64,000 nt of DNA from Nannochloropsis salina CCMP1776 (lineage: Eukaryota; Sar; Eustigmatophyceae; Eustigmatales; Monodopsidaceae), in the NCBI GenBank assembly GCA_004565275.1, contig SDOX01000183.1, positions 90,035 through 154,034 of the forward strand, in the 5' to 3' direction. The translations under genes were made by a program, and so were the position numbers. Below the pieces are notes generated by a model. That model did no database searches and had not been told where the DNA came from. It saw only the letters and a list, made by a program, of their open reading frames with translations. How positions within the stretch are numbered: position 1 is the stretch's first letter; each line of letters begins with the position of its first letter. Positions 1-64,000 of the stretch are shown in pieces.

Positions 1-827
1 TCGAACCTGTTGAACAGCCGCACCCAGTGCAAGAGCACCTCGTCCCCGGGACCCATGAATCGAGCGTATTCCCCTTTCTCATGCCAGGGATACGCGGAAT
101 GGAAGCGGACCATGGCCAGGGCCGCTTTCGGCAAGGTCGTCTTATTCGCCACCAGCATGCGATACATATACTCGTCGTGGCCCCACGCCCACCGCAAATT
201 CTCGATCCCACACCCTGCCTCGTAGATGCCATCCGCGCTCTTGTACCTTGCGTCCTGCATGTCCGGATTCAGGGCGTTGAACTCAGGAAATACCACGGAG
301 GAGGGAATGGCACAGCCGACCACCCATGTGTCCCCTCCCAATGCCCATTGTGGACCGTGCGCGGTCCCCTTTTGGCCGTTGGCGGCGTCGCCCCATAGAA
401 ATTGAATTTTTCCCATATCGTGCAGCAAGCCCACCAACTGCATCCAATCCGGGTGGCCGGCTTTGCGTATCCCTTCCGCTGTTTGAAGCATATGTGTAAG
501 ATTAGGCTGGTCGATGTCAGGGTCGGACGAGTCCACATATTTCTCCAGCGCCTGAAATGCTTCTTGAATGCTCATGACCGCGCGATGTTTCTCGGGAGCG
601 AAAGAGTACTTCTCTTCCATACGCTTGTGGAAGTCCACCGTTTGATTTAATCGCATTCCACGGTAGTGAGCTGCTACACGCATTTGAAGTGCAGAGTCGG
701 TATAATTGCGAAATTCGCTGGCATTTTTGCCTGTAGCCGTCTTTATGCTCGTGATCTCATCCGCGGCAGGAGCCACTGTTACACCTGTACATGGCTCTGC
801 GGCCGGGTGACCAGCGTTTTTGGTCAT
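1..827 (-). CDS. MIOX: myo-inositol oxygenase, C-terminus cut off by the window edge
   Basis: Cleaves myo-inositol with O2 to D-glucuronate at a mixed-valent di-iron site in the cytosol. Reading leftward from the ATG at 827 gives about 275 residues before the edge. After a roughly 35-residue variable N-terminus come the family blocks EFRNYTDSALQMRV, NQTVDFHKRM, HMLQTAEGIRKAG, GLLHDMGK, WGHDEYMYRML and MVRFHSAYPWH. The His of HMLQTAEG, the His-Asp of LLHDMGK, the His of WGHDEY and the His of RFHSAYPWH match five of the six known iron ligands. The sixth, an Asp expected just after the LFNRF block, falls outside the window. No intron is needed over this stretch. The start is the first in-frame ATG before the conserved core; the frame stays open upstream of it, so the N-terminus is provisional. 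Family assignment is firm. Confidence 0.93.
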   Translation of the reverse strand, partial: MTKNAGHPAAEPCTGVTVAPAADEITSIKTATGKNASEFRNYTDSALQMRVAAHYRGMRLNQTVDFHKRMEEKYSFAPEKHRAVMSIQEAFQALEKYVDSSDPDIDQPNLTHMLQTAEGIRKAGHPDWMQLVGLLHDMGKIQFLWGDAANGQKGTAHGPQWALGGDTWVVGCAIPSSVVFPEFNALNPDMQDARYKSADGIYEAGCGIENLRWAWGHDEYMYRMLVANKTTLPKAALAMVRFHSAYPWHEKGEYARFMGPGDEVLLHWVRLFNRF

Positions 828-2654
828 TTTGCGGGCTTCAAGAGGATTGAATACCTCCCTATTTCTCAGGTTGACAGCTCTCCCCGCGAAAAATATCCCT
901 TTTATTCCGTGCCTCTCTGATTATTAATGTAGGGTCAAAAAAGAGGTTTGAGGAAAGTAAAGGGAATTTTAGGCGACCAAGAATCCGTAAAACAAGACTT
1001 CTGTGTATGGACTTTAACGACACCCTTTCCTGACGAATGACTGCGTTAGCAGCTCCTTGGGCAGGTAAACATGTACCCTTAGGCTAGAATAAAGTCTCTA
1101 TGACACCGTGCTCGGTCTAAAGAAACGTACGCGTGAGCGCCTGGATCAAAACTGCACGACACGTTCATTCCTGCAGGCACGCCGCAACCAAAACTTGCAA
1201 CGTCTCAAAAATTTGCTCCCCCCCCCTTTTATCATGCAATCGTGTCGAATTCCGGTATCCGTTAAAGCAATCATAGGGTAATTGGGTTGGTGGGAAGGGG
1301 GCCAAAAGCAATCTACGGATCGGACCGGGTACTCAGGTCGCGTCTTTGACTGGGGCTATGGTCCTTCAAGCTAAGCCAATCTTTACTGGAAAAACTGCAA
1401 AATAGTAATGTCTTATAACCAACAATCACATGATTCTGCTGATAACTCGGGGTGCTCTAATAAAATCTGTAGTTTGAAGAATACAACTGGAAACCAATGC
1501 AGAGATACCTCAACACCTCCGTTACAACCTATCCAGAAAAAGCTCAAATCGGCCGTCCCAGTTTAATGGTTGTTTATAGCATCTTGAATTTAGCATCACA
1601 TCGTAGGGATTACCACGGTTAATCTTTTACGGAATTGCTAAACTAATAAAAAAATGCCCTGATAATGGGGGGAGATCGGAACGGGCGGTTTGCTTGAGGC
1701 CTCTTCTTCATCAAGGGGACCCAAATAGCTTATAACCTTGGGGTACAACATGTGTCGGCGGCCACGAGAGATACTGAAGGGTCTGGTAGTTTTGGCAATC
1801 GAATAGAGCCTCGGGAGAGGGGGGGTTCGCAGCAGTACCTATCTTCTTATGCGTGGGCGCCACTCCTTCCCTGCCGTATTCTCGCCTGATAGAGCAATTG
1901 ACACTAAACACGATTCCCCCACGAGTTTCCCGTCGCCCAGCCTGTGGCACCGACTCCTTGTTGGTATTTCACTTCCGTGTCATGTGGGCATGGTGCTGGT
2001 TTGAGGGAGCTGGCCACGAGCGGTGTTGTGAACACGGATCGTAACGCGCCTTGCTTGCTTTCGCGAGAGGCCAATATTTTTCAACTTGGGAGCACCTTGT
2101 ATACACGGAAAAATTCCTGGTCAATTTACTTGGAGGACACTCAGGTCGATTCAAAAATGTTAACTTCTTGCCTATGACAAACGTAAAACCAGCTCTCACA
2201 GGTCTGCAGCGTGGGCAGTCAAAAGGCAAGGAGGCTTAGCTATAATTTCCATGTCTGATCGCGAGTAAGTGTACGCAATAGTCTCCGTGAGAATACCTGG
2301 TATCCTGCAATGTGCCAGCCTTCCCTGCCCCTCGTCTGTAGTGGTTGAGCGCAATTTCTCTCTGTCGTTGGAAGGCGCCGCGCTAGGAGTGGAATGACAA
2401 GCTTGTCTTGGGGCATGATAGTTTTCCCGGTGCCACTTTTTACACGGGCATTAATGCACGCTCGTCTGACATGAAAAACGACGGCTTGCATGGCCGAAAA
2501 AGGGGCGAGGTATGGTGACGTGAAACCAGTCATGTCTGCCATGTCGTCCTTGGCTCTACCCATGCCACCAAGACGCGCCACCATCTCACCCGCTTGCCCA
2601 GCAACCAATATATGTATATATATCCCATAAATCCCTAAATAATGTTATACATGT
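828..2654. other. intergenic, 1.8 kb, no supported gene
   Basis: Lies between the 5' end of the inositol oxygenase gene and the first readable Argonaute exon. It is AT-richer than the flanking genes up to about 1700 and contains short homopolymer runs (C run near 1217). It may hold promoters for both neighbours and an unseen 5' exon of Argonaute. A 115-codon minus-strand reading frame at 2240-2584 has no recognisable similarity and is not called. Confidence 0.5.
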
Positions 2655-5600
2655 ATGTATCTCTATCCCTCACCTACCAGTCGCGGACATGGCGGGGGCT
2701 ACCGTGGCGGAGGGGGCGGGGGTGGCGGAGGTCGATCGGGAGGAGACCGGGTGTATGGGGGCGGGGAGGCTACCGTANNNNNNNNNNNNNNNNNNNNNNN
2801 NNNNNNNNNNNNNNNNNNNNNNNNNNNNNNNNNNNNNNNNNNNNNNNNNNNNNNNNNNNNNNNNNNNNNNNNNNNNNNNNNNNNNNNNNNNNNNNNNNNN
2901 NNNNNNNNNNNNNNNNNNNNNNNNNNNNNNNNNNNNNNNNNNNNNNNNNNNNNNNNNNNNNNNNNNNNNNNNNNNNNNNNNNNNNNNNNNNNNNNNNNNN
3001 NNNNNNNNNNNNNNNNNNNNNNNNNNNNNNNNNNNNNNNNNNNNNNNNNNNNNNNNNNNNNNNNNNNNNNNNNNNNNNNNNNNNNNNNNNNNNNNNNNNN
3101 NNNNNNNNNNNNNNNNNNNNNNNNNNNNNNNNNNNNNNNNNNNNNNNNNNNNNNNNNGGGCGGGGAGGAGGGGGCCGAGGCCCCCCTGCGGAGGACTTTA
3201 TCCGAGACGTGCAGATTTTCGACGCGACGACGACCGTTCAGGCACCGGGTACCGACGTGGTGGATCGACTGAGAGCCGTGAACTTGGATGTGGATGTGGA
3301 GGCGATCACCTTGCCCCTCCGTCCCTGCCTGGGCTCGGCGGGGACGCCCGTGCGCGTGCTCACGAACCATTACAAGACGTCGTTGGACGGGAACAAGGTC
3401 CTCTACCAGTACGACGTGGCCATCGCCGAGGCGAGCGGGCAACCCATCGATAAGCTCCCGGCGCTCAAGTCCCGGTTGATTTTAAAGGCGGCATTGGCCC
3501 AGGCGCGAAGTCCAGACATCCCTGCGCTTCCCGTGGCGTACGACGGCCAAAAGACTTTGTTCACCGTAAACGACACCGTGCTGGGGGGTACTCGCACCCT
3601 GACCGCGCGTCTGGAGCGGAAAGGGGGCGGGAAGAAGAAGAAGGAGGAAGAGCAGTCCTTCGATGAGTACAGGGTCCAGGTGCAAATGGTAGGGGAGCGG
3701 CGCATGACGGATATCGTCGATTACGTGCAGGGCCGGGACACCTCCGCCCGGCCTCAGGATATGATCAATGCCCTGGATGTGGTTATGAAGGAAGAGGCCC
3801 TGAAGCGGTGCGTAGAGATTGGCCGCGCCAAATTTTTCTCACCCGAGAACCCGGCCACCATTTTCAACGGTCTCTTCCACGCCTATCGGGGTTTCTTCCA
3901 GTCCCTCCGCCCCACCCAGTCGGGTCTAACCTTGAATGTGGACCAGGCGGTGGCGGCCGTGATGCGGGACCAGCCCTTGGAGGAGTTTGTGGGCGCCTTG
4001 CTGCACATGGATGCCCCCCCCCGCCGGTTGGATGAGCGACAGGCACGGGCGGTTTCCAAGGCCGTGAAGGGGCTGAAAATCGAGGTGACACACCGGTCCA
4101 GCGGGCGTATCTACACCGTCATGGGTCTCTCCCCACAGCCTGCCGACCAGATCCGCTTTATGAACGAGGAAGTGGGGGCGGAGCAGACGATTGCGGCCTA
4201 CTTTCAAAGCAAGTACAAGAAGCAGCTTCGGTATCCCTCCCTGCATTGCGTGCGCATGGGCTCCAAACGCAAGCCCACGTTCTTCCCCATCGAGGTGTGC
4301 AAGGTGGTGGCGGGGCAGCGGATCCCGGAGCAGTTTATCCCGAACGTAGCGGCGGACATTGTGGACATCGCCGCGGTGCCTCCCTCCAACAGGTTCAACA
4401 AAGTATATAAGCAGGTGCAGGCGATCGCAGCCTCGGGGAAGCTGGCGGCCCAGTTTGGGTTGAAATTGGAGACCAAGGTCCTGCGTGTCCAAGGCCGTTT
4501 CTTGCCTAGCCCGCGGGTAAGACGTGTGGCTGTTAAGAGAGGCAAGAGGCAACTAACGGTAGCGAAGACAAACATTGTCCTTGGTTGTCTTTCTAGCTAT
4601 GGGTGGGGGGGGGGGGGAAGGCAGGGATAGTGGTGGTTGTGACAGGACGGTATGGGTCGTCCGAGGCAGGCGAAAGACTCTTGCCGCTCACCTCTCTTTC
4701 CCCGCCGTGCCCTACCACCCTTTTTTCTGGCGCTCGCAGGTTACGGTCAAGGGATTCAACGGCCGCGAACTGACCGAGCAGACTTCGGGAGGGGTCTGGT
4801 CGCTGATGAAGAAGATTTTCTACTCCCCCGCGTCCTTGTCCCATTGGAGTGTGGTGTCCTTTTGCGGCAGACACCGTTTGGATGACCAGACTGTGAGTAA
4901 CTACATTGATGGTTTGCGGGACGCGTTGGGAAAGACTGGCGTCAGGGCCCCACCGCCTGAAAAGGTGATCTTCGCGGAGGACGAGCAAGACACGGTATCC
5001 AATTGCTTGCGGAAGGTGCTTCGTTACGGTCCTGGGGAGAAGCAGGGCGATCCTTCGAAGGTTGTTACGCAGCTGGTCGTGTGCCTGATCGAAAAAGAGG
5101 TGTCGATTTACACGGAAGTGAAGCGGGCGGCAGAGACCGTGCACGGGGTGATGACCCAGTGCGTGGCGCGGGACAATGTGCGCAAATGCAACTTTATGAC
5201 GAATGTGAACATTTCTTTGAAGGTGAGAGAAACTTGAGGGGGCTCCGTTCGAATGTCGAAATTACAATGCTGATTTACTCCCCCCCCGGTCTGTTCCGGC
5301 GACAGGTGAACGAGAAGCTGGGCGGAATCAACAGCATAGTCGCCAAGGAGCACATGAGCTACATTCAGAAAAATCGGGTGATGATTCTAGGTGCGGATGT
5401 GAACCATGCGCGAGTGGGGTCAATGCGACCCTCCTTTGCGGCGGTGACAGGGTCCTTGGATGCAGACGCACGAAGGCATACCGCGGTGCTGCAGGCCCAG
5501 TCGCCCCGCCTGGAAATCATCCAGGTGAGGAAGAGGGAGCAAGTTCAAGGGGGAAGTCTCGCTGTACGCGGGTCAATTAGGGCCTGGCAATATGCCCTAG

Positions 5601-6690
5601 AGACATCGTACTCCCGTATTCATTTCTTTTTCTGTCTCCCGCAGGATTTGTCCAACATGGTGCAAAAACTGCTCCTCAAGTTTCACAAAACGACCGGGTC
5701 GCTCCCGCACAAGCTCATCTTCTATCGCGACGGGGTGTCGGAAGGGCAGTTCAAGGAAGTGCTTCAATACGAGGTGCGTTGCTGCTTGTTTGCTCTATGC
5801 ACTGTCATAAGAGACTCTGTGTTGGATTTCTTGTCAGATGCTAGGAAGATGTTATTGGCTAATTTTCTATTCTCCCATTATTCTGGGCTGTCGTGCTCTT
5901 TGGTCATCAGGTCCCCGCAGTCAAGAGCGCGTGCTCGAGAATCAACTCGAAATATCAGCCGAGCTTGACCTTCATTGTGGTCCAAAAACGACACAACACT
6001 CGCTTTTATGGAGTGGAGCGTGCGGAGCAGGATGGAAAATCTGGGAATCTGAAATCCGGTGCGCTTCCTGGGCGTGAAAGTGGGACTTAACGAGCCTTCG
6101 GAATCGGGCTTCTTCCACGTTTTTTTCTCCTGCCTTTTGTTTCTGGCACCCTTAATTTTTCACTTACCCCCCCTGCTCGCTTCCCCCCTCGCCCCTTTTC
6201 TGCAGGACTGGTTGTGGATGCGGGCGTGTGCCACCCATTCGAGTACGATTTTTTCCTGCTCTCCCACGCGGGGCTTAAGGGAACCAGCAAGCCCTCATAC
6301 TATAGGGTAAGGCGAAGAGAGGGGGGATGGCAAGAATGAAAAAATGGATGCCTGACCGATAAGATACTATTGCCTTCGCCTTTCCCGTCTTAGGTTCTCC
6401 GTGACGAATCCAAGATGGGCCCTGACGAGTTGCAGCAGCTCACATACTTCCTATGCCATAACTACGCGCGCTGCACCCGCTCCGTGTCCATGGTGCCGGC
6501 GGTGTACTACTCCCATTTGGCGGCCAAACGTGCCCAGATCTTCTTGACGGACGATGCATTGGCGAGCGAGAGTGGCACGGAGATGTCGACTGACGGGAAT
6601 GACGAGACTGACATGTATGCGGGGATAAACTGGGATGGGACGATGATCAAGATGAAATCGCCGGTGGTTGATAATATGTGGTTTCTCTGA
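2655..6690 (+). CDS. AGO: Argonaute (PAZ-MID-PIWI), multi-exon, N-terminus interrupted by assembly gap
   Basis: Guide-RNA-binding slicer of RNA silencing. Readable exons: 2655?-2777 (Arg-Gly-rich), gap, 3158-4516, 4740-5222, 5306-5524, 5645-5773, 5911-6058, 6206-6306 and 6394-6690; each junction has GT/AG and keeps phase. After the RGG tail come ArgoN, PAZ, MID and PIWI. MID holds the 5'-phosphate pocket (YTEVK, TQC, Lys of NEKLGG). PIWI shows all four catalytic residues of the D-E-D-H tetrad: [19 protein letters not shown] and [10 protein letters not shown]. It ends with the usual hydrophobic WFL-type tail. The phase before and after the gap disagrees, so the gap length is probably wrong or hides an intron. 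The start is uncertain: ATG 2655 is in the RGG frame, but a pyrimidine-rich AG at 2680 could be a splice acceptor from an upstream exon. Confidence 0.93.
2778..3157. other. assembly gap (380 N) inside the Argonaute gene
   Basis: A run of N bases within the glycine/arginine-rich N-terminal coding region. Flanking sequence on both sides encodes Gly-rich RGG-type repeats, which probably caused the assembly break. Reading frames on the two sides are not in register across 380 bases. Confidence 0.99.
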
Positions 6691-7665
6691 GAGATGGGAG
6701 GTGTTCTGAGAGGGGGGGTCTTGGAGAAGTGCATCGCATCATACCAGAAGGCGAATCAATCGTCGGTGACCCAAAAAGAAGACAAGCTGCACTGCGAACA
6801 GGAGAGGAAGAGGAGACGTTCTACAAGCAAGAGGGGATTAAAGACATCCAAAGCCCGGGGAGATTCCAGCATCAAGGGCCGAGGCAGTGAAGGACTACAG
6901 GTTGTCGGAGTTGCTAGCAATGCCTAGAAATTAGGGAATGTATTTAACGAATGTTAACGATGAAGGGCTCTGCTAGTATCCAAAATGGCTGGCATGGTTA
7001 TTAGGTATTTTTTAAAGGGAGGAATAATGGAAAGGAAGGAGGGATGATAAAGCGGTATATAATTTTTTTCACATGCACAAGTGGGTACGCATGAATTTGT
7101 GAAGAGACTTGGATCGAACATCTAGGTCGGATGGTTTCATATGAGCACTTCTTTTCTAAGAATTAAATATTCATGAATTCTCGGGCGGGTCCCGTTGAGA
7201 TGCGAACATTGACCGATTACTTGAGGGACACTTCTCCTAAGCATACATGATTCCTTCCCAGCACATTTATCTCATATCCTACTATTCAAAAAGTCCTCAT
7301 GAAAAATAATTCTGATCAAACTCGCTACCTTTCACGCGTTCGTCTTTTCGGTGTCTTGAGAGCTTTTCTGACATACAAGGCCTCAAATCTTATTTCCACC
7401 GTCCTCAGTGATGCCGTCCTTTGCAGCCAAGGCCACTCCTTCTCATGTGACAGGTTATCCTTTTCGTAAGGAGGGCGACTGATCCTTGTTTTCTTTACTA
7501 ACAGAGCCTTTGTTACGATGAAGTTTCTGCGGTTTGATGGAAGGGCGCGGACCTATCCTCTGGGTCATTGACATCTTCTAGTGTGCTCAGGTTAGACGTG
7601 TTGCCGCAAACCTCTACTTTCGATGACCCTTACACTAGATTTGACTCTTGTCGAGAGTCTCCTTG
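6691..7665. other. intergenic between convergent 3' ends
   Basis: Holds the 3' untranslated ends of Argonaute (plus) and of the CBM49-like protein (minus). The part from about 6930 to 7420 is AT-rich. No coding, tRNA or repeat signal was seen. Confidence 0.5.
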
Positions 7666-9033
7666 TTACTGTGTATCATCTTTGGTTCGTTGCTGTGGAC
7701 CCGCGTCAGAGACATCGCCTCGGGCTTCCTCCTCCGCCGGTGCTTGGCCCTGTAGGCGCTGCTGCTGCTCTGGTTCTTCTTCTTGTTGCTCTGATTCTCC
7801 TTGTTCTTGTTCTTGCACTTCGTTTCCTGCCCGTTGATCTGCGCTAGACCCTGAGACGTTATCCTGAGTCTGCTCTTCCGACGGGCGTGACACTTGTTGA
7901 TTTTCTTGTTCGTGATGCTCTTGACCGGCTCCGTGATGTGGCCCTTCTCTTGGCTCTTGACGGCCCTCTTCGTCGGGTTGTTGACTTTCCCCATCTTGGC
8001 CCTCCCCAGGCGGACCGCGAGGATGGACACGTAGACGGTTCTGCCGGGCGCCGTCGGACGACTCCTCTAGCGTCACGTTGTCCCCTACTCGGGGCAACGC
8101 CACCCGCGGCTTCGTGTCGTTGAACACGTTCGGTGCGGTTATATCATAAAGGGCGTTGGGCGTGCTTACGTAGCTGAGGTTCACTTTGGGATACCCAGCA
8201 GGAGAAGGCATGATAAAACCGAAATGTTGTGATTCCTTGGGATGCAGAAACCCGCCCCGCAAAGGGAGATAAGTGTTATTGGTGGCCGGGTCATATACCA
8301 AGTGCCAAGTGCCCGTCGACGAGGTAATATTCTCGATATACACTCCTACGCCACTCAAAGGATACTCGCCCGTGTTCGTGACACGGCCGCTCCAGACCAC
8401 ATAGCGAGTGTCTTTCCAATAAGATTCCTTCATTTGCTCTTTCACCAAAGTGGCGTTCGTCCCTTCGGGATTTGGGGGCGAGGGGATAATGGATGTCAGA
8501 TTGAAAAACCTGCCATCTCCCGTCTGCCCATACAATGGCTCCACCTTTGCAAATGTATCACGGTTGGTATCTTGAATGAAGCCAAACGTCCACCTATCTC
8601 CATTACGAAGTGGTGCTCGATATTTAGGCAAATATTGGAAGGTATGGTTACTGTCGATGGTGTTCAAGCCCCACCACGCAGAGGTGTTGCTGAAATCCTC
8701 AATTTGAACAGCAAGTTGAGTTACATCTCCAGGACCGTCATTTCGAATGCTCACTTTGTATATTTGCGTGCTTCCTTTCGAAGGAGTCGTAAAGTTCACA
8801 AAAGCATTGTATACGACACTGAGCGTCGGACGGATGTACATGTTCTGATCAACATTTGCATCCTCACGAGGCGCAAACGCGACATTAGATACCGTAGGAA
8901 AGGGACTTAAGTCTTCCATTCGACCGTAATCCATGGGAGCGTGTGCATTCTGGCCACGGGCAATGGTCGCGACGGCAACGAATGTGGAAATCCAAACGAC
9001 GAAAAGCTTTGCAAGCGGGAGGAGATAGACCAT
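7666..9033 (-). CDS. secreted protein with two CBM49-like carbohydrate-binding domains and a Gln/Glu-rich tail
   Basis: 455 residues. A clear signal peptide (LLPLAKLFVVWISTFVAVA, cleavage near ARGQ) directs it to the ER, cell surface or wall. Two related beta-sandwich-like segments follow, at about residues 75-160 and 205-295. Each has the order Y-x-V...N-x-G...W-x-L...LP...L...FGFI, as in CBM49, known from plant cellulases and Dictyostelium spore-coat proteins, where it binds crystalline cellulose. Several N-x-S/T sequons fit secretion. From about residue 330 it becomes a charged low-complexity tail very rich in E and Q with no Cys. No catalytic domain is visible, so a structural or wall-binding role is inferred. 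Intronless; ATG at 9033. Domain assignment rests on pattern memory, so other CBM or expansin-like folds remain possible. Confidence 0.65.
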   Translation of the reverse strand: MVYLLPLAKLFVVWISTFVAVATIARGQNAHAPMDYGRMEDLSPFPTVSNVAFAPREDANVDQNMYIRPTLSVVYNAFVNFTTPSKGSTQIYKVSIRNDGPGDVTQLAVQIEDFSNTSAWWGLNTIDSNHTFQYLPKYRAPLRNGDRWTFGFIQDTNRDTFAKVEPLYGQTGDGRFFNLTSIIPSPPNPEGTNATLVKEQMKESYWKDTRYVVWSGRVTNTGEYPLSGVGVYIENITSSTGTWHLVYDPATNNTYLPLRGGFLHPKESQHFGFIMPSPAGYPKVNLSYVSTPNALYDITAPNVFNDTKPRVALPRVGDNVTLEESSDGARQNRLRVHPRGPPGEGQDGESQQPDEEGRQEPREGPHHGAGQEHHEQENQQVSRPSEEQTQDNVSGSSADQRAGNEVQEQEQGESEQQEEEPEQQQRLQGQAPAEEEARGDVSDAGPQQRTKDDTQ

Positions 9034-9463
9034 TTTTTTGATCTTCTATACCGCTACGGCTCAAACCTAGTAAATTTTAATACATAGATCAGTATCGTTC
9101 TGAGCGCTCTCATCGCTTTAAGCTACTTTAGAAAAGCACTCTTTGCCTTACAGTCGAGCATTCTTCAAACTTCACGCAAAAGCTGGCCTTACAATCGAAT
9201 CTTTGGCCAACAGAACACTTCACGGGTCCACCTTCTCATTCCAAGAAAATTCAGGGAAATAATGAGTTTTTTTTCGGAATCGTGTTGGTCAGGGAAGGAA
9301 GGTTGCTTTGGTTTAGCGGAGGAACAGGGGAGGTTAGCGACACGTACTCGCCTTCCAAAGAAGCAGGACGACCGTGGCGAAGGACGCGACATTCTGATGA
9401 AATATGGAATTTGGGACTTGTGTTGTCCGCCGTTTGATCTTTCTTGTCCCCACAGACAGGGCC
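9034..9463. promoter_or_regulatory. 430-bp region shared by two divergent genes
   Basis: Separates the start codons of the CBM49-like gene (minus) and the tubulin-like gene (plus). A pyrimidine-rich tract ending in AG at about 9455, eight bases before the tubulin ATG, looks like a splice acceptor, so the tubulin transcript probably has a 5' UTR intron here. No named promoter element is recognised. Confidence 0.4.
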
Positions 9464-11182
9464 ATGGTCTCAGCGACCTTGCATGTTCACATCGGTCAGT
9501 GCGGAAATCAGATAGGAGAGCACTTTTGGTCCCTGGCCGCAGACGATTTTGCTGCTGCCGCCGACAACGGCGATGCTTCTTCGTTTAGCCCCCAATACCC
9601 CCATCCATTGTTCCATGAGCAGGATGGTCGGGCTGCCGCAGTCTTCGTGGATAGCGAGGCTAAGGTAGTTGATCGCCTTCGCAAGAATTCTCGATTGGCC
9701 AGCGTCCTCCGTAAGGAAGCTTGCATTACGGACAGCTCCGGCCGTGCTAACAACTGGGCCATGGGGTTTACTTCATCTTGTAAAGAACTAGCTCAGGGCC
9801 GCGGGCTATTTTATTCCACTGTAAACGTTCTTCGACGGGAATTAGAGCGGATAGACTCCCTTCAAAGCCTAGTTATCTACCACAGCTTGGCGGGTGGGAC
9901 GGGTGCAGGCGTCGGTTCCGCGCTCTTCCAGTACCTGCGAGAGGCCTGCCCCTCCGTGAACATCACCACATGTTCGGTGGGACCGTTTTCAACGGGTGAC
10001 TGCGCAACGCAGTGGTACAACTCAGCGTTAACCTTGAACGCCCTCAGTGAGCATGCGGATACTATCCTATACCGAGATAATGATCAGTTGCTCGGAGAGT
10101 ACCTGCGGGTGGCTGGCGCGGCCCAAGGGACGGGCAGGAGGGGGATGTCCGGCGGACGAGGGCTTGCACTTGCCACGTCAAAGGCGTCGATGGGGCGTTT
10201 GAACGAGAGTCTGGCCGCTGACCTGGCCTGTCTCCTCTTCCCCACTGTGACCTCCCCCTCGATTCCAACCTGTGGGGGGGGGGGCTACCGGGCCTGGGAC
10301 GCACTGGCACTGCAGCACGACTGCACGCCCTTCAAGTACGCTAAATTCGTCGACAATCGCTCTTCCTGGTCCGCGTCCGCTGCGTCTACCCTTCCAACGT
10401 CCTCTGTCCCCTTCAAAGCTGCTGCCGGGCACGGCCTTCACCACGTGCCAGATGGCAGGCTTGGGGGAGCAGGCGGAGGACAATGGGCCGATGAATGCGT
10501 CTACGTAGGCAAGGACGTGATCGCAAGCTTTCCGACGGAGGATGGGAGGGGGAAAGCCAACGTGACGCTGGCCGCTCAGATGACCGTGCGAGGGGTGGAT
10601 CTGCCGGGCACGGGCCCACACGTCCCAGGGCAGGAGCAGGTCTCCTTGTCCGAACACCCCCGAGGCAAGGGGGGACCGCAAAAGAGCGGGCAATGTCGGA
10701 ATTCCAACAGAAACCACCAGAAGCCCCAGACAAGCAATCCGTATCTCCCCCCTACCCCTTGGCACCCCGGCCTGACAGCCTTCCTCCACCACGACCTCCC
10801 GCGGGCCCTCCGTCTCCCATCCTGGCGGCAGGGGTCGGCCATCGGAACCGTTTTCTCCTCCCACTCCCAGCCCTCTATCCTGCCTTGCACATCCGTGCCT
10901 GCTGCCAGGCCTTTCTCCTCCTCAAGTCCCGGTGTGGCAATCTGCGCCAACCGGACACACATGTCCAGCACGGTCGAAAAAATCCTAGGGCGAGCAGAGG
11001 AGATGGCTGAACACCGGGCGTACTTGCATTGGTTCCATCGATACGGCATTGAAGACGACGATTTTACGGCAGCATTTGAAGGCCTGCGACGTGTCAAGGA
11101 GGAGTATGATGAGTTGGGGGCGGAGTCGGACAGGGCGCTGAGAGCCATGTCGGGAAGAAGGCGAATTCGGGATTACAGATAG
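9464..11182 (+). CDS. TUBD1: delta-tubulin-like divergent tubulin
   Basis: About 572 residues, longer than typical tubulins (about 450). The start is the ATG with good context after a likely splice acceptor, giving VSATLHVHIGQCGNQIG. The GTPase domain has the tubulin signature AGGTGAGVGS (canonical GGGTGSG) and NNWAMGF. The end, RAYLHWFHRYGIEDDDFTAAF, resembles the delta-tubulin C-terminus; epsilon-tubulin is the alternative. Delta-tubulin stabilises the C-tubule of centriole and basal-body triplets. Two regions are unusual: a Gly/Ala-rich insertion around residues 200-300, and a Pro/Ser-rich stretch of about 100 residues before the C-terminal helices (about 10610-10930) with no tubulin resemblance. 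No intron with good sites removes the latter. The gene is intact, but the insertions suggest relaxed constraint. This is surprising if the host is a coccoid alga without flagella. Confidence 0.75.
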   Translation: MVSATLHVHIGQCGNQIGEHFWSLAADDFAAAADNGDASSFSPQYPHPLFHEQDGRAAAVFVDSEAKVVDRLRKNSRLASVLRKEACITDSSGRANNWAMGFTSSCKELAQGRGLFYSTVNVLRRELERIDSLQSLVIYHSLAGGTGAGVGSALFQYLREACPSVNITTCSVGPFSTGDCATQWYNSALTLNALSEHADTILYRDNDQLLGEYLRVAGAAQGTGRRGMSGGRGLALATSKASMGRLNESLAADLACLLFPTVTSPSIPTCGGGGYRAWDALALQHDCTPFKYAKFVDNRSSWSASAASTLPTSSVPFKAAAGHGLHHVPDGRLGGAGGGQWADECVYVGKDVIASFPTEDGRGKANVTLAAQMTVRGVDLPGTGPHVPGQEQVSLSEHPRGKGGPQKSGQCRNSNRNHQKPQTSNPYLPPTPWHPGLTAFLHHDLPRALRLPSWRQGSAIGTVFSSHSQPSILPCTSVPAARPFSSSSPGVAICANRTHMSSTVEKILGRAEEMAEHRAYLHWFHRYGIEDDDFTAAFEGLRRVKEEYDELGAESDRALRAMSGRRRIRDYR

Positions 11183-12187
11183 CTGTGATGATTGCGCCTT
11201 CAAGAGGTCTTTCTTGACAAAAATCATGGGATGTCAATAGACGTTGTAAAGTCCTTGGCGGGGTTGTCTGTAAAATGTGGCAGGACGGAGTGGTCGGTCC
11301 CCGAGGAGTATCGTCATCAGCTGGAACAGGGCAAGGAATTGGCATGGCTACGGACTTCTACAAATTTCAAATGTGTGGCAACAAATTTTCCACTACGACT
11401 GAGACTCATTTTTCTTGGAGGCGTCCGTCGTTTTGCGTTCTTTTTTTCTGTTATTACCATTTCACCCCAGAAATTTCTCCATCTCGAGACCTCTCTTCTC
11501 CAATTTCATTCATGGACTTCCATAACCACACCATAAGGGTTTCCCTCCTCATTATGCTCACCTGGATTATCTTCTTGTCAACACAAGAATGCTCTTACAA
11601 AGTTCCCTTCAGCCCCAAGGCACGGGAGCTTTGGTGGACACAACTATACGCGTATGCCCTGCCCTCTATCACGTCATGGTCTTCAAGCTGGTACGACGAA
11701 GAGGAGAAAATACATTGCCCAAATCCTACCAAGTATTTTCCTGCACGTATATTCCTATTTTTCCATCCCAAACGCAGTGCGAGGGTTGACATGTCGTCGT
11801 ACATCTGTGCCATGCACTTGATGCCGCTGCCTGCCATCTTGTGTTTCAAAATGTACATTGCACGAGTCCATCCATCGATCATTTTTCCAAAATAAATTAC
11901 AAAAATGATTGAAATGCTATTGCACTGCCTTCGCACGGGTCAAAAATAAAAATCACGGGAAGGTCATAGACGCACTGGAAAGCGATGCTTCCCGTGTCCC
12001 CTCGCTGCCTCCTCGCCGCTAGAGCTCCTACTTGACTACGCCGACACTCATGTTCTCCTACCGACCGGCGAGCGCCCAAACGCACCCTCATGGGCCTTAC
12101 TTTGTTTATTCATTTCCTGACAGGGAAGGCACGGCGGTAGCGGCATTGGATCAGGACATTTAATTCTTCAGTGTCGCGAACCAGAAA
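11183..12187. other. intergenic, 1 kb
   Basis: Follows the tubulin-like stop and precedes VPS52. A short stretch at 11234-11385 reads as plausible protein in one frame but has no start or splice signals tying it to a gene, and the 206-codon frame at 11275-11895 resembles nothing known. Treated as 3' UTR plus VPS52 promoter. Confidence 0.45.
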
Positions 12188-14560
12188 ATGAGCACCTTCC
12201 CAACGGCGTCCTCGCTCCCCCGTTCACCGACACATGCAACCCCTCAACCCGCTTCCCCAACCCTCGTGGAGACCACGGCTCCGCCATTACCACCGCTATC
12301 GGCTGCGTCCACACGTACAGGTCCAGCATCGGCGGCGGGCGGAGTCGGGACGAAATCATCGTTTAGTCCGCGCACACCCGGCTTGTGCTCCAAGGACCTG
12401 AACGACTTTGACTTCGACGGCATCGATAAAGACTTGGAACGCTTTCAACAAGACGAACTGGTCAAGCAAGCACTTTCGAGAGGGGTGGAATTGAAGGGAT
12501 ACTCGGCGCAGATTGAGCAGGAATTGAAAGAGGTGGAGATGGAGTCGGTGAAAGAGTATGTCCAACAATCTTCGAACGTAGCGGCGCTCCATGGTCAGAT
12601 CCAATCGTGCGATATGATCCTGGCACGCATGCAGGAGATGCTGCTGGGCTTTCAAGCAGATCTAGGTGGAATCAGCGATGAAATCCGACACTTGCAGGAA
12701 GAGTCACGCTCTATGAGTATCAAACTCCAGAACCGGCGGGACGTGGAGGCCCAGCTCCAAAAGTTTCTGGACAAAATGGTCTTGCCCCCCGACATGGTCT
12801 CCACGCTGACTGGGAAGGAAGTCAGCGATGCCTACATGGAATACATTGTCAATTTGAACAGCAAACTCGCCTACATATCTCAGACCCGGCCTGCGCCGGA
12901 TGGGAGCAGTCTGGACATGGCACCGAAGGAAACCGCAGCGGGGAAAGAAATGGCACCCAAGTTGGAGAAACTCCGACTCAAAGCTGTGGCCAAGGGCCGC
13001 GATTACTTCTTGCAGCGCATCGCGGAGCTACGGAATCCCAAGACCCACGTGCAGATGGTCCAGCAACATGGCTTGTTGAAATACAAGCACCTGTACAAAT
13101 TTCTGGTGAACGCGGCGCCGGAAGTCGTGGAAGACGTGCGGACGACCTACGTGGAGACGATGGGCAAGACTGTCTTCAGCCTTTTCCGAGCCTACAACGC
13201 CCAGCTCCAAAAGCTGGTGGTGGAGGTGGCGAACAAGAACGACCTGATCGCGGTGGAGGAGTCGGCCGTGCGGGGCCTATTTTCGAGTCGGGTCGACTTG
13301 GGGAAGCGGGGGGATGCCTTCTCCTTGGGCGGACGTGACAAGGTGTTGGGGACGGTGGAGGACGAGCCCATACTCGTGCACATTGCGCAGGCGCAAAAGG
13401 CCCAGTACCCCTACGAGGTATGCCTCCGCAGCGTTTTCAAACATTTGACGGAGGCGGCCACCTGTGAATTTTTGTTTTGCCACGATTTCTTCGACGCACA
13501 TGCTCCCGAACCGGCAGGACAGAACGATTCTGGCCACAGGGGGACCGAGACGTTTAACGCCGTTTTTGCACGGACGCTGAGCTTGTGTCTAGAAAACTTG
13601 GAGAACTATTTGTTCAATTGCTACGATGCCATTTCGCTTCTCTTGATGATCCGACTCACCATTTTTTTCCGGAGAATCATGCAGCGGCGGCGGATACCCG
13701 TGCTGGACGCATTCTATGACCGGGTCACCATGTTGTTATGGCCCCGTTTCAAGGCGATATTCGACGCCAACCTAAAGAGCGTTCGGACGGCCAATGCGAA
13801 GAAGTTGGGGGGGGTGGACTTGCACCCGCATTACGTGTCGAGGCGATATGCCGAGTTCACAGCAACGTGTCTAGCTCTGCACGCGGCGGCATACCCCAGT
13901 GGTGGCTACACGGGGGCACCCGCGGCGGTCTTGCCTCCCGTAATGCAGACGGGCGGGGAGGACATGCTCCTCCACGACGTGTCGACGCTAACACGAGAGG
14001 TCTTGACTTTGCTGCAGCGGCTGGCCGAACGCCAACGGGGAATCAAAGAACGCTATGTCTTTCTGATCAACAATTACGACCAGATCTTGAACGTCTTCCA
14101 CGAACGGAGGGTGGAGGGGGAAGAGCGGCGTCGCTTTGAAGAGGCTCTGGCGCACCAGCGGGAGCTCTTTGTCGAGGAGGAATTGAAAACCGCATCCTTC
14201 GGCCGATTGATTGCCTTTGTCAAGGACTCAGAGGCGACTGCCGCCAGCGCCCTTAGTGAGGGCCAAGAAGGGCCTCTGGAGGTGGATGCGGGGGAAGCCG
14301 AGCAGCTGGTGCGGGAATTTGCGGCGTCCTGGAAAGCGGGCATAGAAGGGATCTACAGAGACGTGATGGCATACTTTGCGAACTTCAAAAACGGAATGGA
14401 GATTTTAAAGCAGGTGTTGACGCAACTGCTCTTGTACTATACGCGTTTTCAAGAAATCTTGAAGAAAGCTTGGCCCCGGAATTCGCCCGCCTTCGCCCAA
14501 GACGTTGTTCAAACCAGTCAGATCCTTTCGGAGATTCGGAAGTACAACCGGACATTTTAA
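12188..14560 (+). CDS. VPS52: VPS52, GARP/EARP tethering complex subunit
   Basis: 790 residues, intronless. VPS52 is the core subunit of the GARP complex (with VPS51, VPS53, VPS54), which tethers endosome-derived vesicles at the trans-Golgi, and of the related EARP. After a Ser/Thr/Pro-rich N-terminal 70 residues comes the diagnostic SAC2/VPS52 block: DGIDKDLERFQQDELV, then coiled coils to about residue 200, including NVAALHGQIQSCDMIL. The VSTLTGKEVSDAYMEYI segment is highly typical. The helical-rod C-terminal half includes FLINNYDQILNVF and ends in YFANFKNG...LLLYYTRFQEI. Length is close to family norms (about 640-820). The start is the first ATG in frame (12188), and the stop is followed shortly by the convergent TANGO6-like gene. 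Confidence 0.95.
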   Translation: MSTFPTASSLPRSPTHATPQPASPTLVETTAPPLPPLSAASTRTGPASAAGGVGTKSSFSPRTPGLCSKDLNDFDFDGIDKDLERFQQDELVKQALSRGVELKGYSAQIEQELKEVEMESVKEYVQQSSNVAALHGQIQSCDMILARMQEMLLGFQADLGGISDEIRHLQEESRSMSIKLQNRRDVEAQLQKFLDKMVLPPDMVSTLTGKEVSDAYMEYIVNLNSKLAYISQTRPAPDGSSLDMAPKETAAGKEMAPKLEKLRLKAVAKGRDYFLQRIAELRNPKTHVQMVQQHGLLKYKHLYKFLVNAAPEVVEDVRTTYVETMGKTVFSLFRAYNAQLQKLVVEVANKNDLIAVEESAVRGLFSSRVDLGKRGDAFSLGGRDKVLGTVEDEPILVHIAQAQKAQYPYEVCLRSVFKHLTEAATCEFLFCHDFFDAHAPEPAGQNDSGHRGTETFNAVFARTLSLCLENLENYLFNCYDAISLLLMIRLTIFFRRIMQRRRIPVLDAFYDRVTMLLWPRFKAIFDANLKSVRTANAKKLGGVDLHPHYVSRRYAEFTATCLALHAAAYPSGGYTGAPAAVLPPVMQTGGEDMLLHDVSTLTREVLTLLQRLAERQRGIKERYVFLINNYDQILNVFHERRVEGEERRRFEEALAHQRELFVEEELKTASFGRLIAFVKDSEATAASALSEGQEGPLEVDAGEAEQLVREFAASWKAGIEGIYRDVMAYFANFKNGMEILKQVLTQLLLYYTRFQEILKKAWPRNSPAFAQDVVQTSQILSEIRKYNRTF

Positions 14561-14814
14561 AAGGGCGGGAGAGCCGGGCAGCATGGAGGCCTCATGTTCA
14601 CATGCATGCATACGTCAAAAGGGGCAGACTGTGCGTCGCAACACGACACAGTACGCTAAAACTCGGAGGGAGAGCGCACAAAATGCTACGAAATCAAAAC
14701 GTCTACTATTTGAACGATGGCCGTCGCTCCAATCTTCTGAATCTCTGCGTCTCACACTCCTGCATTTTGTTCATTCTTGTAGATTTCTACCTGTACACTT
14801 GATACGCATGCCAT
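14561..14814. other. 254-bp convergent 3' intergenic
   Basis: Space between the stop codons of VPS52 (plus) and the TANGO6-like gene (minus). Nothing else seen. Confidence 0.5.
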
Positions 14815-17800
14815 TTACAAGTCCTTGGCCCCGTCCTCCCCCTTGCCCTCCCCTCCGACCTCCCTTAGCACCCCTGACTCCCTCCTTCTTTCCAATCGCT
14901 CCGTCAGTGCCTGCAGGGCGGAGACACGCCCGTTCGGGTCCAAGCTGTCCAAGACCGGCTCCAACAGCGCCAGGTCCAAGGCCGCGCGAGCCCGATCTGC
15001 GTGGAGACGCGTCACGCCATCCTCCTCCCCCCACCCACGCACACGGTCCAGGACGCGGAGACACGCCTCCAACGCCGGCAGCCCCAGGACGGGAAGCAGC
15101 CGCGCAGGCCCCAAACCCCGCACAAGCCGGAGCACGAGGTAGGCGGAGGCACGTCGGACCAACACCTTCGCCTTCCGATGAGCTGCCTCCAGACCGGCCT
15201 GGCCTCCCTGGGCCTCGTCCTCCCCCGTGTCCTTCCCCCCGTCCTCCTCCCCCCCCTTCCCTCCCTTCCTCTTCCCTCTCCCTTGATAGCTTTCCGCGCC
15301 ATTGCCACCATTCGAGACTCTTCCTCCCCCTTCTCCTCCCCTTCCATCCAGGGTCAGAATGCTCAAGACCAGGTCAAGAACATCGGTAAGGTACAAGCGG
15401 GAGGACCAGCCCATCCATGCCATGAGGTCCGCCATACCCGACAAACAACTCGCCCGAAAATGCCCTTCCTCCTCCAAGGCCTCCGCCCTTGCCCTCCATT
15501 CCCCTCTCTCCGCCCCTCCCACCCCCGGTCCCTCCCCCCCTCCCTCCCCAGGACCGGACCCCCTGCTCGTCGATCCCGTCGGCCGACTCCCTCTTATCAG
15601 CACCGGCATGACCCGCGACGCGTAGACAGGCATGGCCTCCCCGCACCGCTGTAACGCCTGCATGAGCGCCTCCCCCACCTTCAGCTTGTACGCCCATATC
15701 TCCGTGGAGACCGTCCGCCCTCCCTCCAGCCCTCCCTCCCGCCCTCCCTCCCGCCCTCCCCCATGCTCCCCGTCCACCACGTTCAACAGCCGATCGATCA
15801 CCCGGACCGGATCCTTCTCGCTCAAAACCACCAGGCCCTGGACTGCCGCCAGGTACACGTAAGAGTCTTGGTCATGGAGAAGAAGCAGGAGCAGCTCCAG
15901 CGCCCGCCCCCAACCTGCGTCCACCCCGTCCTCTCCCGGCCCCTCTGTCCGCCCTTGCCCCGACCCGACCACAGCGACCTTCCGCCGGGGCGGGAGGGCG
16001 TGCAGCACCTTGGTCAAGGTGACCAGTCCTCGTGCCCGTAGCGGCACCAAGGGACTCTCCACGTCCGACTGGATCGCCGCCAAGACCTCCGACAAGCCCT
16101 GCGTTCCCCCCTTGGGGGTTATCACGGCCTCTCGTCGACGTTGTGCCTCGCGCTCGCCTGGGCTCAGGGACCGGGTGCAGATCGAAGCTCGCACGGACAA
16201 GGCCATCTCCAGGTGAGGCGGAGGGAGGGGAGACCTGCCCCTTTCCCTTCCTCCGCCACTGCCTTCCTGCTCCACATCTCCCTCTCGTACATCCGGGTCG
16301 CCTCCTCCGGGCGCCACCAACTTCTCCAACAGGGGCACCAGATTTCGCAGGGCCTGCTCTTCCTCCTCCTTTCGAACCTCCCCTCCCATCTCCAAGATGA
16401 CGCTTAGCAAACTCAAGACAACTCCCAAGAGCTCCCCCAACCCTCCCCGGCCCTCCTCCTCCCCCTCCTCCCCCCCCTCGCCCTCCGCCCTCCCCCCCCC
16501 TCCATCCCCCCCTCCTCCGTCCCGCCCTCTCCACGCCACTCCCAGACAGAGTTGCGGGAGGCCAGAAAAAGCACGAGTCCAATGCTTTTAATAATTTGAG
16601 CGCCTGAGCCCCAAGTTCGAGGACCCAGACCGGCCACTTTCCCCAAAAAGGTCGCCACCACCGCGCCTCGCGCCATCTTTCGCTCCGCCTCTTCCCTGCC
16701 CTCCCTCCCTCCCTCCCTCCCTCCCTCCCTCCCTCCCTCCTTGCCCAGGTCCCAGTTTTCTGGAGACCCGTGCGCTCTCAACACGTTTTCGGTCACCCGC
16801 ACCCCTCTCAAGCCCAGATACACCACCATCAGCCTCTCCCACACCAGCCCTGGCACCTGCTGTCCTGCCTCGCCCTCTCCTTCCCTCCCTTCTTTACTCT
16901 CTCCTTCCCCCTCCGCAGCCAGTCTTTCCAGCAACGGGAGCAGAACCTCCTCGGCCACCCCTTCCGCCCTCATCACCGCCCTCTCCGTCCCCCTCAACTC
17001 CAGCCCTCGCATTTCCTGAACGACCGAAGCGAAGTTTGAGGAGGAGGAGGAGGAGGAGGGAGGGAGGAAGACGGAGGTTTTTTCCGCCTCCTCTTCGCTC
17101 AGGCGCTTCACCGCCACCCCTCCGCCCCCCCCGGCGACGAACCTCATCCTCCCTCCCCTCCCTCCCTCTCCTTCCCCGCTCCTTTCCTCCCCCCCCCCAC
17201 CCCCTTCGCGTACGGCCCCTTGTCTTTTCCCCACTCCGACCAAATGCAAACATCCGTCCACCAGGAGCACGTGCGCCCTCCCCTTTCCCCTTCCCTCCCC
17301 CGTCCCTCCCCCTCCGTCCTCCTCCATGCCCGCCCCTCGCAAAAGCACCAAAAGGCAGGCCTCCACCTCCGCTTTGCCCCGGGCCCGCGTCGACCGGACG
17401 AAGCCGTACAGATCCATCAAGGGGAAGATCAAGGAGGGGACTGCCAACGTCTCGACAAAGGCGGGTAACGGCGGTGTGACCGTTAACAGGACCTGCAAAT
17501 CCTCAACGGCTCGTTCGACGGTCGCCTCGTCCGCCTCCTCCGCGTCGATTTCCTCCACCAGAAGGGGCTGAAATAGGCATGGGAAGAGGAAGACGTCGCG
17601 GGTGACGGTGGGAAAGCGCTGGGTGAGGCGGTGGATGAGGGAAGCGAGGAAGGACTGCACGCGGCCGTGGTCCCGGGCGGGAGTGTGGAGGAGGGGGGGC
17701 AGCTGAGGGGCGAGGCCGGCGATGTATTCGGAGGGGGAGAGGTGGGAGGGAAGGGAGGTGAGGAGGCGAAGGACTTGCTCATGGGCGGGAAAAGCCTCGA

Positions 17801-19348
17801 GGGTGTCGGGCAAGCCCCCCAAGAAGGATTCCAGGACGGCCCGGAGCCCTCCCGGCTGGAGGAGGAGGAGGGAGAGGCGATGGGCGCAGGCGCGACGGAG
17901 CCACGGGGGGAGGGAGGACGGGTGGGAGGCAAGGAGGGAGCGGAGGCCGTTGACGACCAGGCGGGGGCCGAAGCGAGTGGACAGAACCTCCAGGCGCTGG
18001 GAGACGGTCGGGGAGGAGGGCGAGGGAGGGAGGGAGCGTGAATGGTGCTGGATGGAGAAGTAGAGGGCAAAGAGGTCGGCGATGTGCCGGGCTTGGAAAA
18101 CAGAGCCGAACTGCTCGAGTTCCATGGAAGCTTCTAGAATGTCGGCGAACCGGAGGGAGTGGGCGAGGCGGAGCAGGCGGATAGGTCTGGGGCGGAGGGA
18201 GGGAGGGAGGGAGGGGGAGGGTTTTATGGGAGGGTGGGAGGGAAGAAGAGTGAGCGGACAGTCCCGATGCTTAAGAGCCGAACAAAAGCGAGGGAAAGGG
18301 TAATAGAGAACAAGCCACAGCCCTGAACGACAAGCTGTGCCATGGCGGTAACGGGCCGTGAAGGAAAGTGCAACGAGGCAGGATTCAGAGGATATAAGTA
18401 CTCAGCAGCGTCCGATCCATGAGGATCGTACCACAGGAGTATCTGCAGCACCCCAGGTCCCGGCCCCTCCGCCCGGAGGCTTTGTGAAGCCCTCCAAGGG
18501 GGGGGCGGGACGCAGTGGGGCATCATCATCCCTTGCCCTTTCCACGCCAGGGGGCGGGTTTGGCGCCCGCCCTTGGAGGCAAGTACGACTGACACACGCA
18601 GAGGGACACTGGAAAGTCCCAACCCGGCCACGAAAGAGAGTACTCTTTGGCATACTCTCCTAGGGGAGGCACCCACTTACCGCGCCTGCCCCGCCTGCTC
18701 TTGCCCCTCGCGTTCGCTCCTTTGCTCCGTCCCGCCGCGATCCTCTCCTGGGGCCGCCACAGCCGCCAAACCCCATGCCAGGACTGAGGGTGGGAGCGTC
18801 ACCGCCTTGCTCTCCTCCCGTCGCTCCAAGGGCCGACCTGCCCCGTCGTCCAGACAGGGGTAAATGCCCCAGAGCACCAACACCTCCAAGGCCGTCCGCA
18901 AACTATTGAAATCCAGCATGCTGAACATACCCGGGGGAGGGGCTCCGCTCTTCCGGTGCCCCGGTGCTTGGGATGAGAGACCTTGTGAAGGCGTGAGCGT
19001 GTGAGCCAGATAAATGACGCGAGAAAGCAGTGGACACAACAGACGGTCTAGCAAGACGTCGCGTAGTGCTTCGGGCCGGCTGCCAAGATCGATTATGTTG
19101 TCGCCTGTCATGTCGCCGGGGGACGCCTTATCGTGGCTGGATCCACGTGTCGGTGAAGAGAGAAAAGGGGCACATGCCCGAGCGAGAAGGGGGGACAAAG
19201 CGGTAGCGGCTTCATAGGGGGTCGTGGCCGTGGTGCAAACAGGAGGGATATGAATGTTCTTGATGGCTTGAATGACTGCTGATAACGTAAAACGAAGAGC
19301 CTTAAATTCCTCTTGAGGCGTCTGCAAAGGCTTGGGTATTGTTCTCAT
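14815..19348 (-). CDS. TANGO6: TANGO6/RTP1-like HEAT-repeat protein (three exons, one junction unresolved)
   Basis: Large HEAT-repeat protein. TANGO6 is implicated in ER-Golgi organisation, and yeast Rtp1 in RNA polymerase II assembly and nuclear import. Exon 1 runs from ATG 19348 to 18681 with donor GTAAGT. Exon 2 starts at 18186 (acceptor CCCCAG) and phases correctly (CG|A). Exon 3 ends at the stop at 14815. The exon 2/3 junction is unresolved: the two frames overlap around 16413-16630, and one phase-consistent choice is 16631/16538 with a weak donor. Exon 1 carries LEVLVLWGIYPCLDDGAG, like the family N-terminal block. Exon 3 carries HDQDSYVYLAAVQGLVVLS, then FRASCLSGMADLMAWMG, matching the RTP1 C-terminal domains. 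Acidic Gly-rich inserts (GGREGGREGG type) occur throughout. Strong pyrimidine bias on the plus strand makes antisense frames long, but they are shadows. Confidence 0.75.
16699..16741 (+). repeat. (CCCT)n microsatellite
   Basis: About ten tandem copies of the tetranucleotide. On the coding strand of the TANGO6-like gene it reads as repeated Gly-Arg-Glu-Gly codons. Related tracts occur at about 15715-15765 and 18190-18215 in the same gene. Confidence 0.95.
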
Positions 19349-19694
19349 ACCCAAATGCGCCTAACTATGAAAAATGGACGGGGAGGGCATGTCAAGCACG
19401 GGGTGGCGGGAGGTTATATTTATCACTTCCCGTCGCAAATGTATCGTCGCAGGGAACCCAATTTCATGCCGTTGAAGACCGCTTTAGTGGAAAAAATTGC
19501 AATTCCCACAGGCATATTGCAAGATTTTCATATGCGTGGTTTCGGTTGACTCGGTACGAAGGAACAATGAGTATACTCCCAGCCCTCTCTTTCCGCGCTG
19601 CGTCCTGCAGCTTGCCCTGACTTAAGAGCCTCTGAGTAGGATTCTCACTTTCACCGCATTGTCCATTGAAAAATCCTTGTTACATTCTGCATTC
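19349..19694. promoter_or_regulatory. 346-bp region shared by two divergent genes
   Basis: Lies between the TANGO6-like start (minus) and the RCC1-like start (plus). Presumed to hold both promoters; no recognisable element was seen. Confidence 0.4.
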
Positions 19695-21362
19695 ATGCAC
19701 ATACACTACACAGCCCACGCAATGTCCACCCCGACCCTTCTGCTCCGAAAATCGTGGACAAGAGCCGTCATCACATCCCCCCTCAGGCGGCATGCCTCCA
19801 CCTCTTCGTACCAGACTGCTCCGAGCTCCCACCATAATACGAGCGTAGTTGCGGCAGTAGTCGCCACGACCGCCCTTATTTACTGCACCACCGAGCACCA
19901 AGCCCCGACGGACCGCCAAGAGGGTATTTCTGCGTTCACTTCATCGTGCGCCCCACGGAAGGCTCATGCTCAGACATTGTATGTTACGGGTTCGGAGAGC
20001 GGGCGGGGTTTACAAGGGACTGTAATAGGAAAGCCGAGAATGGTTCCTTTGCCAGGCCCACCCGGCCCTATAGACAGTGTGTCTTTCGGTCCCTCATGGG
20101 CCGTGGTGGCGAAGGACGGGAACGTCTACTTGCTGACTGGACTCGGGGGGGCCAAGGACGAGGAGAAAGGGGCAGCGGGGAGCACAACAACCTTGCTGTA
20201 TGAAGCGGGAGGCGGATGGTTGGGCAGGAGAGCTACAGTGGTCCAAGTTGCTTGCACTCGCAGTAGGATTTATGGGCGGACGGAAACAGGCGATGTCTTG
20301 TACTGGACTCTAGGGGACGTCGCTGAGGACGGAGGGAGGAGGGAGGGGAGTCAAATGCCCCTCCCTCTCTCCCAACCCTTGCAACCTCGAGGACCGTACA
20401 GATACCGTGAGTGGGGCGACTCAAAGGGAAAACGGCCCACGGGCGTGGCGCATGTAAGTGCGGGGCCCGAGCACGCCGTCTTTGTCCTGACGGACGGGAG
20501 CGTGTATGGGGCCGGGGAGAATAGGGACGGTCGCTTGGGCCTCGGTCCAGAAGACGAGGCACCCCGGTCATCCCCAAGCCCTCTCCGCATGCAACTCCCG
20601 GAAGGGACGAAGGCAGTGACGGCGGCGTGTGGGAACACGCACACGCTGGTGCTCGACGAGGCGGGAGGGGTCTGGTCGTGTGGGGCCGACCCCTGGTATC
20701 AGCTGGGGCTGGGCGAGACCTGGAAAGTGACCAAGGACCGCCCGAACGCCATGGTCTGGCAGCCGCGGAAGGTCCGGGTCCTGGAAGACATGCAGGTGGG
20801 AAACCTGGCGGCGGGCGGGCAGCATTCCCTCTTCGCCGTCCTGGTTAAAGGCGGGGGCTGTTGGGTCGAGCAAGGCAATTTTGGCAAAATGGCGCGAACG
20901 CCGGCCCGGGTCCTGGAAGTATGGGCCACGGGATTTGGCCAGTACGGACAACTGGGGGACCGCAGCTATGTGCACCTGTCGACCCCGCGGTCGATCAAGG
21001 AACTGAGAATTCTAACCTACCCGGAGGTGACCCTGCCCTTCCCCCGCCTGGCCTGCGGGGAGAACCACAGCGCCGCGGTGGTGGTGGAGCCAACGGTCCT
21101 AGCGAATAAAAACGGGGGCCCGCCCCCCCGCGAGGCAGCGTGCACATTCCGGACACAGGCATACGTGTGGGGCCATAATCTAGGGGGGCAGTGTGGCACG
21201 GGGAGGGCTGGAAACGTGGGGAAGCCCGTGGTGGTGGATGGAGTGGGCGGGCGGGTGGACACGGTGGTGTGCGGCTACGACTACACGGGCTTTTTGGTGG
21301 CCCCGGCGGAGGGCGGGAAGGAGACAGGGGGGGAATCACGGGGAAAGAGTATCGTGAAGTAG
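19695..21362 (+). CDS. mitochondrial RCC1-repeat protein, FMP25/RCC1L type
   Basis: About 555 residues from ATG 19695; a second ATG at 19722 is equally possible. The N-terminus is basic and Ser/Thr-rich (LLRKSWTRAVITSPLRRHA), typical of a mitochondrial presequence. A single hydrophobic segment follows (VVAAVVATTALIYCTTE, about residues 50-68). The rest is a beta-propeller of RCC1 repeats. The clearest are GPEHAVFVLTDGSVYGAGEN, ACGNTHTLVLDEAGGVWSCG and ACGENHSAAVVVE, with the closing AYVWGHNLGGQCGTG...VCGYDYTGFLV. This layout (presequence, membrane anchor, propeller) matches yeast Fmp25 and human RCC1L, which act in the inner membrane in complex III biogenesis and mitoribosome assembly respectively. 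Intronless. Mitochondrial placement is inferred from the presequence; generic RCC1 proteins are the alternative. Confidence 0.8.
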   Translation: MHIHYTAHAMSTPTLLLRKSWTRAVITSPLRRHASTSSYQTAPSSHHNTSVVAAVVATTALIYCTTEHQAPTDRQEGISAFTSSCAPRKAHAQTLYVTGSESGRGLQGTVIGKPRMVPLPGPPGPIDSVSFGPSWAVVAKDGNVYLLTGLGGAKDEEKGAAGSTTTLLYEAGGGWLGRRATVVQVACTRSRIYGRTETGDVLYWTLGDVAEDGGRREGSQMPLPLSQPLQPRGPYRYREWGDSKGKRPTGVAHVSAGPEHAVFVLTDGSVYGAGENRDGRLGLGPEDEAPRSSPSPLRMQLPEGTKAVTAACGNTHTLVLDEAGGVWSCGADPWYQLGLGETWKVTKDRPNAMVWQPRKVRVLEDMQVGNLAAGGQHSLFAVLVKGGGCWVEQGNFGKMARTPARVLEVWATGFGQYGQLGDRSYVHLSTPRSIKELRILTYPEVTLPFPRLACGENHSAAVVVEPTVLANKNGGPPPREAACTFRTQAYVWGHNLGGQCGTGRAGNVGKPVVVDGVGGRVDTVVCGYDYTGFLVAPAEGGKETGGESRGKSIVK

Positions 21363-21803
21363 GAGGGAGCAAGGTAAGAAGGGCCAAGGAAAAGGCCGGA
21401 GTCGCTAGGCACACCGCCCTTGCCCCCTCCCCCCCCCAAGTTTGTGCTTTGCTTGCGTTGCTTTGCGACTTCAAAATGCACCGATTGGACTGTGTGTGCA
21501 CGAATAGCCTATGTACAAGCTTTCAGGCCTTCAGGTCCTGGCGCCGGGGTCTCCCCCGGTGCTCCCCGGGCCCGCCTCTTTCCCCTCCTCCATCCCACCC
21601 ACGCACCCCTCCTCGGCCCATCACATCTCGTCTCTTCCCTAAGCACACCTCATTGTCCCTCATTTAAGGCAACATTCCTGCCTCCCTCCCCCCTCCCCCC
21701 CCGCCAGCCAACCCTCCCTTCCCCTCCCCTCCTGTCCTCTCGCATGACCATACCACCCTTTCCCCCCCCCGCAAAGAGCCTGCACACCAGCTTCCTCACT
21801 CCC
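21363..21803. other. 441-bp convergent 3' intergenic, C-rich
   Basis: Between the RCC1-like stop (plus) and the hydrolase stop (minus). The plus strand is strongly pyrimidine-rich with repeated C runs. No coding signal. Confidence 0.5.
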
Positions 21804-22865
21804 TCAGACCCTCTCACCTTCTCCCTCTTCTGCGTCCAAAAACGCCACCACCATCTCCCGCCATTGGACGGCCGCCTCGAACATACAATTGTGCCCCGCC
21901 CCGGGGAAGAAGTGCACCGGCCAACCCTGGCGCCCGGCTTCTGCCAGCCTTTTGATTTCCAAAGCACTGGCCACCTTGTCCTCCAAAGCACCCAGGAGCA
22001 AGGTGGGCGCTTCGATGCGTGGAACCAGCTGGAGGGTGTGGTAAGGGTCCTCCACGTCGGAGGTATGGCTGCGGGCCACTATGGCCCGCAAACCCGCCAC
22101 TGTGTTGGCCGACTCCACGAATGCCACCCACTCCGGGATCTTCGATTCATATTTGGACAAGAACGCGGCCCCGTGACAATGGAGCATGGAATTCCAGGCG
22201 AATTCTTGCAGCATTCCGCGGTCCAAAGCGGCACGCCAGGACTTGATGATGAGCCGTCCCACTGCATCTCGTTCAGCGGGCACACCCGTCAGCACCAAAC
22301 GTCGCACCAATCCAGGGTGGAGGGCCGCGACGCCAAGACTGACGCGCCCGCCGAAGCTGAAGCCACACAAGTCGACGGGGCCTTCAATCTTCAGGGCTGC
22401 GTGCACACGGCAAAAGTCTTCAACGTGGACGGCGAGCGAGGCATCGGACAGGTCCAAATCGGTAGTGCGTCCCTGGCCGCGTGTTTCATAAACGATGAGC
22501 CGACGTTTCCGGGACAAGCCTTGGATGTGACCGACCCAGCTGGCGATGGTCTGCGCGGTACCACCGATGAGGACTAAGGGAGGGGGAACGCTGGCAGTGC
22601 CCGGATTGGAGGAGGGGAGGCCGGTGTCGAGGACACGCACATGTCGCAGGGGTTCGCCTAGCAGGGACACGTCGGGGATTTGGATGGTAAAGTCCCTTGC
22701 CTTGGAAGCTGAAACGAATGTCGGAGTAGCGGTCGCGATGGGGCGGGTGGAGTGAGGGTAGCGTCTGCCCCAAGGGGAGACGAGGCGAAAAGCCCCGGCC
22801 GCACGTACTACCGTCAACAAACAAAACAAGGAATGTGCAGAAAGCCGGGAATGCGGACGGGGCAT
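21804..22865 (-). CDS. alpha/beta hydrolase, likely plastid-targeted
   Basis: 353 residues, intronless, ATG at 22865. The N-terminus is a bipartite plastid presequence: a hydrophobic signal (SLFCLLTVVRAAGA) cut before Phe (AGA|FRLV), then a Ser/Thr/Arg-rich stretch. The hydrolase core has the oxyanion region VLIGGTAQT, the nucleophile elbow GFSFGG (Ser in G-x-S-x-G), a likely acid in LLGALEDKVAS and the catalytic His in PGAGHNCMF. VYETRGQGRT in place of DLRGHG is typical of MenH/BioH/epoxide-hydrolase-like AB1 hydrolases. The substrate cannot be read from sequence. It is head-to-head with NDUFA12. Confidence 0.85.
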   Translation of the reverse strand: MPRPHSRLSAHSLFCLLTVVRAAGAFRLVSPWGRRYPHSTRPIATATPTFVSASKARDFTIQIPDVSLLGEPLRHVRVLDTGLPSSNPGTASVPPPLVLIGGTAQTIASWVGHIQGLSRKRRLIVYETRGQGRTTDLDLSDASLAVHVEDFCRVHAALKIEGPVDLCGFSFGGRVSLGVAALHPGLVRRLVLTGVPAERDAVGRLIIKSWRAALDRGMLQEFAWNSMLHCHGAAFLSKYESKIPEWVAFVESANTVAGLRAIVARSHTSDVEDPYHTLQLVPRIEAPTLLLGALEDKVASALEIKRLAEAGRQGWPVHFFPGAGHNCMFEAAVQWREMVVAFLDAEEGEGERV

Positions 22866-23459
22866 AAGCTGTGGGCGTGGGCACGGTGGGAATGAAAGCT
22901 TGAAATCGTATCGATAAAATGCATTTGAGCGTAGTATTTTTGCAGGGGCTCTTGGAGGGAGCTGGGGGCTTGCCAGTGACGACGGCGATCATGTCCTTCT
23001 CATATCACTCAAATCAATAGACTTTTCCTGCGACAGACCCTTTGGTACACCCGCCGTGGACACGTCAATGCCCTGCGATCCTAAGTTTTGCCCTGACCTA
23101 ACTTATTTGTCTCCTCGGTTCACAATGCGCACAGGGAGGCCTCGGAGCAAGTGTCGCCCTTGCTGGCTTGCTTTCGGAAGACCTTGTCTGGCTCGTCTCT
23201 GCAGCCAGAAAGGACAGGCGAGATAAAGGGCATAACCCGGTAATTGTGAGGGGGGTGACCTCTATAGAATCGTTGAACGATAGCGGTGTTGGAGTCGTCA
23301 TCTGTGCGTGAAAAGATGTGTGTCGTGGAAGCTTGAGAGACGGCTCAGGATTCAGAGACTTTCATGGAATTATCCTGGCTCCTGAGGCGATCCTTTCGGT
23401 GCAAGCATGCACAAGTCGCATTCATATTTCATCTGTGGTCTCATTCCCAGGAATTAAAG
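22866..23459. promoter_or_regulatory. 594-bp region shared by divergent hydrolase and NDUFA12
   Basis: Presumed to hold both promoters. A CCCAG acceptor-like site 9 bases before the NDUFA12 ATG hints at a 5' UTR intron. An in-frame upstream ATG at 23364 could extend NDUFA12 by 32 residues, but the extension does not look like a presequence of this subunit. Confidence 0.4.
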
Positions 23460-24847
23460 ATGGCATCTGTGGTGCAAAAATACATGAAGGCCCTGCGCGT
23501 GTACGGTTGGCGAGAAACGCTCTACAAGATGTACTCGGTACGTGATTACCTTCCCGGCCTCCGTCTTATTTCGTCCTGGATGTACGTGCGTTCACTTTTC
23601 TCGATATCGCATCAACGTCAGCACCAGTTGAATAAAAAAAATCGCGCGTCTGTGGAGCGGTCGTGTGCTTTCTTCAAAGTCAGGTCGTAGGCTCACCGCC
23701 CCCCCTGAAATTCTTCCCCTCTTCTTTTCTTCATAATCATCCCGTGGCTCTCAGATGGGCGAAGTCAAGTTCGGGGATTTGAAAGGCGTGGACGTGAATG
23801 GGAACAAATATTTTGAAAACGTCGAGTACCCGTTTGGGCAACATCGCTGGGTGGAATACAAGGTAGGGAGAGAGAGGGAAAGGCCGGGGCGATGGAGAGA
23901 GGAGGCCTGGGACGAGGATGCACGTCCCGCAGGAGGAGAGGCAAATGCTGCACGATACCCTCCTGTCTCGTCGAGCTCACGCGCACGCTCCCCCCTAGGA
24001 TATCCACAACTACGAGCCATCAAGCATCCCGCCTGAGTGGCACGGGTGGATCCATCACATGACAGACGAGGTGCCGGCTGGAAAGGCGGGGGTGACAGAG
24101 CCGGGAATGAAGATTGCGGAGGGCCAACATACCCCCTACCAGGTGAGGAAGGAGGGAGGGAGGGAAAGCGGACGGGCGGGAATATCCGGCAGTCTCTGCG
24201 CGTGCTTCGGCCTAATTCGGAGTCTGAGTGAGTGCGTCAACGCACTCACCCAGGCCTTCAACTGCCGCCTCTATCTCTCTATACGTTATGTCTGGCAGGT
24301 GGCGACGGGGCTGACGGACTACCAGATGGAAGGGCAATTGAACTGGACGGCCCATCGCTCGCGTGGCTACGGCGTGGGCAGCTTGCATCAAAAGGCGGGG
24401 GAGCCCGACAAGTTTTGGGTCCAGCCAGGGCACCCGCTGGCCGCAAAGAAGCAAGAAAAGGGGAAAGGCGGAAGATTCGAGGTACGTGCTGGTGGAGAGG
24501 GAAAAGAGAGGGGTGGATACGGGGGTGAGGGTTATAGAGTATGTTGGGGGACAGTCCGAAAGGGAGAGGGAGACGGCGGGCGCGAGTGATCTGTACTGTG
24601 TGCAGTGCGAATAAATCCGGGTATGAAAACGAAGGGACTCCTGTCTTGGTGGGAGATTCCGACGAGAGAGCACCCGTGGACCATCTATGAAGGCTATACC
24701 CTTCCCTCCTCATCCGAGCCACATTTTCCCCTTTTCGAACCTTGTTTCGCATCGGCGCAGGGTTTGAAAGGTTACGAGGCGTGGAACCCCTCGGATCCGG
24801 AGGGAAAGAAGACAGCGCAGCCCATTCGCTCCCTGGACGAGAACTAG
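23460..24847 (+). CDS. NDUFA12: NADH:ubiquinone oxidoreductase subunit NDUFA12 (B17.2), five exons
   Basis: Accessory subunit on the matrix arm of mitochondrial complex I. Exons 23460-23537, 23755-23862, 23999-24142, 24299-24481 and 24761-24847 all have GT/AG boundaries and join in phase 0, giving 199 residues. The core matches the family: GDLKGVDVNGNKYFENVEYP, FGQHRWVEYK, and PPEWHGWIHHMTDEVP. In family members this is followed by a shorter tail; here exon 4 adds a longer loop, MEGQLNWTAHRSRGYGVGS, and a Lys-rich stretch. The protein ends KGYEAWNPSDPEGKKTAQP. The longer C-terminus resembles plant and protist versions more than the 145-residue animal protein. The last intron (279 nt) is the largest, and a skipped small exon inside it cannot be excluded. 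Confidence 0.93.
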
Positions 24848-26422
24848 AGTGGAAAAGAACCGGCGAAAAGAACGGGGCCGGTCTCCCTGAAGGGCAAGAC
24901 CGTCAGGGATGGACCGATAAAAAAGGATGTATGCTCGGTGTCGTGTGACAGGGCTGAGAATGGGTACGCCAACTTGTGACAGATGTGTGTGTGTGTCTCG
25001 ACCCATATGCGACGTGGCATGATGGAAGGCAAAAGGAAAAAAATGAAGGATTGCTATGTTGTCGTGTTGTTTGTACGCCATCTGATGGGCTCTTAGTCTT
25101 CCGGATCATTTCATGCCAAAGCCAATGCTACACTTTGATTGCATTCCATTCTTTCGTGCTTTTTAAATTTGATGCGTGCTCAAACCCCTTCAAATGCCGC
25201 CCTCCTCCACCGTCCTCAACATTTAATGCCTCGCATTGCTCAAAATCCAATAGAAATACAATTTTTTCGCAACAAAGTAAGGTGAAAGTCCAGTATGCAT
25301 GCCGTACAATTGACTCAGATAACGTCAGCAGTGATATTTGATCTGTGTAGCATCACCTTAATCAGCTTTGCCGGTCAACCAAAGTGCTCTTGAATCTTCT
25401 CGCACGAGAAACCCCCGCCTGGGCTTTTCTCGCGTCTTAGATGGAAATATTTGGTCCTTCCATACGTGCAATTGCATGCTCAATCCCCGCCATCTTGCGG
25501 CTCACCGCACCAAAGCTTTCACATGGGCCATCATGCTTGGTATCTGAGCTGCATCCGGTCTGGGTCCCAGTATTTTGTAACACGTTAGCCAGCGGCGGGC
25601 GAGGCTTTCCTTCGAATCCGCCGGTTGGGAGATGACCCGAACGAATGCACTTCCACGTCCAGTCACCCCGTGGCCACGGCCTGGCGTTCACAAGCATGTC
25701 AATTTAAATACACAAGTCGCTTCTTGTATCAGTGAGAAGTGAAGTGTGGAGGTTGGCCAGACCTTTGGTCGCTGGGCGTAATTGTCATATTGTAGAGAAG
25801 TCGCTGGAAATCCTCCTGACATTGCTGGCTGCGCCTCCGCTTTTTTCAAAGCCCCTGTCCAGCGACGACTACCGAGACTAGCGTGCAATAGTGCGCCCAA
25901 TACGCCGCCGGACACGAATACAACTGACGGATGTACACGGTATCGCTTGACTTTATTCGGTGCTTAGGGTGGGAACCTTTTAATCAAAATTGGACTTGTT
26001 TGTTGTCGAAAAGGTAGGAGCCTGCTGCCACGCTAGGAAGCCGGCGGACTGATTTTTTTGTAGAGATGCTCGGCCTCGTCGGCTTCCTGGACTGCCATCG
26101 ATACAAATTCACAACTGTTGGTCGTAAATTATTGAATATGCTATATTTTTATCTTTGAACGAGATAAAAAGCGTGCATGCCTGGCGACATGCTGTCTCTG
26201 GTTCATGATGCTATATATTCGAAGGTCCCCGATGCGCTCGGCCGCCCGTCTCGCTAGTCATGCATGCGCTAAGGTTCATGATTTGACGGTCGCAAAGGCC
26301 AACATAACATTCACGTCTTGTTTCTTCTCTTACATTTGTTGCTTGAACAGGGAAGTTTCGTGGGTGCGACCATAGAAAGGCTGTTAAGTGGAGCGAAACG
26401 CCCTGTATGCCTGAACTCCGCC
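24848..26422. other. intergenic, 1.6 kb, with one weak minus-strand gene candidate
   Basis: Contains the NDUFA12 3' end and the NYN-finger gene promoter. A TG repeat occurs near 24985. The only coding-like material is on the minus strand at 25437-26098 (listed separately). Confidence 0.4.
25437..26098 (-). CDS. possible small spliced membrane protein (tentative)
   Basis: Not recognised. From ATG 26098 the minus strand reads MAVQEADEAEHLYKKI and would need a short intron with an unusual GTCCGC donor. Joined in phase to an acceptor near 25967, it gives T-PNKVKRYRVHPSVVFVSGG, a single predicted membrane segment (VVFVSGGVLGALLHASLG), and a polar tail to about 25830. A further coding-like segment (SFGAVSRKMAGIEHAIARM) lies at 25440-25530 in another frame and could be a last exon. 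Base composition and the amphipathic pattern look protein-like, but no junction has a strong splice site. The size would fit a small mitochondrial inner-membrane protein; that is a guess. Transcript data would decide. Confidence 0.25.
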
Positions 26423-28918
26423 ATGGCGTCACCCGGTCTCCCTGAGCACACAGCTTACCTTCTCATCGATGGCCAGCACATGCGCGCCGGTTTGCAAGCA
26501 GCAGGTCGGTATTCTTGCAAGTCTTGCTCTCTTATGGTGGGCGTGTAAAAATAAAATGTTTGAAGTCAGAAATTCGGAAGCGGAGGGGGGAGCAGTCATC
26601 CTACACTAGCTTTCAGGTGCCTGATGGTCTTTGAAACTGCCTCTTTGACCTGCCATTAACGACTCCTACCTCCACAACAAAAAAATCATGCAGGAATAGC
26701 CTCGTTTCGGCACGTGGTAAAGGCCTTCGAGATCGCCTATCGGTGTACAGTCCATAGGACGACATGGCAAGGACCCGCCTGCTCCGCCAGCTTACAATTA
26801 TTTCCTCTGGACGGAGCCTCTCCTGCAGGGGGGCACGTGTCGGGAGAGGGTAGGTCTTCCTGTACAAACGAAGGCGACGAAGCAGTAAGGCAGCATCAAA
26901 AAATTCCCTTTCCTAAGGAATCGGGCCTTGCCTCGGCCCTGGCCGCCTTTTCGGGCGCGTACGACGGAGAACAAGACAAAAGCCTGGCAATTCTCGTCTC
27001 TGCCGATGGAACATTGAGCAAAACATTGCTGCAATCGACAAGAAAGGTTGCAGTGTGCGGGTCGCGGGGTTCCTTGGCGCCCTCCCTGCTGCCCTGGGTC
27101 CGTGTTCTGGCCGACGGAGGACTTTTCCTAGAGGATGTTCTTGGCTTGGCGCAGGGCCTCATTCGCGAGGACTTTACCGCACAAGCGACACAAAAATTCC
27201 AGCAGGGGCCATCGAGGATGCTTTCCCAGCCACAGCAAGCGCAGCACATGCAGCAATGGCAACAGCAGCAGGCTCTTGACGTCCATGATCGCCGTATACC
27301 CCAATGCTTGTTGCCCTCAGTGCCAGCCAGCCATCTTCCAGAGAGCCGGAGCACGGCCCCCTCGACACCGACCCTGGCGCCAAGCCTGCATGCCGTAAAA
27401 GGGGATTTTACGAACGACGCCCGTCCCTGGCCCTGGTCGGGGCTCCCTCTCCTACAGCAGAGCATGGCCGAGGGCCTGCCGCCCGGGCTCGGCGGCGACA
27501 CTAGCCGTGTGGAATGCGGCCAATACGGGTCACGAACTGATCTGCTGGCGAAGATGAATCTGGGCTCTGGGTCCTCTCTTCCATCGCGGCAACGACATGC
27601 ATTGCTCCTACAGGCGCAAGAGCAGCTGCGTATGCCGCCAGATACGCAGCCGTTACAGAGCACAGGACATGGCAGCATGCCAAGTGAAAGAAATCATGGA
27701 AAGCCAAACATATCTGTCTATGAGTCGAATGAGGCAATTGCCTGCCTGCACGCACCGGCGAGCGGCGAGAAGGAAGATCGATTGAAACGCCGCAGGTCAC
27801 CCAAACTTCGTCTGCGCTGTTTTGCGGGGCCGCTGTGCAAGAAGTTGCAGGACGAGGACCATGTGCGTCGCACCACCCACCCGTGTCCTGACGGGTTGGC
27901 TTGTCCTGTTGTGCATGCGCCGGAGACTCCAGAAACGATGCTGCACATGGAGAGCTTCCTCCACCCTTGTCCAAAGGGAAGCGCATGCTTGGATGAGAGC
28001 CCTGGACACTCCTCTCTGTTTGAGCACGTGGGGAGAAACATCATGCCGCTGTGCATGCAGGTTGGGTGTCGTGCGGGCGGAGGGTACACGAGGCCAGTGG
28101 GAGGGATGGGGCGGGGCGGAGGAAACGCGTGGGAGAAACAAGCGATGGAGGCGGCGTTGGAGGAATGCCACGGAGGCGTGCCTCACCGACACATTTGCCC
28201 GCACGGTCAGCATTGCTCGTTTCTGACGCATTCAGTGGCGGACAAGCGGGTAATACGGCACACGGCGGCTTTCATCCACCCTTGTCCGTGGGGGTCTCGG
28301 TGTGTGGCGCGAAAGTCTGAAACCTGGAACTGGCAGCACATGCTGCAGTTTACCCATTTTCCGGAGGAGATGGAACCGGAAACGATCGTGCGAGAGGGAG
28401 AAGGCAACGTATTAAGCTTGGCGAACCAGGCTCATGGAAGAATATGGGACCTTCTGGGTCATGGGGGAACACAATGGAGGCGTGGGACTCACACTTGCGT
28501 CAGGGAGGTCCCGCCGACGTTCTACAACCCGCCGAGGGGGGGAAAAGCGATCGGCGCCTCCCTTGCCCCTCACCTTATATCTCAACCCCTTGAGAGGCAT
28601 CCTTCGTGTCCTCTCCCCGAGAGACAAGAGCTTGAGGTCAAGAGGACCTTCTCCTCTCCGTGCACGTCCATGTCGTCGTACTCGGAATTCGACGACCAGG
28701 AAGACGCCGGGGTGCCTTTGGATGGAATTCACCTGCAGGGGGAGGAGCGACTTACCCGTGGAGCGGGAGCGGTGCGCCCGGCGGGTGTCTGGATCATGGA
28801 AGACGTCAGGGATCATGAAGGACTGCCAAGGAGCAACCTGGTGCACGCGCGTTCCCCCCCCGATCCCAATCACTTGGAGTACCTGAAGGTCTCTGGCCCG
28901 CGCTCCACGATGGCGTGA
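26423..28918 (+). CDS. NYN-like domain protein with five PBZ-like C-x5-C / H-x5-H zinc fingers
   Basis: Exons 26423-26504 and 26694-28918 join in phase (GCA GCA G|GA ATA); the start is the Kozak-like gccATGG. About 768 residues. The N-terminus, TAYLLIDGQHMRAGL, then LAILVSADGTLSK and VCGSRGSLAPSLLPW...ADGGLFLED, has the strand order and acidic residues of NYN/PIN-like ribonuclease domains. Residues 190-350 are Gln/Pro/Ser-rich. From 27818 come five fingers with C-x5-C, Gly three after the first Cys, and H-x5-H usually with an aromatic before the last His: CFAGPLC, CPDGLAC, CPKGSAC, CPHGQHC and CPWGSRC. A degenerate CMQVGC sits between the third and fourth complete fingers. The spacing matches poly(ADP-ribose)-binding PBZ fingers. 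A role in RNA or PAR-linked control is inferred; I know of no described family with this combination. Confidence 0.7.
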
Positions 28919-30070
28919 GTCTCTGGTGCTGTGGAGGAAGGAAATTTGCTCTTCGTATTTTATAGCACAAAATCAAAGTCCACTGCCAAGCGCCGGGTGG
29001 AGGAGTTTCAAAAACCGGTTGGATATGGATTGTGTCAAACTATGCGTGATACGACGTGACCGCCAGGCCAGAAAAATGCGTGCCGCGCGCCTCACATTTA
29101 GGATGATGCATCTTCAGATATATAAAATGCAACTACGAATGAATTACCGAATTGCTTCAAATAATTATGATGGCTTGAATAAGCTGACGATAAGAGGACT
29201 TCAGCATCTAGTCCCTAAAATTGGAATGAGAAACTATAGAATCGGCCGCGATACTACTAGAGTAGTCGAAACCGTACATCTGTATCAAACCACTTCTTAG
29301 TGAGGCGCCATGATGCGATAAGTTGTGAAACTACAACCACATATAAGGTTAGCTTAGTGATTTTAAATACCAAGAAATTAGCGAAGACATTGAATTAAGC
29401 TACGTCGTAGCCCAGATCAATAGAAATAAGACAGACCATAAAATAGTATTTTGTCAAATGCAAAAAAGAGAAGGGAAGAAAGAAACCCGTCGCCGGAATG
29501 AAGATGACAAATTAATACACGGAGAGGTATGCAGGCCTGGGGCATCGTTCATCAATAGTTTCTGTCCCGTCCTCCAACCTCCCCCCACAAAAGATCATCA
29601 AGACATAAACGAAGACTACTGCTGATGCCAAGGTGTAAAGTTGCCTCTAAAGGACACACATTGACAGCGAGCGTCGTCTTTCAATATTTTCCCTCTGCTC
29701 ATCGCATGTTTTGTGGGAAACGTGCGGCCTGGTGGGCACGAAGAGAATGGGCCACCGACCACATTCGCGCCTGTCGAGTCGCAGCAAACTTCAAGTCGCT
29801 CCGACGATGGTACTCGTTGCCTACGTCATGTCCCCTGTCTCCGGCAACACTTTTCGAAACTGTAATTTATCTAGGTGTACGGCAACATAACGGTACGATC
29901 TCATCTCTGGGAGCGCAGGCATGCTCGTGCTCTCCTTTTTATTCGCCATTTTCAAACCCCGGATGAGATGTGAGAATTCAAAGCAAGCCGGTCACACTCA
30001 CCATACCAGGCATTATTTATCTACCTGCGCCAGGATGCCATTCAGCGAGGAACTCTTGCGCCCTCAAGAT
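28919..30070. other. intergenic, 1.15 kb
   Basis: AT-rich to about 29620. The frame of the following hydrolase is open upstream to an ATG at 29921, but 29921-30070 reads as an unlikely leader. No other gene, tRNA or repeat seen. Confidence 0.45.
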
Positions 30071-31948
30071 ATGCGTGCTAGTAGGAAAAGAAGGGCTTTA
30101 TGCTCTCTACCTGGTGTTCTGGCGTCCATCTTACTTGTCTTCAGCGTGACAGCTACTCCCGCTGCCGGCCTTATCCTCCCCCCCATCGACGCAGCAACAG
30201 GGCCTGAGGTTGCCCTAGTCCTCCTTCACGGGGCTAACGTCTCTCCCGAGGCATATCTGCCTTTAAGTCGCACGCTCCAAACAGTAATTCAGACAGATGT
30301 ACGTCTGTGGATAGGTTTGCCGGACGTTAATCTGAATGTTCCTATCTATCTTGACGGCGCTATGAATGATCTCAAATCTAATTTTACGGCTCGCGGGCTA
30401 CCGGTCGATGCCCCACGCTTCCTTGCCGGACACTCGCTCGGTGGTGTCCGTGCGCAATCTTACGCTCAAGAGCATGCAGAAGATTGGATGGGAGGGATCT
30501 TGATGGCTTCTGTGCTCCTGCGCGAGTACGACAACATGACTTACCCCGTCCCAACCCTGACCGTGGGGGGAGAAAAAGACGGGAACATGCGTGTGTCCCG
30601 TGTCGCTCAAGCCTCGCATGTCTACCGCATGCAAGCGGAGAAAACGGAGGATTTTCCCGTGGTGGTGGTCCCGGGGGCGAATCACATGAGTTTCGCGTCA
30701 GGCCAACCGCCTCTTCCTGTGGCTTTGGCGGATCTGACCGCCGAAATTTCCGAGGATGACGGCCACGAAAGCATTGCCCAGGTGATGGCGGCTTTTATGC
30801 GCGCGCGTCTGCGCCAGGAGCTGCGGAGAGCAGGAGATCGTGAGGATCGTGGAAGCAGCGGGGACGTTCGATTTCAGGAGGACAGTGTGATGACCGCGGC
30901 ACTGGAGACAACGGCGCAGCTGGTCGACCCCTTGATCAAAGCCATGCTCTTGGAAGGCTCCTGGCACTTTCAGCCGCCCTGCAATTCCGACAGGCCCAGC
31001 CCGCACTGCCCCTTCTACCCGGCCTGGCCCCCACAGCCTGAGGACCGGGAGCCGAGCACGGAGACGAACTGCGTGTGTGGATGCGGGTGGGTCATGGACG
31101 TGGCTCAGGCGCACGTCGGAGATTTGGAGGGGTACGCCACTTATGTGGTCCAGGACGCTTTCCACGACGTGCGAGACACAGAGCCCTACCATCATGCCCA
31201 CCTGTGGAACGGCTGCACCACGGGGGCCCTCCTGGACGGGAGCTGCGTGCTCAACATCACCACTGTGAGTGAGCTGATCTTTGATCCACTTGACGCCCTG
31301 GATGCTGGCTTTGCCCCCGTCACCGCCGCGGAAATTCGGGCCAAGATGAAAAGCCGGCAGTCCATCTACCAGGAGACGGTGGATCCGGAGGCAGCCTTGG
31401 CGGACACGGATAAATTCGATTTCTGCGCGGAAATAAATGCCAAAGCATTCGCCTGGGCCCACGCCCAGGCTCCGCCCCGAACGAAAGAGAGGTTTGATAG
31501 ATTGGGAGTACAGCCCGTGTTCGACCCCGACATTCGACGCCGCGTGCAGATCGGTCCCATCTGGATCAACAGCCCCCTGCGCTTACACGAGGAGTACGAT
31601 CGGCTCAAGGAGCAGTACTTCTGGCATGTACAGAGCCCCACGCTCGTGACGGACGTGACCGCACACATTTATCCCGACAGTGCCGGCTATCACTACTGCA
31701 AACTGCTCTCCCCCGCGCGGGCACTGGAATGGATCTACGTGGACGGTTTGCGCAGATACGACAGGGCAAGCGGAGTAGTGGGAAGGGGGGAAGATGGGAC
31801 GGGAGGGATGACGGCGGAAGAAGAGACAGAGGATCAATTGGCAAGAGAAAAGTCTGTTAACAGTGAGCGTGCAGGAAAAGGGGGGCGCGGATGGGACCAG
31901 AACCAAGAGGGACCGTATCAAACCGCCTCCCTCCGTGAGAGGCTGTAA
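30071..31948 (+). CDS. secreted alpha/beta hydrolase with large unrecognised C-terminal half
   Basis: About 625 residues from ATG 30071. This start was chosen because it yields a canonical signal peptide (RKRRALCSLPGVLASILLVFS, cleavage near TPAAG); in-frame ATGs at 30035 and 29921 exist. The N-terminal 230 residues form an alpha/beta hydrolase: VALVLLHGANVSPEAY, nucleophile elbow AGHSLGG, acid candidate VGGEKDGNM, and catalytic His in PGANHMSF. The remaining 370 residues match nothing I recognise. They contain a Cys cluster (CVCGCGW), His-rich TEPYHHAHLWNG, and WHVQSPTLVTDVTAHIYPDSAGYHYCKLL. The last 60 residues are charged and low-complexity. A lumenal or extracellular esterase/lipase role is inferred. 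Intronless; convergent with XDH. Confidence 0.75.
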   Translation: MRASRKRRALCSLPGVLASILLVFSVTATPAAGLILPPIDAATGPEVALVLLHGANVSPEAYLPLSRTLQTVIQTDVRLWIGLPDVNLNVPIYLDGAMNDLKSNFTARGLPVDAPRFLAGHSLGGVRAQSYAQEHAEDWMGGILMASVLLREYDNMTYPVPTLTVGGEKDGNMRVSRVAQASHVYRMQAEKTEDFPVVVVPGANHMSFASGQPPLPVALADLTAEISEDDGHESIAQVMAAFMRARLRQELRRAGDREDRGSSGDVRFQEDSVMTAALETTAQLVDPLIKAMLLEGSWHFQPPCNSDRPSPHCPFYPAWPPQPEDREPSTETNCVCGCGWVMDVAQAHVGDLEGYATYVVQDAFHDVRDTEPYHHAHLWNGCTTGALLDGSCVLNITTVSELIFDPLDALDAGFAPVTAAEIRAKMKSRQSIYQETVDPEAALADTDKFDFCAEINAKAFAWAHAQAPPRTKERFDRLGVQPVFDPDIRRRVQIGPIWINSPLRLHEEYDRLKEQYFWHVQSPTLVTDVTAHIYPDSAGYHYCKLLSPARALEWIYVDGLRRYDRASGVVGRGEDGTGGMTAEEETEDQLAREKSVNSERAGKGGRGWDQNQEGPYQTASLRERL

Positions 31949-32564
31949 AGTGCTGTGTATGATTCATGTGTGCGTTTTCATGAAAAAAAGAATTATCTAG
32001 CGCGACAAATAGAGGTGAAGCCTCACCCATTTCGCTCATCCTATGTCTTCATTCATGAGTTTGCCTTGATGTCGTGCAGGGGACTAGCTCTAGCCTCCAA
32101 CCCCACGTCTCTAATCTATGTAATTTGGCACACTCGGGCGGCTTGGCCACGAAACGGAAAGCACAACTCACACAGTCTCTCCACTATCCTACACAGCTTT
32201 TCGCATCCATGCTCTCCAACCCCTGGCACCTACTCATTGCCTTCAAATTTGTGAGCATCACGCAGTATCAACCCCACATCCAAGACGGGGCTCCGACAAC
32301 GCCTCCTCCTATCAAGAGAAATCCTGCCTAACTTCTTCTATGCACGCCTGTCCTGCAACACCCTATTTGTCTGCTTGACGCGTTTTCTATTTCATTTACC
32401 CTCACCATACCTCGCAGGAATTTATGTTGTGTAAAGCCACCGTCGTACAACTTCCGCCCTTATCAACGCCATAAGAAGATCCAGAACACTTCTTGACACC
32501 TGTAGTCCAATGCACACGTCCTAGCACCTGCAGATACAATCGTGCCATAGCCAACACTTTCTCC
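31949..32564. other. 616-bp convergent 3' intergenic
   Basis: Between the stop codons of the secreted hydrolase (plus) and xanthine dehydrogenase (minus). Nothing recognised. Confidence 0.5.
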
Positions 32565-35500
32565 CTACCAGCTTCCCTTTGCCTGAAAGCCTGCCGCCTC
32601 AATACCCTCCTCCATGCTCGCCGCTGCCAAGTCATCCACGCATGCCATGCGAATCCGCTCCGTGGACGCCGGCCCGTAAAAGGGGAAAAACCCATCAATA
32701 CCTAGCTCCTGTGTTCGGTAGGCTGAGACCGCATCTTTGATCGCGAAAAACGCCGAAGCCGCCAAAAAAAAGGGCGGTTCTCCGATCGCTTTGCTGGAAT
32801 GGACGGCCACGGGGTTCTTGGTATCTTTCAAGAGCGTCACCCTGAAATCAATGGGCACGTCGTTGAAGGCCGGGATTTTGTAGGCGCCCGGTCCACGCGT
32901 CAGAAGGGACCCGGGTTTGACCCATGGATGGTCTGCGTCGCCCCAGATAAGCTCCTCCGTTGTCAGCCACCCAAAGCCCTGGACGAAGGCACCCTCGATC
33001 TGGCCCACGTCGATGGAGGGGTTGATCGACGCACCCACGTCCATTACTACGTCGGCCCGCAGCACCCGGGCGTCGCCCGTCAGACAATCCACTTCCACCT
33101 CTGACACAGCCGTGCCTTGCGTGAAGTAATTGAAGGGCTGGCCCCTTTCGCTGTTGTGGGTGACGCCTTTTTTTTCCCAGTCATACCCGCACATGTCGTC
33201 CGGCACGATGTAAAACCCGTGCGCCGACAGGTCGATGCGTTCAAAGTATGCCGCTTGCACTACCGCCGTCCACTCCGCCTTCTCCCCACCCAGCCGTGCC
33301 CGGACGGGGGCGAGCCGCCTGAGAATCTGTTGACAAGCGTCCAACGTAGCCATGCCGTACAAATCCGTGCTCATGGAAGCCGCTGTGGGCTGAGAATTTG
33401 CGACCCGATCCGTCGCGGTCTCGGCAATGTGGACCTGCTCTTCCTCCAGCCCAAAGGCCCGGGCAGCGATCTGACAGACTTTGGTGTGCAGGCCTTGGCC
33501 CATTTCGGTGCCGCCGTGCGACACCAGGACCGTGCCGTCCTGATAGACGTGCACGAGGGCGCCTCCCTGGTTCATAAATTTGGCGGTAAATGAAATCCCA
33601 AACTTGGTCGGGATGGCGCAGAGCCCTCGTTTCCGGTACCGATGGGCAGCGTTGAAGGCCTCAATTTCAGCCCGCCGCGCGGCCACCTGCCCCTCCCTCA
33701 AGGCCTCTTCCCAAGCCCGGGGGACGTGCCACCGCACTAATTCCTGTCCAAAATGCGTCCTCTCCTTCTCTTGATAAAAATTCTTTTCTCGGAAAGACTG
33801 GGGGTCGGTGCCCAACGCCGACGCCAGGTGATCCATGATCGCCTCCGTGATGACCATCCCTTGCGGTCCTCCAAAGCCACGAAAGGCGGTGTGCGAAGCC
33901 TGGTGGGTGCGAACAATGCGTCCCCGCGCTCGCAGAGACGGCCACCGGTAGCAATTATCCACGTGAAAGAGCGCGCGGTCCGCCACCGGGCCCGAGAGGT
34001 CGAGGGAGAACCCGCCGTTGTTGAAGAGTTCCACGTTCAAGGCCAGGAGCTTCCCGTCCATGCCCGCGGCCGCCTTGTACCGTGCCAAGAACGCATGGCG
34101 TTGACCCGTGATGTGCATATCCACGTCCCGATCCAAGGATATCCGTACCGGACGCTGGGTCAGATGTGCAGCCAAGGCCGCCGTGCAGGAAATGAAGACG
34201 GAGCGAGTCTCCTTGCCCCCAAATCCACCCCCCATCCTTTTCATCCGACATACGACCCGGTTGGTGGGGACCCCGCATACGTAGGCACAGAAATTTTGTG
34301 TCTTGCTCGGGTTCTGAGTCGACGCCCACACCTCCAAGGCCCCGTCTTCCCCGGGAATCGCGTACGTGGCGTTGGTCTCCAGGTAGAAATGCTCCTGGCC
34401 CCCAACTCTCATTTCTCCTTCCACCACCACCGCCCCTTCTTTGTTTCCCGCGGCCGCCGCCAACATTGCCTCCACGTTTGGACCGCTCTCAAGCGTGTGG
34501 TCGAAGGCGAAGAAAGAATTGTGCCGGATTCCCTCCTCAATGTTTGTGATCACGGGTAATAGCTCCTCATATTCCACCTTGACTGCCCGAGCCCCCTCCC
34601 CTGCGGCCGCTTCCGTCTCCGCCACTACGATTCCAATCACGGCCCCGACATGGTGCACTTCCTGGGTGGCAAAACACTCCTCGTCTTTGACCACCGCGCC
34701 GATCTTGTTACCCCCCGGCACATCCTTGTAGGAGATGAAGCGCACCACGCCTTCCACCGCCAAGGCGGCCGTGGCGTCCACCGAGACCAGGCGCGCGTAA
34801 GCTTTCGTGCTCATGACCAGGGCCCCATGCAAGAGACCAGGGGGCGGTGGCATGGGCAGGTCGTCGGTATACTTAGCTTCCCCCGTCACTTGGGCGAGGG
34901 CGGACTTGTGCATGACCGGCTTCCCGACGGCCCCTCGCCCTTTGGCAATTTCTTCGGCGGGGGCAGGGGTGTGCGGCGCGCCGGGAGGGTAGTCTTGAAG
35001 GCCCTCGCCGACACGCACCGAGGTGAAACGCTGCTCGCCCCGGGTGGCAGGCTTGGGTTCGGTCAAAAAGGAACGGGCGGCGGAGCGCTCGGCGGCAGGG
35101 ATGACGGGCACAGGGGGCAAAGGCGACGAAAGGGGGGCCGCAGCGACCAGGGATTCCAACTCCAGCGTGGTCTTGACGAAGAATTTGAAAAGGAAGGAGG
35201 GAGGCAGGGTACGGCGGTATTCAGCCTGTCCGCCCGGGACGGTGGCCGGGAGGGGAAGGTCTTCCCTCAGCACCTGAGACGCGGCCCGAATAGTGCTCAC
35301 AGCCCAGTCTTTCCCGCGTAGAAAGGCCTCGGTTTTCTGGGCGGCCACGGTAGTGGGAGCCATCCCGCCAAAACCAAAGCCCGCCTCCTCGATCACCCAT
35401 CTCCCCTCGGCAGATTGCGAGGCGACAGGGACCAGCCGCACCCGCAAACACGCGGTCACGATGCTTATGTCGTCCTCCCTCCGCCGTGCTTGCTTGTAGG

Positions 35501-36935
35501 GGCCCACGAATTCAAAGCGGGAGGCCGGGAACGGGAGGGTGATGGTTTTGATGACCTCGTCCTCGAGCATGTCCACCTTCCGGTAGCCCCGGAAAAAGCT
35601 GCGGACAGGCACGACCCGCTCCCCTCTTGCCTGCGAGGCCAGCGTCACGGTCGCGCCCAAGGAGACCAGGACCGGGTTCATATCCGAGATGGGCGACGCC
35701 GTGGCCAGATTCCCCGCCAAGGAGGCCACGTTTCGGATTTGATTCGACGCGAACCAACGCAGTTGGGCATGCACGGCTTCGAGACCCCGGGCTTTGAACG
35801 CCTCCTCCTCCCGTTGCTTCAAGCCTGCTTGGTCCTGCCCCGCAAAGTGCTCCAGACGGGCCAGGGAGACGGCGCCGCCTACGTCCACGCCCGCCTCGGT
35901 GACCCGGAGGACGTTGAGTTCAGGCACTGCCACGGGCGCCAGCACCACGGGCACGGGCACCTGCTTGAACTTGGTCTCGATCCCCACCTCCGTGTTCCCA
36001 GCCACCACGCGCGCCTCCGGATGCGCCGCCTTGAGTGAAAGCAGGGCGGCCAGGGTGGTCGGACGGTACCAAGTCATGTGCTTGGACACGAACCGCAGGG
36101 GTTGGGGGTGGGCAAGGGCCAGTTCCGGTGGGAAGATCGGCTCGGTGGACGGGTCCCGTTCCAAGGGCGGGTACCGCGCCAGGTCCTTCACACGGCCCTC
36201 CGTGGTGGCGTGGACGTGAATATCGGCAGCGCCCTCCGTGGGGACGGGCTTGTCGCTGGCCTCCTGGCAGGGGCACGACCCCTTCCCTCCCCGGCAGCAG
36301 CCTGCCCCTCGAGCCCCGGGCCCGAGCAAAGTCTTGGCCGCGTCCAGCAGAGGCCGGTACCCCGTGCATCGGCAGAGGTTCCCATCCATGTTCTCCTCCA
36401 AGAAACCCGCGGAGGCCTCGGGGTGGTTGCGGAACAGGGTGTACATGGCCATGATGATGCCCGGCGTGCAGAACCCGCACTGGGAGCCGTGCAGCTCGGC
36501 GACGCGGCGCTGCAAGGGATGGACACCTGCACGGATGGAGCCAATCCCTTCCACGGTGGTGACGGCACAGTGGTCCATGGCCGCCAAGGGGGCCAGGCAG
36601 GCGTTCACCGACACATGCCGAGGCCTCTGCAGCGCCGTATCCCAGGAAGAGACCATGACCGTGCATGCCCCGCACCCACCCTCCCCGCAGCCCAGCTTGG
36701 TCCCCGTCAGGCCGCGGAGACGGAGGTATTGGAGCAGGGTGGTCTCTGGCGCGACCTGATGGAGGACCGTCCGGAGGCCGTTCACGTACAACAGAAGGTC
36801 TGTTTTCCAGGCCACGTTGTCCACCGTCTCGCCACTCCTGGTCGACGGGGACTTCTTGCCCTGTGGCCCGAGAGTTGACCCGTTCGTTTCCAGGCTAGAC
36901 TGCACATGCGTCCCATTGCCGACGGCGGAGACCAT
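32565..36935 (-). CDS. XDH: xanthine dehydrogenase (molybdenum hydroxylase), intronless
   Basis: About 1456 residues from ATG 36935. Oxidises hypoxanthine to xanthine to urate in purine breakdown. Domains in order: plant-type [2Fe-2S] ferredoxin (GCGEGGCGACTVM, about residue 82), second [2Fe-2S] domain (GSQCGFCTPG...NLCRCTGYRP), FAD domain (VAGNTEVGIETKFK, GNLATASPISDMNP, QARRREDDIS), then two Mo-pterin domains. Active-site residues are present: Gln in STQNPSKTQ, Glu in GFGGKETRS, Arg in SHTAFRGFGGPQGM, and the base Glu in AIGEPPFFLAAS. The Glu/Arg pair marks xanthine dehydrogenase rather than aldehyde oxidase. A Cys/Gly-rich insert (CCRGGKGSCPC) sits between the iron-sulfur and FAD domains. 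No targeting peptide or peroxisomal C-terminus is evident. A 4.4-kb gene without an intron is notable beside spliced neighbours. Confidence 0.97.
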   Translation of the reverse strand: MVSAVGNGTHVQSSLETNGSTLGPQGKKSPSTRSGETVDNVAWKTDLLLYVNGLRTVLHQVAPETTLLQYLRLRGLTGTKLGCGEGGCGACTVMVSSWDTALQRPRHVSVNACLAPLAAMDHCAVTTVEGIGSIRAGVHPLQRRVAELHGSQCGFCTPGIIMAMYTLFRNHPEASAGFLEENMDGNLCRCTGYRPLLDAAKTLLGPGARGAGCCRGGKGSCPCQEASDKPVPTEGAADIHVHATTEGRVKDLARYPPLERDPSTEPIFPPELALAHPQPLRFVSKHMTWYRPTTLAALLSLKAAHPEARVVAGNTEVGIETKFKQVPVPVVLAPVAVPELNVLRVTEAGVDVGGAVSLARLEHFAGQDQAGLKQREEEAFKARGLEAVHAQLRWFASNQIRNVASLAGNLATASPISDMNPVLVSLGATVTLASQARGERVVPVRSFFRGYRKVDMLEDEVIKTITLPFPASRFEFVGPYKQARRREDDISIVTACLRVRLVPVASQSAEGRWVIEEAGFGFGGMAPTTVAAQKTEAFLRGKDWAVSTIRAASQVLREDLPLPATVPGGQAEYRRTLPPSFLFKFFVKTTLELESLVAAAPLSSPLPPVPVIPAAERSAARSFLTEPKPATRGEQRFTSVRVGEGLQDYPPGAPHTPAPAEEIAKGRGAVGKPVMHKSALAQVTGEAKYTDDLPMPPPPGLLHGALVMSTKAYARLVSVDATAALAVEGVVRFISYKDVPGGNKIGAVVKDEECFATQEVHHVGAVIGIVVAETEAAAGEGARAVKVEYEELLPVITNIEEGIRHNSFFAFDHTLESGPNVEAMLAAAAGNKEGAVVVEGEMRVGGQEHFYLETNATYAIPGEDGALEVWASTQNPSKTQNFCAYVCGVPTNRVVCRMKRMGGGFGGKETRSVFISCTAALAAHLTQRPVRISLDRDVDMHITGQRHAFLARYKAAAGMDGKLLALNVELFNNGGFSLDLSGPVADRALFHVDNCYRWPSLRARGRIVRTHQASHTAFRGFGGPQGMVITEAIMDHLASALGTDPQSFREKNFYQEKERTHFGQELVRWHVPRAWEEALREGQVAARRAEIEAFNAAHRYRKRGLCAIPTKFGISFTAKFMNQGGALVHVYQDGTVLVSHGGTEMGQGLHTKVCQIAARAFGLEEEQVHIAETATDRVANSQPTAASMSTDLYGMATLDACQQILRRLAPVRARLGGEKAEWTAVVQAAYFERIDLSAHGFYIVPDDMCGYDWEKKGVTHNSERGQPFNYFTQGTAVSEVEVDCLTGDARVLRADVVMDVGASINPSIDVGQIEGAFVQGFGWLTTEELIWGDADHPWVKPGSLLTRGPGAYKIPAFNDVPIDFRVTLLKDTKNPVAVHSSKAIGEPPFFLAASAFFAIKDAVSAYRTQELGIDGFFPFYGPASTERIRMACVDDLAAASMEEGIEAAGFQAKGSW

Positions 36936-38383
36936 GGGCGTCCCTAAGAGGGAGCAATAGGACACGTTTACGATCAGGAAACGAATGCCGCGCGCTTACT
37001 AAAGCTCAGAAACATCGTCGTCAGACCCTCCATGACGTACAAGCATCTGTCAGGCACGGACACGTTTCAAAAAGTAGGAGCCATGCTACGACGCATTCCT
37101 GATCACCAATATTAGACAAAACGGTACAAAAATCGCCCAGACAAAATTCATGGTTATGCGTGAGTCAAGCCTCACTCACACGTCAGGGCTAGGAGCAACT
37201 TCCCTGCACGAACAAAACGCAGGACCGCCTGAGAAGACTATCCCTCCAGGATCTTCTCACCGTTCATGACACTGCCAGCCGCAGGCATTGTGAAAATAGT
37301 GCCGTACTTGCAAACTACCCTCTCGCGGTCCGTCAACGCCACCGATCTGTAGGTTGCGATGAACGGAGTGTGATGCGGTAAAATTAAAAGGGTGGATTTG
37401 GGCAGCACGTGAAGGATGTGTCACTAGAAAGAGGACGCCGCATCCCAACCATTCACATGCCGTGTACGGCTACTTTTGAAAGTGCACACGACCAGACATT
37501 ATGGAAAAGCCGCCTGTACATGCTCTCGACATGTACAAGGTCAATAATTAAAGAACGCGAATCAACGCCCCCACTTTTTATGGGTGCTAAAGTGAAAAAT
37601 AGGCTTGCGATTGGGTGTTCATACCTCGCGCGCCTTCAACTCAAGCCAGAAGGATCTCCTGCCCCCGACGACGGCGAACAGGTGCAGAAATTCACGGCGC
37701 AAGTCATGTGTGTTTCTGAAGACATGCGTTCAGGTGGCGAGAAAAGCTTAAGAATCGGTGGCACCTGACGGGACAGGCCCGCACAGTCACGGGGGTTATG
37801 ACCAAGAAGTCGGGGTTGGAGGTCACCGCCGTGATCCACAATCCGACTCCGATATCAGACCCGCTCGTTCGCGCCATATTTTCAGGACCAAATGAGGTAT
37901 TTCGCGCCATATTTTCTTTTCTTGACTCCCGAGTCGTGGACTAGTGCAGGGTTTTCGCGCCATATTTTCGGGCGGCAAAAGGAACGGTAACAAGGTAGCG
38001 CGGATACTACAAGCGGCATCCTCGCCGCACTCTCTCCACCATTAAGACGGAGATGCGCAGCGCCGTATGATGGACTCAGGCATTCTATGAATGCTGTGTA
38101 CTCTTCTAAGAATGTAGGCGTAGCCTTGATTTCTTGACATCGAAAACTTCGTGTCAAGCGTACTGCATTGAAGAGGCATGACGGGAGCTGCAGTCGGATG
38201 GTCAGCAAAAAGCAAGCGACCCCCTTTTTTTCAACTGCCATCGCAAGTTTTTTCACGTCGGTGCAGCCTCCAAGATTGTCCTAACTAAGCCAATTGCTGG
38301 AAGTTTGTCACCTAACACTAACTAGACATCATTAATTTTCTGCACGTATCCGCACAGGGCCGTCTTCGTTGCTCGCCTGCAGG
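36936..38383. other. intergenic, 1.45 kb, divergent promoters
   Basis: Lies between the XDH start (minus) and the KARI start (plus). AT-rich, with one cluster of three identical 16-mers (37868-37969, listed separately). A 124-codon minus frame at 37882-38256 overlaps that cluster and resembles nothing. Confidence 0.5.
37868..37969 (+). promoter_or_regulatory. three exact copies of TTCGCGCCATATTTTC
   Basis: Exact 16-mers at 37868-37883, 37901-37916 and 37954-37969, all in the same orientation. The core TTCGCGCC resembles the E2F/DP binding consensus (TTTSSCGC), followed by an AT-rich CATATTTTC. They lie about 415 bp upstream of KARI and 930 bp upstream of XDH. Copy number and identity are seen directly; factor identity is inferred. 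Confidence 0.6.
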
Positions 38384-40394
<2,011 letters not shown>

Positions 40395-41007
40395 ATTTTC
40401 AGCCACTTATCTGGATGAAAAAGGCACTTTGGTATGGGATAGCCCTCAGGCTCTCGCGTTGTGTACATGATTGCGTGCGAGAGGCCCTGGGAGTGGGGGT
40501 GCTCATGGGAAAGAATCCTGCCCGTCTGCTGCAGCTTTCCCGAGGCGTGGAATTGATTTGGGAACAGAATAAAGATGGGGATTTGGTATCAAGACGTGGA
40601 ATATAGCTTCTCCGTTCCCTGATAAGGTAGAGGATAGACACCAAAAGTAATGGGATTTGATATGAGGAAAGTAAAGGACTAAAAGAGAGGGGGGGGAGGT
40701 TGGGAATGGAAAAAGGAAATTAATTGCATGGATGGATCTTTTGAAAAATCGACTACCAGAAAGCGTGAGAAATTTAAACTAATTATTGCTTCCTCACCAT
40801 GTTTCGGCATATTTCCGTGTTATGACGCGCAATATTGGATACCATTTACGCACGCGATAGAGTGTCACCATAGCTCAACCTTTTCCAACTGGCTTCAACG
40901 TGCTTCGCCTTGACGAGGGAAGTCAAGCACAAAGAGCATCCACAAAGGTTAGGGTTAAATCTCACCAAAGCATATATCACGTACTGTACGACAGAGACGT
41001 ATTCTTA
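40395..41007. other. 613-bp intergenic
   Basis: Holds the KARI 3' UTR and the C53 promoter. AT-rich in its second half. No other signal. Confidence 0.5.
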
Positions 41008-42835
41008 ATGGATTCAATTCCGTTTCTGTCCACCAAAAAGAGTAATTCCGGGGCAATACCCGTGTATGTGCCGTGTTCCAAATTACAAGGTAAGACTACG
41101 CTCGCAGCTCACAAGAAGAATTCAGGGAGCACAACAAGCCCTCCTCTAATAACAGAAATTTTGGTCCTTTTTAATGGTCCAAGTTTTAGCTGTGCAAAAT
41201 TGAATCTTGAAATATATTTCTCTCAAGCCCATTCCCTTACCGCGTCCGTCAGACTGGCTTGTAGACAGGAAACAGCTCCCACGCGACTGGACCGAGAAGC
41301 TTAAGAACGTGAAATGTTTGCTCCAAGAAGGTCTTTGGGAGCTCGAGACAGGCGGTGGAGAGGTGGCTGACTGGGTCAAGGGGAAAGAAAGCAGTGCCTT
41401 GCATTTTTATACGTGCACGCAGATCATGTCTTTGCTGGAAGGAGCTCAGCAAGGCCGCACAAAGAATATTTTTGGGTCTTATACCTCGGCTCTTCTGAAG
41501 CTATGGGACAACATATTACGCTCCTACCGGAAGGAAAATGTGTACTTGGGAGAGGCGGCCCGTTTGCTGGCCACGCATACTGTGTACACATGCCCAAGCC
41601 TGCAACGACGTATCACCGGGTATGAAAAACAGGTGGAGGACTGTGAGCGTCGTCTGAGCGATTATCGTCAAGCAATCAAGGAAGGAAATGCGCGTTACCG
41701 TGCGGCGTGCGAGGCATGGGGTCTGGATGTGGAACAGATGGGGATGGGAAGGGAGGAAAAAAGCTTGCCCCCCCCCCAAACTGGTGCGGAGAAAGAAGTA
41801 TGGAGGTCGCTGCTCACACGTATGGCCGAGAAAGAACTACCGGAAGCCTTGACAGCGGTCGAAGGGGAGTTGTATGCGGAATCGATAGGAAAGGCATTGG
41901 ACTACTACGATCGCTTTCGGAGATTTCTCCACTCGCAGGATCGTACCGAAGCCAATTCAGCGGCAGACGAGCAGAAGAATGACAAAGGCGGGAGAAACAC
42001 GTGCGTGGTGGAAGTCGAGGGGAGGTTGGAAGATCGATTCTCAACGCTTTGTCAAGCCCGCTGCCACCGGAGGGCATGTTCACGCGAGCAAAAAAAACAA
42101 AGCTTGGGCGCAGAGACCGGGGCCAATGATCAGGATGCCCGAAGCATGGGAGGTCGCATCCCCGCAGACGAATCTTCTGCTCAGGAAGGGGAGAAAGTGG
42201 GAGTGAACGGGAGCGGAGCATCCGGGCATTGCTCGCGGGTGGCGGGCGGCCATTCGTGCACGTCATCGGCATGGAGAACAGAAGGAGATAATCCAAAAGC
42301 TTCCCCCGTCGGGAACCCAGCCTTCCGGAAGGCCCTGACAAACGAGCTTCTAGAACTCGAAGCTTTCTTGCAACAGCGGCGTTTGGAAGTGGGCGACGCG
42401 GACCACGTGCTCCTTGTCAGTACCCACTGCCGGGAGGCCGTCGGGGGCCTCCTCGACAACTCCAAGGAGGCAGTAGAGGCCTGCCTGAGCCAGGTCCAAA
42501 CGGCACTAGATGCAGTACAAGGAAAGCGCCTGCAGCAGCTGCTCCTCCTCCAATCCTCCCCGGCCTACCTGGATCGCGTTGCCGCTTCCATGGAGCAGGC
42601 CCGAAGGCGGCTTGTCAATCTCGAAGACAGACGACGGGAGGCGGAGGCCCTACGCAAAGACATCCTGCTCAAACTGGCACAGACAGTCGCGGAACGCGAG
42701 GCGACCGCGGCCGCGACCATCGCGCTGAAAAAAAAGGTGGAGGCTTCGTTGCAAGAGCTCTACAACGGCAGGAGCATTGTGATCACGGGCGGCGTCAAAA
42801 CTTTATTAGGACAAGCTCATGGCACCAACCAGTAA
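41008..42835 (+). CDS. CDK5RAP3: CDK5RAP3/C53, UFMylation E3 adaptor and ER-phagy receptor
   Basis: Exon 1 41008-41089 and exon 2 41253-42835 join as G|AC to give AIPVYVPCSKLQ-DWLVDRKQ, matching the family start (LPIDI-x-SKL-DWLVDR). 554 residues. The conserved N-terminal helical domain includes TKNIFGSYTSALLKLWDNIL and a long coiled coil (residues about 130-200). A disordered Gly/Ser/Glu-rich middle (about 255-375) follows, then the C-terminal FRKALTNELLELEAFLQQR and a final coiled coil. In plants and animals C53 works with UFL1 and DDRGK1 at the ER ribosome and binds ATG8 through shuffled IDWG-like motifs in the middle region. I see no IDWG-type motif here; one canonical AIM-like EDRFSTL is present. 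The ATG at 41008 is the first in frame. Confidence 0.9.
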
Positions 42836-42977
42836 TGTGATAGCAAGAAAATAGCCAGTGTAAATGCCTGTTTCATGTGCAATTTTGTCTCACCTTTCTA
42901 CGCCTTGAATTTTATAGTGCGAACTTGCTATGGTCTTACATGTTTATTGAATTCTTTATTTGAATTGCCACGTACGC

Positions 42978-44141
42978 TCACCACTGAATCTCCTTTTCAT
43001 CGTAAAAGAATCCCCCTGCCGTAGCGCCTTGCTTCCTTCCCTCCATCGCCAACCATGCCGGCGTCCGCGCTCCGTGCTCAGCAGTCCGAGGTCCACTGTG
43101 GCTGCTCATGTCCGTGTCGCACCAACCCGGGCAGCAGGAAGCCAACCAGATGGACGTCTTCCCCTCTTTCTCTGTGCCGCCTTCCATTTCGTTCCTCGCG
43201 AAGACCCTGCCAAACGCGATCAAAGCCAATTTGCTCATTCCATAGCACGTGTTCGGCCACCCCTTTTCAGCGTGTGTCCCTGTCTTAACGTCGTGTTCAA
43301 ATTGTCGCACAAGCTCGAAAAGACGGTCGCGTGTCAAAGTAGGCGACGATATTTCTGCCTGTTTCCCCCGGTCCGTGTCCAGGATGCCCAACCGGCCACT
43401 CTGACTGGCCACATTCACAATGCAAGGACAGCCGGTCGACTTTCGAAGCAGCGGAGTCATGGCGTCTATAAGTTCCACAGTGCCCCAAAAGTTGGTTTTG
43501 AACGTCGGTGCGGCTTGATCACGAAAGGGGGTCGGATCCCGACCTTTGAATGCGATACCTAAGTAAAATAGATGTCGAGCGTCAAAATATCGGTATGAAG
43601 GCAAAAAATATAGATAAAATTATAAACGTGATGCAACTGCCTTAATCGATAGGAGACAAGTATAAAACAAGCCGAGTTACAAACGGTAAGTTTGAAGGCG
43701 AAGCGCGTTGAGGTGTCTACCTGCGTTGTTGACCAGGATGTCCGCCCGTCCGAAGTCTTTTTGAATTTCGTCTACAAAATGTTCGATAGATTCCGCAGAA
43801 GAAACGTCCAAAGGACGATAGATCACATTTTCGAGACCATGATCACGCAGCTCTTGTGCAGCCTGTTCTCCCAAGGAGGGGTTGCGTGCAGCTAATATGG
43901 CAACGGAAGAAGTAGGGGCTAGTTTTTTAAGGATTTCCAGGCCTATCCCCTTGTTACTGCCAGTCACAATAGTAATTGGGCCAGGTGATGCGGACATCGC
44001 AAGACGAGAGCCGAAAGCACGTGCCGAATGACTCAGGAGGAAGCAAGAGGCAGTTGCAGCAACGAAGTGACGGAAAATGGATTTTCTGGTGACCGAAGAT
44101 GGTAGTCGAGAAGCGCCAAATTGCGCCAAATGGATGAGCAT
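42978..44141 (-). CDS. carbonyl-reductase-like short-chain dehydrogenase, likely plastid-targeted
   Basis: Exons 44141-43721 and 43558-42978 join as GCA G|GT ATC (NNAG-IAFKG). About 333 residues. The presequence has a hydrophobic core (FVAATASCFLLSHSARA) cut before Phe (ARA|FGSRL), as in secondary-plastid precursors. The Rossmann core has TGSNKGIGLEI (NADPH-binding Gly motif), DILVNNAG, the catalytic Ser in VNVASQSGRLG, and YGMSK with the catalytic Tyr and Lys. The long insertion between the Ser and YxxxK motifs and the CPGWCDTDM block resemble CBR1-type carbonyl reductases, which are monomeric NADPH enzymes that detoxify reactive carbonyls. A plastid role against lipid-derived aldehydes is inferred. 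It converges with C53 (142 bp between stops). Confidence 0.88.
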
Positions 44142-44535
44142 GAAGTGGAACACCCTAAAATCACAAGAAATAAAGTTGGTACTGCGAGTGTTAATTGTGA
44201 TACATGTTCCTCAATCGCAGATGCCCCACCGTATTGCGACGCGTCTGAGCGAAGGGGGTGGGGAGGTTAAATCTGCTTCAAGTGGAAAAACGGAACACAG
44301 AGATGATTCAAAGGAAGTAAGTCTTACTGGAGCTGCTAAATAAGCCATAAATGTAAGAATAGTAGCCTGTATAATTATGGTAACGTTGGGAAGTATCATG
44401 TAATAGCTGACGCCTACTCAAGTAGCGAAACTGCGATTTTCTGATGCTGATAGCACGTCTTCGCTGGGCCTGAGGGCTCATGATCACATTTGATATTTAA
44501 TTACTTTGAGTGGCTAAAACATCCAAAACTTTTTT
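44142..44535. other. 394-bp intergenic between co-oriented genes
   Basis: Upstream region of the carbonyl reductase and 3' end of NSRP1, both minus. Nothing recognised. Confidence 0.45.
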
Positions 44536-46070
44536 TTATGACTCAGTGATGTTTTCGTTGTGTACCTCGCCTTTCTTGCGTGCCAAAAACCGCTCCCTTG
44601 CCTTTCGAATCGCTTCTTCCTTTGATCTTTTTCTCTCCTCTGGATTTACATCAGCTGGACTTGCTGTCTTCGCTTCTCCTGCATGGGGGTGATGACATTC
44701 CTCTCTTGATAACGGCAGTTGTGGCGGCGATGTTGTCGCCAATCGCTGCCGTTTATCCACAAAATCTTCCCCGGAGGGAGCCGTGATTGCCGCTCTTTTG
44801 TCCGTATCTGCTTCTTCCCCTCGTCTATGAGACGCATCACCATGGTCCACAACGCGACTGGAGGGATCCAAGACGTTCTTATTATCGACGGTCTCTGCAG
44901 CTGTGGAGGTCGCGGAGGGCAAGTATGTGCCAAACGCAGATTCTTGTTGCTTGGATCCGACGGTGTAGGCCGAGCGTGCAGCCACTTTCACATCTGCTCC
45001 CATGGCAATGTTCTTCGTCAGTAAGTTCGAAAAGAAGGCGTCCATCCCACTCCCGCCCCCAGGAGCTCCTTTGCCGCCTGCTTCTTCCTCCCGGCGACGG
45101 GCCGCCTCTTCTTCCAACCTGTCGATCGTCTCCCATTTCTGCGTCTCCATCAGCTTCTTTTTGTAGGCACTGGTCACTGAGGAATAGAGTGGGTAGAGGA
45201 AATGTGAGGACACCATCAACATCTTAGTAAAAATCCCTATCATATTTCAGCGTCATCCGTACATCTGAAAGAGCTGACGGCCGGGACATGTCTGGACAAT
45301 GAGGTCGAGGCTCGGCGACCGACGGTGCACAGCGCCAGCACTTTCTCATCACCCCAGTATAACCTCATGGAAAATCAAAATTTTCCCTTCTTGACTCTGC
45401 CACGTACCAAACACGTCCTTGTCCTTGTATAGCGCGTCTTCCTCTTTGCGCTCTTTCGCCAAACGACGCTCGTAAAATCGATCTTGCTCTTGCTTCTTCA
45501 ATTCTGCCGCCCGCTTCAAATTTGTGATGTACCGCGATGTTTTCTTTTCCTCCTTTGCTGCTTCAGCTGCCATGTTATCTCGCTCTTCTCTTTTGGCGTG
45601 GATCTCATCGTACACTGCGTCGTAATCATAGATGGAAGGGTCAGAGGCCCGTGCGGCGGCTTCCGCCTCCTCCAACGACTTCTGTGCCTTTATGCTCCGA
45701 GCCTGGAAGAATTACGCGAAAACGATTGTGCAGTATGGATGAAGAAGACTAAATACGTGCTTATCCCGTAAATGATTAAAGTTTAAGCCACCTCGAAGGA
45801 GGCGTGAGCCAAGCATTGCGGCTATCACCGTCACACCTTCCGATTCCAAAAACTCACCTGCAGCATCTTGTTGAACGACGCTTTGGAAGCCAACCCGTCT
45901 TCCTCCTGTCCGTTGTCGTCGGAATCATCGTCTTCCAGTGAGAAAGCGCTTCCAGCAGGCCGTCGAGGTGCTGCCGATGCAGGACGGGGCCGGCCCCGCA
46001 TGCCGGGCACAGACTTTTTCTGAGGGACCACAAGACCATACTTTTTGGGTCCTGACTGCTGTCCGTACAT
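44536..46070 (-). CDS. NSRP1: nuclear speckle splicing regulatory protein 1 (NSRP1/CCDC55)
   Basis: Exons 46070-45858, 45702-45408 and 45176-44536, all GT/AG and in phase (TTTG|TGACC gives DVFVTSAYKKKL). About 382 residues. The start MYGQQSGPKKYGLVVPQKK is the usual NSRP1 N-terminus. The diagnostic domain (DUF2040) is DPSIYDYDAVYDEIHAKRE, then SRYITNLKRAAELKKQEQD and DVFVTSAYKKKLMET, largely coiled-coil. The tail is charged and ends in a basic helix (KEEAIRKARERFLARKKGE). In animals NSRP1 is a nuclear-speckle protein that affects alternative splice-site choice. It is head-to-head with the VHS-GAT gene. Confidence 0.92.
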
Positions 46071-46676
46071 GATGTCTGTGCTCAGAGATTGAAATAGTGT
46101 CAAGACGAAGATCAGACAACCATGTGGCCGGTCTAGGTGTGGACGAGGCCGTCAAAAACCTCCCCTCGCGCAGGGCCCTGCGCCGACGTGCTTTGTCCTG
46201 CATTTCCTTCTTGGCGTCGTTGAACCCCATCGTAAGTCGATGCAACACACTGCGTCGCGCATGGTCTGTTCAAAAGCTTTACTGGGTTGTCGCTGCCCCA
46301 GGGAGCCACCCACGCAGTGGAGTGGCGGCACGACAGGCGGCTTGTCCGAGGTCCTTGACGGGACAGGGGAAGTTCAGAGAACCCCCGACGACTTTCTCTT
46401 TCCTACTACCTTTCTCAAACGTGCGCCGTGCCAATCTTACCGTTGACCCACCGCATACACGCATGCACTTCCAGGTGGGGCACAATTATTGACGGGACGT
46501 GGCCTTGTAGCAAGGTGAACGGCGGCAAAACCTGTTGAGCTCTTCTTCTTTCCTCTCCCGACTGTACTCTCGTCATCAAGAAGAACAGCACGTTCAACCT
46601 CGACCTTCCATTGGCGCGTTCCATCCACGCAAATCATCTATTATCGCGGGGAAAATCCGTAGAAAATCCGAGAAAT
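46071..46676. promoter_or_regulatory. 606-bp region shared by divergent NSRP1 and VHS-GAT genes
   Basis: Presumed to hold both promoters. On the minus strand, ATG 46230 opens a frame beginning GFNDAKKEMQDKARRRRALR, which looks protein-like but runs into NSRP1 exon 1 in another frame. It may be an upstream ORF or chance. Confidence 0.4.
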
Positions 46677-48746
46677 ATGAATTACCTTCTGGGGGGCGGC
46701 GGTCCTGTCCGCCCTAATTTACCTCCGCATCTCATGGATGAGGGAGAGCGGGCGGCCGGCCTAGTTGAGAAAGCTACGTCGGACATCCTTCTGGCAGTGG
46801 ATTGGGCAATGAATATGGAAGTAGTGGACGCCTTAAACCGTAGCAGCGAGCAGGCTGTTAAACGTGAGATCATTCGGCAGATTCGCAAACGTTTGCAGCA
46901 TCGGTCTACCCGCGTGGTGCACATGGCTTTGGAATTAATCGAGACGGTGGTGAAAAATTGTGGACCCTCCGTGCACAAAGAAGTGGCCACGCCAAAATTC
47001 ATGGCAACCATGGCCAGGGTAGCGAGAACATATTCAGAGCGGACGGGTAAGGAGAATTTGCAGGTGGCCGACAAGGCTATGGATCTGATTCAGTCGTGGG
47101 GCGAGGCCTTCTTGCCCATGGCACATCAGTTGCCTCTCTTCTCCCAAACCTACCATCAGCTGCGTAGGGAAGGTTTGACGTTTCGGACTCAATACGACGA
47201 AACCAAGGTTCCAATTATGACCCCTCCCCCTACCGCGCCTACGCACCGAGGCAGCGGAGAATTTGCCTTTGAGGGGGCGTTGGAAGGGGAAAGCCCAGGC
47301 AGGGTGGCCGATCAGCAAGGGGGGGAGGCTTTGCTTAAAATGGTGGAGAACAGCGAATCTATGCTACAGGATATCCTCTACTCGATCGAGTCTTCGAAAG
47401 AGCTGGGCTCGGGGAACGAAGTGCTCCATGCCGTAGTGGGTCAGTGCGCCAAACTCAGCCGGGCCTGTCAGGAGAGCATCGAGGCCAAGGTCCTGTCAGG
47501 GGCTGAGGATGTGGAAGTGTATTTGGCGGCGAACGATCAGTTGCAGGCCGCCTTGCAGCTGTATGAGGGCATGAAAGCAGGGACCGTGGCCTTGCCTCTA
47601 CCACAGGAGAGACGGCCCCCCGGGGCAGCAGGACAAGGGGAGGAACGGGAGCTGATGTCGTTTGACGACGATTTCTTGGCGGGCCTTGGGAGCGAAATAT
47701 CGGGCAAAGACTCCAAGCTCTCGGCGAATGAGATGCAGAAGAAGGGGGACGAGGCGGGCGGAGGCAAGCAAGCTTCCGTGCCGTCGGTCTCGCCCATGTT
47801 GCCACCCTCTCGCCGGGACAGTATCAGCCGCAGCCGCCGCGGATCCCGGGGGAGCGCGGGAAGCCGTGGGGCTGGTGATGACCTTCTGGACCTAAGTAAC
47901 TTGGATTTGGCCAGCACCATGAATACTGGAGGTCGGGGGGAGGGGGGGGCTCAGCTCGGACTGGAAACGGCGGTCGCCCCCTCCCCTCACGACAGGGACC
48001 CCTGGCGCGCCACTCCCCCCCAGATCGCCCCAGCGTCGCAAACACTCATTGCTAGCACCTCCATGCAAGCTGCGGATCCGTTCGCATCGGGAACACCGCT
48101 TCCCATCCTTCCTCCTCCCCGTTCTCTGGGCAGCCCGCCAACGCAGGCCTCCACGAATGCGAGCGGCTCCTTGGCTGCTAACGGGAGAGACAACACAATC
48201 ACCGACATGCACTCTCAAAATCCTTCGACAGCTTTGACGCCTCAGCCATCTCTGCTAGTAGCTGGAGGGAGTGTCGGAATGCAGACGACGGGGATGGCGG
48301 GTGGCTGGGACGACGGGGCATTGAACGGCAGCAACCCGTCCGGGGCACCGCACAGGATGTCTTTGTTGTCATCTTCGATGAATGCACAAGCTGTGCCATC
48401 ATCTCATACTTCCACGGGAGGGGTTGCAAGCCTAGGGTCGAGTCAAAGTGGGGGTGTGACAGGCGGCTTTGTGTCGGGGGAAGGAAGTATGGCACACCAA
48501 ACGGCACCTTTTCAACCTGTGAAGCCGCAATCGCAGCAACTAACGCAAAATGGTAAGGGTCAGGATTTTAGCCACTGGTTGACCCAGCCACAACAGCAAC
48601 AGCAGTTGCAGTGGCCGCCTGTGGTCCAGCAGCAACCCATGCAACAGGGGCAACGGGTTGTATCAACCGGGTTGTCGACGACGCAGCAACATGACCGACA
48701 GCAGCAACAGCAGCAGCAAGAAAACCCTTTTGATGCATTTATGTAA
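46677..48746 (+). CDS. VHS-GAT domain adaptor (TOM1/TOL-like ESCRT-0 protein)
   Basis: About 689 residues from ATG 46677, intronless. The VHS domain (about residues 25-165) has LVEKATSDILLAVDWAMNME, RSTRVVHMALELIETVVKNC, LQVADKAMDLIQSWGEAF and YHQLRREGLTF. A helical GAT domain (about 205-305) has KMVENSESMLQDILYS and NDQLQAALQLYEGM. Such proteins bind ubiquitinated cargo and stand in for ESCRT-0 where HRS is absent. The C-terminal half is disordered. It carries an acidic MSFDDDFLAGL motif like clathrin/adaptor-binding peptides, Gln-rich runs (48585-48720), and a terminal ENPFDAFM combining NPF (EH-domain ligand) with DAF (AP2-type). Endocytic or endosomal sorting is inferred from these peptides. 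Confidence 0.87.
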   Translation: MNYLLGGGGPVRPNLPPHLMDEGERAAGLVEKATSDILLAVDWAMNMEVVDALNRSSEQAVKREIIRQIRKRLQHRSTRVVHMALELIETVVKNCGPSVHKEVATPKFMATMARVARTYSERTGKENLQVADKAMDLIQSWGEAFLPMAHQLPLFSQTYHQLRREGLTFRTQYDETKVPIMTPPPTAPTHRGSGEFAFEGALEGESPGRVADQQGGEALLKMVENSESMLQDILYSIESSKELGSGNEVLHAVVGQCAKLSRACQESIEAKVLSGAEDVEVYLAANDQLQAALQLYEGMKAGTVALPLPQERRPPGAAGQGEERELMSFDDDFLAGLGSEISGKDSKLSANEMQKKGDEAGGGKQASVPSVSPMLPPSRRDSISRSRRGSRGSAGSRGAGDDLLDLSNLDLASTMNTGGRGEGGAQLGLETAVAPSPHDRDPWRATPPQIAPASQTLIASTSMQAADPFASGTPLPILPPPRSLGSPPTQASTNASGSLAANGRDNTITDMHSQNPSTALTPQPSLLVAGGSVGMQTTGMAGGWDDGALNGSNPSGAPHRMSLLSSSMNAQAVPSSHTSTGGVASLGSSQSGGVTGGFVSGEGSMAHQTAPFQPVKPQSQQLTQNGKGQDFSHWLTQPQQQQQLQWPPVVQQQPMQQGQRVVSTGLSTTQQHDRQQQQQQQENPFDAFM
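48585..48720 (+). repeat. CAG/CAA-rich polyglutamine tracts
   Basis: Several interrupted Gln runs within the disordered tail of the VHS-GAT protein, the longest seven Gln just before the terminal ENPFDAFM. Confidence 0.85.
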
Positions 48747-49343
48747 TGATTTAAGGTTGTGATGGCATTTGAAAGAAGAAATGGACGTGTAGAAATAGCA
48801 ACAAAACGTTATTTGGTGTTCTTTTGGGGCTCATGATACACTCCATTTTGAAATTTTGAATCGCCCAAACTTCAAGCGGTCGGGACGCGTACACGGAATC
48901 TGCTGTAGTCGCGCAAATACGCATAATTTCCTGCCTTAACAGGGCCTATTTAAATATGAATTTATGCATCTCTACCAATAATATACCTATTATGATGCCA
49001 CTTGTTGCCTTTGTCCAGCATTCATGACTTTCGGACTGGTAAATATTGTCACATGCTGGGGAATGTACGACCGAATCCGACTTGATTCGTTAAGGCTTCT
49101 AGTGAACTGATCGCGGTGGGAAATGGATTTTTACTTCATGACTGGCATTTTTTGTCTAAGTAATAAGGTATATTTGAACAATGTCACTCGTTTTCCTGTC
49201 TCGCTTGCTTCACTTTGAAGGTTGTCTTTGGCGAATACATCATGTTTCTCCCTTTCCCCACAATAACAGACACATTCCACAAGATCGCCGTTCCCTCCAA
49301 GCCCATCTCCATTTCGAAGCAAATCTTGAAAGAATAAGAATAC
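48747..49343. other. 597-bp intergenic
   Basis: AT-rich spacer between two plus-strand genes: the VHS-GAT 3' end and the glycosyltransferase promoter. No other signal. Confidence 0.5.
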
Positions 49344-51035
49344 ATGGCTGAGACTTCTCAACCTGTGGTGAATGAAATCAAGCGCTTGGTACTCGTGACC
49401 GACGCATGGCAACCTCAAGTCAACGGCGTCGTCCGGACACTCAACACCACTACCCGTGTCCTGCGGGCGTTGGGCGTCGAAGTACACGTCATTAGCCCCC
49501 TCGAGTTCAATACTGTACCCTGTCCTACATACCCTAGCATTCAACTGGCCGTCCTTCCGGGTGAAAAAGTGCGTCGTCGCATCACTGAGCTAGCTCCGCA
49601 CGCCCTGCACGTGGCCACGGAAGGGCCGCTGGGATGGGCTGCCCGAAATTTCGCCGTGGAGCTCGGCATTCCTTTCACGACTGCTGTTCACACTCGCTTT
49701 CCAGAATACGTCTATGCACGGCTGGCTTTGCCTCTCAGCGTGACATACCGCTACTTGCACTGGTTCCATAGTCATTCCAAATCTATCATGGTTCCTACCC
49801 CCATGGTGAAGCGTGACTTGGAGAGCCACGCTTTTGAGCATGTGCAGCTTTGGAGCCGTGGTGTTGACACGGAAATTTTCAGACCGCCTAGCCCAAACAC
49901 TCGCATGTCACGGAGTGATTCTGAGTATCCCATATTCTTGTACGCAGGCCGCGTGGCCGTTGAGAAGAACGTGGAAGCTTTCTTGGCACTGGACCTGCCC
50001 GGGCAAAAATGGGTGGTAGGCGACGGACCAGCCCTGCAGGGGCTTCAAGAAGCTTACCCGAATGCCCGATATTTCGGTTTTTTAAATCAGACGGAGCTTG
50101 CCAAGCTGTACCAGCAGGCAAATGTGTTCGTTTTCCCTAGCAAGACCGACACTTTTGGATTGGTGCTGCTTGAGGCCATGGCCACGGGATTGCCGGTAGC
50201 AGCCTACCCAGTTTCTGGACCTATCGACGTAGTTGGCACATCCGGGGCAGGAGTGTTGGACGAAAACCTGCGCTCCGCGTGCATGCGGGCTCTGGAGATC
50301 GACCCGGCCGTGGCTAGGGCGCACGCAGAGAAGTATTCGTGGACTGCAGCCACGAGAATGTTTGCCAGCAATCTTCAATACATCTCCCCCTTCGTTTTTG
50401 CCAAAGGCGTACAGGAGTGGACCAATGCCCGGTTCCTGGATGATGGGAGCAACGACTTAGTCTCATTCTTGCCCCCCCATTTGGTGGAGTGGCTGGGGAA
50501 GAATGATGGAGAAGAACAGGCAACGGAGCCACAAGCAGGGGCCCTACTGGAGCCGCTACCAGGCTTGCCTTGCTCTGGCGACGGGCCAATCCCGCTTCCT
50601 TGTTCAACGGAAGCTTCTGATTCGATGGCCTCGTACACATCAAGCAGCAGTGGGTCGAGCACCAATAGCAGCGGCAGTGGCACGAGCACGCCGTGCCTCA
50701 GGGCGGCGACAGCGGAGGACCCATTTGTAATTTCTGGGAGTGGTGGGAAGGGCTCAGAATTGGCTCTTGGCGTGTATCATTACGAAAGCACTTCCTGGGC
50801 GTACCTGATGGTGGTTTGTGTCGGGGTGACAATGGTAGGAAACTATTTTTTCTCTTTCGTCTTCAAGCCCCGGGGCGGGAAAACCCCAGGCTCAATCAAG
50901 AGACCCGCAGGATATCGACGGCAACTAAGTCTACCGTCAGAGGACGGTCGAAGCGTCGGAAGCGTAACCCCACCTCTGTCGCCAGCCTCGACTTGTAGCT
51001 ACTCCGTTTTTTCCACGGAAGAAAGTCTGTGGTAG
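49344..51035 (+). CDS. GT4 glycosyltransferase, bacterial MgtA/SqdX-like, with C-terminal membrane anchor
   Basis: 563 residues, intronless. A GT-B glycosyltransferase of family 4 that begins at once with the fold (RLVLVTDAWQPQVNGVVRTL), so no targeting peptide. Family blocks are ISPLEFNTVPCPTYPSI, HVATEGPLGWAARNFA, TTAVHTRFPEYV, LWSRGVDTEIFRP, LYAGRVAVEKNVEAFL and the donor-site PSKTDTFGLVLLEAMATG (Asp in place of the first Glu of EX7E). This pattern is closest to bacterial, notably alphaproteobacterial, alpha-mannosyltransferase/SqdX-like enzymes. Plastid SQD2 would need a transit peptide, absent here. After the enzyme come a Ser/Gly-rich linker and one membrane span, SWAYLMVVCVGVTMVGNYFF, leaving a basic tail. 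Location on the ER or Golgi facing the cytosol is inferred, with glycolipid synthesis the likely role. Donor sugar unknown. Confidence 0.82.
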   Translation: MAETSQPVVNEIKRLVLVTDAWQPQVNGVVRTLNTTTRVLRALGVEVHVISPLEFNTVPCPTYPSIQLAVLPGEKVRRRITELAPHALHVATEGPLGWAARNFAVELGIPFTTAVHTRFPEYVYARLALPLSVTYRYLHWFHSHSKSIMVPTPMVKRDLESHAFEHVQLWSRGVDTEIFRPPSPNTRMSRSDSEYPIFLYAGRVAVEKNVEAFLALDLPGQKWVVGDGPALQGLQEAYPNARYFGFLNQTELAKLYQQANVFVFPSKTDTFGLVLLEAMATGLPVAAYPVSGPIDVVGTSGAGVLDENLRSACMRALEIDPAVARAHAEKYSWTAATRMFASNLQYISPFVFAKGVQEWTNARFLDDGSNDLVSFLPPHLVEWLGKNDGEEQATEPQAGALLEPLPGLPCSGDGPIPLPCSTEASDSMASYTSSSSGSSTNSSGSGTSTPCLRAATAEDPFVISGSGGKGSELALGVYHYESTSWAYLMVVCVGVTMVGNYFFSFVFKPRGGKTPGSIKRPAGYRRQLSLPSEDGRSVGSVTPPLSPASTCSYSVFSTEESLW

Positions 51036-51660
51036 CTTGTTCGGTCACGGGCGAAGACCTGAGCGAGGTACAAGTACGTATATAACACTTTCCTGCATAT
51101 GTGAAGTTTGCTCGGAGGGGCGTGCTGTCAGGACTGAAACTAATTTTATGGCGTTTGATGTCAGCAGAATTTTGGCAGGAAGGGGAACGGACGGATGGAC
51201 AGTTTGAGGAAAGGGATCTGAAAATACGCTAGATACAATCATGTATCTGTGTATTAGGTCGGAAAAAGGATTCTTGATGGACTACCCCGGTTCTGTATTT
51301 TATTAATGTGCGCATGTGTGTGTGTATGATGATGATTTACACGCTTCTGCATGTCAAACGTGTCAATTGGTATAAATGTGGTATGTGAAGCTTCGTCGAT
51401 TGCACAGAGCTCTGAAGGATTTATACCATGGCAGTTGTGTCAAACAATTGAACTTTTAAGCTTCCAAACAAAGTTAAATAAGCCATTTGCCGAGCCTAGT
51501 AACAAATGCAGATACAAGAGTAAACCGGCGCGGAGATCTATTTTTCAAAAACAAGCTCACAGCCGGTTAAGAGCTCCCGTTGTTGTGTTACGCGGCATAA
51601 TTTTATATGCATGATTGAAATGTAGAGATTCAAAAAGTCTCCCATGATAAGTTATAGGCC
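51036..51660. other. 625-bp convergent 3' intergenic
   Basis: Between the glycosyltransferase (plus) and fructosamine kinase (minus) stops. Contains a short TG repeat at about 51312. Nothing else. Confidence 0.5.
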
Positions 51661-52976
51661 TTACATTTTAAGAATTTGATCTATCATCCTCTGGGCCTGC
51701 GACCGGTACCCCCCCCCGAACAAGACAATGTGATTCAGGATGTGGTACAAATTGTAGACCACCTTCCTCTTCTCATGTCCCGGCTCCAGGGGCCATTCAT
51801 CCATGTAGGCTGTGTAAAATGCCGGGGCCAGGGAGCCGAACAAGGTTGTCATGGCCAGGTCTGCCTCCCTGTCGCCGTAGTAGACCGCAGGGTCGAAAAT
51901 GCACGGGACGCCCTCTCCTGTCGCAGCCACGTTTCCAGTCCAAAGGTCCCCATGCAGCAATGAAGGCGCTGGACTGTACCCGTCCTCAGACAAAATCTGC
52001 TTCACCTTGGCGCGCAGCTCTCGCTCCACTTGACCAAAGTCGTGTCCTTCTCGGCGACACAACTTCAACATGTGCCCCAGCCTCTTCTCGTCCCAGAACT
52101 CAACCCATGACGCCTGCCACCCGTTCGGTTGCGGGGTTGCCCCAATCGTATTATCAATATCCCAACCGAATTGACCATTCTTGCTTGTGTGTCGGTGCAT
52201 CTGCGCCAGTTCTCGGCCCATGCGTCCCGCAGCGTCTCCCCTGTGAAACGTGGTAGCACGAAAATTGGCGAGAGCCCGTGTGAAGATCCGGGTTCTTAGC
52301 ACGGCAAACAAGCAGTTGTTACTCATAACAGAATGTCTGCGCCTGTCTCCCACCACTTTCTCATCCCCTGGCCTTACCTTGTTCCGCCCATAGCCAAGTA
52401 TTCGAAAACGACAAATGCCTGAGCGTCCGAGGTTCCGACAGCCACAGGGGTGGGAACCCGAATCGTATGCGTGTCATACATGGCCTTGATCCCCTTATAC
52501 TCTGCCAAAAGCATGTCCAGTCCCCATGACCCCGTCGATTTGTAGAAGTACTTCTCGCCTACTTTTGTGTCTTCGGCAACGCCTGTGTTAGCTCCCCCCC
52601 CCCCGGCAAAGCCTCCGCCTCCGGTGGGTTCCAGGACGGTGGCCTTTGCATTGTTGTGGAGTGCTTGTCCAATAGCTTGAGACATGGCTTCTAAGAGTGG
52701 CGTTCCGGCCTTAGCTTCGTAAAGGAGACCCATTTTCAACGCTGTAGAAGCACTTGTAAAACGAGAGCAGAGGATGCTAATTCTAGGGATGGCGAAAGTT
52801 TTTTGTGCGAGCAGTGGGGTCAACGCGGGGAGAGAAGGACAAAATGCCCAAGCTGATAACGAGCTGAGTAATACAACAGCAAACGTGTGGAGGAGGAGTA
52901 CTCGCAGAAGACAGCTGAAGTTAGCCAGAGAGACAGCCGATGCGTTACGACCTCCCTCCGGACTGGTAAAACGCAT
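51661..52976 (-). CDS. FN3K: fructosamine kinase family protein, likely plastid-targeted
   Basis: Exons 52976-52378 and 52240-51661 join as AG|G (GGT-R-GDAAGRMGRELAQMHR). About 392 residues. ATG 52976 is preferred because it precedes the presequence directly; an in-frame ATG at 53060 is possible. The presequence has a strong hydrophobic core (LLRVLLLHTFAVVLLSSLSA) cut before Phe (AWA|FCPS), then a Ser/Arg-rich transit region. The kinase-like fold shows a Gly-rich loop, Lys in KYFYKSTG, FVVFEYLAMGG, the catalytic LLHGDLWTGN and FDPAVYYGDREADLAM. Family members phosphorylate fructosamines on glycated proteins so the adduct falls off; plant homologues are plastidial. Protection of plastid proteins from sugar damage is inferred. 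Confidence 0.92.
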
Positions 52977-53346
52977 AGCCTGTACAGATGTGTTACCGTG
53001 CACGTTATGCGAGGGAGGGACATGTTCACACATCGATCTAGCTATAATGAGTGATACCATTACAGGTGATCACATAGGGACAAAGCACAGCATTAGTGTA
53101 ACTCAAATGTTTGCTGCTTCGCGTCTAACCTCCCCCCCCCCGAAATAACCTCCTCCCCCTTGACTCAAAAGCCTTTCTCTCCTCTCCTCCTTTGCCCTCG
53201 TCCTGCGATAGGTTACACGGGCTGTCTGCTAAGGTACCTTAGAATGGCTGATACTCGTCTCTTGGAAAGGAGGTAATTTGTTCGACGGAGTAAGCTCATC
53301 CCATTTTATTCCTATAGAAAGACAGGGGCAGCGGCAGGCGGGCATA
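52977..53346. promoter_or_regulatory. 370-bp region shared by divergent FN3K and PUS10
   Basis: Presumed bidirectional promoter. A C-rich run lies at about 53131-53141. No specific element recognised. Confidence 0.4.
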
Positions 53347-55182
53347 ATGCCTGTTTCCCCACCACCTTCGTTGCCTTTGCCGGACGAGGATACCTGGTCG
53401 CTTTCAGCATTCAGGCTTCTATACCCCAAAATAAATTGCATTCGATGCAGCCTGCGCCTGGCGGGCGTATGCGATGCTGAAATACTTCGTGCCCCGGAAC
53501 GTCAATTGCGTGCCACCCTTTGCTCTGCGCAGGGTGCAGAAATAAGCCATGCCACCTGCAGAATATGTCCGCTTTGTTTGGGCATGCTACAGTCGTCAGG
53601 TGATAGAAAACTCGGCTCGGCTCTGTTAGATGCAATTTTAGCGCAAATTAAAACGAAAAAGTACGTGTTGCCGACTGCCGGTGATAGCCCTGACATGACA
53701 CAACATAAAAGTACCACCGACCCTATCAGTGAAATGGTTGCTGAACACTCCAACAATCTCGTGGAGAGAAAAGTTCCATTCATCCTCGGAGTCTCACTGC
53801 CCGGTTCTGTGGCTATCCGGGACCGCGCCGCCCTTGAATGGGTAGCGTGCGAGCAGCAAACCGGGGGTCACCAGGACCCGGGGCGGCGCCTGGACGTGAA
53901 AGAAATCCTGAAAGCAGTCTTGGAGTCATGTTTACCGAAGCACTATCCATGCTTGTACGCGGCATCAACTCCTTCCCCTGGGGCCCTGAGAGTGGACCTC
54001 TCTTTCTGGCACGCGGGGGCCGACGAGGCGGACTACCACCAGGGTGTGCGCATTCTTATGCCGAACGCCACGGGGAAGGCCTTCAACCGTACCCGGAAGC
54101 GCCGGCGACACGAAGAGAGCAATCAGGAAAACCTCTGTAATGCCACAGTGGTAGCGCGCGTCCTACAGGCGGCCACGGGTGACCCGGACGTGCGGTCAGG
54201 CCTGGCTGTCTTTTTTGCGCGAAACCTGATGCCTCCTTCCACGCATTCGCCCACTGCGTACGCGGCGCTGGAGACGCCGGCCGTGTCCTCGGTCCAAGTG
54301 ACCCGAGAGGCAATCTTTTTGGCGGGCCGGTACCTAAAATTAAGCCGAGAGATGCCGCAGACGTTGTGGGTGGTAGAGGGGGGAAGGCGGAAGGGGAAAG
54401 CCTCGGTAGAGGAGGTAGTCGCAGAGCCCGTGCTCGATTGGACAAGCGCGACCTCGGCCGTGCTGATAGGTTCGGGCAGAGAGGACATGGACGTGAGGAT
54501 GTTGGGAAGCGGGCGGCCTTTCCTCCTCCGCGTGAACGACCCCCGGCGGATCCCGGGGAGAGAGGAGGTGGCGGGCTTGGAGGCGGCAATCAATCAGACG
54601 ACGGGCCTGAACTCGGAAGGGGACGTGCGAGTGCACGGGTTGCGACTCTCGGACAAGCATGAAGTGAAGGCAATGCACGCAGGGGCCACGGAGAAGGTGA
54701 AGATGTACAGCTGTCGTGTTTGGGTGGGGGGCCGCGTGGACCGAGCGCTCCTGGCTACTAGTCTGGAGGGCAGCAAGGAGCTAGTGGTAGCGCAGAAAAC
54801 GCCGATCCGGGTCTTACATCGCCGCGCGCTTTTGACTCGGCCTAAGGTGATCCATGAGATGCGGTGCACGGATGTGAAGGTGGTGGAGGGCGGGGAGGAG
54901 GGCGGGGAGGAAGGCGGGGAGATGGCTGTGGGAATGTACTTCACTTTGCATTTACGAACCTCCGCGGGGACCTACATCAAAGAATTTGTGCACGGAGACA
55001 TGGGAAGGACCAAGCCGAGCGTGGGCGACCTTTTGGGAGGCCTGGAGGCGGATCTATTGGCCTTGGACGTGACGGGCATCGTGATGGAGGGCGAGGAGGG
55101 GGAACGGGAGGAAGGAAAGGAACAAGAGGAGGAGGCAGGAGGAGGCGTGAAAGGTGCCGAGATAAATGGGATCGTGGTGTAA
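53347..55182 (+). CDS. PUS10: tRNA pseudouridine synthase PUS10
   Basis: About 611 residues, intronless, ATG 53347. Makes pseudouridine 54 and 55 in the tRNA T-loop. The N-terminus has a zinc site (CIRC...CRICPLC), followed by a THUMP-like region to about residue 260. The catalytic domain has GRYLKLSREMPQTLW, GSGREDMDVRMLGSGRPFL with the catalytic Asp in MDVRML, VNDPRR, LRLSDKHEVKAM and KTPIRVLHRRALL. It ends with RTSAGTYIKEFVHGDMGRTKPS, the classical PUS10 C-terminus. Two Glu/Gly-rich low-complexity inserts (GGEEGGEEGGE and a terminal EEGEREEGKEQEEE) are peculiar to this host. PUS10 is found in archaea and many eukaryotes but not yeast. Confidence 0.95.
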   Translation: MPVSPPPSLPLPDEDTWSLSAFRLLYPKINCIRCSLRLAGVCDAEILRAPERQLRATLCSAQGAEISHATCRICPLCLGMLQSSGDRKLGSALLDAILAQIKTKKYVLPTAGDSPDMTQHKSTTDPISEMVAEHSNNLVERKVPFILGVSLPGSVAIRDRAALEWVACEQQTGGHQDPGRRLDVKEILKAVLESCLPKHYPCLYAASTPSPGALRVDLSFWHAGADEADYHQGVRILMPNATGKAFNRTRKRRRHEESNQENLCNATVVARVLQAATGDPDVRSGLAVFFARNLMPPSTHSPTAYAALETPAVSSVQVTREAIFLAGRYLKLSREMPQTLWVVEGGRRKGKASVEEVVAEPVLDWTSATSAVLIGSGREDMDVRMLGSGRPFLLRVNDPRRIPGREEVAGLEAAINQTTGLNSEGDVRVHGLRLSDKHEVKAMHAGATEKVKMYSCRVWVGGRVDRALLATSLEGSKELVVAQKTPIRVLHRRALLTRPKVIHEMRCTDVKVVEGGEEGGEEGGEMAVGMYFTLHLRTSAGTYIKEFVHGDMGRTKPSVGDLLGGLEADLLALDVTGIVMEGEEGEREEGKEQEEEAGGGVKGAEINGIVV

Positions 55183-55531
55183 GGAAATGATGTCAATTTC
55201 GGTGCTTGGCGTCCTGTTGGTCCGAAGTCCAGCGAGACGAGCCTGGCATCCGCCGCAAGGGCCTCCGACAAGGCAGTACGTGCTCAATTTCAAACTCGGA
55301 TATTTCATCAAACATATACATCCTGCTTTTCAAAATCCATTTCCTCCCTTTCCCCGTCCCCTCACCCCGCGATCCTGCGTATCGAAAGCGACGGCTCCTC
55401 CCGCATCCCTTCAACCCACCCAGCAAGCTGAAAGAGGCCGACGCGTGCCAGAGGTCATTTGATCATCTCCCTGGCTCCATGCCCCCGTCTCGTCAAAAGT
55501 CGCTTGCTCTCCCCCCGCCCTTCAAAAATCT
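55183..55531. other. 349-bp convergent 3' intergenic
   Basis: Between the PUS10 and MYB stop codons. Pyrimidine-rich on the plus strand towards 55531. Nothing recognised. Confidence 0.5.
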
Positions 55532-57247
55532 TCACGTAGCTCGCTTCCTCCTCTTCCTCCCCCTCCTCCTCGCCTCTATCCTTCCTCCTGCCCCCTCCCT
55601 CCCCCTCCCTTCCCCCCCGCCTTCCCCTTTCTCCTCCCTCCGGTCGTCGTCCTCGTCCAGAGCGGCTTGATAAATGGTGGAGAGAGTGTCGTGTGCCTTG
55701 GACAACGTCTTCCTGTCGATCACGTCCTCCAACTCCAGTTCCCGCCTTTGCTTCCCCCTCCTCTTCTTCCGACAGTCTTGCGCCCTCCATTCCCGCGCTA
55801 TGGCCCCCGGTACCGCACACACGGACACCTCCGACCCGCTCCCCGCCTTCGCCTTCTCTTGCTCTGCCCGGACCCGACTGGCTCGCCGCTCCTGCTTTCG
55901 CAAAGAGCAATAGGCCTTGTTCTTCACGTCGTTCTCACTCCGGCCCGGGAAAAGCTTGGCAATCTCCACCCACCGATTCCCCAGTCGCGCCCGCACCGAG
56001 GCCAGGCGAGCTTCCTCCTCGGGAGTCCAAGGCACCAGGCCGTGGTGTTTCCGCGACGGGTTCAACTGGCAGGTCCACCGCTCGCGAACCCGCTTGCTCA
56101 GCCGTCCGGGTATCCGTTTGGCGATCTCCGACCACCGGGTCATGCCGCTCTGCACGCAGGCCGTCAGGACGGCGTCCTCCTCCCTCGTCCAGGGCCCTGT
56201 CTTCACCCCCGGCTTCAAGGTCCGCTCCCAGCGCTGGTAGCACTGGGTCTCGCTCCGCGCCCCGCGCATGAATTCCTGGGAGATACGAAGCCATTGCCGG
56301 GGACCCACGACCTGGATGCCTTCCCGGAGGCGGGCATCTTCCGCCGGCGTCCAGGGCGTGGGGACTTTGCGCTTTCGTCCTCCCACGGGGTTGGGAGGGG
56401 TCCCATGCCCTCCATTTCCCGTCCTCCCGCCTTTCTCGTCCTTCCCACCAGCTTTCCCTGATTTAAGCGTTCCATTCCCCCTGTCTGTGGCCATGTCCAC
56501 GTCCTCTTTGGCGTTCGCCTGGCACTGCAGCGCGCTAGACGAGTTTCCCAGGGCGGGAGGCCCCTCTAGTCCTTCGCGCTCAAACTCTGCCCTAGGCGAG
56601 GCAGCGGTATAGGTGAACGGGGCCACAAGTGGGGAGAGGGGTTCGGCTACACTGCTTGCCATGGGGGCAGAAAGGATGAAAGGCAGGGTGGTGGATTCGC
56701 GGCCCGGATGACCAGGCACTCGCTGCGGCGGACACACACCAGGCTTCCGATCTCCAAGGCCGAGAGCGCACGAATTTGGAAAATGGGTCCAAGGCGGGGA
56801 GGCCCTCGCCTTCCCATTCTGTCGTGCTCCTGATGGAAGGTTGGATTCCTTGTGGGCGGCATTGATGAAGACGTCACACCCGGTTGCGGTATAGGGCCAC
56901 GCTAGGCTTTCTCCCTCAGCATGCCCGCCAGCGGCGCGCACCTCTACCTCTTGTTTATCCATCGGCATGCGCGCATGATTTGGCTCCTCCACTATGCTTT
57001 GTGATTGATAAGGAAGGACTGTTCCGTGACTTTCTGCCACGGGGCCGACGTCCACAGCGCTACTTGTCCTGCTTGTTGAGGAGCTCGTCTGCGCAAGTGA
57101 GGCCTGTTCCTCCATGGCAAGGTAACTTCCCCCCTGCACTCGCGCCCCGTACCTGCTTTCTTCTTGAACGGGTACGGATAAGAAAATGAGTTTTACACTT
57201 GCTGCTTCCTGTGTCTCGCTGAGATTGGATGTCGGAAGAAGAACCAT
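55532..57247 (-). CDS. three-repeat MYB transcription factor (MYB3R-like)
   Basis: 571 residues, intronless, ATG 57247. Three tandem MYB repeats at about residues 295-450: WTPAEDARLREGIQVVG...WERTL, GPWTREEDAVLTACVQSG...WTCQL, and PWTPEEEARLASVRARLGN...AYCSL. The spaced Trp residues are present, with the third helices SETQCYQRW, LSKRVRERW and SENDVKNK. R1R2R3 order is that of animal c-Myb and plant MYB3R factors, which control G2/M genes through MSA elements; SNAPc4-like proteins are a less likely alternative. The first 280 residues are low-complexity without a known domain. After R3 comes a basic helix, and the tail is Glu/Arg/Gly-rich. It shares a 300-bp upstream region with the SGNH-like gene. 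Confidence 0.88.
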   Translation of the reverse strand: MVLLPTSNLSETQEAASVKLIFLSVPVQEESRYGARVQGGSYLAMEEQASLAQTSSSTSRTSSAVDVGPVAESHGTVLPYQSQSIVEEPNHARMPMDKQEVEVRAAGGHAEGESLAWPYTATGCDVFINAAHKESNLPSGARQNGKARASPPWTHFPNSCALGLGDRKPGVCPPQRVPGHPGRESTTLPFILSAPMASSVAEPLSPLVAPFTYTAASPRAEFEREGLEGPPALGNSSSALQCQANAKEDVDMATDRGNGTLKSGKAGGKDEKGGRTGNGGHGTPPNPVGGRKRKVPTPWTPAEDARLREGIQVVGPRQWLRISQEFMRGARSETQCYQRWERTLKPGVKTGPWTREEDAVLTACVQSGMTRWSEIAKRIPGRLSKRVRERWTCQLNPSRKHHGLVPWTPEEEARLASVRARLGNRWVEIAKLFPGRSENDVKNKAYCSLRKQERRASRVRAEQEKAKAGSGSEVSVCAVPGAIAREWRAQDCRKKRRGKQRRELELEDVIDRKTLSKAHDTLSTIYQAALDEDDDRREEKGEGGGEGRGREGAGGRIEARRRGRKRRKRAT

Positions 57248-57547
57248 TTACAACTGGAGCCCTTTCGACAAGGAGTAGCCGGATACTAAGACCTGCTAAA
57301 AGCGACATGTGTAACACACATTTGTAACGCGACGCAACATCCCCCTTCCCCCGCCTGTTCCAAAGATGCAGCGTGTGGTGCATAATTTCCCTCGTCTCAC
57401 CCTCTCCCAAGATGCCACGCACAGTCCTTGGCCCAAGCCTCCGGGCGTCCAAGCTCGCCTAGCCCTGAGGATACGACGAGCAGAGAGCGCCCCCGCTCCT
57501 TCCTTCCTCCGACCCGAATTTCTGACCTCACGCACACTACCGACAGC
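57248..57547. promoter_or_regulatory. 300-bp region shared by divergent MYB and SGNH-like genes
   Basis: Distance between the two start codons. Presumed bidirectional promoter; no named element seen. Confidence 0.4.
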
Positions 57548-59871
57548 ATGTCCGCGTACCATGCTTATATGCCCGTGGCACCTTCGGAGCAGGACGCTTC
57601 GCATCGTCCACCCATCGAGGAGGCGTCCGAAGATGTGGTCTCTATTTTCGAGGTGAGTCGTGAGGAGTAGCTACCTCTTGCATCAATATGGGCCTTCCCA
57701 TTCTACAATTCGCGATACAGGAAAAAAAGAGACTTTTCGCTGCATGCGTGATGATAGTATATGCTGCAACGCTAATGATCTATTTCACTCGCTTGTGTTG
57801 TCTCAGAGGCCTCTTTTCTTGTAATTTGACCGTTGATTGGTCGTAGCTCTCTTCAATGCCACTTTTATCACTGAGAATGAAGTCTACATAGCTTAAACAC
57901 TCCTGCATTCATCATACGAATTCACGCAAATACGCAGGAGACCCGAGTCTATGATGGATTTCCTGATGATCTCCGCCCCTTACTCGACGATTCCACAATT
58001 GGAATGAAAGGTTTGGCCGCCCCTACCACCGTCGCCACAGGCCGGAAGACAACCTCTATCGAGAAAGCAGATGTTAATGTCTCAGGCACTGGGTCATTCG
58101 GAACACTCTGTTCGGACCGACGTCCTTCGATACGAAGATTTCATATCCTTACAAGTCTTCTCCTTCTCGGCCTCACATCCGTCCTATTATTCCAAATTGG
58201 TCCACTTGCTCAGCGTGAAATGCGCGGCCACGACGAATCAACGCCTGGTCTTCCTGCACTCGTCTGGAAGAAAATCACAGAAGGCCTCTCTTTTTCCAAT
58301 ACCAGCGTATCTCCGTATGACCCATTGATTTATTCATGGGCAGGAGAACCACACGAATTCATGAAGACGTTGAAAAAGAGCCAGGCCGCAGTGAGCGTAG
58401 CCCGCCAGGCCCTTTGGAATGCGCGACAACCCCATTCTGAAGCCATTTTCCCCCATGTCAAGGTGTGGAATGAGGAGCATCTCATCAAAAAGTTCAATCG
58501 GGTACTTTTGGAGCAAAAGCCGTTCGTCATCGGCGTAATGGGTGCCAGCGTGCCAGCTGGTAGTGATACACGCTTCAACGAGTCATTTTCTGTGGTGTGG
58601 AAGGAGCTAATGCACGACACCTTCACCATGGCAGGTGTTCCACTGGTGCTCCGAAGTGACGGCATGGGATGGACTCCCTTTCAACCAAGCTACTTCTGCG
58701 TGGAGGAGATGGTCGGGCCGAATGTAGACATGGCGGTGTGGGGGTTTGAGACGACCGAAGAGAATGACGGCGACTTGGAGCAGCTCATTCGCTCCTCCCT
58801 TTTGCTGCCTAGCCAGCCGCATATCCTTGTGTGCAGTCCCTTGGGAGGCGAGGCCCTCGGAGCACGGACGGATCCCGCTTTCGCACCTTGGGTGGTGCCC
58901 GGCACCGACCCCTACAGGGACAGCGGCTTTTCCTTCGCGAGCCACAATTTGACGCATTCCTTCATGTCCTTGAATCACCTCCCGGAGTACCAATCCCAGC
59001 GGTTGCACGTGACTGGCGACACCGCGGACCCTGCGGGTCGGTCGTCGAGCCAAGGCGGCCACCGACTCCGCGCCGAAATTCTGGCATGGACATACCTAGG
59101 ATTCTTCGAAAGCGCCTTGGAAGAGGTGCACGCCTTTGTCGCAGCCAACGAGGGCGATTTGTCCCCCTTGCTCCCTGAGCTCCTGCCCCTCCCTCCACCG
59201 ATGCACTGCCCCCCCGCCTTGTGCGAAAAAAAGTGCCAATGCGCCACTACTTTCGAACCCCGCATAGGCAGCGGCTTACGAGACCACCTCGTCCACCCCA
59301 GGGATGTGCCAGTCGTCACAAACACCGGGGAGACCGTGGCCGACGCGATCAAAACGTGGCATGAGCAGACGTACACCAGTGACCTTGCCGCACCGGACAC
59401 AGAATTGGTAAAAGATATGAATTACTTGGATGGAAAGTACGTGTTCCAGGCAGGAGAAAGCGCAGGACCCATATGTTTCCAGTTTACCAGCAGCATGGAG
59501 AACCATGTTGTTGCATGCTCCGCGCCTAAGAGCGCATCCCTGTGCTCGGGCGGGGCGGTGTGGAAAGTGGACGGGCAAAATATTGGGTGCCTTGACCACG
59601 AGGCTGCCGTAGCTACCGGTCTGCCGACCGTAAAAAGCCCTTGCTGGATTACGGATAAAAAAATTCCGGCTGGCAAACATTCATTTGAAGTGGAGCGGCC
59701 CGTAGACAGCAATGGGGACAAAGGTAAGTTTTCCGCCGTGGCCAAAAAGTCGTATGTCCGGGAAAAGAGGGTGCTTTCGTTTCCATTATGCAGTGTTACG
59801 TAATTCGTATCTTACGTATACTCATTACAGGAGGCTTGCCCATCACAATTTCTCATTTGATTTGGTGGTGA
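57548..59871 (+). CDS. type II membrane protein with SGNH-hydrolase-like lumenal domain
   Basis: Exons 57548-57652, 57938-59723 and 59831-59871, all GT/AG and in phase. The last adds only GLPITISHLIWW and stop. About 643 residues. A 90-residue cytosolic tail precedes one membrane span (FHILTSLLLLGLTSVLLFQI), giving N-in/C-out topology as in Golgi enzymes. The lumenal domain has VIGVMGASVPAGSDTRFNES, resembling block I (GGS-x-TAGHD) of an SGNH-type family seen in stramenopile membrane proteins. It also has HILVCSPLGGE, DTRF-type Asp and SLNHLPEY with His. A Cys-rich region (CPPALCEKKCQC) and a C-terminal beta-rich part with paired Cys follow. An esterase or glycan-modifying role in the secretory pathway is inferred. 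If intron 2 is retained, the protein instead ends in a 28-residue alternative tail. Confidence 0.7.
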
Positions 59872-59946
59872 GGTTTTTCAAGGGGCAAAGGACAGCGCGA
59901 AGCAAGACCACAAGGTTTTGTAAGGGCAAAAGATGGTGACTCCTGG

Positions 59947-60114
59947 TTAGCTTTGAAAATGCTTGGGCAGCATGTCAAACTGTCGATAAATTCGTAAAAT
60001 GTCATTCTGTCGGCGCTCGTCCTTTTCTAGGTAGTTCTTCAGGTCGTTGTTGAGGTAGTTTTTCTTCTTTGGCGTCGGCGGCAGGACGTGCTTAAGGGCA
60101 ATCCACAGCGTCAT
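59947..60114 (-). CDS. unrecognised 55-residue small protein
   Basis: ATG 60114 to TAA 59947, with an in-frame TGA upstream of the ATG. The product is compact and charged: MTLWIALKHVLPPTPKKK, then NYLNNDLKNYLEKDERRQND and ILRIYRQFDMLPKHFQS. The Pro/Lys hinge followed by an amphipathic helix, absence of low complexity and even codon use make it look real. It is not a family I can name; small mitochondrial assembly factors have this general look. Upstream on the same strand there are plausible splice sites (acceptor TTTTTCCTGTAG, a 19-nt segment, donor GTATGT near 60160-60195), so it may be the last exon of a longer gene. It sits 75 bp from the SGNH-like gene's stop and 200 bp from the F-box gene's start. 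Confidence 0.45.
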   Translation of the reverse strand: MTLWIALKHVLPPTPKKKNYLNNDLKNYLEKDERRQNDILRIYRQFDMLPKHFQS

Positions 60115-60313
60115 CAGCTTCAAAGTCCCCCCTCAAGTGCTTCCGAAGACTTTAGACCTTGCCCGGCTCTTACATACCCTGCTTGCTGCACAAGATCTAC
60201 AGGAAAAAGTGTTGTTGGTCAGAAGACGGAAGCATTGAAGTCGATCACGTTATCAGGGCTTCATAGCCCGTAATCAGATCAAATCTGGGCGGCACAGACT
60301 GGGCAGTGCCTCC

Positions 60314-62124
60314 ATGACTACAGCCTACGCCGGAGCCGCCCTGCGGTGGGCTTTTCAAACGCTAGATTTGCGAAATGAGGTGGTCGGTGTCATGGAAGAA
60401 ATGCTGTCGACAATCGAGGTACGTCTCATATTACTAAGATTGCATTAAAAACGAGTAGATTGAGATTAGGCCTGAAGAGGCGTACGGACACAACCTGGGA
60501 GAGTGGGCTTTTCTAATCCCCCCCCTGACGATACGCACACCAGCATTGGAAGCTCGTCAATGACATGGAAAATGTCCGCATGCAACTGCAGCACGAGCGT
60601 GCAGAAGTCAGTCGTTTGCAAAAAGCAGTCCAGCAGCTCGAAGCCTCAGAGGCCCAGCATACCGCGGACGCGCAAGCACTACGGTCCACAGCGCGACGTG
60701 CACGGGATCAATTCGTCAGCAATCTGGTGCTCATCTCCAAGCAACTATGTGCTACACAAGAGCAGGCAAAAGCTGAGGTGGCGGCTTCAACGAGGGTGCG
60801 TGCCTTGGAACAAGAGTTGCAACAATCGAAGCTTGCTTTGCTGAGAGCGCAGCAAGGCCTCAAGCGGATGGGGGAAAACGATCAATCTGCGGACATAGAA
60901 GCGGGCAAAGATGAGCGTTTAAAAAATGAAAATGTTAATATCGGGGAAAGAGACATGGCGGTTCGGAAACCTCCGGGTACCACGCGCGCCCCCGTCTACC
61001 CCCCCTTGACCTCTCCACAGCCCGTCTCCCCGCCTGCCTCCGACTCCTGCATCTCGCTGACCGTCCTGGGCGAACCCTTGATCCTCCACATCTTCAGCTT
61101 CTTGAATGCACCAGACGTGTTGGCCGTGTCGGAGGTGTGCCAGACGTGGCACTCTCGAATCGGTGCCATGTTTGGCAGCGAGGAGCAAGGGGCCCGGGAG
61201 GAGGGGGAGGCGGGGCGAGACGCGTGGAAAAGCGCCGAGGATGCGATGCCTCTGTCCGAACCAAGGACGGAGATGTCTAGAGGCAGTGAAAGCGGCCTCC
61301 CTCTGCCCGTGGCGCCCTCGTCTTCGTCCTCGTTCCTGAAGAGCTACGGGCATCGGCTGTTGGGGGGCCAGGCGGCAGACGTCCTGTCTTCCTCCCTTTC
61401 GTCCTTCTTGCCACCGCCATCACGCGCTGCTGCTACTGCACGCTCCCTGCTTGGGTCGTCCGATGGCGGCAGCGGTGCCAGCGCGGGAGGAAGCAGCCGC
61501 GGACCGGTCCTCTCGGAACGGGTAGCCGCCTCCCTCTCCAGCAAGTTGTCGAGTGCGGAGCTAAAGAGCATTTTGGCACTCACGGAGCGTGTGAAAAAGA
61601 TGGAGTCCTTGGTGGCCCAGTTTCAAGTAGAAAATGAGAACGCTTGGGCTCGGTTGGAAGGGGCAGAGGTGGCGCATAGGCTGGTGCTGGAAAAGCTCAA
61701 AGAGGCGGAGACGGAAGCCACACTGGCCGGTGAACGAGAGCAAGCCGCGACACGACAGCGGGACTCCGACCAAGAAGTGATTGGTTTTCTGGACGGGAGG
61801 GTGCAGGACCTGGAGAAAGGTTTGGAGAGGACGGTGGCCAGGCTGGGGGCGGTCAATGAGGAGGCCACACGCGACAAAATGCAGCTGCAAGATCAAGTGC
61901 GTGTTTTGCAAGACTTGCTCAACTTTGAACGACGTAATGCTGAAGAGGACAAGGCACAGTGGCGGGAGCACAAGAGGATACTGGCTAAGGAAGTAAAGAG
62001 TCTGCGAGGAGAGGTGGTGATGCGGCAAAAAGAGCGAGACGAGTATCGTGATGAGGCGCGGTACTTAAGAGTTGGTGGCGGGAGCTGGGGTCGAAATGGG
62101 TTCAGTGGATTGAACAAAAAATAA
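60314..62124 (+). CDS. F-box protein flanked by coiled coils
   Basis: Exons 60314-60418 and 60544-62124 join in phase 0 (STIE-HWKLVNDMENV). About 561 residues. Residues 40-145 form a coiled coil, then a Pro-rich hinge. Next comes an F-box at about 205-245: LGEPLILHIFSFLNAPDVLA, then VSEVCQTWHSRI, with the L-P-like, I-F-x-F-L and C-x-x-W pattern that binds SKP1. A Ser-rich low-complexity region precedes a long coiled coil from about residue 350 to the end (ALTERVKKMESLVAQFQVEN onward). No LRR, Kelch or WD40 substrate domain is present, so the coiled coils probably do the recruiting or oligomerise. An SCF ubiquitin-ligase role is inferred from the F-box alone. Confidence 0.78.
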
Positions 62125-63074
62125 AAAGTCTGGAGCAGTCGCCGAGGATCCTAAAATGACTGTTTGCCACCTTTGTACAGAATAAAACACAAAGAAATCA
62201 TAAACGGGAAGACACTGCGAGCTCGTTCAAATTCAAATGCAGCAACGCAATTTATCTGACAAGTATGGTTGCTGTGCCCATAGCACAGGCCTCGACAATT
62301 TATCCATCAATATCTGTCAGCAAGGTGTGTCTGAGAGTAAATTTTGACCACGTCTCACGGCCAGCTAAAAAAAGTTACCCGTACCGCCCTCAGTCAAACG
62401 CTATGGCTTCGTGCCATCTCCTGTGTTCCTCGTCTATACACATTTTGTCTGCCTTGGCATCACATTGTAAATTTTATTACTTTGGGGACCTTATTCGTAA
62501 AGCCTGGTGCTTTTTCGCTCATCACAACAGAAGAAAAGCTAATAAGCAGAAAAACTCACAACTTCAGGGGGGTGCAGGGTGCACGAGAGTATCTCATTGC
62601 TCACTTACGTTCTGTAAAGTCATTTCCTTCACTGGCTGTATATGTCCCAAAAACATCTTAATGATGGGTGAGATGGAAAAATGACCCGAAAATGTGCATA
62701 ATACTCACAGTCTTAAGGACATTCCAGCTGGGAACGCAGACCAACGGCTCGGAACTTTGGCGCCAAGTTCGCTAATTCCGAGACCACGCCGGCTTGCGTG
62801 CGTGTCAGAGTTTTCCAACCTTCGTCAGCGTCCAAGCCTTTGCCACAACGGAGCGGGAGGGCTTCCTTCACCAAAGCGATAATCCATGCATGAGTTATGG
62901 GATTTGGTGTACAATCAAACATTTCAATCCTCGGTAACGATATTCTGCCTCTATTTTCTCCTTCAGGACGCGATCATTGCGGTATTTGTTTTAGGGCTCT
63001 ACCACCTCGAATACGCTGCAAATACAGAGTAATTTTCAATCTTTCGCGCAACAATTGGGAATTCTTCTAGAAAT
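62125..63074. other. intergenic, 950 bp
   Basis: F-box gene 3' end and promoter of the last gene; a CCTTCAG acceptor-like site near 62967 may end a 5' UTR intron. Short minus-strand frames at 62713-62922 look partly protein-like, but no start, splice or family evidence supports them. Confidence 0.45.
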
Positions 63075-64000
63075 ATGATGTCATCTATGGTTTTTCTGCT
63101 CGTGGTATTCGCAATGGATCCCGCATGTGGCTTCCTCTCCCCCATGGCTCGACCAACGACACCATTGAGTTTGCACGTGAGCACTGCCCCTGCAGACGAC
63201 AAACCCGTCTCATTTACCACAAAAGAACCCTTTGGATCCAGGACGAAGAGAATTCTTGATAAGATCGGTGCGGATGCTGATGCTTCAGGGGGTGCAGGAT
63301 CGTCAATTTCCTTCACGACCCTGGAGGCGATAGACCGCGCTTGGGAGGCCGTTAAAACAGGCCGGGCTTCGGGGGAGGCTCCCACTTTCGTACGGGAGAC
63401 TGACGTTCCCTTATCTACATCCCCCAAATTCGATGTAATCGTTGCGGGAGGTACGTTGGGGATTTTTATGGCAACAGCTTTGCAAAGAAAAGGTTTTCGT
63501 GTTTGCGTTGTAGAGCGCGGACCCTTGCGGGGTCGGACGCAGGAATGGAATATTTCTCGAAAAGAAATGATGGAATTGGTAGAGGAAGGAGTGCTTAGCA
63601 AGGAAGATGTAGAAGATGCAATCGGTATCGACTTCAACCCTATCCGTGTGGGTTTTGTGGGCGAAAAAAATGAGCCGTACACTCTCTGGACGCAGGACGT
63701 GCTGCACCTCGGCGTCTCCCCCTCTGTGCTGCTGGCTCGGGCTCAATCTCGGTTCCTGGCCGCTGGAGGCGTCGTGCACGAAAACACCCCAATCCAAGGC
63801 ATCCGGATTGCCCCTAATGGGGCGGCGGTGGAGGTGAAGAGCACAGAAATGATGGACGGTGAAGAGCTCACGGGGCGCCTTGTGATAGACTGCATGGGTA
63901 ATCAGAGCCCTATCTCGCGTCAGGCACGGGCAGGGCAACAACCCGACGGCATTTGTATCGTGGTGGGTACATGTGCATCTGGATTTGACCCAACCCGGAA
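63075..64000 (+). CDS. plastid FAD-dependent oxidoreductase, lycopene-cyclase-like group, 3' end outside window
   Basis: Open from ATG 63075 to the window end (308 codons, no stop). MMSSMVFLLVVFAMDPACG is a signal segment cut before Phe (ACG|FLSPMA), a secondary-plastid presequence, followed by a Ser/Thr/Lys-rich transit region. The FAD domain starts at about residue 116 with FDVIVAGGTLGIFMATALQR (a G-x-G-x-L-G variant of the dinucleotide fold) and VCVVERGPLRGRTQEWNIS. A GVSPSVLLARAQSRF helix and the LVIDCMGNQSPISRQA block follow. This order matches the plant plastid proteins annotated as lycopene beta/epsilon cyclase protein (Arabidopsis At2g32640 type), of uncertain activity, rather than true lycopene cyclase. 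Substrate not inferable. Confidence 0.78.
   Translation, partial: MMSSMVFLLVVFAMDPACGFLSPMARPTTPLSLHVSTAPADDKPVSFTTKEPFGSRTKRILDKIGADADASGGAGSSISFTTLEAIDRAWEAVKTGRASGEAPTFVRETDVPLSTSPKFDVIVAGGTLGIFMATALQRKGFRVCVVERGPLRGRTQEWNISRKEMMELVEEGVLSKEDVEDAIGIDFNPIRVGFVGEKNEPYTLWTQDVLHLGVSPSVLLARAQSRFLAAGGVVHENTPIQGIRIAPNGAAVEVKSTEMMDGEELTGRLVIDCMGNQSPISRQARAGQQPDGICIVVGTCASGFDPTR

Follow-up and report, generated by a model that had tools for sequence, protein, structure and literature searches.

A predicted NYN-domain gene with an array of PBZ-spaced zinc fingers, one of three paralogues in Nannochloropsis salina

The gene under study occupies positions 26423–28918 on the plus strand of the window, that is, the whole 64,000-nt stretch of Nannochloropsis salina CCMP1776 DNA that was analysed, in which the G+C content varies between 0.49 and 0.62 in 4-kb steps. 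The sequence-only reading had taken this region as a single span; it is indeed one gene, but it holds a 189-bp intron and consists of two exons, whose spliced product is 768 aa long. Exon 1 (26423–26504) carries the start codon and the first strand of the NYN-like domain (LLIDG, with the acid D16 at 26468–26470), the GT..AG intron (GTCGGT...CATGCAG) lies at 26505–26693, and exon 2 (26694–28918) encodes the remainder of the NYN-like domain, a linker, the finger array, the tail and the stop. When the intron is read through, four in-frame stops are encountered. In the scanned range, 40 GT/GC..AG pairs leave the frame open, and the pair given here was chosen because homology favours it. Since LLIDG of exon 1 aligns with VIDG and LIDG of the two paralogues described below (paralogues 2 and 3, respectively), exon 1 is probably coding; the relatives P0001 and P0002 both start within the part matching exon 2. 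The NYN/PIN-like domain comprises approximately residues 10–188 (26450–27175, intron included) and is similar to the NYN domain of paralogue 2; it is connected to the fingers by a linker with a Gln-rich stretch (27176–27811), the alignable part of which is 28.6% identical to that of P0002 (44/154).

Five fingers of the protein fit the pattern C-x2-G-x2-C-x(6-14)-H-x5-H. Finger 1 (residues 403–423, 27818–27880), finger 2 (425–451, 27884–27964) and finger 3 (453–472, 27968–28027) have loops of 7, 13 and 6 residues between the second Cys and the first His, while fingers 5 (529–556, 28196–28279) and 6 (558–582, 28283–28357), which had been counted as the fourth and fifth, have loops of 14 and 11. 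All five fingers previously proposed were thus recovered, with a loop range of 6–14 instead of 6–17, and so were the Gly at Cys+3 (5/5) and the aromatic residue two positions before the last His in most of them (4/5, finger 1 having Thr). Such motifs are rare by chance: when the 768 aa were shuffled 100,000 times, one finger appeared in 123 cases and two in none, and when only residues 401–584 were shuffled (n = 100,000), the corresponding numbers were 566 and 0. Between the two groups, at 28052–28192, lies the CMQVGC motif (residues 481–486) followed by HGGVPHRH. It had been described as decayed, and a diverged motif is present there; however, CMQVGC and the later H520, H525 and H527 are kept in P0002 (CTAVGC...HGGVPHRH), and in paralogue 2 the region is matched by a complete finger, although the alignment is ambiguous there. 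We therefore regard it as a probable, diverged finger 4, which would bring the array to six fingers. The six fingers of paralogue 2 have loop lengths of 7, 24, 6, 16, 14 and 11 residues, four of which agree in order with those of the focal protein provided that CMQVGC...HGGVPHRH is finger 4. The 1:1 order of fingers ranked 8th among 720 possible pairings (4th among 120 without finger 4), thus a finger-by-finger correspondence between the two proteins is favoured by the alignment scores but not proven.

Searches with the focal fingers, the paralogue 2 fingers and the paralogue 3 domains had three family loci of the genome in common; two additional weak matches (C42, E 0.017; C72, E 0.68) appeared with the focal fingers and were absent with the paralogue queries. 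As a profile of the full-length alignment gave P0001 alone, trimmed domains were also used as queries. Over all searches of the 5.8 billion proteins, with approximately 8,000 candidates scored in each, at least nine relatives (P0001–P0009) were obtained. Assignment by eye placed each of them with one of the three paralogues, P0009 (E 5.8) being accepted solely through its alignment with paralogue 3. P0001 is 94% identical to the focal protein. No relative was confirmed on viral and prokaryotic contigs, and because the collections probably hold too few eukaryotic genes with introns, the family may be more widely spread than these relatives suggest. In paralogue 2, a splice was placed inside finger 5 (...KKRYHLMDYTH), which is supported by the unbroken run of the same residues in P0003. 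In paralogue 3 (L007:1978-4527), the NYN domain is preceded by about 72 N-terminal residues that form a conserved domain, 85% identical in P0005 and 82% in P0009; this domain looks winged-helix-like by eye, matched no Pfam family and had no significant counterpart in the PDB. The comparisons show that the focal gene is one of three paralogues predicted to combine a MARF1/LabA-type NYN domain with a nearly head-to-tail array of PBZ-spaced CCHH fingers.

The strand motifs on which the NYN assignment of the sequence-only reading had been based (LLIDGQHM, LVSADG and LEDVL) are all there in the translation. No Pfam family matched the focal N-terminal domain, and the Pfam NYN matches of P0002 (18.3 bits) and the paralogue at L002 (15.0 bits) remained below the cut-off of 24.2 bits. 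The focal domain aligned with the paralogue 2 NYN domain with a score of 84, which was reached by 0/500 shuffles (32.5 ± 5.3), while its likeness to paralogue 3 was weak (score reached by 4/500 shuffles). Although a Foldseek search with the paralogue model alone gave nothing at E 0.001, MARF1 NYN was among the matches of the paralogue 2 model and accounted for two of the three best solved structures. Taken together, the paralogue 2 model and the sub-cut-off Pfam matches support a predicted NYN fold for the focal domain, carried over from the paralogue.

The focal copy differs from paralogue 2 in its presumed metal site. According to the excerpted texts, PIN/NYN nucleases use four Asp residues, which are D358, D426, D427 and D452 in MARF1 (PMC6294520), and KHNYN has a tetra-Asp site (PMC12709174). 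In the alignments, paralogue 2 retains all four acids (ID, KGVDL, TGDED), and P0002, the sequence of which lacks the first strand, has KGVDV and TGDGD. The focal copy keeps two of the four (ID, KESGL, SADGT): G105 (26924–26926) stands where the KGVDV motif has its acid, and in D132-G133-T134 (27005–27013) the first acid of GDxD is retained while the second is Thr. The same substitutions are seen in P0001 (KESGL, SGDGT). Paralogue 3 also has two acids (ID, DTGIA, AGSD), but another pair than the focal copy, from which we infer that the active site was lost in the focal branch and separately in paralogue 3. The fingers are better conserved than the NYN part both between the focal protein and P0002 (75.4%, 138/183 vs. 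36.6%, 56/153) and between paralogue 2 and its relatives (85.7%, 144/168 vs. 60.9%, 95/156), the NYN part being far less kept in the focal branch.

The identity of the fingers was examined against both PBZ and CCCH. The excerpt of PMC4030884 gives the PBZ consensus as [K/R]xxCx[F/Y]GxxCxbbxxxxHxxx[F/Y]xH, where we read b as basic. The focal fingers have C-x5-C and H-x5-H in 5/5 cases and an x6 loop in one (finger 3), and among 19 family copies the aromatic residue at His−2 occurs in 15. In contrast, F/Y at Cys+2 was found in 0/5 focal fingers and 1/19 copies, and the basic pair after the second Cys in 0/5 and 0/19. The 19-copy comparison left out finger 4 of the focal protein and of P0002 as well as the copies in P0001, P0003 and P0004, and paralogue 2 finger 6 (C-x3-C) was given two gap signs to keep the register. 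In the alignment of 16 copies used for profiles (A5), the copies were chosen for having C, C, H and H, thus the invariance of the ligands there is by construction. Compared with APLF and CHFR PBZ fingers, with which they share C-x5-C...H-x5-H, Gly at Cys+3 and the aromatic at His−2, the family fingers have loops of 6 to 24 residues rather than 6, lack nearly all F/Y at Cys+2 and the basic pair, and several neighbouring fingers are joined by one residue.

Profile comparisons gave weak matches to both finger types. Finger 6 alone matched Pfam PBZ (PF10283) with 18.0 bits and E 0.0029 (cut-off 22.7); of the five single-finger peptides no other matched it, those of fingers 1 and 2 stopping one residue before the last His. 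None of ten further finger peptides matched PBZ, and two gave sub-cut-off CCCH matches. When the finger region was searched as a whole, zf_CCCH_4 (E 0.026) ranked over PBZ (E 0.22), both below their cut-offs. The other CCCH matches were likewise sub-cut-off: 14.0 bits vs. 31.1 (E 0.048) for finger 5 with zf-CCCH_UNK, 15.1 vs. 29 and 9.5 vs. 20.5 for the focal protein with zf_CCCH_4 and zf-CCCH, respectively, and 15.6 vs. 20.5 for P0003 with zf-CCCH. A pooled finger profile matched Unkempt (E 2.1e-4), APLF (E 0.011) and TTP (E 0.014), but an eggshell protein that is Cys-rich and otherwise unrelated was matched as well (E 0.011); neither Unkempt nor APLF appeared with a profile of the focal subfamily fingers. 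The whole-array profile retrieved two PDB matches in all, both APLF (E 0.1), Unkempt being no longer among them. The structure model of the fingers was poor (mean pLDDT 52.8, with 10-residue means of 69–86 just at residues 11 to 70), and three of its seven Foldseek matches, including the top two, were structures of CHFR bound to ADP-ribose-like ligands, covering its C-terminal cysteine-rich domain, in which the CHFR PBZ lies. These matches were weak (E 5.0 to 8.7, TM no higher than 0.15).

The family fingers resemble Unkempt in the CPxGxxCPF core followed by H-x3-aromatic. The CCCH ligand set of Unkempt includes an upstream Cys, whereas in the family C, C, H and H recur, and the three arrays open with C..C and close with H..H. 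The earlier designation of the fingers as PBZ-like thus holds for the zinc-ligand scaffold, with weak matches, but not for the other consensus residues, which are nearly all absent. In sequence terms, the focal fingers present a PBZ-type zinc scaffold without the remaining PBZ consensus residues and resemble both PBZ and CCCH. The resemblance of PBZ folds, most of all, to tandem CCCH fingers binding single-stranded RNA, as stated in the excerpt of PMC4030884, fits such an intermediate.

In a rival reading, the fingers would read poly(ADP-ribose) or mono-ADP-ribose and bring the NYN domain to modified targets, and a co-occurrence with PARP and PARG genes had been proposed as a check. The 26.5-Mb genome (103 contigs), which carries eukaryotic genes, was searched in six frames exon by exon, thus divergent or split genes may have been missed. 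One PARP16/ARTD15-like gene (L010:7-2301) was the only PARP catalytic match, below both Pfam cut-offs and with a sub-cut-off match to the ARTD15 N-terminal domain; the PARP16 type is mono-ADP-ribosylating. Two macrodomain loci exceeded the cut-off. The six-frame search found no PARP1-type domain, no WGR (two control genomes gave matches), and no PARP_reg or PARG (the control genomes gave no match either). According to the excerpt of PMC4245714, PBZ strictly co-evolved with PARPs, and some PARP-bearing genomes are without obvious PARG. Canonical PBZ was absent from the genome at E 0.001, as it was from the control genomes, while a CCCH model of comparable length matched it at 8 places at E 0.001 and at 18 at E 1. 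The ligand spacing, Gly at Cys+3 and His−2 aromatic, the finger 6, APLF and CHFR matches, and the PARP16/ARTD15-like and macrodomain genes speak for a reader of ADP-ribose; against it stand the nearly complete loss of the non-scaffold PBZ residues, the ten finger peptides matching no PBZ, and the missing canonical PBZ, PARP_reg, WGR and PARG. We consider such a reader very unlikely, and the PAR-gated RNase is not supported; for the focal protein, a response to RNA is likelier than a response to PAR.

The suggestion that the focal copy is an active ribonuclease is not supported either, as it has KESGL and ADGT where its relatives have KGVDV and GDxD. A Regnase/MARF1-like endoribonuclease, in which the substituted site still binds Mn2+ or nearby acids take over, would be consistent with the two retained acids, the paralogue-derived fold and the complete site of paralogue 2. 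However, the focal copy and P0001 have lost the acid of KGVDV as well as the last one of GDxD, and changing Asp426 and Asp427, which may correspond to these positions, strongly reduced MARF1 activity (excerpt of PMC6294520), thus this reading appears unlikely. A scaffold protein that makes no contact with nucleic acid, and whose fingers serve a structural role or bind proteins, would agree with the weak finger model, on which a binding surface could not be mapped. The strong conservation over 184 aa and the likeness to RNA- and PAR-binding fingers argue against it, and we hold it to be quite unlikely. The explanation we prefer, with about an even chance of being correct, is that the family binds RNA via its fingers and that the focal copy is a probable pseudonuclease, while the site of a paralogue is intact.

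Under this RNA-binding explanation, the finger array would grip single-stranded nucleic acid, in all likelihood RNA, through small contacts contributed by the individual fingers, in a manner similar to tandem CCCH fingers. In paralogue 2, with its four acids, the NYN domain may cut the bound RNA. The focal copy, having lost two of the four acids while its fingers are well kept, would act without cutting, and it could tune the active paralogue by binding to the RNAs or partners that the two have in common. More tentatively, PBZ-type fingers, known as poly(ADP-ribose) readers, may in this lineage have turned into an array of several fingers that reads RNA and is coupled to an NYN nuclease, while one member, as a pseudonuclease, restrains its active sister. 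In that case PBZ and CCCH fingers would mark the two extremes of a single fold continuum, with the family in between. This is possible but doubtful.

The pairing of an NYN domain with a PBZ-like array is real and conserved, and we found no description of it in the open-licence PMC literature, where no paper was found with both NYN and PBZ, none linking Unkempt with PBZ and zinc finger, and none on Nannochloropsis with zf-CCHH or with an NYN domain. In Regnase/ZC3H12 proteins, an NYN/PIN domain is combined with a CCCH finger. The focal protein shares the order, with zinc finger(s) after a nuclease fold of the PIN-like type, but differs in its CCHH fingers, its six places in a row, the long linker and the degenerate site. 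MARF1 has the NYN fold in common with the family (paralogue 2 model) and, like paralogue 2, four acids; unlike the focal family, its layout in the excerpt of PMC6294520 has no zinc-finger array. OST-HTH/LOTUS gave no match in this genome. NYN nucleases depend on additional domains for reaching their RNAs, and the PBZ-like array would be such a steering part. The family would make it possible to address which came first, PBZ or RNA-binding fingers, and the intact and degenerate paralogues form a natural pair in which an enzyme can be compared with a pseudoenzyme.

Three other genes of the window are worth recording. An Argonaute gene (2639–5968; ArgoN, PAZ and Piwi, in two open frames) is separated from the NYN gene by about 20 kb and suggests an RNA-silencing pathway in this genome. 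The neighbouring open frame at 29891–31948 matched Abhydrolase_5 (33.8 bits, cut-off 27) and has a long further C-terminal part, and the open frame at 53233–55182 encodes a Pus10 C-terminal domain of the pseudouridine synthase family.
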